Source of the DNA: Streptococcus sanguinis
GTDB taxonomy: Bacteria; Bacillota; Bacilli; Lactobacillales; Streptococcaceae
Direction of reading: 5' to 3'
NCBI RefSeq assembly: GCF_900635155.1
Contig: NZ_LR134002.1
Coordinates: 1,550,001 to 1,614,000 of the forward strand
Length of the DNA stretch: 64,000 bases
Shown: positions 1 to 64,000 of the stretch, piece after piece
How the letters are laid out: every line of letters starts with the position of its first letter
Numbering within the stretch: position 1 is the stretch's first letter
Made by a program: the position numbers and the translations under genes
Notes under the pieces: generated by a model
Told to the model about the DNA's origin: nothing
The model's input: only the letters and a program-made list of their open reading frames with translations
Databases searched by the model: none

Positions 1-8196: not shown

Positions 8197-9507
8197 TTAG
8201 TCAACGAATTCAAACTCGAACTTGCCGATGCGGACCAGGTCACCATCCTTGGCTCCACGAGCGCGAAGGGCTTCATCAACTCCCATACCACGAAGCTGAC
8301 GGGCAAATTTCATGACTGCTTCATCGCGGTCAAAGTTGGTCATATTAAAGAGTTTCTCCAGCTTGTCACCTGACAGCACCCAAGTCGCATCATCATCACG
8401 AGAAATTTCAAAGGCTGGTGCTTCTTCGTCAAAGCCATAGTAAGCTTCTTCTTCCATTTCAGACTCATCGTAAAGCAAGAACTCTGGCGTCTTATCCAGT
8501 AATTCTGCGGTCGCATCCAAGAGGGTCGCAAGTCCCTGCTTAGTAAGACTGGAAATGGGGAAGATTTGCGGTAGGTCAGCAAACTCATCATAATTAGCTG
8601 CCAATTTCTCTTTAAATTCCTTGAGATTTTCAGCGCTATCTGGCATATCCATCTTGTTAGCAACAATAATCTGCGGACGCTCCATGAGACGAAGATTGTA
8701 GGATTCCAACTCTTTATTAATAGCTAGATAGTCCTCATAAGGGTCACGTCCCTCACTGGCTGACATATCAATAACATGCAGGATAACCCGTGTCCGCTCA
8801 ATATGACGGAGAAACTGAGTTCCCAGTCCGACACCTTGGCTGGCACCTTCGATCAAACCTGGCAAATCCGCCACCGCAAAGGACTCTCCAGAGTGAGTGC
8901 GAACCATTCCTAGATTGGGCACGATGGTCGTAAAATGATAAGCACCAATCTTAGGCTTAGCTGCTGTGATGACACTAAGCAAAGTGGATTTCCCGACAGA
9001 AGGGAAGCCGACAAGACCAACGTCTGCTAGTACCTTGAGCTCCAGCAGAAGCTCACGCTCTTGACCCGGTTCTCCATTCTCAGAAATCTCTGGAGCAGGA
9101 TTTTTAGGCGTCGCAAAACGGATATTTCCACGACCGCCTCGGCCACCGCGCGCTACGATAAATTCTTGGCCATTTTCTACCAAGTCCGTCAGCACCTTGC
9201 CAGTCTCCGCATCACGAACCGTCGTTCCCTGAGGTACACGAACAATTAAGTCCTCAGCACCACGACCATGCATGCCCTTGGTCATGCCTTTTTCACCAGA
9301 CTGAGCCTTGAAGTGCCGATTGTAACGAAAATCCATCAGGGTACGAAGACCCTCGTCTACGACAAAAACAACATTGCCACCACGACCGCCATCACCGCCC
9401 CAAGGACCGCCATTAGGAACATATTTTTCACGGCGAAAGGCCACCATGCCATCGCCACCATTGCCAGCCTTAACTTGAATCTTGGCCGTATCTAAAAACA
9501 TACTCAT
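8197..9507 (-). CDS. obg: GTPase Obg (ribosome assembly, stringent response)
   Basis: 436 aa, normal for streptococcal Obg. The Gly-rich N-terminal Obg fold ([20 protein letters not shown]) is followed by the G domain with GFPSVGKST (G1), DLPGLIEGA (G3) and NKMD (G4), and a C-terminal OCT domain. The frame could extend 30 codons upstream, but [15 protein letters not shown] is the family N-terminus and is chosen. Essential 50S-associated GTPase that responds to ppGpp. A 53-aa gene follows in the same transcript. Confidence 0.97.
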
Positions 9508-9530
9508 TTTTCTATTCTCTTTTTCTAGTC

Positions 9531-9553
9531 TAAAAAAACGCCCTGAAGCGTTT
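9531..9553 (-). terminator. Terminator between the DUF4044 gene and obg
   Basis: Minus strand: AAACGC-TTCAGG-GCGTTT followed by TTTT, 3 bp past the micro-protein stop. It should separate or attenuate the transcript before obg. Confidence 0.65.
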
Positions 9554-9556
9554 GGA

Positions 9557-9685
9557 TTAAAAGATTGCGCTGAGAGCAGAAGCAAAGATTGCTCCAACTG
9601 TCACGATGAGCATGATAATCACGACCAGCATCGTCAATTTTTCAAATCCTGTTTTTTTGCGTTGTCCGTTATCTCCAAAAGCCAC
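9557..9685 (-). CDS. DUF4044-type membrane micro-protein (42 aa)
   Basis: 42 aa with a GTG start preceded by AGAGGTG. It begins [18 protein letters not shown] and continues into one hydrophobic helix ([18 protein letters not shown]). This matches the DUF4044 family of tiny single-pass proteins found next to obg in lactic acid bacteria. Function unknown. A hairpin terminator lies between it and obg. Confidence 0.8.
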
Positions 9686-9760
9686 GATAACACCTCTATC
9701 CTTTAAAAATTACTAGGTCTATTCTAACACGATTGCTCCGTTTTTTCAAATGGAAAACCA

Positions 9761-9797
9761 TGCAAAAAGGCTTTAAGAGAAAACTCTTAAAACCTTT
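9761..9797 (-). terminator. Terminator after the LPXTG adhesin gene
   Basis: Minus strand: AAAGG..TTTAAGAG pairs with CTCTTAAA..CCTTT around a TTTT loop, followed by a short T-run. It lies just past the stop at 9803. Confidence 0.7.
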
Positions 9798-9802
9798 GAA
9801 TC

Positions 9803-11512
9803 TTATCTAGTCTTCTTTTGAAGAAAGACATAGCTTCCAAAGCCAACTAAGATTGCCAAACCTGCAACTGACAGCCAAAGCGTCGTTTCTTGACCAGTCT
9901 TAGGCAGAACTTTTTTGTTGCCTCCTGCAGCACCTGGATCATTGGTACCATTGTTTGAATTGTTATTTTCATTCCCTGGATTGTCTGCTCCTCCCTTTGG
10001 ATTGTCGGAACTGTTATCAGGGGTATTGGTACCATTGCCTGGGGTATTATTTGGATTATTATTCCCATTATTTGGGTTGTTGTTTGGATTGTTGTTAGGG
10101 TTATTGTTAGGGTTATTGTTTGGATTGTTATTATTTCCAGGGTTAGGTGGCTGAACTGCCTTGCCTGGATCATCACCTCTATAGGTATTGGTAAAGACAG
10201 GATCCAAATCATATTTAACAGAGCCCAAAAACTCACCATTCACATCTTTAACAGTAACTGTCAGCTGAGCTTCCTTGTCATCATAGATGTAGTTAGCATC
10301 ATTGCCCGGAATTTCCTTAATGCTGTAGCGGTAGTCACCAGCTGCATTATAGTTCAAGGCTTTGAAATTGATAGAACCATCAGCTTCATTGGTAGCTGTT
10401 TGAAGTAAAACACCGTTTTCGTCAAAGAGACCAAAGGTAAATTGACCCTTCTCTAACACTTTATTAACAAGTTTTTTCTGTGCCTGAATCTTCACATCTT
10501 TTGCTAGCACAGCGCTTCCTTTACCAAAGCCCTCTTCCAAGCGGACTGACTTAGTAATAGTACGCTCTGGGAATCCTTTAGCTGTCCATGATAACTTGTT
10601 ATTAACCACATCGCCCACTTTTGTACCTTCTGGTACGCGAGTAGAGTACTCGATGTACATTGGCCAGTTATAGTTATCACCAAAGTTGATGGTAAAACCG
10701 TTAGCATCGCCATTAGCGTTTTGGGTTAGGACTGCTTTGTTAGTAAAGTTATCAGCAACAGGCAGCGTCAGGATATGAGCTTCATTGCGGATACCACCAG
10801 CAACTGGAGCATAACGAACTGCCCGCAGCGTACCAGGAACCAAGGTCAGACCATCACCAAAGGTGTCTGAAATCACCATGTTGCGAAGCATGTCCTGTCT
10901 TGCATTCAGGATAATGCGCCATTTAACAATACTCGGATCAGTGCTGTCCTGGTAACCATATTTCATTTCATACTCACCAGCAGTTCCTTCTTCTTTCTGG
11001 TATTGGAAAGAAAAGTCTGTCTGGCCAAATTTGAAGGCAACTGGACCTGTTTCTTTAACTTTTTCGTTATTGATACGAACATTAAAGCCCAAAGATAGCT
11101 CTTTCTTTTGGGTATAGTTTGTAAAGTAGTTACTGAAAGTCACTGTAACTGACTGAGTCGCCGGGTCAGTTTGAGCTGTACCGACTAACTCTCCCGTATG
11201 ATTAACAACATCATAGACATCGAAGTTTAAGGCAGTAATCAGACTTAATTCTTCCGGAAGTTTAAAAGTCAGGGTATCCCCTTCAGCGATCGTTTGAGCC
11301 GCAGGAAATGTGAAGTTGGTTGTTACAGACAAGGTTTCATTAGTCTTAACAGTTGAGTCACTTGTTAATGGCTCACCATCCTTAGTAATGCTGGTTTGCT
11401 GACTGTATTCAGTTACTTCAGAAGCCTGAGTTCGAGCAGCAAAACCTAAACCTGTAACAATAGCTGTTAATAAGATAAGAATTTTAAAAATAATTGTATT
11501 TTTATTTTTCAT
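9803..11512 (-). CDS. LPXTG cell-wall-anchored adhesin with collagen-binding-like and pilin isopeptide domains
   Basis: 569 aa. A signal peptide covers residues 1-30 (KILILLTAIVTGLGFA, cleavage near TQAS). Residues about 31-325 look like the two-subdomain adhesin fold of Cna/SdrG-type collagen-binding proteins (GDTLTFKLPEEL, YWP-type strands). Residues about 335-448 are a FctA-like pilin isopeptide domain: Lys in QAQKKLVNK, Glu in YSIKEIPG and Asn in VFTNTYR would form the internal cross-link. An Asn/Pro-rich spacer follows, then the sortase signal LPKTG (536-540), a membrane helix and KKTR. Expected to be anchored to peptidoglycan by sortase A. Binding to host or bacterial ligands is inferred; the ligand is unknown. 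Confidence 0.92.
   Translation of the reverse strand: MKNKNTIIFKILILLTAIVTGLGFAARTQASEVTEYSQQTSITKDGEPLTSDSTVKTNETLSVTTNFTFPAAQTIAEGDTLTFKLPEELSLITALNFDVYDVVNHTGELVGTAQTDPATQSVTVTFSNYFTNYTQKKELSLGFNVRINNEKVKETGPVAFKFGQTDFSFQYQKEEGTAGEYEMKYGYQDSTDPSIVKWRIILNARQDMLRNMVISDTFGDGLTLVPGTLRAVRYAPVAGGIRNEAHILTLPVADNFTNKAVLTQNANGDANGFTINFGDNYNWPMYIEYSTRVPEGTKVGDVVNNKLSWTAKGFPERTITKSVRLEEGFGKGSAVLAKDVKIQAQKKLVNKVLEKGQFTFGLFDENGVLLQTATNEADGSINFKALNYNAAGDYRYSIKEIPGNDANYIYDDKEAQLTVTVKDVNGEFLGSVKYDLDPVFTNTYRGDDPGKAVQPPNPGNNNNPNNNPNNNPNNNPNNNPNNGNNNPNNTPGNGTNTPDNSSDNPKGGADNPGNENNNSNNGTNDPGAAGGNKKVLPKTGQETTLWLSVAGLAILVGFGSYVFLQKKTR
10047..10137 (-). repeat. 12-bp tandem repeat coding for an Asn-Asn-Asn-Pro spacer
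   Basis: A short period-12 repeat encoding NNNP units (NNPNNNPNNNPNNNPNNNPN) in the wall-spanning stalk of the LPXTG protein. Copy number probably varies between strains by slippage and would change stalk length without changing frame. Confidence 0.8.
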
Positions 11513-11533
11513 CTTTTTCTCCTTTCATAGCTT

Positions 11534-11562
11534 ATTATACCAAGAGTATTGCAATTTATCAA
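11534..11562 (-). promoter_or_regulatory. Sigma-A promoter of the LPXTG adhesin gene
   Basis: Minus strand -35 TTGATA (11557-11562), 17-bp spacer, -10 TATAAT (11534-11539, preceded by TG). GAAAGGAG precedes the ATG. Confidence 0.75.
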
Positions 11563-11568
11563 CATTTT

Positions 11569-11576
11569 TATTCGTA
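11569..11576 (-). promoter_or_regulatory. CIN-box-like octamer (possible SigX/ComX promoter)
   Basis: TACGAATA on the minus strand, identical to the late-competence CIN box, 57 bp before the adhesin ATG with a T-rich stretch upstream. An 8-mer is expected about twice by chance in this window; another copy lies inside glgD, so the call is weak. Confidence 0.3.
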
Positions 11577-11600
11577 GTGTTTAAAAATTCATAACAATGT

Positions 11601-11628
11601 AAAAAAACCAAGACATTGTGTCTCAGTT
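11601..11628 (-). terminator. Terminator after glmM
   Basis: Minus strand AACTGAGACA pairs with TGTCTTGGTT (two wobble pairs), followed by seven T. It lies 14 bp past the glmM stop. Confidence 0.75.
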
Positions 11629-11641
11629 TCTTTACGTTTTA

Positions 11642-12994
11642 TTACTCAATTCCAATTTCATCTCGAACAACATTAGCAATGGTATCTACATAATAATTTA
11701 CTTCTTCGTCAGTTGGTGCTTCAGCCATGACCCTCAACAGAGGCTCTGTTCCGCTCGGACGCACCAAAATCCGGCCATTCTCAGCCATTTCGGCTTCCAT
11801 TCTCTCAATCACCGTTTTGATAGCTGGAACTTCCATCGCCTTATCCTTCATGCTGTTTTCCACACGGATATTGACTAGTTTCTGCGGATAGATGGTTACT
11901 TCAGCGGCCAATTCGGATAGTTTCTTACCTGTTTCCTGCATGACCTTGGTCAATTGCACAGCTGAAAGCTGACCGTCACCTGTCGTATTGTAGTCCATAA
12001 TGATAACATGTCCAGACTGCTCGCCACCTAGATTATAGCCATTCTTACGCATTTCCTCTACTACATAGCGGTCACCAACTGCTGTCACAGCCTTTTGAAT
12101 ACCTTCGCGATCCAAAGCCTTATGGAAGCCTAGGTTGGACATGACAGTCGTAACAATGGTATTCTGCGCCAGCTCGCCTTTCTCAGACAGGTACTTACCG
12201 ATGATGTACATAATCTTGTCACCGTCTACCAGCTCACCATTTTCATCCACGGCAATGAGGCGGTCACTATCTCCATCAAAGGCCAGACCAATCGCTGCAC
12301 CAGACTCACGTACAACATCCTGCAAAGCTTCTGGATGCGTAGAGCCGACATTCAGATTGATATTGAGGCCGTCTGGATTTTCTCCGATAATCGTCAACTG
12401 TGCTCCAAGGTCTGCAAAAATCTGACGGGCACTGGTAGAAGCTGCACCGTTGGCCGTATCTAAGGCTACATGCATTCCTTCTAGTTCCAAACCAGTTGAA
12501 ACCAAATATTGTTGGTACTTGCGCAGTCCTTCTGGATAATCCACCAAGTCACCCAATCCTTCCGCGCTTGGACGTGGCAGGGTATCTTCTGCTGCGTCCA
12601 GCAAAGCTTCGATTTCCAACTCACGCTCATCATCCAGCTTATAGCCGTCACCACCAAAGAATTTGATCCCATTATCCAAAGCTGGATTGTGGCTGGCAGA
12701 AATCATGACTCCGGCGCTGGCCTTCTCTGACTTGACCAGATAAGCTACACCAGGCGTTGCAATGACACCCAGTTTATAGACATGAATCCCAACGGACAAA
12801 AGTCCTGCAACCAAGGCGCTTTCCAGCATTTCTCCTGAAATTCGAGTATCACGGCCAACAAAGACCCGAGGCACTTCACTTTCGTGCTGGCTCAGAACAT
12901 AACCACCAAAGCGGCCAAGTTTAAAGGCCAATTCCGGCGTTAATTCCACATTTGCTTCTCCGCGAACACCATCGGTTCCAAAGTATTTACCCAT
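11642..12994 (-). CDS. glmM: Phosphoglucosamine mutase GlmM
   Basis: 450 aa. It converts glucosamine-6-phosphate to glucosamine-1-phosphate for UDP-GlcNAc. The phosphoserine loop is ISASHNP (Ser 101), the metal loop DGDSDR, the sugar loop GGEQSGH, and the phosphate-binding loop RPSGTEP near the C-terminus. The frame runs 18 codons further upstream, but [12 protein letters not shown] is the universal N-terminus and has GAAAGGA upstream. It is last in cdaA-cdaR-glmM. GlmM is known to bind and inhibit CdaA in related Firmicutes, so the grouping joins cell-wall precursor supply to c-di-AMP. Confidence 0.97.
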
Positions 12995-13088
12995 TATAAA
13001 TAGTTTCCTTTCATAAGACCTGGATGTAAAGGTTTTGGCTGCAAGCAAGGCAGACCGCTTTAATCCAAGTTTATTTTCAAAATTTTAT

Positions 13089-13844
13089 TTAGTTTTTATT
13101 TGATGAGCTCGTATTTGAGCTGCTGTTAGAGGAGGACGAGCCAGAGTTGTCTGCTGTTTTAGTGTTGACACGCATAGTCGTTTCAAATGGTGTCACCACG
13201 CTCGGCATGACATTCCCTTGTCCATCCACAGCCTGCAGCGGCGCTGTTCCGCTGTAGTTACCAGTGATAATGACATTGGTTGGGAGAATAGCTACGACAT
13301 ATTCAATCTTAGACAAGGTCTCCTCGTCACTGGTTACTGTAGCTTCCTTGTTTTCCAAGGTTACACCACTGATAGACACATTCTCAGCCACCTGGCTGTC
13401 TGTGATGAGGTAGCGGACCTCAACCTTCTTGCTAGCCTTTTTTCCAATCTTAACAGAAATCTTCTGCGGAGTCACTGCAGCAGTCAGACCGCTTGGCAGA
13501 TTTTCAACCTTTAGCGGGATTTCTACTGTTCCTTCTGTAGCCTTGGAAAGATCAGCTACGACTCGAAACTTCCGAGTACTTTCCTGCATTTCACTGGCTA
13601 GATTGACCCGGTTGGAGCCTGTCAGGGCGACGGAAACTTCAGAAGTAAAGCCGCTGATAAAGTAATTCTCGCTGTCATATTTGATGTCAATTGGCACATT
13701 GGTAACTGTATTGGTATATGTTTCAGATGTGACCTGTCGAACTCCTGTATTGTTTTGATAACTGCTAGAGGTTGCATAGACAAAAAGTACTAGGGCAAAG
13801 AAAAACGAAGAGATGATATAAAGAATTTTTTTACGTTTTTTCAT
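13089..13844 (-). CDS. cdaR: CdaR, YbbR-domain regulator of CdaA
   Basis: 251 aa. One N-terminal membrane helix (ILYIISSFFFALVLFVYA) and then an extracytoplasmic part with YbbR-type repeats (for example VNLASEMQESTRKFRVVADL and VPLKVENLPSG-like strands), ending in a Ser/Asn-rich tail. CdaR modulates the diadenylate cyclase from the outer face of the membrane. It overlaps the cdaA stop by 4 bp. The Ser/Asn tail (about 20 residues) is low-complexity and probably disordered. Confidence 0.92.
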   Translation of the reverse strand: MKKRKKILYIISSFFFALVLFVYATSSSYQNNTGVRQVTSETYTNTVTNVPIDIKYDSENYFISGFTSEVSVALTGSNRVNLASEMQESTRKFRVVADLSKATEGTVEIPLKVENLPSGLTAAVTPQKISVKIGKKASKKVEVRYLITDSQVAENVSISGVTLENKEATVTSDEETLSKIEYVVAILPTNVIITGNYSGTAPLQAVDGQGNVMPSVVTPFETTMRVNTKTADNSGSSSSNSSSNTSSSNKN

Positions 13845-14689
13845 TTCTTCGATCCTCCCATGAAGCGTTTTTTCAAACCTGCTGGCTTGTCCTGCTCTGA
13901 TAAGAAGACCTTTCTCAGCTCTATCTCAAACTCATCCAAAGTCAAATCATGCTTGAAAATTCCATTGTGTGTAGTGGAAATACCGCCGGTTTCTTCTGAA
14001 ACGACAAAAGTAAACGCATCGGATACTTCAGACAGGCCAATAGCTGCGCGGTGCCGGGTTCCAAACTCCTTAGAGATACCGCTGCTTTCTGTCAGAGGCA
14101 GGTAGGCACAGGAAGCCGCAATCTTATTGTTTTTTATGATGACAGCTCCATCGTGCAATGGCGTATTGGGGATAAAAATGTTGATTAGCAGCTCTCCGGA
14201 CACATCTGCATCCAAAGGAATCCCTGTCGCAATGTACTCCTGCAAGGTGCGGGTTCCCTGAATGGCCACCAAAGCCCCGATTTTCCGCGGACTCATATAG
14301 GCAACAGATTTGACAAAGGCCTGAACCATTTTTTCTTCGTTACTGATGGGCGTCGTAGAAAAAATATCCGTTGCTCGGCCTAGCTTTTCCAATCCTGCCC
14401 GAATCTCAGGCGAGAAAATCACCACGGCCGCAATGACCCCGTAAGTGATGACCTGATTAATCAGCCAAGAAATGGTGGTCAAGCCGATGATATTGGCAAA
14501 AAACTGTGCCAAGATAAAGAAGAGCACACCGCGGACCAAAATCATAATCTTCGTACCAGCAATGGCCTTGATTAGATAATATAGAATCCATGCGACGATA
14601 GCGACGTCAATAATATTAATTACAATCCTCCAAGGGTCAGAAAACAAACTGGCCCAATATTGGAGATTGGTTAGTTGTTGAAAATTCAT
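13841..14689 (-). CDS. cdaA: Diadenylate cyclase CdaA
   Basis: 282 aa. Three N-terminal membrane helices, then the DAC domain with PLHDGAVII (DGA motif) and GTRHRAAIG (RHR motif). It makes c-di-AMP from two ATP at the membrane. The open frame starts 25 codons earlier, but MNFQQLTNLQYWASLF is the family start and has AGGAAG at good spacing, so 14689 is preferred. First gene of the operon, with a promoter at 14771-14799. c-di-AMP controls potassium and osmolyte balance and wall stress in streptococci. Confidence 0.96.
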   Translation of the reverse strand: MNFQQLTNLQYWASLFSDPWRIVINIIDVAIVAWILYYLIKAIAGTKIMILVRGVLFFILAQFFANIIGLTTISWLINQVITYGVIAAVVIFSPEIRAGLEKLGRATDIFSTTPISNEEKMVQAFVKSVAYMSPRKIGALVAIQGTRTLQEYIATGIPLDADVSGELLINIFIPNTPLHDGAVIIKNNKIAASCAYLPLTESSGISKEFGTRHRAAIGLSEVSDAFTFVVSEETGGISTTHNGIFKHDLTLDEFEIELRKVFLSEQDKPAGLKKRFMGGSKK

Positions 14690-14770
14690 ACTTAGACTTC
14701 CTACTCCTGTACAAGTAAAATCAAACAGCTGTAGCAACAAATCGAACTTATTAAATCTAGTCACAGCCTG

Positions 14771-14799
14771 ATTTTATCTTGTAATTAGAGTTCACTCAA
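14771..14799 (-). promoter_or_regulatory. Promoter of cdaA-cdaR-glmM
   Basis: Minus strand -35 TTGAGT (14794-14799), exact 17-bp spacer, -10 TAAAAT (14771-14776). The leader to cdaA is about 75 nt. Confidence 0.65.
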
Positions 14800-14905
14800 T
14801 TAACTTCTCTCTTTTTATTTTACAGTGGGTCTTAATGCTTAAAGACTTACCAACCCATTATATCACGTTTGTCAATATTTTTCTGTAACCTTCTTTACTT
14901 TTTTA

Positions 14906-14914
14906 TGATAAAAT
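14906..14914 (+). promoter_or_regulatory. Extended -10 of murT, leaderless layout
   Basis: TGATAAAAT (hexamer 14909-14914) ends 7 nt before the murT ATG. Transcription should start at or next to the A of ATG, and no Shine-Dalgarno sequence is present. Confidence 0.5.
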
Positions 14915-14921
14915 ATTTCTT

Positions 14922-16265
14922 ATGAAGATAAATACAGCATTGGGCCTCTTGGCGGGCAAGTCCTCCCACTTTGTTCTCAGCAAAATGGGGCGTGGATCGA
15001 CCCTGCCGGGGAAAGTTGCCCTGACATTTGATAAAAATATTTTACAGAACCTAGCAAAGAACTATGAGGTCGTGGTTATTACCGGAACCAATGGTAAAAC
15101 CCTGACTACAGCTCTGACAGTAGGCATTCTCAAGGAAGCCTTCGGAGAAGTGGTGACCAATCCTAGCGGTGCCAATATGATTACGGGGATTACCACAACC
15201 TTCCTAACCGCTAAGAAAGGCAAATCTGGCAAGAATATCGCTGTTCTGGAAATAGATGAAGCCAGCCTATCTCGGATTTGTGATTATATCAAGCCTAGCC
15301 TCTTCGTCTTTACCAATATTTTCCGAGACCAGATGGATCGCTATGGTGAGATCTACACGACCTACCAGATGATTCTGGATGCTGCAGCTAAAGTGCCTGA
15401 AGCGACTGTACTGATGAATGGTGACAGCCCCCTCTTTAACTCGGTCAGCCTGAAGAATCCTGTCCGCTACTATGGATTTGATACCGAGAAAGGCCAGGCT
15501 CAGCTGGCTCACTATAATACAGAAGGCATCCTCTGTCCCAAGTGCGAGCATATCCTCAAGTATGAGCTCAACACCTATGCAAATCTGGGGGCTTATATCT
15601 GTGAGGACTGTGGCTTCAAGCGTCCTAAGCTTGACTACAGCCTGACCGCTCTCAAAACACTTGAGCATAACCGCTCTGCCTTTACCATTGATGGTCAAGA
15701 CTATCAGATCAATATCGGCGGTCTCTACAATATCTACAATGCTTTAGCTGCTGTATCAGTAGCTCAGTTCTTTGGTGTCGAGCCGGCTACTATCAAGGCT
15801 GGCTTTGACAAGAGCCGAGCTGTCTTTGGCCGTCAGGAAACTTTCAAAATCGGCGATAAGGAATGTACCTTAGTCTTGATTAAAAATCCGGTTGGGGCGA
15901 CCCAAGCTTTAGATATGATTGGACTTGCACCCTTTGACTTTAGTTTGTCCGTCCTGCTCAACGCCAACTATGCGGACGGCATTGATACCAGCTGGATTTG
16001 GGATGCTGATTTTGAGAAGATTTTAGAGATGGAGATTCCTCATGTCATTGCAGGTGGTGTGCGCCACTCTGAGATTGCTCGTCGACTGCGGGTAACGGGC
16101 TATCCAGCAGATCAGATTACTGAAGTCAAAGATTTAGAAGCAGTATTTAAGGCCATTGAACAGCAAGAAACCAAGCATGCCTATATCTTAGCAACTTATA
16201 CTGCCATGCTGGAATTCCGCGAGCTACTGGCAGAACGACAAGTGGTCAGAAAGGAGATGAATTAA
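14922..16265 (+). CDS. murT: Lipid II isoglutaminyl synthase, Mur-ligase-like subunit MurT
   Basis: 447 aa. ATP loop GTNGKT at residues 55-60 and the Mur-ligase central domain ([13 protein letters not shown] region, [12 protein letters not shown]). A zinc ribbon insert has Cys 205/208 (CPKC) and Cys 227/230 (CEDC). The C-terminal DUF1727 domain follows. With GatD it amidates the alpha-carboxyl of D-Glu in the stem peptide of lipid II to D-isoglutamine, which is needed for efficient cross-linking. Its TAA overlaps the gatD ATG by one base. No ribosome-binding site is seen; see the leaderless promoter. Confidence 0.96.
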
Positions 16266-17050
16266 TGGTATACAGATCCCTCACTTCTCCTGAAAACCAG
16301 GATTACCGTTACGATATTAAAATTGCTCACCTCTATGGCAATCTCATGAATACCTACGGCGATAACGGCAATGTTCTCATGCTCAAGTATGTGGCTGAAA
16401 AGTTAGGCGCTAGGGTTGAAGTCGATATCGTCTCTCTAGAAGATGACTTTGACAAGGACAGCTACGACATCGTCTTCTTTGGCGGAGGCCAAGACTATGA
16501 GCAAACGATCGTGGCTCGTGACTTACCAACTAAAAAAGAAGCTTTGGAAAGCTTTATCAATGAAAACGGCGTAGTGCTAGCTATCTGCGGTGGCTTCCAA
16601 CTCTTAGGCCAGTACTATATCGAAGCTTCTGGCCGACGAATCGAAGGCCTGGGCATCATGGGCCACTACACCCTCAACCAGACCAAAAACCGCTATATCG
16701 GCGACATTAAAATTCATAATGATGAATTCGATGAAACCTACTACGGCTTTGAAAATCACCAAGGACGGACTTTCCTCTCCGACGATGAAAAACCTCTGGG
16801 CAAAGTCGTCTATGGAAATGGCAACAACCAAGAAGACAGCAATGAAGGCGTCCACTATAAGAATGTCTTTGGCTCTTACTTCCATGGCCCCATTTTGTCC
16901 CGCAATGCCAACTTGGCCTACCGTCTGGTGACCACTGCTCTGAAAAACAAATATGGCTCAGATATTAAACTGGCTGCTTATGAAGATATCCTTGCCCAAG
17001 AAATCCCAGAAGAATACGGAGATATCAAAAGCAAGGCTGAGTTTGAATAA
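16265..17050 (+). CDS. gatD: Lipid II isoglutaminyl synthase, glutaminase subunit GatD
   Basis: 261 aa, class I glutamine amidotransferase (CobB/CobQ-like). The nucleophile is Cys 108 in [11 protein letters not shown]; the catalytic His is in GSYFHGPIL. It supplies ammonia to MurT. It starts inside the murT stop codon, so translation is coupled. A terminator follows at 17057. All expected motifs are present. Confidence 0.96.
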
Positions 17051-17056
17051 GACAAA

Positions 17057-17087
17057 ACTAGGTTGGATTTTCCAGCCTAGTCTTTTT
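17057..17087 (+). terminator. Terminator after gatD
   Basis: ACTAGGTTGG pairs with CCAGCCTAGT around a 5-nt loop, followed by CTTTTT. Confidence 0.85.
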
Positions 17088-17106
17088 GTATTCTATTTTG
17101 ATAGAG

Positions 17107-17245
17107 CTAGGAAATCAAAGCCAATCCCATCACTCCGAAACCAAGCAGGAGTAAGGAAAGGGTGTGGACACTCGGCAGAAGCGTCATCAGAAAGGTGCAG
17201 GAGGCATGAAAAGAATTGCCAGCGTGTAGATCGTTGAGAAAACTC
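17107..17245 (-). pseudogene. Remnant of a membrane-protein C-terminus
   Basis: On the minus strand one frame reads GRVFSTIYTLAILFMPPAPF and stops, and the next frame continues LMTLLPSVHTLSLLLLGFG and ends at TAG (17107-17109). Together they look like two transmembrane helices of a permease-like protein broken by a frameshift. No start codon or ribosome-binding site is seen. It is probably the leftover of a deleted gene at the edge of the accessory cluster. Weak evidence. Confidence 0.35.
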
Positions 17246-17308
17246 GGCCTAGATTCTGCTAAAAGAACTCTATCTACTTATCTCTATTACCCATACCAAT
17301 CGTTCTTT

Positions 17309-18197
17309 TCATCTGTTTCTTAATAACTCCTTATGTTTTTTTAAGTACCTCTTCCCATACCATTCCTCTACGGATTTGCCTTCCCATTCTCGGTATTCTT
17401 CGGAATATTTCCATTTATAGAAGACTTGTAAATAACTAGGAATTTCGATGTAGATTAGCATAGCAATCACAGCAATATTTAGGATAATCCATGTTATCAA
17501 AAGACCTAAGCCTTCCAACAAAGTTGAAAATTTCATGGAAAAACTCTTTATTATAAAGTTTATAATTACTCCAATTCCCAAAAAGCTCATTCCATAAATC
17601 GCTATCTTATTGGCAATTTTGTTGCGAAGAGAAGACCCACTTCCATTACCATACATCAGTTTTTTGAGACTTTCAATTTCAAGGCTAAACATAAAATAGG
17701 CTAATATAGAAATAAAAACAAAAATAGCAGCAACCATCCAAATAGTTAAAGTTGGTAATGACATATCAATGGCTAGCAGGTTAAATTCAAAACTAAGCCA
17801 AATTAAAAATGTGATAACATGAAAATGATAACGATAGGGTAATAAATAATTTCTTTTAATAAACTTTCCAACTAAGACAATAAGTAACCATATAAACAGG
17901 AATAAAACATATATTTCAGCTGACAATAATGGAGTTTTAGATATAGAAACAGCTAAATCTTTTGGGTTAGAATCATGTAGATAAATAGAAATTACTAAAA
18001 GCATAAAATTTAAGCTTATCGGAAATATCAATGTCAGAATAACACTCTGAATTTTTAATCCCATAGAAGGATGGCCTTTTCTATAATACTTTTCTAATTT
18101 GCTATAGACATCTTTTTTCTGATACTGTAAAAAAACCATCATCTTCCAGATTTAAACTTTCTTCAAAACTAGCATTAAAAATAGATTTTTTATCCAT
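17309..18197 (-). pseudogene. Tandem membrane protein, family A copy 1, frameshifted at an A7 run
   Basis: Function unknown. The natural start is the ATG at 18195-18197, which overlaps the stop of the next gene upstream by 8 bp. It encodes MDKKSIFNASFEESLNLEDD, the signature of its paralogs, then goes out of frame at the seven-base run 18129-18135 (T7 in the coding strand) and stops. With one base fewer, the frame joins DGFLQYQKKDVYSKLEKYY and runs on through about six membrane helices to the tail EEYREWEGKSVEEWYGKRY. The downstream 277 codons are open. Its termini are nearly identical to copies 2 and 3, but the middle is diverged. It could be a decayed gene, a slippage switch or a sequence error. 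Confidence 0.7.
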
Positions 18198-19089
18198 AAG
18201 TTTGATTACCAATCTTCTTTTGTAGTAGTTCAGGGTGCTTTTTCAAGTACCTCTTCCCATACCATTCCTCTACGGACTTGCCTTCCCATTCTCGGTATTC
18301 TTCTGGATATTTCCACTTGTAATAGGCTTGGAGAAAATATGGTAAACCTATAAAAACAATTATTGCAATCACCATAATATTAGCAAAGACCCATAGAAGT
18401 AAAAAACCAAATGCTTTCATGGAATTTGAAATATCTACAGTAAAGCTTCCGAAAATATATTTTATAACAATACCAATCCCTAAAATCCCCATGCCGTAAA
18501 TAGAAATCATTTTAGCAATCTTATCACGAAAAGTCACTTGTCTATCCTCATCATAGATAAGCTTTCTTAATCCTGTTAACTCCATACTAAACATAATGTA
18601 AGTGAAGATCATTATTACTCCATATATAGCAATAATTTCCCAAAATGCCAAATTTGCTAATAGAATGTCAAAAACCATTAAATCAATTTCCAATAAAAAC
18701 CAAAGCATAAATGTAAAAACATGAAGCTGATAGCGATATGGTAAAAGATAAGTTCGTTTAGTAAATTTTCCAAGAATGACTAAGAACAGCCAAATAAGAA
18801 GTAAAATCAAAAAAACATTTACAGTTAATGACTCGTGCTTAGATATCGGAAGAGTCAGGGTCTTACTCTCATGAAATTCCATAGATACAACAAGCAACAT
18901 AAAGTTAAATCCAACAGGAAAAATTAACCCTAAAATAAAACTTCTAATTCGAAACCAAAGAGATGCTCTCCCTTTTTTAAAATAGTTAGACGTTTTATCA
19001 TGCTGCTCTTGCTGCAACTTTCGAAACCCATCATCTTCCAGATTTAAACTCTCTTCAAAACTAGCATTAAAAATAGATCTTTCAGTCAT
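18190..19089 (-). CDS. Tandem membrane protein, family A copy 2 (intact)
   Basis: 299 aa, the only intact copy of the three adjacent ones. Starting at ATG 19087-19089 (8-bp overlap with the stop of copy 3), it begins MTERSIFNASFEESLNLEDD. A charged cytoplasmic stretch follows, then about six membrane helices (residues roughly 50-255), and a conserved cytoplasmic tail WKYPEEYREWEGKSVEEWYG continuing KRYLKKHPELL. No catalytic motif, signal peptide or transporter signature is visible. I do not recognise the family. A five-codon upstream extension (MVIKV) is possible but less likely given the overlap pattern shared across the cluster. Confidence 0.75.
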   Translation of the reverse strand: MTERSIFNASFEESLNLEDDGFRKLQQEQHDKTSNYFKKGRASLWFRIRSFILGLIFPVGFNFMLLVVSMEFHESKTLTLPISKHESLTVNVFLILLLIWLFLVILGKFTKRTYLLPYRYQLHVFTFMLWFLLEIDLMVFDILLANLAFWEIIAIYGVIMIFTYIMFSMELTGLRKLIYDEDRQVTFRDKIAKMISIYGMGILGIGIVIKYIFGSFTVDISNSMKAFGFLLLWVFANIMVIAIIVFIGLPYFLQAYYKWKYPEEYREWEGKSVEEWYGKRYLKKHPELLQKKIGNQTYG

Positions 19090-19994
19090 AACTTTGATTA
19101 CCAATCTTCTTTTGTAATAGTTCAGGGTGCTTTTTCAAGTACCTCTTTCCATACCATTCCTCTATAGACTTTCCTTCCCATTCTCGATATTCTTCGGGAT
19201 ATTTCCATTTGTAGTATCCTTGAAGCATAAAGGGAAATATCAGAAAACTTTCTAGCAGGACAAATAACAAGTCACCTACAAACCAAATAAGCAAAACACC
19301 TAGGGTATCCAACATAAGGCCTACCGCATGGGGAAAAATCAACCTAAAAATGAGTAAAACTACAATAATTCCAAAACCATATTTGAAGATAAATGCAGCC
19401 ACTCTATGAAACAGTCTCCCCAGCCAGTCTTGTTCGTCTTCTTGTTTACCATATAACAATGACAGTAACGAAGTTCGCCTGCTTCGGACGAAAATGCAGC
19501 ACATAAGCCCAAACAAAACAAAGAAAAGGATTGCCCCTGTCGCTTTTATCGTACTATACAAAAATGTCAGTAAAAATAGATTCATTTCGACAATCAACCA
19601 AATTAGGAATGTGACAAACATATGAAATTGTCCCCTGTATATAAGGATATACTGCTGAGAAAAGCGTTTCCCAAAAAGAATCAGTAAAAGCCACAAGAGT
19701 AAGAAAATAATAAATAGCCAGTTGGGGCAAGAAATTATGAACCGGTGGCAATAGAGGAGAATCTTCAGAATGATGATAAAGGTAATTTGTTAAGGTTGTT
19801 ATAAGCCAATTGGGACCGATTATGAAAACAATTGTTAAAACAGTCAACCATACATACGATTTTGTTGTACCTCTGTATTTCTCTTTTTCTTGAGCAGATG
19901 CTAAATTTTTATTGGAAAATTCTCCAGAAATGGGATCGTCCTGTAAATTCAAACTCTCTTCAAAACTAGCCTTAAAAATAGATCTTTTCTTCAT
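19082..19994 (-). pseudogene. Tandem membrane protein, family A copy 3, frameshifted near a G4 run
   Basis: It starts at ATG 19992-19994 with MKKRSIFKASFEESLNLQDD and runs in one frame to about 19730. The family pattern then continues in another frame (WLLLILFGKRF onward) to the tail EEYREWEGKSIEEWYGKRY. Removing one base at the four-base run 19724-19727 joins LPNWLFIIFLLLW, which aligns with VFLILLLIWLFL of copy 2. As it stands the protein is cut after about 95 residues, before most membrane helices. The ribosome-binding site is weak. Function unknown. Confidence 0.7.
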
Positions 19995-20139
19995 TTTTTT
20001 ACCCAAAATACCAATACATTTCCCATTCCATAGGATGTCTAGAAAATGCTGCCATAACGACCACACCTTCATAAGTGTTCAAATAATCTTTCACTTTGGA
20101 ATTCATTACAGCAAAAATTTTCAAAACTCATACTTTCTA

Positions 20140-20799
20140 TTATGAAATTTTATTATATCTATTCTTTCTATATCGTTCAACAGCCATAAACCATCGAACC
20201 ATATTGTTTTGCCATAATACTAAAGCTCCTACAGCTGTCATAATACCTATAAAGCTTAAAGTGATAATCTCACTGCCGATAGGTGTACCTATCATATTAA
20301 AAACTAGAATAGATATAACTAAAATTGGACTAATCAGCCCCATTAAAGCCATAGATACTGTGAAAACCCAAGCAACTATCTTCTTACCAAGCGTAACCTT
20401 CTTATCGCTAAAATTACCCCAAATAAGATTAGTATCAACTGCCCGTCTAAAATTTTCTTTACTGGTTGGCTGTGCCGACTTAACATTCTTATAAAGGGCT
20501 CGCTCTACTATCACCAGCAAAAGAGTACCTTCCAGAAACCAAACAATTAGAAAATAAACCAAAGTACCATAGCCATAGATACCACCGAACAATCGTGTCT
20601 CAGGAAAAAGCTGCATCACACCACTAAAAGCAATCAGAAATGATGTAATTAAAATGATTTGTTTCCGATTGCCACGCGATGCCTCTGTATTCAATAGTTT
20701 ACTTTTAGGAGCTGCTAAGGGATCTCTTGGCTTTTCTACATTTACATAAATAGCCTGACCATCACTTTCCCCTATATAAATAACTCTCCTAAAAAACAT
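20140..20799 (-). CDS. Tandem membrane protein, family B copy 1
   Basis: 219 aa from ATG 20797-20799, which has AGAGAGGAAAG upstream (an in-frame start 10 codons earlier lacks one). A short beta-rich N-terminus (VIYIGESDGQAIYV, then APKSKLLNTE) is followed by four membrane helices. The loop after helix 2 has ERALYKNVKSAQPT, and the C-terminus has QNNMVRWF. The same elements occur in copies 2 and 3 of family B at 23823 and 24579. Function unknown. Confidence 0.75.
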   Translation of the reverse strand: MFFRRVIYIGESDGQAIYVNVEKPRDPLAAPKSKLLNTEASRGNRKQIILITSFLIAFSGVMQLFPETRLFGGIYGYGTLVYFLIVWFLEGTLLLVIVERALYKNVKSAQPTSKENFRRAVDTNLIWGNFSDKKVTLGKKIVAWVFTVSMALMGLISPILVISILVFNMIGTPIGSEIITLSFIGIMTAVGALVLWQNNMVRWFMAVERYRKNRYNKIS

Positions 20800-20856
20800 C
20801 CTTTTTCTTTCCTCTCTATATACCAACAATTAAAACAAGTCAGGTTGATGTAGTTC

Positions 20857-21839
20857 TCAGTGCTTTCTTGTCTTCCTCTTTTTAAACTGATAATAAATAA
20901 AACTCCCCGTAGCATCCAAGACAATCGTATAGCCAAAAATTCTTATAAACCATATTAACCAAATCGGACCATTTTCAGCATCTATATTCAATAATTGCAA
21001 ACAAGCAATAATGCCAAGAAATAGAATAATCTCTGTAATCAAACGGGGTTTAGTCTTTTTGAAATCTAAAGTTTTAAAAAAACTCTGATTATATAATTCT
21101 TCTGGTACTTCTTCCCAGTAAGTCTTATCTTTCGCTCTCAACTTAAGTAAATATCCAACTTCGACAATGAGTCTCGAGAAAGCTGATATAAACACTATAT
21201 TACCCAAAATACCTAATATTTGCTTAGAATAGCCGGATATCCAACCAACCATGACTCCCCCTAGCAAGGTAGCTCCTAGAATTATCCAGATAGAGGGTTT
21301 ACTATAGACACTCGAAGCAGCAACATAGTTGGCATTAGTCCGTTGTTCGGAAAAGCCTGTTTCTAATTGTTTCTTTAACCATCTTACATTATAAAGTATT
21401 AAACCCAAAAAGAGAAGCAGAGAACTAAGCCCAAAAATAATGGTATATATAAAAGAATTTTTCAATAAATTATTAGTGAGTACAACAATAACATAATCTG
21501 TTAAAACTAATGACAGAAGTAATCCATTAATCATGGCAAAAAGCATGGCTGTGCCAAAAAATTGATGCCTATAAATCAATTTTTGATTGAAAGAAATAAC
21601 TTGACATATCAGCATAAAGAGAAGGTACACACAAAAAATAGGAATATAAGATTAGAAAAAGGATTCAATTTGAGTTGATCTTTTATAAAATAATACACAT
21701 GCGACAAGGCAATACCTAAGACAAATATACCGGACCAGACCAAACCAAGCATACCAACGGAAGCGCGTGTCGTGCCTAACCCTTGAAAATAGTCCTTGTT
21801 TAATTCTTCTGGTCCTAAATCTGTCCTCTTTTTATTCAT
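20857..21839 (-). pseudogene. Tandem membrane protein, family C, frameshifted at an A6 run
   Basis: It starts MNKKRTDLGPEELNKDYFQG at ATG 21837-21839 behind GAGGT. The first frame ends after 76 residues (LIFLFFVCTFSLC). Adding one base at the six-base run 21633-21638 restores a single protein of about 327 residues (LFFCVYLLFMLICQV at the joint) with about eight membrane helices and a basic tail KKRKTRKH. Each half is open, so only one event is needed. No known family recognised. Confidence 0.7.
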
Positions 21840-21965
21840 TTTTTACCTCAAAAAATTTGGCCTCTGTATCTCTAAAAGCAATTTGTTAATTCTGCTCCAC
21901 ATACAGACATTACATGGGTTGATCTAAAATGGTTTATGATAATCGAATGAATTGGTAACATAGGG

Positions 21966-22750
21966 TTATAACTTCCTATTTTCATTTTCTATTTTAGCAT
22001 TTAATTCATCTATAATTTTTTTATTTATAACAGTCTTAACGATTCCATTCCATATAATATTTGGAACCAAAGAAAGTAATATAGCAAGTACAACTAATTT
22101 CTCCATAAACTCTATGATTGTACTTGGCATAAAATAAAACCAATAAACAAAAGGAATAACTGCAAAGACAATAAACAAAACTACTAAGATGTTTGCAAGA
22201 TAAGGTGTTTTTATCTGTTTCAAAACATCATTATGTTTTAAAGTTATATCGTGTGTAACTTCAAAATATTCTTTCTGGACAGTCCTACTGGGAGCTTCAA
22301 TCAATGGATAAGTATTTCTAATTGAAACCATCCATAATTCAAAAGATATAAACAACCAAATTCCTAAGATCATCGGTAACAGAAAAGAAAAAAGACCGAA
22401 CTCAATTTGAGGAACAATGTAATTATCAGAATAACTAGCGATAAAAGCCATAATCGGGACAATCAAAAATGGCGAAGACATCCAAGTTAATCTGCCAATT
22501 TTCTTAGCTATGTTTTGGTGATTCCTTATGCTTTCCTTATCGAGCTTTCTCCAAATAATATCTCCTGATAAAAGATAGTACTCTGCAGCTAGGCCTGTTC
22601 CTTTTAAATTAGTCCCCATGCCATTATCAACAGCAAATAATAATCTTATCTTTTTCACAATGGACAGCTCCATATTAGCTTTTTAAACTTAATATTTCGA
22701 TCTAGTTCTTTATTTCCATCACTTCCTAAAGGTAATAATTTTTTACTCAT
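21966..22750 (-). pseudogene. Tandem membrane protein, family D, frameshifted at an A5 run
   Basis: The true start is probably ATG 22748-22750, which overlaps the stop of the upstream gene by 8 bp as elsewhere in this cluster. It encodes MSKKLLPLGSDGNKELDRNI and stops after about 31 residues. One extra base at the run 22680-22684 would join it to the 235-codon frame that follows (MELSIVKKIRLLFAVDNG). That frame has four hydrophobic segments and a Lys/Glu/Asn-rich tail. Alternatively, 21966-22673 is translated alone from its own ATG. Function unknown. Confidence 0.6.
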
Positions 22751-23648
22751 TTTCTTCTCCATTTTCTTGTGTTGTTTCTTCTTCTAGCTTGCCGCTTTTG
22801 ACTAACTTTTTATAATATCGTTTGCTATACCATTCTCTATCTGAAATCTTTAAGTAGGATTTATACTCTTCCGGGTACTTGTAGATATAATAGGCTTGAA
22901 AAATATGCACATTCATCATAAAAGCTATAAAATAGGCACCAATGACAAACCAAACCACCAAAAATAATCCAAAAATATAGAAATAAAAAAGGACCGGTAG
23001 TTGATTCATTAGATGATAGAACAGTGATACCGGAAAGAGAACTACCATCGTTCTGACTGTAATCATCATCACTTTCTTAAGGATTGACTTTTCCTCTTCA
23101 TCATTCAGTCTCCGTTTCAAATTCTGGATACTATTCATAATAATCCAGAAAAAGAGGCCGATTCCTAAGACGAGCTGAAACCAGAATCCCACCACTGTAT
23201 AAGCATCGTAAGCTACTGCACTAGCAAAGTATAACCCTGATATAAAAGCACAAACTGACATTGAAAAATAAAAAGGAAAATAGGTCCAAATCTGACTGCT
23301 CAAGCGTTTCTTGGGCCAAAAAACAGGGATAGAACCAAAAAGGAAAGTTAGATAGAAAACTATACTGATTGGTCGCATTATTTGCCCAATTGTGTGAAAC
23401 AAAGAAACCGATTGATGAGAAAGATAGTGTACTTCTCCACTTTGACCTACACTACTTGGCAAAGCAATTAATAGAAAGTAAACCATAATTCCAAAAAAGA
23501 TAAATATGCAAAACACGACCGTAAACAAGCGATTGATGATCCCCATATGAATAGGATTTGGCATACCGGCTGTTAAGGCAAACTTTCCGTTCGTTACGAT
23601 TTTCTTACTTCGTTCAAAGTCTGCACCGAAAATACTGATTTTTTTCAT
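22743..23648 (-). CDS. Tandem membrane protein, family A-like (divergent copy 4)
   Basis: 301 aa. The N-terminus MKKISIFGADFERSKKI echoes the SIF-A-FE-S signature of copies 1-3. About six membrane helices follow, and the tail YIYKYPEEYKSYLKISDREW continuing YSKRYYKK keeps the KYPEEY...EWY.KRY pattern. The last residues are acidic (EEETTQENGEENE). Intact, and more diverged than copies 1-3, so the duplication is older. Its stop overlaps the family D start by 8 bp. Function unknown. Confidence 0.75.
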   Translation of the reverse strand: MKKISIFGADFERSKKIVTNGKFALTAGMPNPIHMGIINRLFTVVFCIFIFFGIMVYFLLIALPSSVGQSGEVHYLSHQSVSLFHTIGQIMRPISIVFYLTFLFGSIPVFWPKKRLSSQIWTYFPFYFSMSVCAFISGLYFASAVAYDAYTVVGFWFQLVLGIGLFFWIIMNSIQNLKRRLNDEEEKSILKKVMMITVRTMVVLFPVSLFYHLMNQLPVLFYFYIFGLFLVVWFVIGAYFIAFMMNVHIFQAYYIYKYPEEYKSYLKISDREWYSKRYYKKLVKSGKLEEETTQENGEENE

Positions 23649-23822
23649 TTTTAATCTCCTAATTTCATCTTATCTAAAGTCTAACTTCGTTTAAGATCTT
23701 CCATTTGAGGATAGGAAACAAATTATGTTACCAAACAGCAACTGTCGCAACAACTACTCCTCGCTCCGTTAAAGATATAGCACTTGCTTTCTGCGATTCG
23801 ACTGTTTTTACCTAACACCTAG

Positions 23823-24488
23823 TTACAAGTTTCTCTCTGTTTCTTTCTTAAACAGGATTTTCCCTTGACTGTATAGCTTCATAATCTTTACAAAACGAAC
23901 TGAATTGTTTTGATTATAAAACAAAAAGGGCGTATAGAACATAAATCCGGCTATCCAAAAACCGTAATTAGTCTCAATAGGCTGACCAAACTTTTGAATA
24001 TAGCCGTAAAAAACAAATACTAAATATATATCAGCAGCAATTATTATGTAGCGAGCAATTCGATAGATTGTTGAAGATGCTTTAGCTGGATCAAAATTCT
24101 CGTCACCCACCATCAAATTATGGGAAGCTGCATAATAAAACACCTTCTCCGTTGTCGGCTGAGCCTTGCGAACATTTTTATAAAGCCCTCGCTCAAGAAT
24201 AGCGACCATTAACAGAAACTCAGCCAACCAAAATAGTAGGATATAGGTCAAACTGGTCCAGTTATAGACACCAATGGACAAGACTGAAAAGAATCCAAAG
24301 ACCGCAGGTCCACCTGCCATCAATAGAATCACCAATTCAGGAATATAGGCATTGGTCTTACGCGCTCCTTCCGTATTGAGCAGGAAACTTTTGGGAGCTG
24401 CTAAAGCCTCTCCAGTCTGCTGGTCATAATAGACCGCCTGACCATCACACTCGCCAATAAATACTCGACGACGTCTGAGAAAAAACAT
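23823..24488 (-). CDS. Tandem membrane protein, family B copy 2
   Basis: 221 aa. MFFLRRRRVFIGECDGQAVY starts a short N-terminal domain ending APKSFLLNTEGARK. Four membrane helices follow, with LERGLYKNVRKAQPTT after helix 2 and YNQNNSVRFVKIMKLY near the end. It shares all conserved blocks with copies 1 and 3. The bases just before its start are almost the same as those before copy 3, a sign of recent duplication. Intact. Function unknown. Confidence 0.75.
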   Translation of the reverse strand: MFFLRRRRVFIGECDGQAVYYDQQTGEALAAPKSFLLNTEGARKTNAYIPELVILLMAGGPAVFGFFSVLSIGVYNWTSLTYILLFWLAEFLLMVAILERGLYKNVRKAQPTTEKVFYYAASHNLMVGDENFDPAKASSTIYRIARYIIIAADIYLVFVFYGYIQKFGQPIETNYGFWIAGFMFYTPFLFYNQNNSVRFVKIMKLYSQGKILFKKETERNL

Positions 24489-24578
24489 TCTAACCTCTTT
24501 CTAATTACTTATTGATGTTCTGTTACCAAACTTTATAATCTCTACTGCTTCACTCACTTTTATTCAATTTCAAATCAG

Positions 24579-25340
24579 CTAAGATCCAGCTTTATAATCA
24601 TGTAGCTCTTTTGTCACGATAGCTCCATCTGGTCCAACACTCACTTCTAGATAGACATCTGGATCGTCATCAGCTCTACATATCACACTAATTTTCCCCT
24701 CCTCAAACCGTTGTGACAATTTCAAGATTCTAACAAAGTAATTTTGATTGAACGCAACAAAAGCAATTCCCAACAAAAGACCTGCAAATATAATTTTAAA
24801 AATCTCTCCTCCAATCGGTTGCCCCAACAAGTCTTTAAAGCGGGAAATAAAATCATAGACATAGTAGAAACCTACTGCAGGAATAGTAAATAAGAGTGCA
24901 TTAAAATATAAAAAAGCACCTTTACTAAAACCTTTTTCCGTCTTTTCCTCTTCGTCTTGATTTTCGTCATCCGGATAAATCATAGTAGTCAGACAAACTG
25001 TTTGAGTAGTCACTTGAGCTATATTGACATTTCTATACAAGGCTCGTTCTACAAGGAGAGTGACAAAAGCAAACTCTGCTATCCAGATAAGAATAACACT
25101 CCAAAAAGTAGTCATGCTATAAGTTCCTTGTAAAAATAGACTAAAGAAGGAAGAAATGCCACTTCCGCTAGCTATAAAGAGAACAACTAATAGAGGAATA
25201 TGTCGATTCATCTTATTTGACTTCTCTGTATCTAATAGTTTACTCTTTGGCGCCTCTAAAACTTCGTGGGTCTTACGATCAAAATAAATAGCTTTGTCAT
25301 AATATTGGTTCAAGTAAAAACGACGTCTTCTAAAAAACAT
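24579..25340 (-). CDS. Tandem membrane protein, family B copy 3
   Basis: 253 aa. MFFRRRRFYLNQYYDKAIYF opens the N-terminal domain (APKSKLLDTEKSNK). Four membrane helices carry VERALYRNVNIAQVTT and FNQNYFVRILKLSQRF. It differs from the other copies by an acidic insert (DDENQDEEEKTEKG) in the central loop and an extra soluble tail of about 35 residues (CRADDDPDVYLEVSVGPDG). Intact. Function unknown. Confidence 0.75.
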   Translation of the reverse strand: MFFRRRRFYLNQYYDKAIYFDRKTHEVLEAPKSKLLDTEKSNKMNRHIPLLVVLFIASGSGISSFFSLFLQGTYSMTTFWSVILIWIAEFAFVTLLVERALYRNVNIAQVTTQTVCLTTMIYPDDENQDEEEKTEKGFSKGAFLYFNALLFTIPAVGFYYVYDFISRFKDLLGQPIGGEIFKIIFAGLLLGIAFVAFNQNYFVRILKLSQRFEEGKISVICRADDDPDVYLEVSVGPDGAIVTKELHDYKAGS

Positions 25341-25407
25341 TCTAACCTCTTTCTAATTAACTATATACATATTATTACCAAATCTCTAGATTGAATACCG
25401 GTCAGGA

Positions 25408-25962
25408 TCATTTTGCATTTGCAATATTGGCTAATTTTTCAATTCTATCATGAAGGTCTTCTACATTCAAATTTTCTCGAAGGTATTCACAGAACATTCC
25501 ATTTTCATAAAACATTTGCTCTGAAAGCTGACCTTTTGGTTCATTAGGGCACTGAATCATAACAATACTGAACACTCCACCAGGACCAGTATTCTCGATT
25601 GCATTCCCCTCAAAATGATAGGTGAAAGCCCGAAATTGAGAACCATTATAGTTACCTGAAATTACATAGGCAACTTTTACTAGATTTCCACGACCAAATG
25701 GATAATGACTAAAATTAGCGTATTTTGCTACATAAGGATTCTGAAAAAGTTTCAGTGTTAGGTCATTACTTGTTTTTTGTTTAGAGTAATCTCTGTAATA
25801 ATCATTACCTTGTGCTTTATCAAATTGATAGCCGTGCCTAGAAGCAAAGGCTTGATATTCTTTGTTCTTTTTAGCAGAACGACTAATCGCCCAATAAACT
25901 ATCCAACCTACGAAAGCAAAAATGGCTAGCATTGCAATCATAAATATTACTAGAAAATCCAT
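25408..25962 (-). CDS. Membrane-anchored protein of unknown function, first gene of the tandem cluster
   Basis: 184 aa from the second of two adjacent ATGs, which is better spaced from AGGAG. One N-terminal membrane helix (FLVIFMIAMLAIFAFVGWIV) is followed by a basic stretch (SRSAKKNKEYQAFASRHGYQF) and a soluble domain of about 130 residues (HYPFGRGNLVKVAYVISGNY, then GSQFRAFTYHFEG). The PF..G...V..G.Y.G..F.AF.Y pattern resembles a common class of single-pass proteins of unknown role. It is the most upstream gene of the cluster and the only one with a large soluble domain. Confidence 0.7.
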   Translation of the reverse strand: MDFLVIFMIAMLAIFAFVGWIVYWAISRSAKKNKEYQAFASRHGYQFDKAQGNDYYRDYSKQKTSNDLTLKLFQNPYVAKYANFSHYPFGRGNLVKVAYVISGNYNGSQFRAFTYHFEGNAIENTGPGGVFSIVMIQCPNEPKGQLSEQMFYENGMFCEYLRENLNVEDLHDRIEKLANIANAK

Positions 25963-26100
25963 CATTTTCTCCTATTTTTCTTAAATAAAATGATTCAGTC
26001 ATCAAAATCTTTAGTAGTACGATAACTGAAGCACATTAAATATCAATTTAATTTTCCTGTAGTCTCTAAGAAGCTCATTTCTAACGAAAACTGCGCACTT

Positions 26101-27996
26101 CTACACCTTCTCTGCCAGTTCTTCCCATTCTAGCATGGCTTCTTCTTGGGCAGCGGTCAGCTGGTCGATTTGCTGCTGGCTCTCCATGAGTTCGGCGGCG
26201 TCATTAGTGGCCTCCATGGCTTCCTGAAGCTGACTGATCTGGCTGTCCAAGTCCTCGATTTGCGCTTCCAGTTGTTCGAGGCGACGGGCCAGACGGCGCT
26301 GTTCTTTCTGGTTTTCCTTTTGAAGCTGATAGTCATTGGTAGGTGCTGGCTTGTCAGGACTGGCCTGCTCCGTCTCCTCACGCAAGGCTTCCTGCTCTGC
26401 CTTTTTCTCCAGATAGTAGTCATAATCACCCAGATAAAGGGTGGAGCCTGTCTCAGAGAGCTCGATGATCTGGGTGGCCACTCGATTGATAAAGTAACGG
26501 TCATGGCTGACAAAGAGTAGGGTGCCGTCAAAGTCAATCAGGGCATTTTCCAGCACTTCCTTGCTGTCAATGTCCAGGTGGTTGGTCGGCTCGTCTAGGA
26601 TGAGGAAGTTGTTGTTTTCCATAGACAGCTTGGCTAGAAGCAGCCGCGCCCGCTCTCCTCCCGACAGCATGCCAACAGACTTCTTGACATCGTCTCCCGA
26701 GAAGAGGAAAGCGCCTAAGCGATTGCGAATTTCGACCTCTGGCGTCATCTTGAAGTCATTCCATAGCTCGTCAAGTACTGTATTGCTGGCAGTCAGTTTG
26801 CTCTGGGTCTGGTCATAGTAGCCCACTTCCACGTTAGCTCCCAGCTGCTCCTTGCCTCTGATGAAGGGCACTTGCCCGATTAGTGATTTAATCAAGGTCG
26901 TCTTTCCAATCCCATTTGGTCCGACAATAGCTACCGCATTAAACTTGCGAATATCTAGGTTAATCGGCTCCGACAGGACTTCCTGTCCGAAGCCAATAGC
27001 TGCATCTTCCAAGGTCAGCACAACATTGCCTGAAACCTTATCGGCTTTGAAGGTCATATTAGCCGAGCGACTGCCGGTCTCCGGCTTGTCCAAACGCGCC
27101 ATCTTTTCCAACTGCTTGCGGCGAGACTGAGCCCGCTTAGTAGTGGAAGCCCGAACTAGATTGCGATTGACAAAGTCCTCCAGCGTAGCGATTTCTTTCT
27201 GTTGCTTTTCATAGTTCTTGGCTTCAGTGGCCAGCTTCTGCTCCTTTTGGACCACAAAGCTGGAGTAATTGCCCACATAGCGGTCCAAGGAATGCTTGGT
27301 CAAGTCCAGCGTAATGGTCGCAACCTTGTCTAGGAAATAGCGGTCGTGGCTGACGATAATCAGGGCACCGCTGTAGTTGACTAAGTAAGTCTCTAGCCAG
27401 GCAATGGTCTCGATATCCAGATGATTGGTCGGCTCGTCCAGGACCAGCAGTTCTGGCTTCTCCAAAAGCATCTTAGCCAGAGCCAGACGGGTATTCTGCC
27501 CGCCCGACAGCTCAGAAATCTTCATCTGCCACATGGACTGGTCAAACTTGAAGCCATTCAAAATAGCTCGAATATCCGCCTCGTAGGTAAAACCACCTTT
27601 CTGGCGAAAGTCCTCTGACAGCAGGTCGTACTGGGTCATGAGAGCAGTCAGGTCTTCCCCTGACAATTCTCCCATTTGCAGCTCCATCTGCCGCAAGCGC
27701 TTCTCTTGCTGACGCAGACTATCAAAGACCAGCAGCATCTCGTCGTAGATAGTATTCTCCGACTCAAAGCGGCTGTCCTGTGCCAGATAGGACAGGGACA
27801 AGTCTCGTTTTTTATTGATCTGACCAGAAGTAGGCTCTTCCTCGCCCACCAAAATCTTGAGCAGGGTTGACTTCCCAGCTCCATTTTTACCGACGAGAGC
27901 AATCCGATCACCCTCATCTACCTGCAGGTTAATATTGTCAAAAAGAAGCTCCCCTGCAAAAGAGCGCTCAATCTTGCTTGCTTGTAAAATAATCAT
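26101..27996 (-). CDS. ABC-F family ATPase, YdiF type
   Basis: 631 aa, two ABC domains on one chain and no membrane segment. Walker A motifs are GKNGAGKST and GPNGIGKTT; the signatures are LSGGQNTRLAL and LSGGERARLLL; both LDEPTNHLD Walker B motifs are present. A charged linker (KRAQSRRKQLEKMARLDKP) separates the domains and a coiled coil ends the protein. From memory the closest match is B. subtilis YdiF, a ribosome-acting ABC-F translation factor. Nothing suggests a drug-resistance subtype. The frame extends 10 codons upstream to GTG, but the ATG at 27994-27996 is chosen because the -10 box overlaps the extension. Confidence 0.93.
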   Translation of the reverse strand: MIILQASKIERSFAGELLFDNINLQVDEGDRIALVGKNGAGKSTLLKILVGEEEPTSGQINKKRDLSLSYLAQDSRFESENTIYDEMLLVFDSLRQQEKRLRQMELQMGELSGEDLTALMTQYDLLSEDFRQKGGFTYEADIRAILNGFKFDQSMWQMKISELSGGQNTRLALAKMLLEKPELLVLDEPTNHLDIETIAWLETYLVNYSGALIIVSHDRYFLDKVATITLDLTKHSLDRYVGNYSSFVVQKEQKLATEAKNYEKQQKEIATLEDFVNRNLVRASTTKRAQSRRKQLEKMARLDKPETGSRSANMTFKADKVSGNVVLTLEDAAIGFGQEVLSEPINLDIRKFNAVAIVGPNGIGKTTLIKSLIGQVPFIRGKEQLGANVEVGYYDQTQSKLTASNTVLDELWNDFKMTPEVEIRNRLGAFLFSGDDVKKSVGMLSGGERARLLLAKLSMENNNFLILDEPTNHLDIDSKEVLENALIDFDGTLLFVSHDRYFINRVATQIIELSETGSTLYLGDYDYYLEKKAEQEALREETEQASPDKPAPTNDYQLQKENQKEQRRLARRLEQLEAQIEDLDSQISQLQEAMEATNDAAELMESQQQIDQLTAAQEEAMLEWEELAEKV

Positions 27997-28002
27997 AAGA
28001 CC

Positions 28003-28011
28003 ATTATAGCA
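28003..28011 (-). promoter_or_regulatory. Extended -10 of the ABC-F gene, leaderless layout
   Basis: Minus strand TGCTATAAT (hexamer 28003-28008), 6 nt before the ATG at 27996. No Shine-Dalgarno sequence lies between. Confidence 0.55.
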
Positions 28012-28070
28012 GATTTCCAGAAGCACAGCTATCAGAATTCAAGAGAAAGCAAACTCAGCTCCCCAAAAGA

Positions 28071-28250
28071 AAAAGAGAGTGGGACAGAAATCGGTAATTC
28101 GTTAGAATTCGATTTCGTCGTCCCACCTCCGCACAGTTGAGTAGGGCTGTAAAAGCTGATGAAATCAGCGTAGTAGAGCCCACTCAACCACTGCGTCTTG
28201 CTTGACAATACAAAGACAATTGAGAGGCTAGGACTTTTGTCCCAGCCTCT
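28071..28250. repeat. 180-bp intergenic repeat, copy 1
   Basis: Its reverse complement recurs at 61824-62003 with only two mismatches over 180 bp. Three inverted-repeat blocks are visible. GTGGGAC...GTCCCAC (about 28079-28116) is the first. The second is a long central palindrome, GTTGAGTAGGGCT...AGCCCACTCAAC, with an inner GCTGAT-GAA-ATCAGC. The third is AGAGGCTAGGAC-TTTT-GTCCCAGCCTCT at the right end. It overlaps the stop of the small membrane gene by 2 bp, and its right-end hairpin can act as a terminator for it. No ORF. It is probably a dispersed streptococcal element, possibly MITE-like. Confidence 0.85.
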
Positions 28251-28614
28251 ACATAAAACTATTGAGAATAGATTGATTCTGCAAAATCAGATAAATTCCC
28301 AGCAGAATCAGAACCGCAAAGACAACAAATTTAATCATTCCCTTGATTAGACGAATAACCAGAAGGATAATCATGGATCCGACCAGCCACATAAAGGCGG
28401 AATTGTGAAAAAATCCCTGAACTGTCTCAATATTCTGCCCGAAGAAGACCTGAATGGGCGCAGGAACATGATTTTCCCAAGCCGCTGTCACTCCTAGCTG
28501 GTTGGCAATCTCATTGCCGCTTTTCCATAGCCAGACAAAGATTCCTGAGTTAAAAACAAAGAGAAAAACTTGCTCTGGAAAGTGTCGAATCAAGTAAAAA
28601 ATAGATTTTAACAT
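28249..28614 (-). CDS. Small membrane protein of unknown function
   Basis: 121 aa. An N-terminal amphipathic/hydrophobic segment (FPEQVFLFVFNSGIFVWLW), a short soluble loop with AWENHVPAPIQVFFGQNIET, and two C-terminal helices (FMWLVGSMIILLVIRLI, FVVFAVLILLGIYLIL). It starts 4 bp after the stop of the matrixin-like gene and has no clear ribosome-binding site, so translation is probably coupled. I do not recognise it. Confidence 0.7.
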   Translation of the reverse strand: MLKSIFYLIRHFPEQVFLFVFNSGIFVWLWKSGNEIANQLGVTAAWENHVPAPIQVFFGQNIETVQGFFHNSAFMWLVGSMIILLVIRLIKGMIKFVVFAVLILLGIYLILQNQSILNSFM

Positions 28615-28618
28615 AGGC

Positions 28619-29338
28619 TTACGATTGATACAAGTCTTTTACAGCCTGGATATCTGTCGGCTGGATACTGTAAAATGAGCCTGCTGACTGCATCACTGAT
28701 TCCTCCTCATTATGGTCTAATCCGATAGCATGGCCCAATTCGTGCGCTGCTGTATTGACAATCCGCTCATGAGAATAGGCATAGCGACTGTCCAGCAGGT
28801 AGTAACTATTAAGGCGAACCGTGACATGGGTAAACCGCTTGGTTAGGAGATTGGTCTGCGACTCAGCTTCACCAGCTGCACTGATGTTGCCATCGTTCAT
28901 CTCCGTTGCAACAATATCCGCCTTGTCTTTGTCATTGATGATTTGAAAGGTGAAGGCACCTGTTTGATTCCAAGAATCAATGGCCTCCTTATAGGCTGAA
29001 CGGAAGGTTTCATTATTTGTATCGATGTAAATTGTGGCGCTTGGCTGATCCCAACGAGCCCCTGTTGTTGCATGCTCATCTGTCAGCTGATCCGTCTGCG
29101 TCTCCTCACTGCTGTGAAGCCCCGTGGAAATGCCTTGGTGATTTAAAAATTGATCCACTCTGCCAACAGCAGTCTGAACAGCCTGCGTCAGTCCCTCTGT
29201 ACCCGGTTCTGTCGAAGTGGTAAAATAGAAAATTCCGACAATAACCATAAAGCTCAGGACAAAGGACCAGGCAAGTCCCCAAACCACGCGCCCAATCAGA
29301 CGCATGAGGAACCGGATGCTTTTAAAAATAAGTCCCAT
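28619..29338 (-). CDS. Membrane-anchored matrixin-like zinc metalloprotease
   Basis: 239 aa from ATG 29336-29338, which has a consensus AAGGAGG; a 15-codon upstream extension is rejected. One N-terminal membrane helix (WGLAWSFVLSFMVIVGIFYF) anchors an external domain. The zinc motif HELGHAIGLDH has ligands His 199, 203 and 209 with catalytic Glu 200, and VMQS downstream matches the Met-turn. This is the metzincin/matrixin pattern. It should act outside the membrane on an unknown substrate. It is followed by a small membrane protein that may be its partner. Confidence 0.88.
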   Translation of the reverse strand: MGLIFKSIRFLMRLIGRVVWGLAWSFVLSFMVIVGIFYFTTSTEPGTEGLTQAVQTAVGRVDQFLNHQGISTGLHSSEETQTDQLTDEHATTGARWDQPSATIYIDTNNETFRSAYKEAIDSWNQTGAFTFQIINDKDKADIVATEMNDGNISAAGEAESQTNLLTKRFTHVTVRLNSYYLLDSRYAYSHERIVNTAAHELGHAIGLDHNEEESVMQSAGSFYSIQPTDIQAVKDLYQS

Positions 29339-29390
29339 CGCAACCTCCTTTACTAGATTGTAAGAGAACGTTGATTTTACCACCGCTTTC

Positions 29391-29420
29391 TTAAAGAAGA
29401 CTGAAAAGTCCGTCTTCTTC
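29391..29420 (-). terminator. Hairpin between endA and the matrixin-like gene
   Basis: Minus strand AAGAAGAC pairs with GTCTTCTT, followed by TTT. It can terminate the endA operon. Because a TATACT -10-like box (near 29430) precedes it, it could instead lie at the 5' end of the protease transcript. Confidence 0.55.
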
Positions 29421-29515
29421 TTATCTATTAGTATAAAAGAAAATGACTACAAATCTGCAACCATTTCTTTTCATACTAATGAATACTCTTTGCAAATCCA
29501 TTTTTGAGTATCAAA

Positions 29516-30376
29516 TTAAGAACCTCTATCCAGACTGACCCTGCCACTATTATAGTCCAGGCGAATCCCTTTTTGCACATTCGGGATAAAGACATTGAAT
29601 TCCAGACTGCCATCGCTGGACTTGGCCTCTAAATGTGAGCCAACCGGCACTAAATCAATCTCCGTAGCATAAATCAAGGTTACCCGGTAGCGCACCCGCT
29701 TGTTCTTATCAAGAGCCTTCCGGATCTTTGTCTCGTAGTAATTCTGCCCTGTCGAATCAGTTTCATTGGCTTGGTTGGACCAAGCCGTCTGCACAGCAAT
29801 ATTGGCAGGATTGCTGGTAGAGGCATCAAAGCCCTTCAAACCACCGATCAGCGAATAGGCCAAGAGATGTCCGCGGTCCACAGCATGATTGTACTCACCA
29901 GGGAGGTTCTTGAGTTGATGCCAACCTGCCGGTACCCATGAAGTGTTGGCATTTCCAGTTTCTTCCCGTTTTTTGTACTGGCGGGTAGACTTCGATAAAA
30001 AGGCATTCGCCACCGTCGGAAGGGTTTTCCCTTGAACAAGCTTGGTCTTATTGTCAGCGTAGGGCTTACTAGAAATCCCCGCATCCAAGTCTGTCTTATT
30101 TCCATTCACGATAAAGGCGCCAGCTCCGTTCCATTCAATGCTGCCTTTGAGTTGAGCTCGGACAGCATCCGTCAGAACGCTCTCAGCCAGTTCCCGACTA
30201 GGGGTGCCCTGATCTTGGACTTGCCCAACTCTGATTTCTGAATTTGGGCTCTGAAGTGGCTGCTGACCTTCCTGTCCCCAGAAATAGCCAGCCAGAGCTA
30301 AAATCAAGGCTAAAGTCAGCCCAGCCCAGCCTTGCAGGCTCTTAGAATTCCTTTTCTGACTAGTCTTTCTTTTCAT
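29516..30376 (-). CDS. endA: DNA/RNA non-specific endonuclease EndA
   Basis: 286 aa. A basic N-terminus and one membrane helix ([18 protein letters not shown]) anchor it with the nuclease domain outside. The beta-beta-alpha-metal motif DRGH has catalytic His 170, and [13 protein letters not shown] carries the metal-site Asn. In S. pneumoniae EndA degrades one DNA strand during uptake in transformation and degrades neutrophil extracellular traps. It lies last in DUF1146-murA-epuA-endA, and the epuA-endA order is the same as in pneumococcus. Confidence 0.95.
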
Positions 30377-30434
30377 CTTCTTTCTTTCAACTTAGCAAAC
30401 TGGATTCATTTCAGCTAGTCTTTTCGACTAGGAG

Positions 30435-30617
30435 CTAGTTTCCAGTAAACTTCCCAATTAATTCTTGCCAGGTTTCTGGTGACCAGATAGAGCCCTTACC
30501 ATTTCCGATAACATTATAGCCAATCATCAGAGCCACGAAAAAGAGAATCACAGCTACCAGGAGAACCAGTAAAACAAGGCCAATCTGCCGGCCTAAATAT
30601 TTAAGATTTTCACTCAT
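30435..30617 (-). CDS. epuA: EpuA family small membrane protein
   Basis: 60 aa with a single membrane helix ([20 protein letters not shown]) after a basic start (KYLGRQIG), then [18 protein letters not shown]. It matches EpuA, the small protein encoded just before endA in pneumococcus. The Pfam family is often mislabelled DNA-directed RNA polymerase subunit beta, but nothing here supports that. Its start overlaps the murA stop by 8 bp. Function unknown. Confidence 0.85.
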
Positions 30618-31890
30618 CGTCTTCTTCCTTTACACGCTTCACTTTGGCTCCCAAGGCTGCCAATTTCTCATGGAATTTATAGTAGCCTCGGTCTAAGTGT
30701 ACCAGCTTGCTGACCTTGGTCTCGCCTTCGGCAATCAAGCCCATCAGAATCAAAGTCGCACTAGCTCGGAGGTCTGTTGACATGACTTCAGCTCCCTGAA
30801 GACTGCCGCCACCCCAGATGCGAGCTGTATCACGCATGATATCAGAGTGCAACCCCATCCGACGCATTTCCTCCAGATGCTGGAAGCGGTTCTCAAAGAC
30901 AGTCTCAATCATCGTAGACTCGCCCTTGGCCATAGCCATCAGTGCTGTAAACTGAGCCTGCATGTCGGTAGGGAAGCCCGGATAAGGAAGAGTCTTGACC
31001 GAAACCGGTCTCAGCTTCGAAACATCGGAACGAATCCGAATCCCTTCATCTTCCTCTGTCACTTCCACTCCCATTTCCTGCATTTTGGAAAGCAAAGGAC
31101 GATTGTGCTCCCAAATGGCATCCTCAATCAGCAAATCACCGCTGGTCATAGCTGCAGCAACCATAAAAGTCCCTGCTTCGATACGGTCTTGAACCACATT
31201 ATGCTTAGCCCCGCGCAGCTGATCCACTCCGACAATGGTCAAAGTTTCGGTACCTGCTCCTCTGACCTTGGCTCCCATTTCATTTAAAAAGAGAGCTAGG
31301 TCAACGATTTCAGGCTCCCGAGCAGCATTTTCAATCACTGTCGTTCCTTGAGCCAGCGTTGCAGCCATCATGATGTTTTGCGTTGCTCCCACACTGGGAA
31401 AGTCCATGTAAATGTGAGCTCCCTTGAGCCGCTCTGCCTTCGCTTCGATGTAACCCGCTGTTTGGGTAATCTGAGCACCCATGGCTTCTAAGCCCTTCAG
31501 GTGCAAGTCAATAGGCCGACTGCCGATCGTACAACCGCCTGGCATAGAAACTTTAGCATGACCATTACGAGCCAGGACTGGACCCAAAACAACGATAGAC
31601 GCCCGCATTTTGCTGACGTATTTGTAAGGCGCCTCCTCAGACAAAGGCTGAGTGGCATCTACAACAACTGTATTTTCTTCCTGATTAAAATCCACCTGAG
31701 TGTTTAAACCGCGGACCACATTGTTCATGGTAAAGACATCGGACAAGACCGGAACATTTTTCAAAACTGACTGGCCCTCGCTGGCCAATACTGTCGCTGC
31801 TAAAAGAGGCAGGACCGCATTTTTTGCTCCTTCAATCTTGACCTTTCCGACCAAGCGATTATCTCCACCTTGAATAATAATTTTTTCCAT
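30610..31890 (-). CDS. murA: UDP-N-acetylglucosamine 1-carboxyvinyltransferase MurA
   Basis: 426 aa. It adds enolpyruvate to UDP-GlcNAc, the first committed step of peptidoglycan synthesis. The PEP-binding, fosfomycin-target Cys 120 is in [14 protein letters not shown]-terminal [13 protein letters not shown] and C-terminal [13 protein letters not shown] are conserved. Streptococci carry two MurA paralogs; the copy next to the atp operon and endA is this one. A Cys at the active site means fosfomycin sensitivity is possible. Confidence 0.97.
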
Positions 31891-31957
31891 ATCGATTCCT
31901 TACTCTAAATTTTTAAAATCATCCATACTATCATACCATAAAATCAAAAATATGACC

Positions 31958-32188
31958 TTATAAAGTACCGTTAAAAATCGCCCGGCTCATATCGTAAATA
32001 CCAATGAAGAAAAGGCTGACTAAATAGCCCAAAGCAATGCTAAACAAGAGAATCAAAAAGCGAATCTTCATGGCATTATCGGCATTAACCTTGAAAAATC
32101 TCTCCCACTCAACAACCGTTGACAGCAGATGAAAGGCAAAGAAAATAAAGAGCAAATGACTGCATAATTTAAAAATAACTTCTACCAT
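31958..32188 (-). CDS. DUF1146 family membrane protein (YwzB-like)
   Basis: 76 aa, two or three membrane helices (SHLLFIFFAFHLLSTV, FLILLFSIALGYLVSLFF). Proteins of the DUF1146 family are found between the atp operon and murA in many Firmicutes, as here. Function unknown. It heads the murA-epuA-endA transcript. It has a TGGTATAAT element ending 7 nt before its ATG and no ribosome-binding site. Confidence 0.82.
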   Translation of the reverse strand: MVEVIFKLCSHLLFIFFAFHLLSTVVEWERFFKVNADNAMKIRFLILLFSIALGYLVSLFFIGIYDMSRAIFNGTL

Positions 32189-32195
32189 AACTTTT

Positions 32196-32204
32196 ATTAT
32201 ACCA
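32196..32204 (-). promoter_or_regulatory. Extended -10 of the DUF1146-murA-epuA-endA operon, leaderless layout
   Basis: Minus strand TGGTATAAT (hexamer 32196-32201), 7 nt before the ATG at 32188. No good -35 and no Shine-Dalgarno sequence. Confidence 0.55.
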
Positions 32205-32249
32205 CAAGACTCCAGTCAGGGACGAACTAAACAGTTCTCCCTTTTTCTT

Positions 32250-32283
32250 TGGAAAAGAAAACTGAGACATTCCTGCCCCAGTT
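32250..32283 (-). terminator. Terminator of the atp operon
   Basis: Minus strand AACTGGGGC pairs with GTCTCAGTT (two wobble pairs) around AGGAAT, followed by TTCTTTT. Confidence 0.75.
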
Positions 32284-32362
32284 TTGCGTGTTCAGTTTGT
32301 ATTCATGAAGCCAAGTCTCGTCAGATGAAGGTTGACTTCTATCTTCAGGCAAGAATAGCTTC

Positions 32363-32782
32363 TTAGATTCTTGTTCCGACATTGATCCGGTTGATTGCCC
32401 GCTGCAGGGCAATCTTAGCCCGGCGTTCTTGGTCAATCAAGTGCTTGTCATGGGCTTCCTCAATTTCCAGCTCAGCCCGACGCTTAGCACGCTCAGCCCG
32501 ACTAATGTCGATATCACGCGCACGCTCAGCTGAATCCGCCACAATGGTAATGACATTGTCTGCAATTTCAATGATTCCGCCGTTGACCGCAATCCAGTCG
32601 ATATGCTTGTCATCATCAACTCGGCGCACCTTAACCTGATCCACTTCTAAAACAGCGATGGTATTGATATGGCGGGGCAAAATCCCCAACTCACCATCAA
32701 TGGTCTTTACGGAAACAAATGCAGCATGGTGATCATAAATAAGACCATCCGGTGTCACGATTTGTACTGTCATTTGAGCCAT
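32363..32782 (-). CDS. atpC: F-type ATPase epsilon subunit
   Basis: 139 aa. N-terminal beta-sandwich ([20 protein letters not shown]) and C-terminal helical pair ([21 protein letters not shown] region). It belongs to the central stalk and regulates ATP hydrolysis. Two ATGs are adjacent; the second is better spaced from AGAGGTG and gives the family start MAQMTVQ. Last gene of the atp operon, 10 bp after atpD. Confidence 0.96.
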
Positions 32783-32792
32783 CATTCACCTC

Positions 32793-34220
<1,428 letters not shown>

Positions 34221-34237
34221 CTAATTCATTTGTGGCC

Positions 34238-35119
34238 TTATTCTAGGGCACTTGCACCCGCCACGATTTCAGTAATTTCCTGCGTAATGGCAGCCTGCCG
34301 AGCGCGGTTGTACTGAATAGTCAAATCACTGATGACTTTTTTAGCATTGTCTGTCGCTGTCTGCATAGCAGTCATACCGGCAGCGTTCTCAGCTGTTTTG
34401 GCATCAATAATGGCACCGTAAATCATACTCTCTGCAAACTGGGGCAGCAGTTGGTCCAAGATAGAATCCCGACTGGACTCCAGTTCCAGATTCAGCGTAT
34501 AATCTTCATCAGCTTCATTAGGGTCCAAGTCAATGATTGGCAGCATCTGCTCCACCCGCATCTGACTGGTCAGACTGTTGACATGGTGGTTATAGCAGAC
34601 ATAGAGCTCATCAAAGAGCTCATTCTGATACATCTCAATGGTCTTGCTAATGATTTTACGAACCTCATCAAAGCTAGGCTGATCTGCTAGACCTCGCAGC
34701 TCATAAACCGGCTGAATGCCACGAGCTCGGAAGAAATCGGCACCGACACTTCCGATACAGATGACTTCAAAGTCCTCTCCTGTCGGATGGTACTCAGCTT
34801 TCAGCTCCATCAAAGCTTTGAGAATGGTCGCATTATAGCCACCTACCAGACCTCGGTCAGAAGTGATGACGATATAGGCTGATTTCTTGACTGGCCGACT
34901 GATTAGCATTGAGTGGTGACGGGCATTTTCTGCCTCGTGGCCATGCAGCATATCCGTAACCAACTTACGCACTTTCTGGGCATAGACCTGAAAGTTTTTA
35001 GCTGCTTCCTCAGACTTTCCCAACTTAGCAGCAGAAACCATCTGCATGGCATTAGTGATTTGACTAGTGTTTTTCGTGGATGCAATTTTATTTTTAATAT
35101 CATTTAATGAAACTGCCAT
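34238..35119 (-). CDS. atpG: F-type ATPase gamma subunit
   Basis: 293 aa. N-terminal helix [20 protein letters not shown] with [13 protein letters not shown] and the C-terminal helix ending [15 protein letters not shown], which together form the rotating coiled-coil shaft of F1. The central [12 protein letters not shown] is conserved. Positioned between atpA and atpD as expected. Confidence 0.97.
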
Positions 35120-35134
35120 CTGACACCTCGATTC

Positions 35135-36643
<1,509 letters not shown>

Positions 36644-36655
36644 TCACACCACTTT

Positions 36656-37192
36656 CTATTTCAATTTTTCTTTAACGACTTGCAATTGACGTTTTATGCT
36701 TGCATCAATTGTTTTGTTATTGGCAGAGATGACAAAGCCGCCAATCAAGCTGCTGTCCAATTCTTCCTTGAGCGAGCGAACCTTTAGGCCCATTTTCTGC
36801 TCAATAATCGGCCGAATCTTCTCCTTCTGACTGGCTGTCAAAGGCTGAACAGAGCGCAGCGTCACCTCAAACTCATTGCTGATCTTTTCAAGCTGGTGCT
36901 GACTCTCCAGCACAATCTCATAAAAGAGGTCTTCACGATGATTGAGAATGACAATTTCAATCAGATTATCAAGCAATTGCGAACCAGAGTTTTGAAAGAG
37001 TCTCAGACTCTTTTCTTTCTCGCGGTCACTGATGCCGATATGTGACAAAAAGTCAGCAAGACCGGTCTCCGCGAAAACAGCCTTAATCTGACTCAGTTTT
37101 TCAAAAACATCTTCTTGCTGACCTTTTTCAAAGACCGTCTGAACAAAAGGCAAAGCATATTTCTCAATGATTGCGTATTGCTTCTTATCCAT
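36656..37192 (-). CDS. atpH: F-type ATPase delta subunit
   Basis: 178 aa. Peripheral-stalk subunit that links F1 alpha to the b subunit. The N-terminal helical bundle begins YAIIEKYALPFVQTVFEKGQ, and the conserved C-terminal block is GGFVISANNKTIDASIKRQL. It overlaps atpF by one base, a sign of coupled translation. Confidence 0.95.
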   Translation of the reverse strand: MDKKQYAIIEKYALPFVQTVFEKGQQEDVFEKLSQIKAVFAETGLADFLSHIGISDREKEKSLRLFQNSGSQLLDNLIEIVILNHREDLFYEIVLESQHQLEKISNEFEVTLRSVQPLTASQKEKIRPIIEQKMGLKVRSLKEELDSSLIGGFVISANNKTIDASIKRQLQVVKEKLK

Positions 37193-37686
37193 CAGGCATC
37201 TCCTAACTGTTTGATATAGCGGTCAATGAGCTCGCTCTGAGCTTCCTTATCCAGCTCCTGACTCAAAATCTTACTAGCCAGAGTCACTGTCAAGTCAGCC
37301 ACTTCTCCTTTGATGCTGCTCATAGCCTCTGCCTTATTTTGGGCAATTTCCTGATTGGCTTTAGCCTTCAGACGCCCTGCTTCTTCTGCTGCATCAGCTA
37401 GGATTCCAGCCTTGTTCTTTTCAGCTGTCTCCTTAGCTGTCTCAACAATAGCAACGGCTTCCGCACGACTTCCTGCCAGAGCTTCCTCGCGCTTTTGCGC
37501 CAAGTCTTCTGCCTTCTTACGAGCAGCTTCTGCACCATCAATATCGTCTGAAATCTTTTGAGCACGCTGGTCTAAAATCCCGACAATATTGCCCCAAGCA
37601 AACTTCTTAATGAGAAATACTAAAAGAAGAAAAGAGCCGGCAATCAGGATAAAGTTGCCAATAATTTCACCTATGGTTATGTTCAT
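37192..37686 (-). CDS. atpF: F-type ATPase b subunit
   Basis: 164 aa. One N-terminal membrane helix ([17 protein letters not shown]) and a long charged, Ala-rich coiled coil ([20 protein letters not shown] region) forming the stator. Normal length for the family. Confidence 0.96.
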
Positions 37687-37704
37687 CTTATCTATCCTTT
37701 CTTT

Positions 37705-38421
37705 TTATTCTTCCCCACCATTAATCTTTTTACCAAGATACATAGATGTTAGCATGGTAAAAACATAGGCTTGGATACAGGAAATAAAGATGGAAAAACC
37801 AGTCCAAACCATGTTCATAATAAAGGCAATTGGATACCAAAATGCTGCTTGATTTGCCCACATGAGGAGCAAACCAGCCAGTACCTCACCTGCAAAAATG
37901 TTTCCATAAATCCGCAAAGCTAAGGAAGCAAAATTAGTGAACTCTTCCAAGATATTCATGGGTGTCATGATACCCGGAGTCACAAAACCTTTTAGATATC
38001 CTTTTATCCCTTGACGTCGGACTCCTTCCACATGACAGAAAATTGTCACCAAAAGAGAGAATCCCAAGTCAAAAGCGAGATTAGCTGTTGGCGATGTCCA
38101 GAGATTAAAGCCATTGGTTGTCTGAACCTTGGCCATCAATCCCAAGTTATTAGCCACCACTACGAAAAGAAAGAGGGAGAATAGAAAGAGCGAATAATTC
38201 TTCATATAATGCTCGCCAATATTTCCCTTGGTAAAATCCATGACAAAGTCATAGACATATTCCAGAGCATTCTGCTTTGGTGACGGCTTAATCGTCATCT
38301 TTCGACTTGCCCAATAAACAAATCCAAAAGTTACAAGCACCGTCAGCAGGGTCATGGCCAGCAGGGTCAAATCAAAGGTCACAGGACCGACATTGATAGT
38401 TGGATTGATACTTTCTTCCAA
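37705..38421 (-). CDS. atpB: F-type ATPase a subunit
   Basis: 238 aa with about six membrane helices. The proton-channel Arg lies in [17 protein letters not shown]. It forms the half-channels against the c ring. It follows atpE by 35 bp; in streptococci the c gene precedes the a gene, the reverse of most bacteria. Confidence 0.96.
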
Positions 38422-38456
38422 CAGATGACACCCCCTTTTCTAAAGAGAATTCTTTC

Positions 38457-38657
38457 TTATTTGATAACAAAAGCCATAGCCAGCGTTACAAAGAAAGTAC
38501 CTTCGACAAAGGCAATTCCCAAGATTAGGAGGCTTCTCAATTGACCGATAATTTCTGGCTGACGAGACGCTGCCTTAAATAAATTACTCATAATCAAACC
38601 TTCAGCAATTGATACGCCAAAGCAGGCAAAACAAAGTCCTAAAAATGTTAAATTCAT
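38457..38657 (-). CDS. atpE: F-type ATPase c subunit
   Basis: 66 aa, shorter than the 79-aa E. coli subunit but normal for streptococci. Two membrane helices around a polar loop ([11 protein letters not shown]). The proton-binding carboxylate is Glu 52 in [10 protein letters not shown]. No sodium-site pattern is evident, so a proton-translocating ring is expected. First gene of the atp operon. AGGAGAAG precedes the ATG. Confidence 0.95.
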
Positions 38658-38694
38658 GATGACTTCTCCTTAATATTTTTTAAATTACTTCCTT

Positions 38695-38723
38695 AGTTTA
38701 CTCCTAAAATATCGAATAGTCAA
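38695..38723 (-). promoter_or_regulatory. Promoter of the atp operon
   Basis: Minus strand -35 TTGACT (38718-38723), 17-bp spacer, -10 TAAACT (38695-38700). A partial cre-like sequence (TTGTAAGCG then a T-run, 38736-38751) lies just upstream. Confidence 0.6.
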
Positions 38724-38875
38724 TCTTTTACACAATTGTAAGCGTTTTTTGTTTTTTTCTTTTGTTATATAAAATTTTTTACCAAAATCAATTAAATAAT
38801 TATCAACATACAAACTATTCTGCTATATAAATAAGAAGAAACTGTCTAGAATTTTACTTATTTCCTATATTTTTA

Positions 38876-38908
38876 ACAGAAAAAAGAGCAAAATGGTTAT
38901 TTGCTCTT
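38876..38908 (-). terminator. Terminator after manA
   Basis: Minus strand AAGAGCAAA pairs with TTTGCTCTT, followed by a T-run. Confidence 0.8.
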
Positions 38909-38921
38909 GATTTTTCTATGA

Positions 38922-39863
38922 TTATGGATGGCTGATAATCAGCTGCAAATCTCCAGACAAGGTCCATTCAGTGACGTCGCTTGGCAGGATGAAATGGTCC
39001 CCTTTTTCGAGCGGGTAAACAGCTCCATCAACTTCTAGCTCACCAACACCTTCCAAGACACTGACCAAGCTATAGTCCGCTGTCTTTTTAAAATTAACTG
39101 AACCGGCAATATCCCACTTGTAAACAGCAAAGAAGTCATTGGCCACCAAAAGAGTAGAAGTCAAACTATCTGCCTGAATGGTAACAGGATGGCTATTAGC
39201 AGGCTCACCGATAGTCAGAACATCAATTGACTGCTCCAAATGCAACTCACGAAGATTGCCAGCATCGTCCTTGCGATCAAAGTCATAGACACGGTAGGTT
39301 GTGTCACTGGACTGCTGAGTCTCCAAAATCAGAATACCTGAGCCTATGGCATGCATGGTGCCGCTTGGTACATAGAAGAAATCACCAGCTTTTACTGGGA
39401 TTTTGGTCAGGAGATGGTCCCAGTCCTTGCTCTCAATCTGCTGGCGCAGCTCTTCCTTGCTCTTGGCATTGTGACCATAGATAATCTCTGCTCCTTCGTC
39501 TGCAGCAATGACATACCAGCATTCAGTCTTACCAAGCTCCCCTTCGTGCTCTAGTCCATAGGCATCATCAGGATGGACCTGAACACTGAGCCAGTCATTA
39601 GCATCTAAAATCTTCGTCAAAAGCGGAAAGACAGGTTCTGGACGATCGCCAAAAAGCTCCCGGTGTTCGGCATAGAGCGCATCTAACTTCTGACCGGCAA
39701 AGCGTCCGTTCTTGACGATTGACACACCATTAGGATGAGCCGAAATAGCCCAGTACTCCCCTACATGGTCGCTGGGAATCTCATAGCCAAAGACATCGCG
39801 CAGCTTGGTGCCGCCCCAAATCTTCTCCTGCATCACAGACTGTAGAAATAATGGTTCTGACAT
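38922..39863 (-). CDS. manA: Mannose-6-phosphate isomerase, class I
   Basis: 313 aa, cupin-type zinc enzyme interconverting mannose-6-phosphate and fructose-6-phosphate. Zinc-site residues are in LSVQVHPDDAYG and KTECWYV; GTMHAIGSGILILETQQSSD and TYRVYDFDR are family blocks. Length is typical of the short Gram-positive enzymes. A TATAAT box lies about 80 bp upstream on the minus strand. Its product links PTS-imported mannose to glycolysis. Confidence 0.95.
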   Translation of the reverse strand: MSEPLFLQSVMQEKIWGGTKLRDVFGYEIPSDHVGEYWAISAHPNGVSIVKNGRFAGQKLDALYAEHRELFGDRPEPVFPLLTKILDANDWLSVQVHPDDAYGLEHEGELGKTECWYVIAADEGAEIIYGHNAKSKEELRQQIESKDWDHLLTKIPVKAGDFFYVPSGTMHAIGSGILILETQQSSDTTYRVYDFDRKDDAGNLRELHLEQSIDVLTIGEPANSHPVTIQADSLTSTLLVANDFFAVYKWDIAGSVNFKKTADYSLVSVLEGVGELEVDGAVYPLEKGDHFILPSDVTEWTLSGDLQLIISHP

Positions 39864-39988
39864 AGTATTCTCCTTAAATATTTTTCACATCCAGCAAGGA
39901 ATAATCCTTGATGTCGAAACGGTTGTTACTGCTTCTATTATAATATAGCTGTAAGTCCTTTGTCTACTCTCTGCTGAAATCAAGCCTT

Positions 39989-40489
39989 TTATAGTAAAAA
40001 AAGTAAAGCTCCCCAGCAAATGCCGCAAAGATAGCCGACTAGCACATCCTTTGGATAGTGCACTCCGCCAATCACACGCACTACGGCCAGCCCTGCTGAA
40101 AGCAAGAGGCAGATAAGTCCCGGCAGCCAGAAAAAGTAGAGTAGACACATGGAAATAACAGTCGCCGAAAAAACATGGCGGCTGGGCATGGACTTGCCTG
40201 ATGTATCCTTGGCCAGCAAGGGCTGAATACCCCATTTTTCATAAGGGCGTGCTTGATTCAGTCGTTTGCGAATAGCTGACAACAGGCCAAATCCAATGGC
40301 TGGTAAGAAGAAAAAAGTAAGCAATCCTTTCCAGCCTTCCGTCAGAAAGGCACTGATTAGAACGAGACCATAAACAATAGGTATGAAGAGGGTCATTCCC
40401 CTATTGAAGTAAACCAACCCTTTCAGCCACTGAGGGCGACTGCGAAAGGGAGTCATTAATTGTTGATAAAAAATCGTGTAGTCTTTCAT
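39989..40489 (-). CDS. PAP2 family phosphatase
   Basis: 166 aa integral membrane protein. The three phosphatase motifs are KRLNQARPYE, PSRH and RVIGGVHYPKD, with the catalytic His in each of the last two. About five membrane helices. Likely a lipid phosphatase (undecaprenyl-diphosphate or phosphatidate type); the substrate cannot be set from sequence. It stands alone between manA and the glg operon. Confidence 0.9.
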   Translation of the reverse strand: MKDYTIFYQQLMTPFRSRPQWLKGLVYFNRGMTLFIPIVYGLVLISAFLTEGWKGLLTFFFLPAIGFGLLSAIRKRLNQARPYEKWGIQPLLAKDTSGKSMPSRHVFSATVISMCLLYFFWLPGLICLLLSAGLAVVRVIGGVHYPKDVLVGYLCGICWGALLFLL

Positions 40490-40573
40490 GCTTGCTTACC
40501 CTGCTTTTCTAAAAGTTGGACTCTCATACTTTCTCTACTATAGCATATTTCTAGACAAGATGGTAGATAGATA

Positions 40574-40606
40574 GCAAAAGAGACTGAGACCCCAGCCCCA
40601 ATCTCT
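40574..40606 (-). terminator. Terminator of the glg operon
   Basis: Minus strand hairpin AGAGATTGGGGC...GTCTCAGTCTCT (12 pairs, three wobble) followed by TTTT. It lies 26 bp past the glgP stop. Confidence 0.75.
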
Positions 40607-40631
40607 TATTGTTCATGTTTTCTGAAGAGTA

Positions 40632-43028
40632 TTATTTCTCCAAGCTCCAGATTTCCTTGGCATATTGTTCAATGGTATCATCTGAAGTAAACTTGTCTGA
40701 TGTAGCAATGTTAATCAAGCTCATGCGAGCCCATTTTTCTTTGTCACGATAGAGAGCATCAATCTTCTCTTGAGCTTCCACATAGGCATGAAAGTCTTCC
40801 AAGAGGAAGTATTCATCATTGTGGGTGATGAGGGCTTCGTAGATTTCAGAGCCTTCTTCACGAACGTTTGGAATGGTACCGTTGACAAAGGTATCCACCA
40901 CCCGGCGAATGTCAGGATTGCTTTCATAGACACCGCGTGAGTAGTAATCATGGCGGGCATAATGCTCATAAACTTGGTCCTTGTCCATCCCGAAGATGAC
41001 AATGTTGTCATCACCGACCTCGTCCTTGATTTCGATATTGGCTCCGTCCAGTGTAGCTAGGGTAATGGCACCTGTCATCATGAACTTCATGTTGGAAGTA
41101 CCAGAAGCTTCCTTGGAAGCCAGAGAAATCTGCTCAGATACATCTGCTGCTGGAATGATGAGCTCAGCCAAGCTGACGCGGTAGTTTTCTAGGAAAACAA
41201 CCTTGAGTTTGCCTTGCAGGCTTTCATCCTTGTTAACCAGATTGGCTACTTCATTGATCAGCTTGATAACAGACTTGGCAAAGTGGTAGCCTGGAGCAGC
41301 CTTGGCACCGAAGATAAAGACGCGCGGCACCATATCCTTATCAGGATTGTCCTTGAGATCCCAGTAAAGCTTGATGATATGAAGCAGGTTGAGCAGCTGC
41401 CGCTTGTAGGCGTGGAGGCGTTTCACCTGCACATCAAAGATGGCTTCAGTCGAGACTTCTACTCCTGTTGATTCCTTGATGAAGTCAGCCAGACGGGCCT
41501 TGGCTTCTTGTTTGACCCGATAAAAATCGCCCAGCACTTGCTGATCATCCTTAAATTCCAAAAGCTTGCGCAGCTCATGGATATCACTTCTCCAGCCCTT
41601 ACCAATCAGCTTATCAATCTCAGCCGATAAAGGTTCATCCGCAATCTGCAGCCAGCGGCGTTGGACAATGCCATTGGTCTTGTTGTTAAACTTCTCTGGG
41701 TAAATGCTGTAAAAATCACGCAAGGTGTCTTCTTTAAGCAGTTCGGTGTGGAGTTTGGCAACACCATTGATTGAATGACCACCAATGATAGCCAAGTGGG
41801 CCATGTGGATTTGATTATCTTTGACAATCCGAGTGTTTTCGATGACTTGCGGATCAAGGCCACGCCCAGCCATTTCAGCTACATAGCGGTTGTCGATTTC
41901 TAGGATAATCTGATAAACCCGCGGCAGGACATTCTTAAAGAGCTCTGCATCCCATTTTTCCAAGGCTTCAGACAGAATGGTATGGTTAGTGTAGCTCATG
42001 GTTTTAACTGTAGCATTCCAAGCATCTGCCCATTCCAAATCGTACTCATCCATCAAGAGACGCATAAACTCAGCCGGTGCAACCGCTGGGTGGGTATCGT
42101 TGATATGGACAGATACCTTCTCATGAATATCCTTGAGCGGGCGACCTTGCTTGAGGTAGGATTTGATAATGGTCTGCAGACCTGCACTGGTCATGAAGTA
42201 TTCCTGGATCAAGCGCAGCTCTTTTCCTTCGTAGCTAGAGTCGTCTGGATAGAGAATAGCAGTGATGTCTTGCACCCGGCGACGAGCTTCAATGGTCGGA
42301 TAGTCCAGTTCATGCTCTTCTGGAATTTCAACATCCCAAAGACGGAGATTGTTAACATTGTCATTGCCAAAGCCAATCTGCGGCACATCGTAAGGAACGG
42401 CCCGTAAGATTTTGGAATTCTCATAAAGAGGCACAATCCGGCCCTTTTCATTAGCATGGAGGGAAACATTTCCGAAGATTTTAACATCAACAATATCATG
42501 GTCCTTGCGAGTTTCCCAGACATTTCCCAGACTGCCAAACCAATCATCTGGAATTTCTACCTGATAGCCATCTACGATGCGTTGCTTAAAGAGTCCATAG
42601 CGATAGCGAATCCCATTTCCAAATCCTGGATAGCCGGTGGTTGCCAGCGAGTCCATAAAGGCTGCCGCCAAGCGGCCCAGACCGCCATTCCCCAAGGCCA
42701 TGTCATACTCAGCATTCTTAACATCCTCAAAGTCAACACCCAACTCAGCAAAGCCTTCCTTGACCGTATCGAGGATACCTAAGTTGAGCAGATTGGTTTC
42801 CAGCATGCGTCCTGGAAGAAACTCGATAGAAAAGTAATAAGCTGTCTTTTGCTGCTGCTCAATCAACTGATTGCGACGCTCCAGCCACAGGGGCGTGATA
42901 TACTTACGGACAGTGCTAGCCAAAGCCTGAAAAAGCTCCACTGAAGTCGCATCAGCAACCTTAATCAGCTGTCTTTCATGTAGAATATCCTTAAAATCTC
43001 GAATAAAACTTTCTTTTGTCAGTTCCAT
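40632..43028 (-). CDS. glgP: Glycogen/maltodextrin phosphorylase
   Basis: 798 aa. It releases glucose-1-phosphate from glycogen. The PLP-lysine block is EASGTSNMKFMMTGA. N-terminal GNGGLGRLAAAFMDS and RLHAYKRQLLN are conserved. Last gene of the glgBCDAP operon, separated from glgA by 214 bp holding a hairpin. Length is normal for bacterial enzymes, which lack the mammalian phosphorylation site. Confidence 0.97.
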   Translation of the reverse strand: MELTKESFIRDFKDILHERQLIKVADATSVELFQALASTVRKYITPLWLERRNQLIEQQQKTAYYFSIEFLPGRMLETNLLNLGILDTVKEGFAELGVDFEDVKNAEYDMALGNGGLGRLAAAFMDSLATTGYPGFGNGIRYRYGLFKQRIVDGYQVEIPDDWFGSLGNVWETRKDHDIVDVKIFGNVSLHANEKGRIVPLYENSKILRAVPYDVPQIGFGNDNVNNLRLWDVEIPEEHELDYPTIEARRRVQDITAILYPDDSSYEGKELRLIQEYFMTSAGLQTIIKSYLKQGRPLKDIHEKVSVHINDTHPAVAPAEFMRLLMDEYDLEWADAWNATVKTMSYTNHTILSEALEKWDAELFKNVLPRVYQIILEIDNRYVAEMAGRGLDPQVIENTRIVKDNQIHMAHLAIIGGHSINGVAKLHTELLKEDTLRDFYSIYPEKFNNKTNGIVQRRWLQIADEPLSAEIDKLIGKGWRSDIHELRKLLEFKDDQQVLGDFYRVKQEAKARLADFIKESTGVEVSTEAIFDVQVKRLHAYKRQLLNLLHIIKLYWDLKDNPDKDMVPRVFIFGAKAAPGYHFAKSVIKLINEVANLVNKDESLQGKLKVVFLENYRVSLAELIIPAADVSEQISLASKEASGTSNMKFMMTGAITLATLDGANIEIKDEVGDDNIVIFGMDKDQVYEHYARHDYYSRGVYESNPDIRRVVDTFVNGTIPNVREEGSEIYEALITHNDEYFLLEDFHAYVEAQEKIDALYRDKEKWARMSLINIATSDKFTSDDTIEQYAKEIWSLEK

Positions 43029-43182
43029 GGTGGGTGGTTATCTCCCTTTCTTAATAGCGGGAAACAGTTTTTAAACGCAGGAATACTTTTTTCAATCAAG
43101 ATGGGAAGCACTCGCCTCAGCCACAAGCTGCAAACAGGGCTCCAATACAGTATGATAATATATAAAAATGTAATTCTCACGG

Positions 43183-43217
43183 AAATCCTCCCTTGTCCAT
43201 CGGGCAAGAGAGGATTT
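43183..43217. other. Stable hairpin between glgA and glgP
   Basis: AAATCCTCCCTTGTCC faces GGGCAAGAGAGGATTT with a 3-nt loop: a 16-position stem with one mismatch and one wobble. On the minus strand it is not followed by a T-tract, so it looks like an mRNA processing or stabilising structure more than a terminator. Confidence 0.6.
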
Positions 43218-43242
43218 TCTTATACTGATTCCAAAGTAAATG

Positions 43243-44673
43243 TTACAGCAGTGATTGATATAAATCACTGTAAGCTTGGCTAGCTGTATCCCAAGAGAAG
43301 TCTCTCTCCATCGCCTGCTCTTGCAGAGATTTCCAAGCTTCCTTGTCTTCGGCATAAAGCTTGAGTGCCTCCTTGAAGGTCCAAGTCAGCCAGTAGCCAG
43401 AAAAGTTATTGAAGCTAAAGCCAGTTCCCTGTCCTGTATAGGCATTGTAAGGCTCTACGGTATCACGCAGACCGCCCACTTCATGCACCAAAGGCAAGGT
43501 TCCATAGCGCATAGCCATCATTTGTGACAGGCCACAAGGCTCGAAGCGGCTTGGCATGAGGAAAATATCGCTGGCAGCATAAATCTCCTGAGCCAAGGTC
43601 ACATCAAAGAGGATGTTAGCTGAAAGCTTATCAGGATAGGCATGACCAAACCAAGCGAAAGCCTGCTCAAAAGCTGGATCGCCTGTTCCCAAGAGGATAA
43701 TCTGCACATCTTCCTGGAGGAGATTGTGCAGCTCTTCCACTACCAAATCAAAGCCTTTCTGACGCGTCAGGCGGGAAACAATCCCAACCACTGGCACATC
43801 GTCACGCACAGGCAGACCAACTCGCTCTTGCAAAGCTCGCTTGTTTTCTAGTTTACCAGATAAGTCAGATTTGTCAAAGTGGTGGGCTAAGAGTGGATCC
43901 GTTTCTGGATTATAGATATCTGTATCTATACCGTTGACAATACCGACCAGCTTACCCGATTCCATCCGCAGAATTTGATCCAAATTGCAACCAAATTCTG
44001 GTGTACGGATTTCACCTGCATAGCTTGGTGATACAGTTGTCACTCGGTCCGCATAGAGAATACCAGCCTTCATCCAGTTGAGACAGTCATTCCAACGCAG
44101 GGTTCCATCTGCATAGCGCTCATAACCTACTCCAAATAGTTCCCAAAGCATACTGTCAGGGAATTGACCTTGGAACTCCAGATTATGGATGGTCAAGACA
44201 GTCTTGATATTCTGATATGCTTGAATCCAATGGTATTTTTCCTTAACCAAGAAAGGAATCATAGCTGTATGATAATCGTGAACATGCAAAACATCCGGAA
44301 TAAAATCAATCCGCTCCATCAGCTCTACGGCTGCTAACTGGAAGTAAGCAAAGCGCTCACCATCATCAAAATCCCCGTAAACATGGCCGCGGAAGAAATA
44401 ATGCTGATTGTCAATAAAATAGAAGGACACACCGTTCAAGACCAGTCGCTTGACCCCAACGTACTGGCGGCGCCAGCCAACGCTGACTTCAAAGTAGAAA
44501 AGGTCTTCCACTTGGTCGCCAAATTTGGCATGGGTCATGTCATAGTAAGGCAGAATAACACCAACTTCATGGCCAGCCTTGACCAGTGATTTGGGGAGAG
44601 CGCCGATAACGTCTCCCAAACCACCTGTCTTAGAAAATGGGGCTCCTTCTGCTGCTGCAAATAAAATCTTCAT
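43243..44673 (-). CDS. glgA: Glycogen synthase
   Basis: 476 aa, GT5 family, extends alpha-1,4-glucan from ADP-glucose. N-terminal ADP-glucose loop [15 protein letters not shown]-terminal [19 protein letters not shown] with the catalytic Glu region. Its start overlaps the glgD stop by 4 bp. Normal length. Confidence 0.97.
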
Positions 44674-45809
44674 CGAATTATGTCCTCTGTAACTTTTTGG
44701 CCCTTCTTGACTACGATTGGGTCTTCTGCTGTTCCGCGAATCACTACGCCTTCGGCAATTTCAACACCCTTGTCCACAATCGCGTACTCAACACTTGCAT
44801 TTTCTCCAACTTTGACTCGAGGGAAGAGAACACTGGATTTAACACTGCTTCCAGTCTTAATCTTGGTATTCCGTGAAATCACAGAATCGATGACTTCACC
44901 TTCCACAATGCTTCCTGACGCAAACTGGGAGCGAGATACTTTTGAAGACTCAGCATAGTAAGTTGGCTCTTCATTCTTAACCTTGGTGTAAATCTTTTGG
45001 TTCGGACTGAAGAGAGAGTAGAATTTTTTACTTTCAAGCATATCGATATTGGATCTGTAGTAGGTCTCTACAGAATAGATATTCGCCAGATAGCCTGTAT
45101 ATTCGTAGGCAAATGCCCCTTCCTGAGTTGCTAAATCACGCAGGACATAGCGCAGTTTTTGGGGATGCTCTTTCTTAGCTTCTTCTTCCAGTTTTTCAAT
45201 CAGCCATGGAGTATCTACCACAAAGATGTCTGTAGACATATTGAAGAGCTCAGTATTTTCTCGGCCATCAAAGAGTTTATGCCCTCTGACATGGTCCGTT
45301 TCGTCAATATCTAGGACAGCATTCACATCCGAAATATTTTCCTTATGCAATTTCTTATAGACAACTGTAATCGGCTGCTCTGTTGTATTGTGCAAGTGGA
45401 AAACTTGATTGAGGTCAATATTAACCAAGATATCGCAGTTGAGAGCGACCGTTTGGTTGGAACCAGAGCGTTTGAGGTAGATCAAAAGCTGCTTATAGTA
45501 TTCCTCACCGACTGTAGAGCTTTCTACACGGGTATTGTAAATTCCCAGGTAATAATGGCTGAGCAAGGTAGAAAGACCCCACTCACGACCAGAACGAATA
45601 TGGTCAAAGACAGAGCTGATATTGTCCTGTTGGAAGATACCAAAGACACTGCGGATACCAGCATTGGCAAGACTTGAAAGCGGGAAGTCAATCAAACGGT
45701 ATTTCCCACCGAATGGCAAACTGGCTACTGGACGATGATTTGTCAGAGTTGACATATCATGGAAGCCGACTGTGTTTCCTAAAATTGCTGAGTATTTATC
45801 AATCTTCAT
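44670..45809 (-). CDS. glgD: GlgD, regulatory subunit of ADP-glucose pyrophosphorylase
   Basis: 379 aa. Same fold as GlgC (nucleotidyltransferase plus left-handed beta-helix), but the GGxGTRL pyrophosphate loop is replaced by [19 protein letters not shown], so it is probably not catalytic by itself. In Firmicutes GlgC and GlgD form the active heterotetramer. The frame extends 20 codons upstream, but [16 protein letters not shown] is the family start. It overlaps the end of glgC by 11 bp. Confidence 0.93.
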
Positions 45810-46941
45810 CTTTTGGTACCCCCACTTTCTCGTTGTATCCGACAACATATACTTCCTCTGTACCATCAATCTCTACACCATCAGAGATGATCGCACCTTC
45901 GCCGATAATGGCTCGCTTAATCTTAGCGTCTTTGCCAATAACAGCTCCACTCATGATGACAGAGTCTTCAATGACTGCTCCCTTTTTGACCTGAGCGCCA
46001 GTAGAAAGAATAGAGTGTTTTACTGTACCGTCAACGAAACAGCCATCAACGACCAGCGAATCTTCTACATGGGAATTTTCACTGATGAAGTTTGGCGGAG
46101 AAATCAAGTTGCGAGAATAAATCTTCCAGCGACGATTGCGGCTATCCAGAGCATTTTCTGGGCTGATGTATTCCATGTTAGCTTCCCAGAGAGACTCTAC
46201 TGTACCAACGTCTTTCCAATAGCCTTCAAAATCATAAGCATAAACGCTTTCGCCAGATTCAAGGTAGTTAGGGATAACATTCTTACCAAAGTCAGACATA
46301 TCCACATTGCTCTTTTCAGCAGCTACCAGCATATTGCGCAGACGCTGCCAGTCAAAGATATAAATCCCCATCGAAGCCTTGGTTGACTTAGGATTTTCTG
46401 GTTTTTCCTCAAATTCAACAATCCGATTATTAGCATCTGTATTCATGATACCAAAACGGCTGGCTTCTTTGAGAGGCACATCCAGAACGGCAACTGTCAG
46501 GCTGGCATTGTTGTCCTTGTGAGACTGAAGCATGTCATCATAGTCCATCTTGTAGATATGGTCCCCAGACAAAATCAGGACATACTCAGGATTGATGCTG
46601 TCGATATAGTCGATATTTTGATAAATCGCATGGCTGGTACCTTCAAACCAACGATTTCCTTCGCTCGCAGAATAAGGCTGAAGAATGGATACGCCTGAGT
46701 TAATACCATCGAGACCCCAGCTAGAACCATTTCCGATATGACTGTTCAGAGCGAGTGGTTGGTATTGAGTAATGACACCGACATTGTGAATACCGGAGTT
46801 GGCACAGTTAGACAAGGCGAAGTCAATAATACGATAGCGGCCGCCAAACTGTACCGCAGGTTTTGCGATACTCTGTGTGAGCTTTCCAAGACGAGTTCCT
46901 TGCCCGCCGGCAAGAATCAAAGCTAGCATTTCATTCTTCAT
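45799..46941 (-). CDS. glgC: Glucose-1-phosphate adenylyltransferase, catalytic subunit
   Basis: 380 aa. It makes ADP-glucose from ATP and glucose-1-phosphate, the committed step of glycogen synthesis. Catalytic loop [15 protein letters not shown] near the N-terminus and [15 protein letters not shown]. The C-terminal beta-helix has hexapeptide repeats. It starts 6 bp after the glgB stop. Confidence 0.97.
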
Positions 46942-46947
46942 AGACTA

Positions 46948-48858
46948 TTACTCCTTTGTGGAATCTTTTTTAACATTTTTGCGAGCAATCCGACGCTTGA
47001 TCTTCCAGATGCTGGCCCCAAGAGCTGGCAGTGTAAAGGTCAAGGTCTGTGGATAATCTTTCCAAAGTCCTTCTTGAGACTGAACTGTTTCGTTATGTTC
47101 CTTCCAAACACCTCCCCATTCTTCTAATTCAGTGTTCCATACTTCTTCATAAATGGCTTCCACTGGAACACCGATGGTAAAGTTCTTCCGCTCTACCGGC
47201 GCCATATTGAATATACAAACTAACATATCTCCTTTTTCCGTCTTACGGATGAAGGAGAGGACACTTTGATCAGTGTTATCCGCATCAATGATTTCGATGC
47301 CATCATAGCTCAGATCAATTTCCCAAAGCGGACGATTGTCCTTATAGAAGGCATTAAGTGTAGCAGTAAAGTCCTGCATCTTCTTGTTCATTTGGTCGTC
47401 CAAATTAGACCATTCTAGCTGCTCTTCTGACTTCCACTCTAAGAATTGACCAAACTCTGATCCCATAAAGAGCAATTTCTTGCCCGGATGGCAGATTTGA
47501 TAAGTCAGCAAGTTGCGGAGCCCCGCAAATTGATTGTAACGGTCACCCCACATCTTGTGCATGAGACTCTTCTTGCCGTGAACTACTTCATCATGTGAGA
47601 ATGGCAGGAGGAAGTTTTCAGAGAATACGTACATAAAGCTAAAGGTCACTAGATTAAAATCGTACTTACGATAAATCGGATCTTCCTCGTAGAAACGAAG
47701 GATATCATTCATCCAGCCCATATTCCACTTGTAGTCAAATCCGAGACCACCCAGCTCTCTCATCCCCGTAATCTTGGTCTCTGAGGAGCTTTCCTCTGCA
47801 ATCATCATGACATCAGGATGGGCTAATTTGATAACCGTATTGAGGCGTTGCAGGAAGTAATAACCTTCATAGTTACGATTGCCGCCATCTATATTTGGCT
47901 GCCATGGACCGCTGTCATAGTCTAGATAAAGCATATTGCTGACAGCATCAACCCGAATCCCATCCAGATGATAAAAATCAATCCAGAATTTAATACTGGA
48001 AATCAAGAAGGACTGAACCTGATTCTTGCCCAAATCAAAGTTGAGAGCACCCCAGCCGTAGTTATGGGCCCGATCATGATCCTGATACTCAAAAGTCGGT
48101 GTCCCGTCATAGTAGGCCAAAGCATCATCATTAATAGTGAAATGACCTGGTACCCAGTCCACAATAACACCGATATTGTTTAAGTGGCATTCTTCGACAA
48201 AGTCCTGAAATTCCTCAGGAGTTCCGTAGGTGTGTTCAAAGGCAAAGTAGCCCATGAGCTGATAGCCCCAGCTAAGTCCTAGCGGATGAGCCATAAGCGG
48301 CATAAATTCCACATGTGTGTAGTTCATCTCTACTAGATAAGGAATCAAGTCTTCCTTTAACTGGGCAAAGCTATAAGGACTGCCGTCTTCATTGCGTTTC
48401 CACGATCCGGCATGCACTTCATAGATATTGACCGGCCGAGAGAAGAAACCCCAACGCTTCCGGCGTGCCAGCCAAAGGCCGTCTTTCCACTTCTTCTCAG
48501 GAATAGTGCGAATAACTGCTCCCGTGCCTGGACGCTCTTCCAGATAGATAGCCAGCGGATCAATTTTCAAAATTTCCTGACCACTGCTGCGCTTGATATT
48601 GTACTTGTAAATATCCCCTTCCTTAGGTAGCTCTGTGAAGACTTCCCAAACGCCCGCTTCATTTCGGACCATAGGAATCTGCTCTTCATACCAATTGGTG
48701 AAATCTCCAATCAAATGGACACTCTGAGCATTAGGCGCCCAAACGCGGAAAGAATAGCCAGACTTGCCGTCCACTTCATCCTGATGCGCCCCTAGATAAT
48801 GCTGTAAATGAAAGTTTTCACCTGTTGTAAAGGTTCTTAATGCTTCGTTCTTATCCAT
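46948..48858 (-). CDS. glgB: 1,4-alpha-glucan branching enzyme
   Basis: 636 aa, GH13 family. N-terminal CBM48 domain ([20 protein letters not shown]), catalytic TIM barrel with nucleophile Asp in [12 protein letters not shown], acid Glu in MIAEESSSE, and [14 protein letters not shown]. It makes the alpha-1,6 branches. First gene of the glg operon. AAGGTGATC precedes the ATG; a promoter with a cre site lies upstream. Confidence 0.97.
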
Positions 48859-48874
48859 GCGATCACCTTTCTAT

Positions 48875-48890
48875 TTGTAAGCGTTTTCTA
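48875..48890 (-). promoter_or_regulatory. Catabolite response element (cre) of the glg operon
   Basis: TTGTAAGCGTTTTCTA (plus-strand reading) fits the CcpA consensus WTGNAARCGNWWWCAW with one mismatch. It lies just downstream of the predicted start site of the glgB promoter, a position that blocks transcription when CcpA binds. Confidence 0.75.
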
Positions 48891-48897
48891 TAATACT

Positions 48898-48926
48898 ATT
48901 CTACATTATTTTTATATCTTTTTCAA
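48898..48926 (-). promoter_or_regulatory. Promoter of the glg operon
   Basis: Minus strand -35 TTGAAA (48921-48926), 17-bp spacer, -10 TAGAAT (48898-48903). Confidence 0.7.
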
Positions 48927-49211
48927 GTAAATTTCAAATATCCTTACGGAAAATTACCAGAACCGAACATTAGCTGAAATTAGTAATAAATAAGATAGAA
49001 ACCACTGCATTTTGTGCCTATCGATATCTTTTAATTCCTTTTTCGCTAAATATAGGAGCTATCCCAAACAAGCAGAGGATGAAAATTTTCATAAAGATAT
49101 AGACCAATATGTAAATTTACATTTTAAAATAATAAGCAATTAAACATATAAATAGTTGGTTCTTTTCAAATTATGCGGTAATTTTGTTAGATTTACAAGT
49201 TCATCAATGTA
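48927..49211. other. AT-rich intergenic stretch with no recognised feature
   Basis: Between the glgB promoter and the gapN terminator. Both strands are rich in stops. I see no ORF with a ribosome-binding site and no structured RNA. Confidence 0.5.
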
Positions 49212-49239
49212 AGAAAAAAGGCCGCACAAAGCCGCCTTT
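49212..49239 (-). terminator. Terminator after gapN
   Basis: Minus strand AAGGC...GCCTT with an internal GC-rich loop, followed by TTTTTT, just past the gapN stop at 49244. Confidence 0.65.
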
Positions 49240-49243
49240 CTCA

Positions 49244-50668
49244 TTATTTCACATCAAACACGATGGATTTCACTTGTGTCATCGCTTCAATACTGTAACG
49301 AATCCCTTGCACTCCGGCTCCAGACCCCTTAAGACCAAGGAATGGGAAGTTATCTGGACCACGCTGGGTCTTATTATTGATGTGTACAGTACCCACTTCC
49401 AGTTTTTCAGCAATTTCAAATGCTTTCGGGAAATCATTTGTAAAGACTGAAGATTGAAGACCAAATTCTGACTGGTTACAGATCTGGATAGCCTCTTCAA
49501 CGGAAGTCACACGAATAATCGGAAGAACAGGACCAAATGGTTCTTCCCAAGCTACTTTCATATCTAGTGTCACATGATCAAACAAGGCAGGCCAGATGAG
49601 ATTTGCTTCACGTTTGATTTCTGTCAAGGCTGACGCTCCTTTTTCTTGAGCATCTTCAATCAAGCCCCAGATGAAATCTGCTGATGCATGATCAATGACT
49701 GGTGTGATATCCGCATTATCAAAGGGATCACCAACCGTCAGTTTCTCTACCTCTGCCTGAAGTAGCGTCGCTAATTTATCTGCTACGCTCTCCATAACAA
49801 TGACACGTTTAATAGCCGTACAGCGCTGGCCGGAATAACTGTATGCCCCACCAACAATCTGCTTAGCTGCATGCTCCAAGTCAGCATCTTCTAGCACGAC
49901 TGCAGCATCCTTACCACCCAATTCAAGCATTATTGGACGCATACCAGCCAACTTACCAATGCGCTCACCGATTGGAGTGGAACCCGTAAAGTTAATGTAG
50001 TTTACTTCCTTATGCTCAATGATGTAGTCTCCGATTTCTGAACCACGGCCTGTGATGGTATTGAAAACACCAGCAGGCAGACCTGCCTCAGCAAAAGCCT
50101 GAGCCAAGAGCAAACCAGAGATTGAACCTTGAGTAGGTGGCTTAAACATCACAACATTTCCGCCGATAAGGGCAGGAGCAATTTTCGAAGCTGACAGATT
50201 AACTGGGTAGTTAAATGGTGCAATGGCCAGTACAACTCCTACAGGCTCACGACGGACCACAGCTAGTTTTTTCTTGCTGGCAGCTTCAAAGCCACCGCCT
50301 TCCATAACCTGACCGTGGATACGAATCCCCTCTTCAGCCGCATAGCGAATCAGGTCTGCTGTCCGGACTACCTCTCCGACTGCCGCTTTGATCCCCTTGG
50401 CAACTTCTTTAGCAAGGATTTCACCAATCTTCTCCTGATCACGCTCCAAAATATCCGCAACCTTGTGCAAATAAGCTGCACGTTCAACTGCTGAAAGAGC
50501 TCTCCAAGCTGGCAAAGCTGCACGAGCGCTCGCCATAGCATAGTCTACCTCTGCCTGAGTCATGGCAGGAACTGTTCCTAAAATCTCATTATTGATAGGA
50601 GATGAGATGGTAATTTCATTTTCAGAAACTTTCCACTCTCCATTTATATAGTTTTTATATTGTGTCAC
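49244..50668 (-). CDS. gapN: Non-phosphorylating NADP-dependent glyceraldehyde-3-phosphate dehydrogenase
   Basis: 474 aa, ALDH superfamily, very close to S. mutans GapN from memory. Catalytic Cys in SGQRCTAIKRV (about residue 283) and Glu in LELGGKDAAVV. It oxidises glyceraldehyde-3-phosphate to 3-phosphoglycerate and is a main NADPH source in streptococci, which lack a complete oxidative pentose route. The start is GTG with GGAGGGG upstream. Confidence 0.95.
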   Translation of the reverse strand: MTQYKNYINGEWKVSENEITISSPINNEILGTVPAMTQAEVDYAMASARAALPAWRALSAVERAAYLHKVADILERDQEKIGEILAKEVAKGIKAAVGEVVRTADLIRYAAEEGIRIHGQVMEGGGFEAASKKKLAVVRREPVGVVLAIAPFNYPVNLSASKIAPALIGGNVVMFKPPTQGSISGLLLAQAFAEAGLPAGVFNTITGRGSEIGDYIIEHKEVNYINFTGSTPIGERIGKLAGMRPIMLELGGKDAAVVLEDADLEHAAKQIVGGAYSYSGQRCTAIKRVIVMESVADKLATLLQAEVEKLTVGDPFDNADITPVIDHASADFIWGLIEDAQEKGASALTEIKREANLIWPALFDHVTLDMKVAWEEPFGPVLPIIRVTSVEEAIQICNQSEFGLQSSVFTNDFPKAFEIAEKLEVGTVHINNKTQRGPDNFPFLGLKGSGAGVQGIRYSIEAMTQVKSIVFDVK

Positions 50669-50697
50669 GTGTCCCCTCCAAAATTTTATTAAATATT

Positions 50698-50725
50698 ATT
50701 TTACCAAATTTTCTGAAAATTTCAA
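50698..50725 (-). promoter_or_regulatory. Promoter of gapN
   Basis: Minus strand -35 TTGAAA (50720-50725), 16-bp spacer, -10 TAAAAT (50698-50703). Confidence 0.5.
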
Positions 50726-50861
50726 CCAAAAGCTATAAATTTAAAGAATTTTTTCACAATTAAGATAGATTATCTAAGTTTGTTCATATTATATCTGATT
50801 ATTTCTATTTTCTTTGATTTCAACTTTCTGAACAAATTTCACTATGTCTTTGAAGAAAACT

Positions 50862-50891
50862 AAAAAAGACCAGGAAAATTTTCCTGATCTT
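50862..50891 (-). terminator. Terminator of ptsHI
   Basis: Minus strand AAGATCAGGAAAA and TTTTCCTGGTCTT form a 13-position stem followed by TTTT, 11 bp past the ptsI stop. Confidence 0.8.
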
Positions 50892-50902
50892 AATTTTTCA
50901 GA

Positions 50903-52636
50903 TTAATCAAAGTCAAGATACTCTTTTTCAAGCTCAAGAACTTCTTCCATCGTTGCACATTCAGTCAATGCACGCTGAGCCAATTCTTGCATCTTCTTCG
51001 TATCCAGCTTCTTCATGAGGCTACGAGTCCGAAGGACAGAAGTCGCACTCATAGAGAATTCATCCAAGCCCATACCTACGAGCAATGGCACCGCTGTTTG
51101 GTCGCCGGCCATTTCTCCACACATACCTGCCCACTTGCCTTCAGCATGAGCTGCCTTGATAACATTGTTGATCAAGCGAAGGATAGATGGGTTGTAAGGT
51201 TGATAGAGGTAAGAAACTTGCTCATTCATCCGGTCAGCTGCCATAGTGTACTGGATCAAGTCGTTGGTACCGATTGAGAAGAAGTCTACTTCCTTGGCAA
51301 ATTGATCCGCCAACATAGCTGCTGCTGGGATTTCAATCATGATACCCACTTGGATATTGTCTGCTACTGCAACGCCTTCAGCCTGTAACTTAGCTTTTTC
51401 TTCGTCATAAACCGCTTTAGCTTTGCGGAATTCTGTCAGAAGGGCTACCATTGGGAACATGATGCGCAATTGTCCATGTACAGAAGCACGCAAGAGAGCG
51501 CGGATTTGTGTACGAAACATAGCATCGCCAGTTTCAGAGATGGAGATACGCAAAGCACGGAAACCGAGGAACGGGTTCATTTCATGTGGCATATCGAAGT
51601 AAGGAAGCTCCTTATCTCCACCGATATCCATGGTCCGAACAACCACTGGTTTTCCATTCATGCCTTCAAGCACAGCCTTGTATGCTTCATACTGCTCATC
51701 TTCTGTCGGGAAGTCTTGAGAATCCATGTAAAGGAACTCAGTCCGGTAAAGACCAACTGCTTCTGCACCGTTAGCATTGACACCTTCAACGTCTTTTGGC
51801 GTACCGATATTGGCTGCCAATTCGAAGTGCTTGCCATCTGCAGTCACAGTCTGAGCATCCTTAAGCAATTCCCATTCAGCTTTTTGCTTAGCATAAGCCT
51901 CACCAGCTGCCTTGAATGCTACGATTTGATCTTCAGTTGGGTTGATAATCACTTCACCAGTGATACCGTTAGCTGCAATCACATCGCCGTCTTTTACAAG
52001 TTCAGTAATGTTATTAGTTCCCAATACTGCTGCGATTTCAAGCGTACGCGCCATGATAGCAGAGTGGCTTGTCCGGCCGCCGATATTGGTTACAAAAGCT
52101 TTAACAAATTTCTTATCCAGCTGTGCAGTATCAGAAGGAGTCAAGTCATGAGCAATGACAACTGATTCTTCATTGATAGACGCTGGGTTTGGCAATTTCT
52201 TGCCCAAAAGGTTAGCAAGAACACGTTTTGTCACGTCGCGGATATCTGCCGCACGCTCTTGCATATATGGATTGTCGTCCATGTTTTCAAAGAGAGTGAT
52301 AAACATGTCCGTTACTTCTTTCAGACCAGCTTCTGCATTGGTCTTTTTCGCACGGATTGTTTCTTTGATTTGCCCAACCATTTCAGGGTCAGCAAGTACC
52401 ATTAAGTGAGCGTCAAATACCTGAGCGGCTTCCTCACCAAGGCTATCTACTGCTTTCTCACGGATAACAGAAAGCTCGTTCTGTGAAGCTTCAAGAGCTG
52501 CATCCAAACGAGCCTCTTCTGCATTCGTATCTTCGACTGAAACAGTCTCAAATGATAAATCCGGTTGAACTAATAGATATGCCTTAGCAACGGCAACACC
52601 GTCAGATGCTGCAATTCCTTTAAGCATTTCTGTCAT
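50903..52636 (-). CDS. ptsI: PTS enzyme I (phosphoenolpyruvate-protein phosphotransferase)
   Basis: 577 aa. It takes phosphate from PEP and passes it to HPr. Active His in [17 protein letters not shown]-site blocks [11 protein letters not shown] and [19 protein letters not shown]. The frame runs 35 codons upstream through the end of ptsH, but [19 protein letters not shown] is the family start; it lies 1 bp after the ptsH stop. Normal length. Confidence 0.97.
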
Positions 52637-52637
52637 A

Positions 52638-52901
52638 TTAAGCCAATCCTTCTTTTTCCATTGTTTCAGAGATTGCAGCGATAGCATCGTCTGCATCTGC
52701 ACCTTCAGCTGAGATCTTAACATCAGCTCCTTGGCCAACACCGAGACTCATAACACCCATGATAGATTTCAAGTTTACTGATTTACCTTTGTATTCAAGT
52801 GTGATGTCTGAAGCGAATTTGCTAGCAGTTTGAACCAACAAAGTTGCTGGACGTGCGTGAATACCTGTTTCTGCTACAATGTGGAAATCTTTAGAAGCCA
52901 T
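52638..52901 (-). CDS. ptsH: PTS phosphocarrier protein HPr
   Basis: 87 aa. His 15 ([10 protein letters not shown]) is phosphorylated by enzyme I. Ser 46 ([12 protein letters not shown]) is the HPr kinase site, and HPr-Ser-P is the CcpA co-repressor. This connects to the cre site found before glgB. AAGGAGAG precedes the ATG. Confidence 0.97.
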
Positions 52902-52962
52902 AGTTAGACTCTCCTTTTAAATAATTCTTTTTGAGTTATTGTGATAACCCTTACAAGTTGAT

Positions 52963-52991
52963 ATTATATCACCTTTTGAAATCTTTTTCAA
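52963..52991 (-). promoter_or_regulatory. Promoter of ptsHI
   Basis: Minus strand -35 TTGAAA (52986-52991), 17-bp spacer, consensus -10 TATAAT (52963-52968). A short inverted repeat GTTAT-TGTG-ATAAC (52936-52949) lies in the leader. Confidence 0.8.
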
Positions 52992-53340
52992 GAATTTTAT
53001 AGCCCGCTTACAAAATATTTCTTAGGAAATGAAAACTCCTCTTATTATATTGAAGGTGGAATTTCCAAGCTAAAGCCCACATCTTTCAGCTTTTATTCAA
53101 AAATTTCTTCCAGCAAGTTTTCAATCATAAATTTCTTATTTTTATAGTAATTAATTTCCATAAAATAAGAATATAAACTCCTCCCTCCACTCCTCCTAGT
53201 GATTCCCTAAATTCTGTAACACAAGATATTGGATTTTGGTTTTTGGGAGGAAAAGCTATCAGTCATTTATATAAAGTTTTAAGACTTGTTTAAGCTTTGT
53301 CCTATCAGCATTTGGTCTCTTTTCTGCAATTTTTCACTTC
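52992..53340. other. Intergenic stretch between the ptsH and nrdH promoters, no supported gene
   Basis: AT-rich. A 22-codon minus-strand frame (about 53094-53159) follows GGAGGAG, but at a spacing of about 16 nt, too far for a normal start. No terminator or structured RNA was recognised. Confidence 0.5.
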
Positions 53341-53358
53341 TTTTCATCTTTTATATAA

Positions 53359-53374
53359 ACACTATATATTGTAT
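53359..53374 (+). promoter_or_regulatory. NrdR box 1
   Basis: ACACTATATATTGTAT matches the NrdR box pattern acaCwAtATaTwGtgt at 15 of 16 positions. NrdR represses ribonucleotide reductase genes when dATP is high. Confidence 0.75.
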
Positions 53375-53400
53375 TGTAATCTATCCTATAACAAAATATC

Positions 53401-53416
53401 ACACAATATTTAGTTC
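53401..53416 (+). promoter_or_regulatory. NrdR box 2
   Basis: ACACAATATTTAGTTC keeps the core of the NrdR box (three mismatches). It begins 42 bp after box 1, about four helical turns, and lies just upstream of the -35. Confidence 0.7.
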
Positions 53417-53423
53417 AAAACTA

Positions 53424-53452
53424 TTGACATTCTATTTGCTTTTAGATATACT
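53424..53452 (+). promoter_or_regulatory. Promoter of the nrd operon
   Basis: -35 TTGACA (53424-53429), 17-bp spacer, -10 TATACT (53447-53452). Confidence 0.85.
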
Positions 53453-53501
53453 AGGTTCGTATTTATTTTAAAGAAAAAAAGAAAGTTTAGAGGAATCTTT
53501 A

Positions 53502-53720
53502 ATGGTAACTATTTACTCAAAAAACAACTGCGTTCAGTGCAAAATGACCAAGCGCTTCTTAGATACTAATCATGTAGAATATCGCGAAATCAATTTGGAC
53601 GAGCAGCCAGAATTTATTGACCATGTCAAAGATCTTGGTTTCAATGCTGCTCCTGTGATTCAGACAGCAACTGAGGCATTTTCTGGTTTCCAACCTGGTA
53701 AATTGAAAAAACTGTCTTAA
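53502..53720 (+). CDS. nrdH: NrdH glutaredoxin-like electron donor
   Basis: 72 aa, glutaredoxin fold with the redox pair Cys 10/Cys 13 (NNCVQCKMTKRFL) and the GFNAAPVIQT cis-Pro region. It reduces the class Ib enzyme NrdE and is itself reduced by thioredoxin reductase. First gene of the nrd operon. A terminator-like hairpin separates it from nrdE. Confidence 0.96.
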   Translation: MVTIYSKNNCVQCKMTKRFLDTNHVEYREINLDEQPEFIDHVKDLGFNAAPVIQTATEAFSGFQPGKLKKLS

Positions 53721-53793
53721 TGTAGTTTATTTTGAGGGCAGCGCGCCTTGATCGGGAGATAAACTAAAAGACAGATTATCAGGGCAAACTGCA

Positions 53794-53820
53794 GCTCCTA
53801 TGCTCATAGGAGCCGTTTCT
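53794..53820 (+). terminator. Terminator-like hairpin between nrdH and nrdE
   Basis: GCTCCTAT-GCTC-ATAGGAGC followed by CGTTTCTTTT. A second small hairpin, GCGGAA-CTTT-TTCCGC (53829-53844), lies just before nrdE. Probably a partial terminator or attenuator. Confidence 0.6.
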
Positions 53821-53880
53821 TTTGTAAGGCGGAACTTTTTCCGCTAGCTAATTATCTTATTTATATAGAAAAGGGAAAAC

Positions 53881-56040
53881 ATGGGACTCAAACATTTAGA
53901 GGATGTGACATACTTCCGACTCAACAACGAAATCAACCGTCCGATTAACGGACAGATTATGCTCCATAAGGACAAAGAAGCTCTGGAGGCTTTCTTTAAG
54001 GAAAATGTTGAGCCGAACACTAAGCAATTTTCTTCTATTACAGAAAAGATTGAATATTTAATAGAAGAAAACTATTTGGAGAAGGAATTTATCCAGCTCT
54101 ACTCTCCGGAATACATCGAGGAGCTGACTGCTTTTATCCATGCGCAAGATTTCAAGTTTAAATCTTTCATGGCTGCTTATAAGTTCTACAACCAGTATGC
54201 ATTGAAGACCAACGATGGTGAATACTATCTGGAAAGCATGGAAGATCGGGTACTCTTTAACGCCCTCTACTTTGCCAACGGAGATGAAGCCATTGCCAAG
54301 GATATTGCTAATGAAATCATCCACCAGCGCTATCAGCCGGCTACACCAAGCTTCCTCAACGCTGGTCGGGCTCGTCGCGGTGAATTGGTTTCCTGCTTCC
54401 TCATCCAAGTAACAGATGATATGAACTCTATCGGCCGCTCCATCAACTCTGCCCTGCAATTGTCTCGTATCGGAGGCGGGGTCGGTATTTCCCTCAGCAA
54501 TCTGCGGGAAGCTGGAGCACCTATCAAGGGTTATGAAGGAGCTGCGTCTGGCGTTGTGCCTGTTATGAAACTCTTTGAGGACAGTTTCTCCTATTCTAAC
54601 CAGCTAGGCCAACGTCAGGGAGCTGGGGTTGTTTACCTCAATGTCTTCCATCCAGATATCATCGCCTTCCTTTCTACTAAGAAAGAAAATGCTGACGAAA
54701 AAGTTCGGGTTAAAACCCTCTCACTTGGTGTCGTGATTCCGGATAAGTTCTACGAATTGGCGCGCAAGAATGAAGAAATGTACCTCTTCAGCCCATATTC
54801 TGTTGAACGCGAGTATGGAGTGCCATTTGCCTACCTTGACATCACTGAAAAATACGATGAATTGGTCGCTAATCCAAATATCACTAAGACCAAGATCAAG
54901 GCCCGTGATTTGGAAACAGAAATTTCCAAACTCCAACAAGAATCCGGCTATCCTTATGTCGTAAACATTGATACAGCTAACCGTTCAAATCCAATCGACG
55001 GTAAAATCATCATGAGTAACCTTTGCTCTGAAATCCTGCAGGTACAAGAGCCTAGCCTTTTGAATGATGCGCAAGAGTATCTTCACCTAGGAACAGATGT
55101 GTCATGTAACTTAGGCTCTACCAACGTTGTCAACATGATGACATCGCCTGACTTTGGAAAATCCATCCGGACTATGACACGCGCCCTGACCTTTGTCACA
55201 GACAGTTCACACATCACTGCTGTACCATCTATCGACAATGGTAACAGTCTGGCTCATACCTTTGGTCTGGGAGCTATGGGACTACACAGCTATTTGGCTC
55301 AACAATTGATCGACTATGGATCAGCAGAAGCTGTAGAGTTCACAAGCATCTACTTTATGCTCATGAACTACTGGACCTTAGTTGAGTCTAACAATATCGC
55401 TCGCGAGCGTGGTGTGACCTTCCATAACTTTGAAAAATCTGACTATGCTAACGGCACTTACTTTGACAAATACCTGACAGGTGAATTTGTACCTAAGTCT
55501 GACCGTGTCAAAGAACTCTTCGCTGGCATCTTTATCCCGTCTGCAGAAGATTGGGCAGAGTTGCGCGACAAGGTCAAGGCTGATGGTCTCTACCACCAAA
55601 ATCGCCTAGCCGTTGCGCCAAATGGCTCTATCAGCTACATCAATGACGTTTCTGCTTCAATTCATCCAATCACTCAGCGGATCGAAGAACGTCAGGAAAA
55701 GAAAATCGGTAAAATCTACTATCCTGCTGCTGGTCTGTCAACTGAGACTATCCCTTACTACACCAGTGCCTATGACATGGACATGCGCAAGGTTATCGAT
55801 GTCTATGCAGCCGCAACTGAGCATGTGGACCAAGGTCTTTCCCTGACTCTCTTTATGCGCAGCGATATTCCTAAAGGCCTCTACGAATGGAAAAAAGAAA
55901 GCAAGCAAACAACCCGCGACCTTTCTATCCTGCGTAACTACGCCTTCAACAAGGGTATCAAGTCCATCTACTACGTCCGCACCTTCACTGACGATGGCGG
56001 CGAAGTAGGCGCTAACCATTGCGAAAGCTGTGTCATCTAA
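53881..56040 (+). CDS. nrdE: Class Ib ribonucleotide reductase, large subunit NrdE
   Basis: 719 aa. It reduces ribonucleoside diphosphates using a radical passed from NrdF. Substrate-site Cys in LVSCFLIQVTD, radical-site region SNLCSEILQ, and the C-terminal swinging pair CESC in GANHCESCVI. The short N-terminus without an ATP cone for activity control is typical of class Ib. The ATG has AAGGGAAA upstream. Confidence 0.97.
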   Translation: MGLKHLEDVTYFRLNNEINRPINGQIMLHKDKEALEAFFKENVEPNTKQFSSITEKIEYLIEENYLEKEFIQLYSPEYIEELTAFIHAQDFKFKSFMAAYKFYNQYALKTNDGEYYLESMEDRVLFNALYFANGDEAIAKDIANEIIHQRYQPATPSFLNAGRARRGELVSCFLIQVTDDMNSIGRSINSALQLSRIGGGVGISLSNLREAGAPIKGYEGAASGVVPVMKLFEDSFSYSNQLGQRQGAGVVYLNVFHPDIIAFLSTKKENADEKVRVKTLSLGVVIPDKFYELARKNEEMYLFSPYSVEREYGVPFAYLDITEKYDELVANPNITKTKIKARDLETEISKLQQESGYPYVVNIDTANRSNPIDGKIIMSNLCSEILQVQEPSLLNDAQEYLHLGTDVSCNLGSTNVVNMMTSPDFGKSIRTMTRALTFVTDSSHITAVPSIDNGNSLAHTFGLGAMGLHSYLAQQLIDYGSAEAVEFTSIYFMLMNYWTLVESNNIARERGVTFHNFEKSDYANGTYFDKYLTGEFVPKSDRVKELFAGIFIPSAEDWAELRDKVKADGLYHQNRLAVAPNGSISYINDVSASIHPITQRIEERQEKKIGKIYYPAAGLSTETIPYYTSAYDMDMRKVIDVYAAATEHVDQGLSLTLFMRSDIPKGLYEWKKESKQTTRDLSILRNYAFNKGIKSIYYVRTFTDDGGEVGANHCESCVI

Positions 56041-56075
56041 CAAGAGATTTTAGAAAAAGAAAAGGAAATTCGACC

Positions 56076-56186
56076 ACGTCACAATTTTACTTTCCTCATC
56101 ATGGACAGGAAGGTAAAATCGTGGAATATTGGCACAGTATCCAAGAAGTGATAGCTGATACCACATCAGGTCGTACCATCTACTAA
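56076..56186 (+). CDS. Candidate small protein between nrdE and nrdF (nrdK-like), start codon ACG
   Basis: A 36-codon frame, read from ACG at 56076-56078, gives MSQFYFPHHGQEGKIVEYWH then SIQEVIADTTSGRTIY. AAAAGGAAA (56060-56068) is placed as for a normal ribosome-binding site, but the codon where ATG is expected is ACG. Its stop lies 10 bp before the nrdF ATG, with the nrdF ribosome-binding site between. I recall a gene called nrdK reported between nrdE and nrdF in S. sanguinis; I cannot compare sequences here. It may use ACG, start at GTG 56121 (21 aa), or be inactivated. Confidence 0.4.
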   Translation, partial: TSQFYFPHHGQEGKIVEYWHSIQEVIADTTSGRTIY

Positions 56187-56196
56187 AGGAGAAAGA

Positions 56197-57156
56197 ATGC
56201 AAACTTACTACAAAGCCATTAACTGGAACGCTATCGAAGATGTTATCGATAAGTCCACTTGGGAAAAACTGACTGAGCAATTCTGGCTGGATACGCGGAT
56301 TCCCCTATCCAATGACCTGGATGACTGGAGAAAGCTGTCTCACAAGGAAAAAGACCTGGTCGGCAAGGTCTTCGGTGGCCTGACCCTGCTGGATACCCTC
56401 CAGTCTGAGTCTGGTGTGGATGCCCTGCGCAAGGATGTTCGAACAGCCCACGAAGAAGCAGTTTTCAACAACATCCAATTCATGGAGTCCGTTCATGCCA
56501 AATCCTACTCTTCTATCTTTTCTACGCTCAACACCAAGTCAGAAATTGATGAAATCTTTGCCTGGACCAACACCAATCCATACCTGCAAAAGAAAGCAGA
56601 GATTATCAACGAAATTTACCTGAACGGTACAGCTCTGGAAAAGAAAATAGCCAGCGTTTTCTTGGAAACCTTCCTTTTCTACTCTGGTTTCTTCACTCCG
56701 CTCTACTATCTGGGTAATAACAAACTGGCCAACGTTGCTGAGATTATCAAGCTGATTATCCGTGACGAGTCTGTCCATGGAACCTATATCGGCTACAAGT
56801 TCCAGCTAGCTTTTAACGAGCTGCCAGAAGACGAGCAGAACAAACTCAAAGAATGGATGTACGACCTGCTCTACACCCTCTATGAAAATGAAGAAGGCTA
56901 CACTGAAAGCCTGTATGACACAGTCGGCTGGACCGAAGAGGTCAAAACCTTCCTGCGCTACAATGCCAACAAGGCTCTGATGAATCTAGGGCAAGATCCT
57001 CTCTTCCCAGACTCAGCGGACGATGTCAATCCTATCGTCATGAACGGTATCTCAACCGGTACTTCCAACCATGACTTCTTCTCCCAAGTAGGTAACGGCT
57101 ACCTGTTAGGCGAAGTTGAAGCCATGCAGGATGACGACTATAATTACGGTTTATAA
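56197..57156 (+). CDS. nrdF: Class Ib ribonucleotide reductase, small subunit NrdF
   Basis: 319 aa, ferritin-like radical subunit. Metal ligands lie in NIQFMESVHAKSYSSIF and KLIIRDESVHGTYIGYKF. Class Ib enzymes use a manganese or iron cofactor assembled with NrdI flavodoxin; no nrdI is in this operon. AAAGGAG precedes the ATG. A strong terminator follows. Confidence 0.97.
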   Translation: MQTYYKAINWNAIEDVIDKSTWEKLTEQFWLDTRIPLSNDLDDWRKLSHKEKDLVGKVFGGLTLLDTLQSESGVDALRKDVRTAHEEAVFNNIQFMESVHAKSYSSIFSTLNTKSEIDEIFAWTNTNPYLQKKAEIINEIYLNGTALEKKIASVFLETFLFYSGFFTPLYYLGNNKLANVAEIIKLIIRDESVHGTYIGYKFQLAFNELPEDEQNKLKEWMYDLLYTLYENEEGYTESLYDTVGWTEEVKTFLRYNANKALMNLGQDPLFPDSADDVNPIVMNGISTGTSNHDFFSQVGNGYLLGEVEAMQDDDYNYGL

Positions 57157-57163
57157 GACAAAG

Positions 57164-57199
57164 AACCCCTCTTTCCAAAATACGGAAAGAGGGGTTTTG
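57164..57199 (+). terminator. Terminator of the nrd operon
   Basis: Perfect 13-bp stem AACCCCTCTTTCC / GGAAAGAGGGGTT with a 7-nt loop, followed by TTT. Confidence 0.9.
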
Positions 57200-57262
57200 T
57201 AATCTAAACTAGAAAGGTCAACAAGTAAGCGTCATCTAGCTTTTCTGATTTTCTCAAAAGAA

Positions 57263-58150
57263 TTAGCAATACACATTCAAGTGAGATGGCAAGACACGAA
57301 TCGTCACTGGCAGTTGGTCGCCCTCATCTCCGTCAACGTTGACGCTGAGCTCTGCGTTTGCATCAGCCAACTCAACTGTGATTTCCTTGAAGGTCAGATA
57401 CTCGATATTATCACTTTCTTCACCATTACCCGAAATCAAATCCGGCACAGAAACCAAGGTGTCCAAGAGATTTTTATCCTTAAGATACAAAAGATGGAGC
57501 AAGCCGTCATTAACAGTGGCTTCAGGGAGAATACTCTCGAAACCTCCGATTGAGTTGGTAGAGCCAATCAAGAGTGTACTGCTCTTTATCGTACGCTCTT
57601 CTCCATCAATCTTTAAGTGAAACTCGTAAAAACTAGTATCCATTAACTGCTTGAAGCCAGAGATAAAGTAGGCAAACTTGCCCCACTTGGTCTTGTCTTC
57701 AGAATCTACATTGTTGATCGACTCAGGAATAGTTCCAATGGCAACCACATTCATAAAGTACTGGTCATTAATCTTGCCGATATCAAGCGGCTTGACTTTG
57801 TTGATATCCAGATTCTGGATGGCTTCTTCAGCGTCCAAGGGAATGCTGAGAGCACGCGCCAAGTCATTGACCGTACCAAGTGGAAAGAAGCCAAAAGTCG
57901 GACGATAGTCTAGTTCAGCCAGACCGCTGATTCCTTCATTGACTGTTCCATCGCCACCCATGACAAAGACGCTATCATAATGGTCTTCTGCGGCTTGCTT
58001 AGCAAAAGCTGCTGCGTCTCCGCCTTTTTCAGTATGCTTAACCACTACCTCATTGAAACATTCTGCCAGCTTTTCTCTTGCCAAGTCTTCATAGGACTTG
58101 GCTTTTTCGCCTCCCGAGCTAGGGTTGACAATTAATAGGACTTTAGACAT
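57263..58150 (-). CDS. Diacylglycerol/lipid kinase (YegS/DgkB family)
   Basis: 295 aa from ATG 58148-58150 with GAGG upstream (a 10-codon extension is rejected). The catalytic fold starts KVLLIVNPSSGGEKA and has the nucleotide loop VMGGDGTVNEGISGL. A DgkB-like enzyme would recycle diacylglycerol released by lipoteichoic acid synthesis into phosphatidic acid. The lipid substrate is inferred from the family. Confidence 0.9.
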   Translation of the reverse strand: MSKVLLIVNPSSGGEKAKSYEDLAREKLAECFNEVVVKHTEKGGDAAAFAKQAAEDHYDSVFVMGGDGTVNEGISGLAELDYRPTFGFFPLGTVNDLARALSIPLDAEEAIQNLDINKVKPLDIGKINDQYFMNVVAIGTIPESINNVDSEDKTKWGKFAYFISGFKQLMDTSFYEFHLKIDGEERTIKSSTLLIGSTNSIGGFESILPEATVNDGLLHLLYLKDKNLLDTLVSVPDLISGNGEESDNIEYLTFKEITVELADANAELSVNVDGDEGDQLPVTIRVLPSHLNVYC

Positions 58151-58274
58151 AAGGAAACCTCTTTTCATTTGATAGCTCATTATACCATCTGGAAAACACT
58201 TTCACAAGAATTTGAAACTGCTAGCTTTCGAAAGACCAGAAAAGCAGTTTGGCATTTAAACTCCATTCCACATA

Positions 58275-58317
58275 AAAACACTTCTGCCGTTAGATTGTCA
58301 AGCTAACTTGAGAAGTG
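58275..58317 (-). terminator. Terminator of the XRE/CPBP operon
   Basis: Minus strand: AGCACTTCT pairs with AGAAGTGTT across an inner GTTAG/CTAAC stem, followed by TTTT. It lies 24 bp past the last CPBP stop. Confidence 0.7.
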
Positions 58318-58340
58318 CTGTCTTAAATTTCGTTTTTCTA

Positions 58341-58994
58341 TTAAAAGAAGACAATGAGAAGAAAGGCAATTAGGTTATTAGCCAGATGTAAGCCCATTGA
58401 GTAGCGCAGGTCCTTCTTAGCTAGATAGCCTAAGCCAAAGATTGCTCCCAAGATGAAGTAAACCAGAAACTGGACTAGATTGCCCGGCATGTGCAGAAGA
58501 GAGAAAAAGCTGGCAGATACAGTTAAATAAAGCAGAATTTTCGCCAAGCTATTTTGGTTGGGAAAGAGAAACTTAGCCAAAAATCCTCGCGTCAGCAACT
58601 CCTCAAGAATAGGAGCAAAGATTACCATGTATAGGAAGGCAAAGGCTGGCTGCTGCTGAATCAACTCTACAGCAGCATTCTGATTGGCAGAAGATTCAAT
58701 AGGAACGAGCTGCTGGAAGATGATAAAAGCAAGCAAGAGGGCGCTGGGAAGCCAGATAGAGCTGGTCAGCTTGGTATTTTTGATTTCCAGCTTCAAATCT
58801 TTCTGGTACCATTTCCACATGGCAAAAGAATAGAGACTGGCAAGTATGACAAAAATCGGCAAAATCAATAGTTGAGAAGATCCCCCTGTCAGAGAACCTA
58901 TAGTGAAGACAACTATAGTCGAAAAGATATAGGAATACGCCAAGAGGACAAGAATATAAAGGCCAAAATTAGTAAAGAAAGTTTTTAATTTCAT
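58341..58994 (-). CDS. CPBP family intramembrane metalloprotease (copy 2)
   Basis: 217 aa, about six membrane helices. Motif 1 EELLTRG (Glu-Glu...Arg) in FAPILEELLTRGFLAKF and motif 2 His in FSLLHMPGNLV; a further conserved His is in GLHLANNLIAF. This is the CAAX-protease/bacteriocin-processing (Abi) family. Streptococcal members often protect against self-made bacteriocins; no bacteriocin gene is visible here. Last gene of the operon. Confidence 0.9.
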   Translation of the reverse strand: MKLKTFFTNFGLYILVLLAYSYIFSTIVVFTIGSLTGGSSQLLILPIFVILASLYSFAMWKWYQKDLKLEIKNTKLTSSIWLPSALLLAFIIFQQLVPIESSANQNAAVELIQQQPAFAFLYMVIFAPILEELLTRGFLAKFLFPNQNSLAKILLYLTVSASFFSLLHMPGNLVQFLVYFILGAIFGLGYLAKKDLRYSMGLHLANNLIAFLLIVFF

Positions 58995-59015
58995 AGTGAC
59001 TCCTTATAGATTGAT

Positions 59016-59717
59016 TTACTTAAACATAGCTAGCAGCAGTATTATAGCCATGGGGAGATTGTTCAGGATATGAACCAACATGGAATCTTTTATATTCCCC
59101 CGACGAGCATAGGATAAATAAAAAACCAGTCCAAGTGCAAAATAAATTGGGAACTCTGTCAATTGGGTGATATGAGGTAAAGTAAAGACCACGGAGGTCA
59201 CAAGGGCAGCTAGCACTTTTTGATTATGATTGAAGAAGAAGGCAGTACCAAAACCGCGGAAAATTAATTCTTCCATGATAGGAGCGATAAAAGCAATCGT
59301 TGCAACAAAGAGCAAGGCAAAGAAGATACGCTGCGAAGACATCATTCCCCCTAGCCCTTGTATGGCGCTGTCATTACTGGTCTGGGAATTGCCGCTCAGG
59401 ATGAGATTGAGATAAACACCGACAATAGCAGCCACTCTGGCAAGGAAAAAGAATAGAAAAGCAAAACCGATGTCCTTGCCAGACAGTTTGAATTTCTTCT
59501 TTTCTTCAGGCACACGCTTCTGATAACGCTGCCATAAGCTACGAAAAATCAAGAAAACTAAAATCAGATACAAGGCTACCAATAAGATTTCTGCATAAAT
59601 AGGTAAACTCTTCCCGAGCCTTAAGAATAGCATTGGAGCAACATTTATAAGGAGGCTAAGAGCAATTAAGCCTATCCATTTTACAAGTCCTAAAGCAATT
59701 GATTTGAAGTTGTTCAT
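59016..59717 (-). CDS. CPBP family intramembrane metalloprotease (copy 1)
   Basis: 233 aa. Motif 1 EELIFRG in IAPIMEELIFRGFGTAFF, His in FTLPHITQLTE and His in MLVHILNNLPMA. It overlaps the DUF3267 gene by 4 bp and is followed after 21 bp by the second CPBP gene. The two are similar in layout but clearly diverged, so not a recent duplication. Confidence 0.9.
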   Translation of the reverse strand: MNNFKSIALGLVKWIGLIALSLLINVAPMLFLRLGKSLPIYAEILLVALYLILVFLIFRSLWQRYQKRVPEEKKKFKLSGKDIGFAFLFFFLARVAAIVGVYLNLILSGNSQTSNDSAIQGLGGMMSSQRIFFALLFVATIAFIAPIMEELIFRGFGTAFFFNHNQKVLAALVTSVVFTLPHITQLTEFPIYFALGLVFYLSYARRGNIKDSMLVHILNNLPMAIILLLAMFK

Positions 59718-60256
59718 TTTGTATTCTCCTTTTGATAAATATTAATACCGACTTCCGTATCCTCAACAGCGATATCACCCTTCTGCCGAAGAATAGCGAC
59801 AGCTAGGAAAAAATCTCCTGCACAGCCGGCTGCATGGAAGCTAGCAAGGACGATATAAGAAGCCGCAGTCAGAATATGCAAGGCATAGATCAAGGTCAGG
59901 GCTAGGCTAATCAGAAAGAATGGTGCCAGGATAATGACGAGCATCCTTTTCCGACTGTAACGACTGCCTGGGCTAGTCGCATAGGCCATGCCGCTCTTAA
60001 AACCAAACTTGACCTTGGTATTTTCATCCCCCAAGACCTTGAAGAAAAAGCCGTGGATCAGCTCATGAATGACCATTAGAACAAGGAGGTAGAATAAGTC
60101 AAAAAAATGAAAAACTTCGCTTCCCTTGCCATACATTAGAATGGCAATCCAGGTAAAGAGGGCTAGAAAAGGGAAGATCAGCAATACAGCCGTTATATTC
60201 AGAGCCAGACTGACCTTTTTATTATGGATAAAATCAAGTTCTTTCAGTAGTTTCAT
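59714..60256 (-). CDS. DUF3267 family membrane protein with HEXXH motif
   Basis: 180 aa with four or five membrane helices. HELIH (residues 64-68) in VIHELIHGFFFKVLGDE and FKSGMAYATSPGSRYSRKRM match the DUF3267 putative zincin family, related in layout to site-2-like membrane proteases. With two CPBP genes behind it, the operon encodes three potential membrane metalloproteases. Substrate unknown. Confidence 0.85.
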   Translation of the reverse strand: MKLLKELDFIHNKKVSLALNITAVLLIFPFLALFTWIAILMYGKGSEVFHFFDLFYLLVLMVIHELIHGFFFKVLGDENTKVKFGFKSGMAYATSPGSRYSRKRMLVIILAPFFLISLALTLIYALHILTAASYIVLASFHAAGCAGDFFLAVAILRQKGDIAVEDTEVGINIYQKENTK

Positions 60257-60284
60257 GATTTCCGCCTTTCATCGAGAAATAAGC

Positions 60285-61049
60285 TTATTTGAAATATTTT
60301 CTTACCATTGGATAATACATAAGATTGATATAGATATGAATCACTAGCAGGACGGCAAAGCCGGAAACGACATTAAGGGGGGTGAAAGTTCCCACTATCC
60401 CTAAAATAACATAGAGGGCTGGCAGAAGTCTCTGATTTACATTAAAGAGAATAAGATAGCACTGTTCATAATTGGCTTGCAGCTCTGACTCATCATAAGA
60501 GAGGGCAAATTCTTTTATTTCCTCAGTAGTCGGAAAGGCTGATAGCTTATAGTGCCGCACCTTCTGAACTGTCTTTAAAAAGACAACTTGCAAAATAATA
60601 TAAAGAAAGGCAATCGCATAATCTATAAGACTCCACTGAAGAGGGCTCTTATGATTAGTGATATTTCCAATAAAAACAACTCCAACTAAAATCGTAAAAA
60701 GAACGATAGCACTGCTGATATTAAAGACAATAGTCGCATATTCCAGATTTTTAAAGGTTAGCCGGTACCATTCATAATTCTTATCCTCATCTGCTTCTTT
60801 TTCATAGGCTTCATTGTATTTACGAGTCCGATAAATCAAGAAAAAGACCAAGGGATATAGGATGATAAGGCCGGCCCTACCTAGCTGGCGCAGCAGTTGA
60901 ACAGAAAAAATAGTCGACCAACTGATGTTTTTTAGCAGACCAGTTTCAGAAAATAAAATAGACAGACCACCTATTAAAGCTCCAGCTAGAAATATAAGGA
61001 CATTATATAAAACTCTTTGCTGTGTAGATATACGTTTTTGCTCTTTCAC
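60285..61049 (-). CDS. DUF3169-like multi-pass membrane protein
   Basis: 254 aa, about six membrane helices with a central charged loop (RTRKYNEAYEKEADEDKNYE). Start is GTG with AAGGAG upstream. The arrangement HTH regulator then this protein matches DUF3169 neighbourhoods that I recall in Firmicutes; the family has no known function. The GTG overlaps the stop of a 34-aa frame. Confidence 0.65.
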   Translation of the reverse strand: MKEQKRISTQQRVLYNVLIFLAGALIGGLSILFSETGLLKNISWSTIFSVQLLRQLGRAGLIILYPLVFFLIYRTRKYNEAYEKEADEDKNYEWYRLTFKNLEYATIVFNISSAIVLFTILVGVVFIGNITNHKSPLQWSLIDYAIAFLYIILQVVFLKTVQKVRHYKLSAFPTTEEIKEFALSYDESELQANYEQCYLILFNVNQRLLPALYVILGIVGTFTPLNVVSGFAVLLVIHIYINLMYYPMVRKYFK

Positions 61050-61150
61050 GACTTCTTCTCCTTTATTTTTTTACAATAGATGATACAAGAATGCTGAGGC
61101 TGAAGGACTGTTTTAGCTCCTGTTGAAATGAATCTTAATTGGTTCTTCAT
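61046..61150 (-). CDS. Possible 34-aa peptide linking the XRE gene and the DUF3169-like gene
   Basis: MKNQLRFISTGAKTVLQPQH then SCIIYCKKIKEKKS. Its ATG overlaps the XRE stop (ATGA) and its TGA overlaps the GTG of the next gene (GTGA), so it could be translated by coupling. It has no strong ribosome-binding site of its own. Basic, with two Cys. It may be a real micro-protein or a chance spacer frame. Confidence 0.35.
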   Translation of the reverse strand: MKNQLRFISTGAKTVLQPQHSCIIYCKKIKEKKS

Positions 61151-61356
61151 TCTGCTTCCTCCACCAGCCGAAAGACATTCTCAACGTTTTCATTGAAAAT
61201 ATGGGCAATCTTAAGGGCAATCACAATCGATGGGGTATATTCGCCCCTCTCTATAAGGCTGATTGTCTGCCTGGAAACACCGGCCAGCTTAGCCAGTTCT
61301 GTCTGGTTGAGACCGTCACGCGCCCTCAACTCCTTGAGTCGATTTCTTAATTTCAT
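61147..61356 (-). CDS. XRE family helix-turn-helix regulator
   Basis: 69 aa, essentially one HTH_3 domain: LRARDGLNQTELAKLAGVSR then QTISLIERGEYTPS. Small regulators of this kind (YozG-like) usually sit in front of genes for membrane proteins and control their own operon. The palindrome at 61759-61778 on the operon promoter is a likely binding site. Confidence 0.9.
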   Translation of the reverse strand: MKLRNRLKELRARDGLNQTELAKLAGVSRQTISLIERGEYTPSIVIALKIAHIFNENVENVFRLVEEAE

Positions 61357-61374
61357 TAAAATCCCCCACTTCTC

Positions 61375-61707
61375 CTAAAGCTCGATAGACCGAATGTCTT
61401 CAATACGAATCAGCTTGGTCTTGGTCTGACCTTTTTTATCTGTCATGCTCAGCTTGACCCATTCTTCATCCACATCCACTACCAGCCAGTTTACCAGCCA
61501 GTTATTGGTTCCAATTGACTCGCTCATAATTGTCGGCTTCTTTCCAATCATTTCTTTTAAAAATCTTGACATTGTTTTGTTCCCCTTTCTTTTTCTTTCT
61601 AAAGACTTTATCCGTCCCTGCATCCGTTTTAGCTTATTGGAAGAATCAATCCCAAAGATAAAAACCATAAAAGTCATCGGAAGCAAGAACCATAAGAATG
61701 CATTCAT
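61375..61707 (-). CDS. Small membrane-anchored protein, first gene of the XRE operon
   Basis: 110 aa. One N-terminal helix (AFLWFLLPMTFMVFIFGI), a basic linker (KRMQGRIKSLERKRKGNK), then a small beta-rich domain (NNWLVNWLVVDVDEEWVKLS, ending RIEDIRSIEL). Good GGAGGG ribosome-binding site. I do not recognise a characterised family; the C-terminal part looks like an SH3-like fold. Confidence 0.75.
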   Translation of the reverse strand: MNAFLWFLLPMTFMVFIFGIDSSNKLKRMQGRIKSLERKRKGNKTMSRFLKEMIGKKPTIMSESIGTNNWLVNWLVVDVDEEWVKLSMTDKKGQTKTKLIRIEDIRSIEL

Positions 61708-61736
61708 AAGCGTCCCTCCATTTCCTGTTCAAAAGT

Positions 61737-61778
61737 ATTGTAACAGATTCTTTTCTTTTTGACAAGTATATTTGTCAA
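61737..61778 (-). promoter_or_regulatory. Promoter and operator of the XRE/CPBP operon
   Basis: Minus strand -35 TTGTCA (61760-61765), 17-bp spacer, -10 TACAAT (61737-61742). A perfect palindrome TTGACAA-N6-TTGTCAA (61759-61778) covers the -35 box, a likely operator for the operon's XRE regulator. Confidence 0.7.
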
Positions 61779-61823
61779 AAAAATAATAATCATTTTCAAA
61801 AACACCATTATCATAGACAAATA

Positions 61824-62003
61824 AGAGGCTGGGACAAAAGTCCTAGCCTCTCAATTGTCTTTGGATTGTCGAGCAAGACGCAGTGGTTGAGTGGGCTCTA
61901 CTACGCTGATTTCATCAGCTTTTACAGCCCTACTCAACTGTGCGGAGGTGGGACGACGAAATCGAATTCTAACGAATTACCGATTTCTGTCCCACTCTCT
62001 TTT
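61824..62003. repeat. 180-bp intergenic repeat, copy 2 (inverted relative to copy 1)
   Basis: Reverse complement of 28071-28250, 178 of 180 bases the same. It ends 3 bp before the argD stop codon. The end next to argD has the GTGGGAC/GTCCCAC hairpin; the far end has the AGAGGCTGGGAC/GTCCTAGCCTCT hairpin. It separates argD from the XRE operon promoter. No ORF. Confidence 0.85.
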
Positions 62004-62006
62004 CCT

Positions 62007-63149
62007 TTATTCATCTACTTGAGAAAACACTTCTTTTAAAGTAGCAATCCCCTGCTGGATTTCCTCCCTACCGATAGTCAATGGTGGCAGGAGACGGATA
62101 ACATTTTCTCCGGCTGTCAGGATAATCAAGCCCTTCTGACGAGCGGCTTCAACAATCTTTGACAAACTGGCACTTGTTTCAATCCCAATCATCATGCCTA
62201 GGCCTCGAACAGCAGAAATCTTTGGATGGTCCCGAAAAGCAAGCTGTAGCTGCTCCATCAAGATGGTACTCTTAGACCTGACTTCTTCCATAAAGCCCGC
62301 CTCTTTCATGATATGCAAGGTCTCCAAGGCAGCTGCCATGGCTAATTTATTGCCACCAAAGGTAGAGCCATGACTGCCAGGTCCAAGAGCAGGAGCCAAG
62401 CTGGATTTTCCTAATAGAGCACCAGCGGGCAGGCCATTGGCTAAACCCTTAGCCAGTGTCACAATATCCGGTATAATCCCATAATGCTCAAAGGAATAAA
62501 GCTGACCCGTGCGCCCCATACCTGTCTGTACCTCATCAACAATCAGTAAAATCCCCTCTCGTTGGCAAAAATCTGCCAAGTCTTTGACAAAGGCTGCTTC
62601 TGCTGGACGAACTCCTGATTCTCCTTGGACCAATTCCAGCATGACAGCTGCCGTATCCTGATTGACCAAGTCTTCTACGCTGGCCAGATCATTGTAAACC
62701 GCATAGCTGAAATGAGGAACCCCATCACCAAATCCTTCCTTGATCTTATCCTGTCCTGTTGCGGCCATAGCGCCAAAGGTCCGACCGTGAAAGGATTGCT
62801 GAAAAGTTATAATGCCTTGCTTGCCAGTAGCTTTGCGAGCTAGCTTAATAGCTGCTTCATTAGCTTCTGCTCCGCTATTGCAGAAAAAAGCCAAATAATC
62901 ATAAGAACCTGCCAGTTCCTGAGCTACCTGCTCTTGCAGAGAGCTAAGATAGAGATTGGGACTGTGCCAGATGCGCCCTGCTTGCTGGATCAAAGCCTGC
63001 TGGACCTGCGGGTGAAAGCCAAGATTGGTTACGCCAATCCCCGATGAAAAGTCCAAATAAGCCTTTCCATCACTGTCAATCAGATAGGCGCCCTCTGCTT
63101 TAACAAACTCAATAGGTGCCCTCTTGTAGTTTTCAAATAAATAAGTCAT
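62007..63149 (-). CDS. argD: Acetylornithine aminotransferase
   Basis: 380 aa, class III PLP aminotransferase. PLP-site blocks are FCNSGAEANEAAIKLARKAT and VDEVQTGMGRTG; the Schiff-base Lys is in VTLAKGLANGLPAG. It converts N-acetylglutamate semialdehyde to N-acetylornithine in arginine synthesis. It starts 2 bp after the argB stop. Confidence 0.96.
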   Translation of the reverse strand: MTYLFENYKRAPIEFVKAEGAYLIDSDGKAYLDFSSGIGVTNLGFHPQVQQALIQQAGRIWHSPNLYLSSLQEQVAQELAGSYDYLAFFCNSGAEANEAAIKLARKATGKQGIITFQQSFHGRTFGAMAATGQDKIKEGFGDGVPHFSYAVYNDLASVEDLVNQDTAAVMLELVQGESGVRPAEAAFVKDLADFCQREGILLIVDEVQTGMGRTGQLYSFEHYGIIPDIVTLAKGLANGLPAGALLGKSSLAPALGPGSHGSTFGGNKLAMAAALETLHIMKEAGFMEEVRSKSTILMEQLQLAFRDHPKISAVRGLGMMIGIETSASLSKIVEAARQKGLIILTAGENVIRLLPPLTIGREEIQQGIATLKEVFSQVDE

Positions 63150-63151
63150 CG

Positions 63152-63889
63152 TTATCCCTCTGCTATCAAGGTGCCCGTCAAAAGATTATCACCTATCAAA
63201 ACCTGCCCGACACCGGAAAGCACAGTCTGAACAGCACTCTCGATCTTAGGAATCATGCCGCCCTTGATGACACCTGTCTGAATCTTCTTGGAAACCTGAC
63301 TGGTCAGAAGCTGGGGCAGGACTTTTTTGTCCTCTAGAACCCCTTCTATATCTGTCATCAGGATCAGCTTCTCTGCCTGTAAGCTACTGGCAACTGCCGC
63401 AGCCAAATAGTCTGCATTGATATTTAAGAGCTCGCCAGCTGTATTTTCCCCTAGCGAAGCCAGCACCGGGACCATGTCCGCAGCCAGCAGCTGCTCTAGA
63501 TAGGCAGTTTGAATCGCCTTCACCTGACCGACATAGCCATAGAGATCTTTATCGATAAAATCTGCCGAAACTGTCTTCCCCAAATGTGAAACCAGCTGAA
63601 GGCTTTCAATATCTGAGTCGTTCAGTTCTTGTGTCAGCGTCCGGCCGACTTGACCTAGCAAGGCTTGCTCAATGATAGGCAAGTCAGACTTAGCTGTTAC
63701 CCGCAACCCCTTAACCTTGCGAGTAGGCAGCTGGCGCTCTTTCATAAGTTGGTTAATGACCAGACCTCCTCCGTGAACGACTACGATTTTCTTACCAGCT
63801 GCTATCCACGCTTGCATTTGCTTGATAAACTTAGTAGACAGCTTTTGCGCAGCAACACCGCCAATTTTTATAACAATCACATCTTTCAT
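63152..63889 (-). CDS. argB: Acetylglutamate kinase
   Basis: 245 aa, amino-acid kinase fold. VIKIGGVAAQKL at the N-terminus, VVHGGGLVINQLM, and LLNINADYLAAAVAS. It phosphorylates N-acetylglutamate. The short length without an N-terminal extension suggests the arginine-insensitive type, which fits a cyclic pathway with ArgJ, whose gene is next upstream. Confidence 0.96.
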   Translation of the reverse strand: MKDVIVIKIGGVAAQKLSTKFIKQMQAWIAAGKKIVVVHGGGLVINQLMKERQLPTRKVKGLRVTAKSDLPIIEQALLGQVGRTLTQELNDSDIESLQLVSHLGKTVSADFIDKDLYGYVGQVKAIQTAYLEQLLAADMVPVLASLGENTAGELLNINADYLAAAVASSLQAEKLILMTDIEGVLEDKKVLPQLLTSQVSKKIQTGVIKGGMIPKIESAVQTVLSGVGQVLIGDNLLTGTLIAEG

Positions 63890-63900
63890 TGCATTTCTCC

Positions 63901-64000
63901 TTAGGTTCTATAGAGGGCATTGATTTTCACATAATCATAGGACAAATCGCAGCCCCAGGCCTGAGCTTCAGCGTCCCCATCGTGTAGGTCAATCGTCAAG
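63901..64000 (-). CDS. argJ: Bifunctional ornithine acetyltransferase / N-acetylglutamate synthase (partial)
   Basis: Only the last 32 codons are in the window: [20 protein letters not shown] then T and TAA. This is the conserved C-terminus of ArgJ, which recycles the acetyl group from N-acetylornithine to glutamate. The order argJ-argB-argD is the usual Gram-positive arginine cluster. Confidence 0.9.

Follow-up and report, generated by a model that had tools for sequence, protein, structure and literature searches.

A multi-family membrane-protein gene cluster of Streptococcus sanguinis as a probable orphan immunity island against LXG glycine-zipper toxins

Staphylococci are known to carry orphan antitoxin islands whose immunity proteins are polytopic (PMC12744356), and tandem immunity arrays are known in staphylococci and streptococci (PMC9484751). 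In Staphylococcus, ExiC/ExiD provide polytopic membrane immunity to EsxX, a glycine-zipper LXG toxin; orphan copies are located in islands remote from the toxin, while a cytosolic DUF5085 partner stays with the toxin (PMC12744356). Both proteins are needed for immunity, and they are said to occur only in Staphylococcaceae (PMC12744356). The TsaI (DUF443) arrays of S. aureus are tandem, strain-variable sets of polytopic immunity proteins against TspA, a membrane-depolarising LXG toxin (PMC9484751, PMC10941976). In the TipC arrays of streptococci, tandem T7SS immunity genes have a conserved block at either end; TipC is membrane-bound and outward-facing and counters a lipid II phosphatase (PMC9484751). 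TelE of S. gallolyticus is a glycine-zipper LXG toxin with an adjacent six-pass protein and a DUF5085 immunity protein, TipE, and protection in E. coli is reported for TipE only (PMC10434224). The multi-pass proteins directly behind TelE and behind BltA of group B Streptococcus reportedly gave no protection in the assays used (PMC10434224, PMC11481500); these proteins resemble the families described below in position and topology.

Here we describe a cluster of ten minus-strand genes of S. sanguinis, comprising families A, B, C and D and a single gene E, in a window of 64,000 nucleotides (contig NZ_LR134002.1). The cluster resembles the ExiC/ExiD islands but differs from them in containing four streptococcal families, apparently with one toxin-tail type each. 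Compared to the TsaI arrays, it shows no DUF443 match, has no adjacent toxin and mixes several families. A1-A3, with conserved 3' ends and a conserved start in common, are similar to TipC arrays; unlike TipC, however, proteins of families A-D are multi-pass and linked to glycine-zipper toxins.

The island is flanked by gatD (ending at 17050) and an ABC-F gene (26101-28026). The sequence-only reading of this DNA had proposed about ten mostly membrane-protein genes in paralogous families with a lower GC content than the flanks, and both points were substantiated. Paralogy within the island was far beyond chance: phmmer E-values were about 1e-87 for A1/A2, 7e-7 to 9e-10 for A4 against A2 or A3, about 1e-37 to 1e-36 for B1/B2 and about 1e-27 for B2/B3. 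In 1-kb windows, GC was 0.30-0.39 in the island and 0.39-0.51 outside, where one window fell below 0.41. The gene list of that reading stood with respect to the ten genes but not to their intactness, because three of them (A1, A3 and D) are frame-disrupted in this assembly. The conserved first ~21 residues of A1 are found in another frame just upstream, and D, split here into two frames, is a single open frame in the close relatives G161 and G051. A degraded membrane-gene remnant noted at the cluster end is present and is probably what is left of an MFS transporter gene at its 3' end, showing 90.5% identity to 211 nt that cover the corresponding end of such a gene at this place in G051. Promoter and terminator scans of the island gave nothing informative.

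Table 1. Features of the island and its gatD-side border, listed from the first gene onwards (positions in the window)
Feature	Position	Strand	Description
Gene E	25408..25965	-	Opens the island; 185 aa, with a soluble domain and a single membrane helix at the N-terminus
B1, family B, immunity candidate	24579..25340	-	3-4 membrane helices
B2, family B	23823..24488	-	Paralogous with B1 and B3
A4, divergent family A member	22743..23648	-	Six helices
Scar ORF	22655..22750	-	31 codons; start like a DUF4176 gene, end like a C-type toxin tail
C, family C	21966..22673	-	About 4 membrane helices
D, family D	20857..21839	-	About 7 membrane helices over both pieces (20857-21630 and 21609-21839)
B3, family B	20140..20829	-	Likely start near 20799
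A3, family A	19082..20072	-	Two overlapping frames (19082-19696 and 19554-20072)
A2, family A	18190..19104	-	Intact
A1, family A	17309..18142	-	Conserved 5' end out of frame (18143-18197)
Block A1-A3	17050..20130	.	Absent from the same site in G161
MFS transporter gene 3'-end remnant	17054..17260	-	Gene present at the corresponding place in G051

The claim that the families have no recognised function was borne out: profile searches with the island proteins returned no Pfam model above its cut-off and, for all but gene E and the short D piece, no NCBIfam model above cut-off. Thus no transporter or enzyme family emerged, an outcome on which the sequence-only reading had made its proposal depend. 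DUF443/TsaI membership was rejected, as no DUF443 Pfam match was obtained at E <= 1. Phage defence was also rejected as a candidate function; of the ten proteins submitted to PADLOC, E alone had a match, a weak one to 4TM (E-value 0.021). Family A matches PHROG 31733 (A4: E 1.6e-12), and A is followed by DUF4176 in S. suis phage records, with no function stated for A in either source. A search of plasmids with family B gave no match. Structure models of family A (pLDDT 75, pTM 0.72) and family B (pLDDT 71, pTM 0.59) had no informative PDB match. One database label on A homologues is 'beta-carotene 15,15'-monooxygenase'.

In other genomes, genes homologous to A, B, C and D of the island are located directly behind T7SS (LXG) toxin genes. 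The order LXG - A/B/C/D - DUF4176 recurs among the 48 sequences annotated, and the toxins of these cassettes possess a C-terminal glycine-zipper domain. Identity between island genes and toxin-linked copies reaches 96%. B1 has this value in comparison with a G117 gene of family B that follows a B-type toxin tail (79% for B2 and a toxin-linked B gene in the same genome). For B3, identity is 91.5% with a family B gene that follows an LXG toxin ORF in G162; for C, 89% with a family C gene that comes after a truncated C-type toxin in G214; and for A2, 88% with the gene immediately downstream of an A-type LXG toxin ORF of 505 aa in G161. For A4, no close toxin-linked relative was found (best identity 25%). 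Among 217 sampled Streptococcus genomes, family A is present in 52 and family B in 51. At least 34 of 202 near-full copies have an LXG gene upstream in the same orientation, no more than 4.5 kb away (chance about 0.27% per site), and the other 168 have none nearby, among the 150 LXG matches listed of a total above 150. Partial or broken copies were dropped before this count (31 of 109 for B, 26 of 105 for A, 1 of 24 for D, 2 of 11 for E and 0 of 13 for C).

In sequence comparison, each of A-D follows its own toxin-tail subfamily. For all 21 toxins chosen as pairs, the best tail match was within their own pair group. We then considered 17 independent tail regions, at least 48% identical and none of them used in defining the toxin-immunity pairs; the expected family came next in 16, and the remaining one was cut by the locus end. 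In this test, 13 loci were excluded because another locus already represented their region or record, S. suis L158 and L170, seemingly near-identical, were each counted, and a family A-E ORF was preferred among ORFs starting near the tail end. Behind four weak D-like tails (39-43% identity), the next ORF was not D but an unclassified one of 228-247 aa; these regions point to a putative further family outside this island. Immunity distance was correlated with tail distance (r = 0.84, 0.91 and 0.54 for A, B and C) but less with LXG-domain distance (0.00, 0.48 and -0.38). A-C proteins track the toxin tail better than the LXG domain.

Downstream of all four LXG-linked D genes (linkage among the matches listed), DUF5085 is encoded at a distance of about 0.5 kb, whereas none of the 19 remaining D copies has DUF5085 within 5 kb. 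Family D therefore shows the ExiC/ExiD pattern, with DUF5085 beside toxin-linked copies and gone at orphan copies, a likeness in gene context. DUF5085 is not unique to D: 6 of 79 A copies, 9 of 78 B copies and 0 of 13 C copies have it at a distance of up to 5 kb, in some cases in a neighbouring cassette. D-type cassettes are also similar to TelE/TipE (PMC10434224), and D copies in islands differ from TelE/TipE in being without DUF5085. Relatives of gene E occur in 9 of the 217 genomes. One of these nine copies is near LXG among the matches listed, in G214, where the LXG match is followed first by a 125-aa ORF.

The sequence-only reading had found no toxin or secretion gene in the window, because the T7SS locus lies outside it. 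This locus (about 2.11-2.13 Mb, 0.55 Mb from the island) includes EssC, pieces of a broken YukC/EssB gene, DUF4176 and two B-type cassettes, with two B copies (78% and 72%) behind LXG genes. A tblastn search of the window with 21 toxins detected no toxin; the scar ORF was seen by blastn, with 42 nt 86% identical to L137 and 76 nt 80% identical to L122. Its protein-level matches were weak: blastp-short gave E 0.005 against the L122 tail, and the DUF4176 profile scored 1.4 bits. It is probably a deletion junction between two toxin cassettes, and its hybrid nature suggests past toxin loss. Toxin searches of the host genome matched only the two B-type toxins and an LXG gene at 1.03 Mb (LXG matches numbered four, three of them among the matches listed), and no separate A-, C- or D-type tail was found in the genome outside the 1.03-Mb gene. 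Cognate toxins are accordingly not at the island but absent or elsewhere in the genome, and several toxins countered by the island would appear not to be made by the host itself.

In G161 and G051, the island is at the same site with a different gene content, so that copy number and content vary at one site among the three relatives (the host, G000, included), as the cross-strain comparison suggested in the sequence-only reading was meant to reveal. In G161, the flanks aligned around the missing A1-A3 block are 92-95% identical. Against the two relatives, six intact genes showed dN/dS of 0.11-0.35 (E, 0.11-0.16; B1, 0.16-0.22; A4, 0.13-0.15; B1 and B2 paired with G161 copies by position), compared to 0.04-0.06 for flanking genes, and A2 showed 0.14-0.16 against toxin-linked copies. 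These six genes are under purifying selection.

Very probably, then, we are dealing with an orphan immunity (antitoxin) island directed against LXG glycine-zipper pore-forming toxins from rival streptococci, with each of A-D dedicated to one tail subfamily. The position of A-D genes between LXG and DUF4176 genes would also suit accessory or export partners of the toxins (chaperones, secretion helpers): DUF4176 proteins are reported to be LXG chaperones (PMC13253547), and the neighbours of TelE and BltA reportedly failed to protect (PMC10434224, PMC11481500). However, copies persist without the machinery (no YukC match in 13 of 41 genomes with near-full A and 17 of 42 with near-full B), the proteins vary in step with the tail of the toxin rather than with its LXG domain, and known immunity families surround A and B genes in G007 (YezG-like, Imm47, DUF6985 and Tdi1_C/GAD-like genes). 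We consider an export role improbable.

Dead debris of former toxin cassettes, with no present function, is less probable still. The three disrupted genes, the likely toxin-loss scar and the AT-rich composition are what such debris would leave, but the constraint on six intact genes and on A2, and the retention of the island at one site in three relatives, argue for function. A chance cluster of unrelated small transporters, bacteriocin-immunity proteins or membrane enzymes, to which multi-pass topology and the monooxygenase label might lead, is hardly credible in view of the lack of any Pfam/NCBIfam model above cut-off for the proteins searched, the lack of an informative fold match for A or B, and an LXG adjacency far above chance and specific to toxin subfamilies.

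For the orphan immunity island, we infer the immunity role of A-D, action at the outer face, and capture or blocking of the zipper. Polytopic A-D proteins would sit in the cytoplasmic membrane and, when rival streptococci secrete LXG toxins by T7SSb, would block the glycine-zipper pore-forming domains where the toxin reaches the membrane from outside. A, B and C may act in a TsaI-like mode, one membrane protein per toxin. D may act in an ExiC/ExiD-like mode, LXG-linked D genes being followed by a gene for cytosolic DUF5085 that is absent beside the remaining D copies. The resemblance to an immunity array proposed by the sequence-only reading holds in that A-D stand directly behind LXG toxins and content differs in relatives, though its DUF443 example does not. 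'Undescribed system' was too strong, because ExiCD antitoxin islands (PMC12744356) and TsaI arrays (PMC9484751) are of the same kind. What is new is a set of four polytopic families for which neither Pfam nor NCBIfam has a model.

A joint reading, for and against which we see the scales evenly balanced, is that at least four unrelated families of polytopic immunity proteins form a portable repertoire common to streptococci, each family serving against one glycine-zipper LXG toxin subfamily. These would be collected in islands (here sorted by toxin mechanism), reshuffled via cassette scars and the conserved ends of genes, with phages as additional carriers (S. suis); membrane immunity would guard the outer face only, and D-type producers would need the extra cytosolic DUF5085 protein. 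If true, this would account for the failure of tests inside E. coli to reveal a membrane immunity protein of a TelE-like toxin. The failure of TelE and BltA neighbours as immunity proteins becomes testable, with the compartment view predicting the conditions under which they should work. At least four membrane-protein families without a Pfam/NCBIfam model, two of them in about a quarter of the sampled Streptococcus genomes, now have a likely role, and a genome sequence may allow a guess at the pore-forming T7SS toxins to which an oral streptococcus is resistant.

The stretch bounded by gatD and an ABC-F gene holds ten genes of families A-E (Table). Pairwise comparison and alignments confirmed the strong paralogy that the sequence-only reading had described within the cluster, and the AT-richness it had seen there was borne out; the degraded remnant it had placed beside the cluster corresponds to the 3' end of a gene for an MFS transporter, which stands there in the close relative G051. 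No Pfam or NCBIfam model was found above cut-off for the island proteins (the NCBIfam run covered all but E and the short D piece). The frame is disrupted in A1 (5' end), A3 and D. Compared with two relatives, six intact island genes gave dN/dS values of 0.11-0.35, versus 0.04-0.06 for flanking genes, and are therefore constrained. Public databases label family A homologues (P0010, P0012) 'beta-carotene 15,15'-monooxygenase', which looks like a misannotation. A probable cell-wall-anchored surface protein elsewhere in the window, with an LPKTG end and a long NNNP repeat tract, is apparently unrelated to the island.

Table. Features of the island and of loci compared with it (window positions unless a locus is named)
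Feature	Position	Strand	Closest toxin-linked relative or remark
Island, ten genes	17309-25965	minus	
Family A, four copies		minus	A1 61%; A2 88% (G161, behind 505-aa A-type toxin); A3, larger piece, 41%; A4 25%
Family B, three copies		minus	B1 96% (G117); B2 79%; B3 91.5% (G162, adjoining LXG toxin ORF)
Family C, one copy		minus	89% (G214, behind truncated C-type toxin)
Family D, one copy		minus	larger piece, 65%
E, one copy		minus	single-helix protein
MFS gene remnant	17054-17260		
Extra block versus G161	17050-20130		holds A1-A3
DUF4176-like stretch	21887-21988		over end of C
31-codon ORF	22655-22750		between A4 and C; start DUF4176-like, end C-type-toxin-tail-like
Surface protein	9803-11512		
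Own YukC/EssB gene	L016:13303-14241 (G000:C1:2119303-2120241)		
E, LXG gene, DUF4176, C, truncated C-type toxin	L122:11646-16205 (G214)		
Unclassified ORFs	L140:7859-8602; L138:10003-10725; L133:7033-7758; L123:17894-18580		
Family A gene and next gene, annotated EsaC/ESAT-cluster-like	L176:4585-6186; L177:3585-5186		S. suis phages MN270278, KX077896

A first lead to function came from two further family B copies (78% and 72% identity) of the host genome. They sit at 2.12 Mb in a type VII secretion (T7SS) locus that also holds EssC, DUF4176 genes and pieces of YukC/EssB. A 460-codon gene of the LXG toxin family (PF04740, E 2.8e-15) directly precedes the 78% copy; its product ends in glycine-zipper repeats, which score 20.8 of 25 bits with the Pfam Gly-zipper model, below the cut-off. 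The 72% copy lies behind the C-terminal part, or tail, of a second LXG gene, which crosses the end of the fetched region and whose tail piece passes that cut-off. In another genome (G007), one A gene and two B genes stand among YezG-like, Imm47, DUF6985 and Tdi1_C/GAD-like genes; Pfam names three of these families as immunity proteins.

Profiles made from the island families served to annotate 48 sequences. The fullest recurring order was a small WXG-like gene, a DUF4176-like gene, an LXG toxin, an immunity gene (often in tandem) and DUF4176. All 21 paired toxins carried at least one GxxxGxxxG run in the C-terminal part. Each had its best tail match within its own pair group, the strongest cross-group match being E 3e-12 (B to C). 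Because these pairs had been picked by adjacency, tail regions outside the query set were examined. The matching family followed 16 of 21 such independent regions, at identities of 48% or more (A 7, B 6, C 1, D 2); among them are two S. suis loci that look nearly identical. Four others were weakly D-like (39-43% identity) and were followed by an unclassified ORF, and one, the same gene as another row, was cut by the locus edge. The unclassified ORF (228-247 aa), behind weak D-like glycine-zipper toxins, is possibly another immunity family; a DUF5085 gene lies farther downstream of it in L138 and L140.

Within families A, B and C, immunity-protein distance tracked tail distance (r 0.84, 0.91 and 0.54; 11/720, 3/5040 and 3/120 permutations as high) better than it tracked the distance between LXG domains (0.00, 0.48 and -0.38), in small sets of 6/6, 7/8 and 5/5 pairs, with two B pairs from one genome and D (2 pairs) outside the comparison.

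Searches of one set of 217 Streptococcus genomes with every family gave matches in 52 (A), 51 (B), 9 (C), 21 (D) and 9 (E), and in 69, 79 and 20 for LXG, YukC and DUF5085. Among the 150 LXG matches listed, one lay upstream, on the same strand and no more than 4.5 kb away, for at least 34 of the 202 near-full copies retained (A at least 10 of 79, B at least 12 of 78, C at least 7 of 13, D at least 4 of 23, E at least 1 of 9); chance expectation is about 0.27% per site. Among genomes that have a near-full copy, YukC was unmatched in 13 of 41 for A and 17 of 42 for B; thus the genes are kept without secretion machinery.

In the host genome, the A-type toxin query (types are named after the immunity family found behind the toxin) matched only two B-type toxins (as far as residue 455 of 505) and an LXG gene at 1.03 Mb, the latter in its LXG region alone. 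The C-type query had no matches but weak ones in the zipper part of those B-type toxins, and the D-type query matched only the N-terminal parts of these and of the 1.03-Mb gene. Since this search, the tail of the 1.03-Mb gene left out, found no A-, C- or D-type tail, the A, C and D genes of the island look like orphans without their own toxin. G161 has the A-type toxin against which A2 would act. E and A4 are tied to toxins weakly. The host's own YukC/EssB gene is spread over at least three reading frames; the strain may therefore not secrete at present, yet it keeps immunity genes.

Change in copy number, which the sequence-only reading had suggested looking for across strains, was found between close relatives at the same site: G161 and G051 carry the island with other contents. 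The block extra to the window relative to G161 is flanked by aligned stretches 92-95% identical. The 3' ends of A1-A3 are conserved (81-83% over 113 nt; as high as 88-96% in 60-nt windows there) and their middles diverge; Garrett and co-workers describe such conserved blocks for tipC and esaG arrays (PMC9484751). The resemblances of the 31-codon ORF are clear by blastn and weak at the protein level. In cassettes, DUF4176 comes after A genes and the C-type toxin tail before C genes; the ORF would be what a deletion between an A and a C cassette leaves. The weakly DUF4176-like stretch over the end of C (tblastn E 0.018; blastn to L122 56 nt 80%) is possibly a second cassette scar; an intact DUF4176 gene likewise overlaps the end of C in L122, a locus with the look of a transitional form between a toxin cassette and an island. 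In S. suis phage records, A is followed by DUF4176 and adjoins site-specific recombinases, and the upstream ORF matches part of an LXG toxin (the DUF4176-likeness and the LXG match both come from L176). Phages are therefore one possible route of spread.

A DUF5085 gene lies about 0.5 kb downstream of 4/4 LXG-linked D genes and within 5 kb of 0/19 other D genes (Fisher p ~1e-4). It also lies within 5 kb of 6/79 A, 9/78 B and 0/13 C copies, some in a neighbouring cassette, so the link to D is close without being exclusive. The host genome gave no DUF5085 match. According to the EsxX report, ExiAB (DUF5085) guards the producer's cytosol, and polytopic ExiCD, the part found in orphan islands, guards against extracellular toxin (PMC12744356); DUF5085 beside toxin-linked D copies and absent from the others parallels that arrangement. 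Typical A, B and C cassettes, in which DUF4176 adjoins the immunity gene without DUF5085, are closer to TspA/TsaI. From these parallels we infer two modes: D would act like ExiCD, with DUF5085 at toxin-linked copies, and A, B and C like TspA/TsaI.

Against immunity stand the multi-pass neighbours of TelE (PMC10434224) and BltA (PMC11481500), which gave no protection in the published assays. The TelE toxin was produced inside E. coli; since the EsxX membrane proteins are described as protecting against extracellular toxin, such a test may miss this effect, and protection by TelE's neighbour may have been overlooked. That explanation does not cover BltA, for which a competition assay was used.

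A search by title or abstract start, with most subscription journals outside its coverage, found no account of the island or of families A-D among the papers listed. The new part is families A-D of the island, which have no Pfam or NCBIfam model. Judged from sequence, this is a streptococcal T7SS immunity island of an already known kind, and its immunity function is strongly supported.
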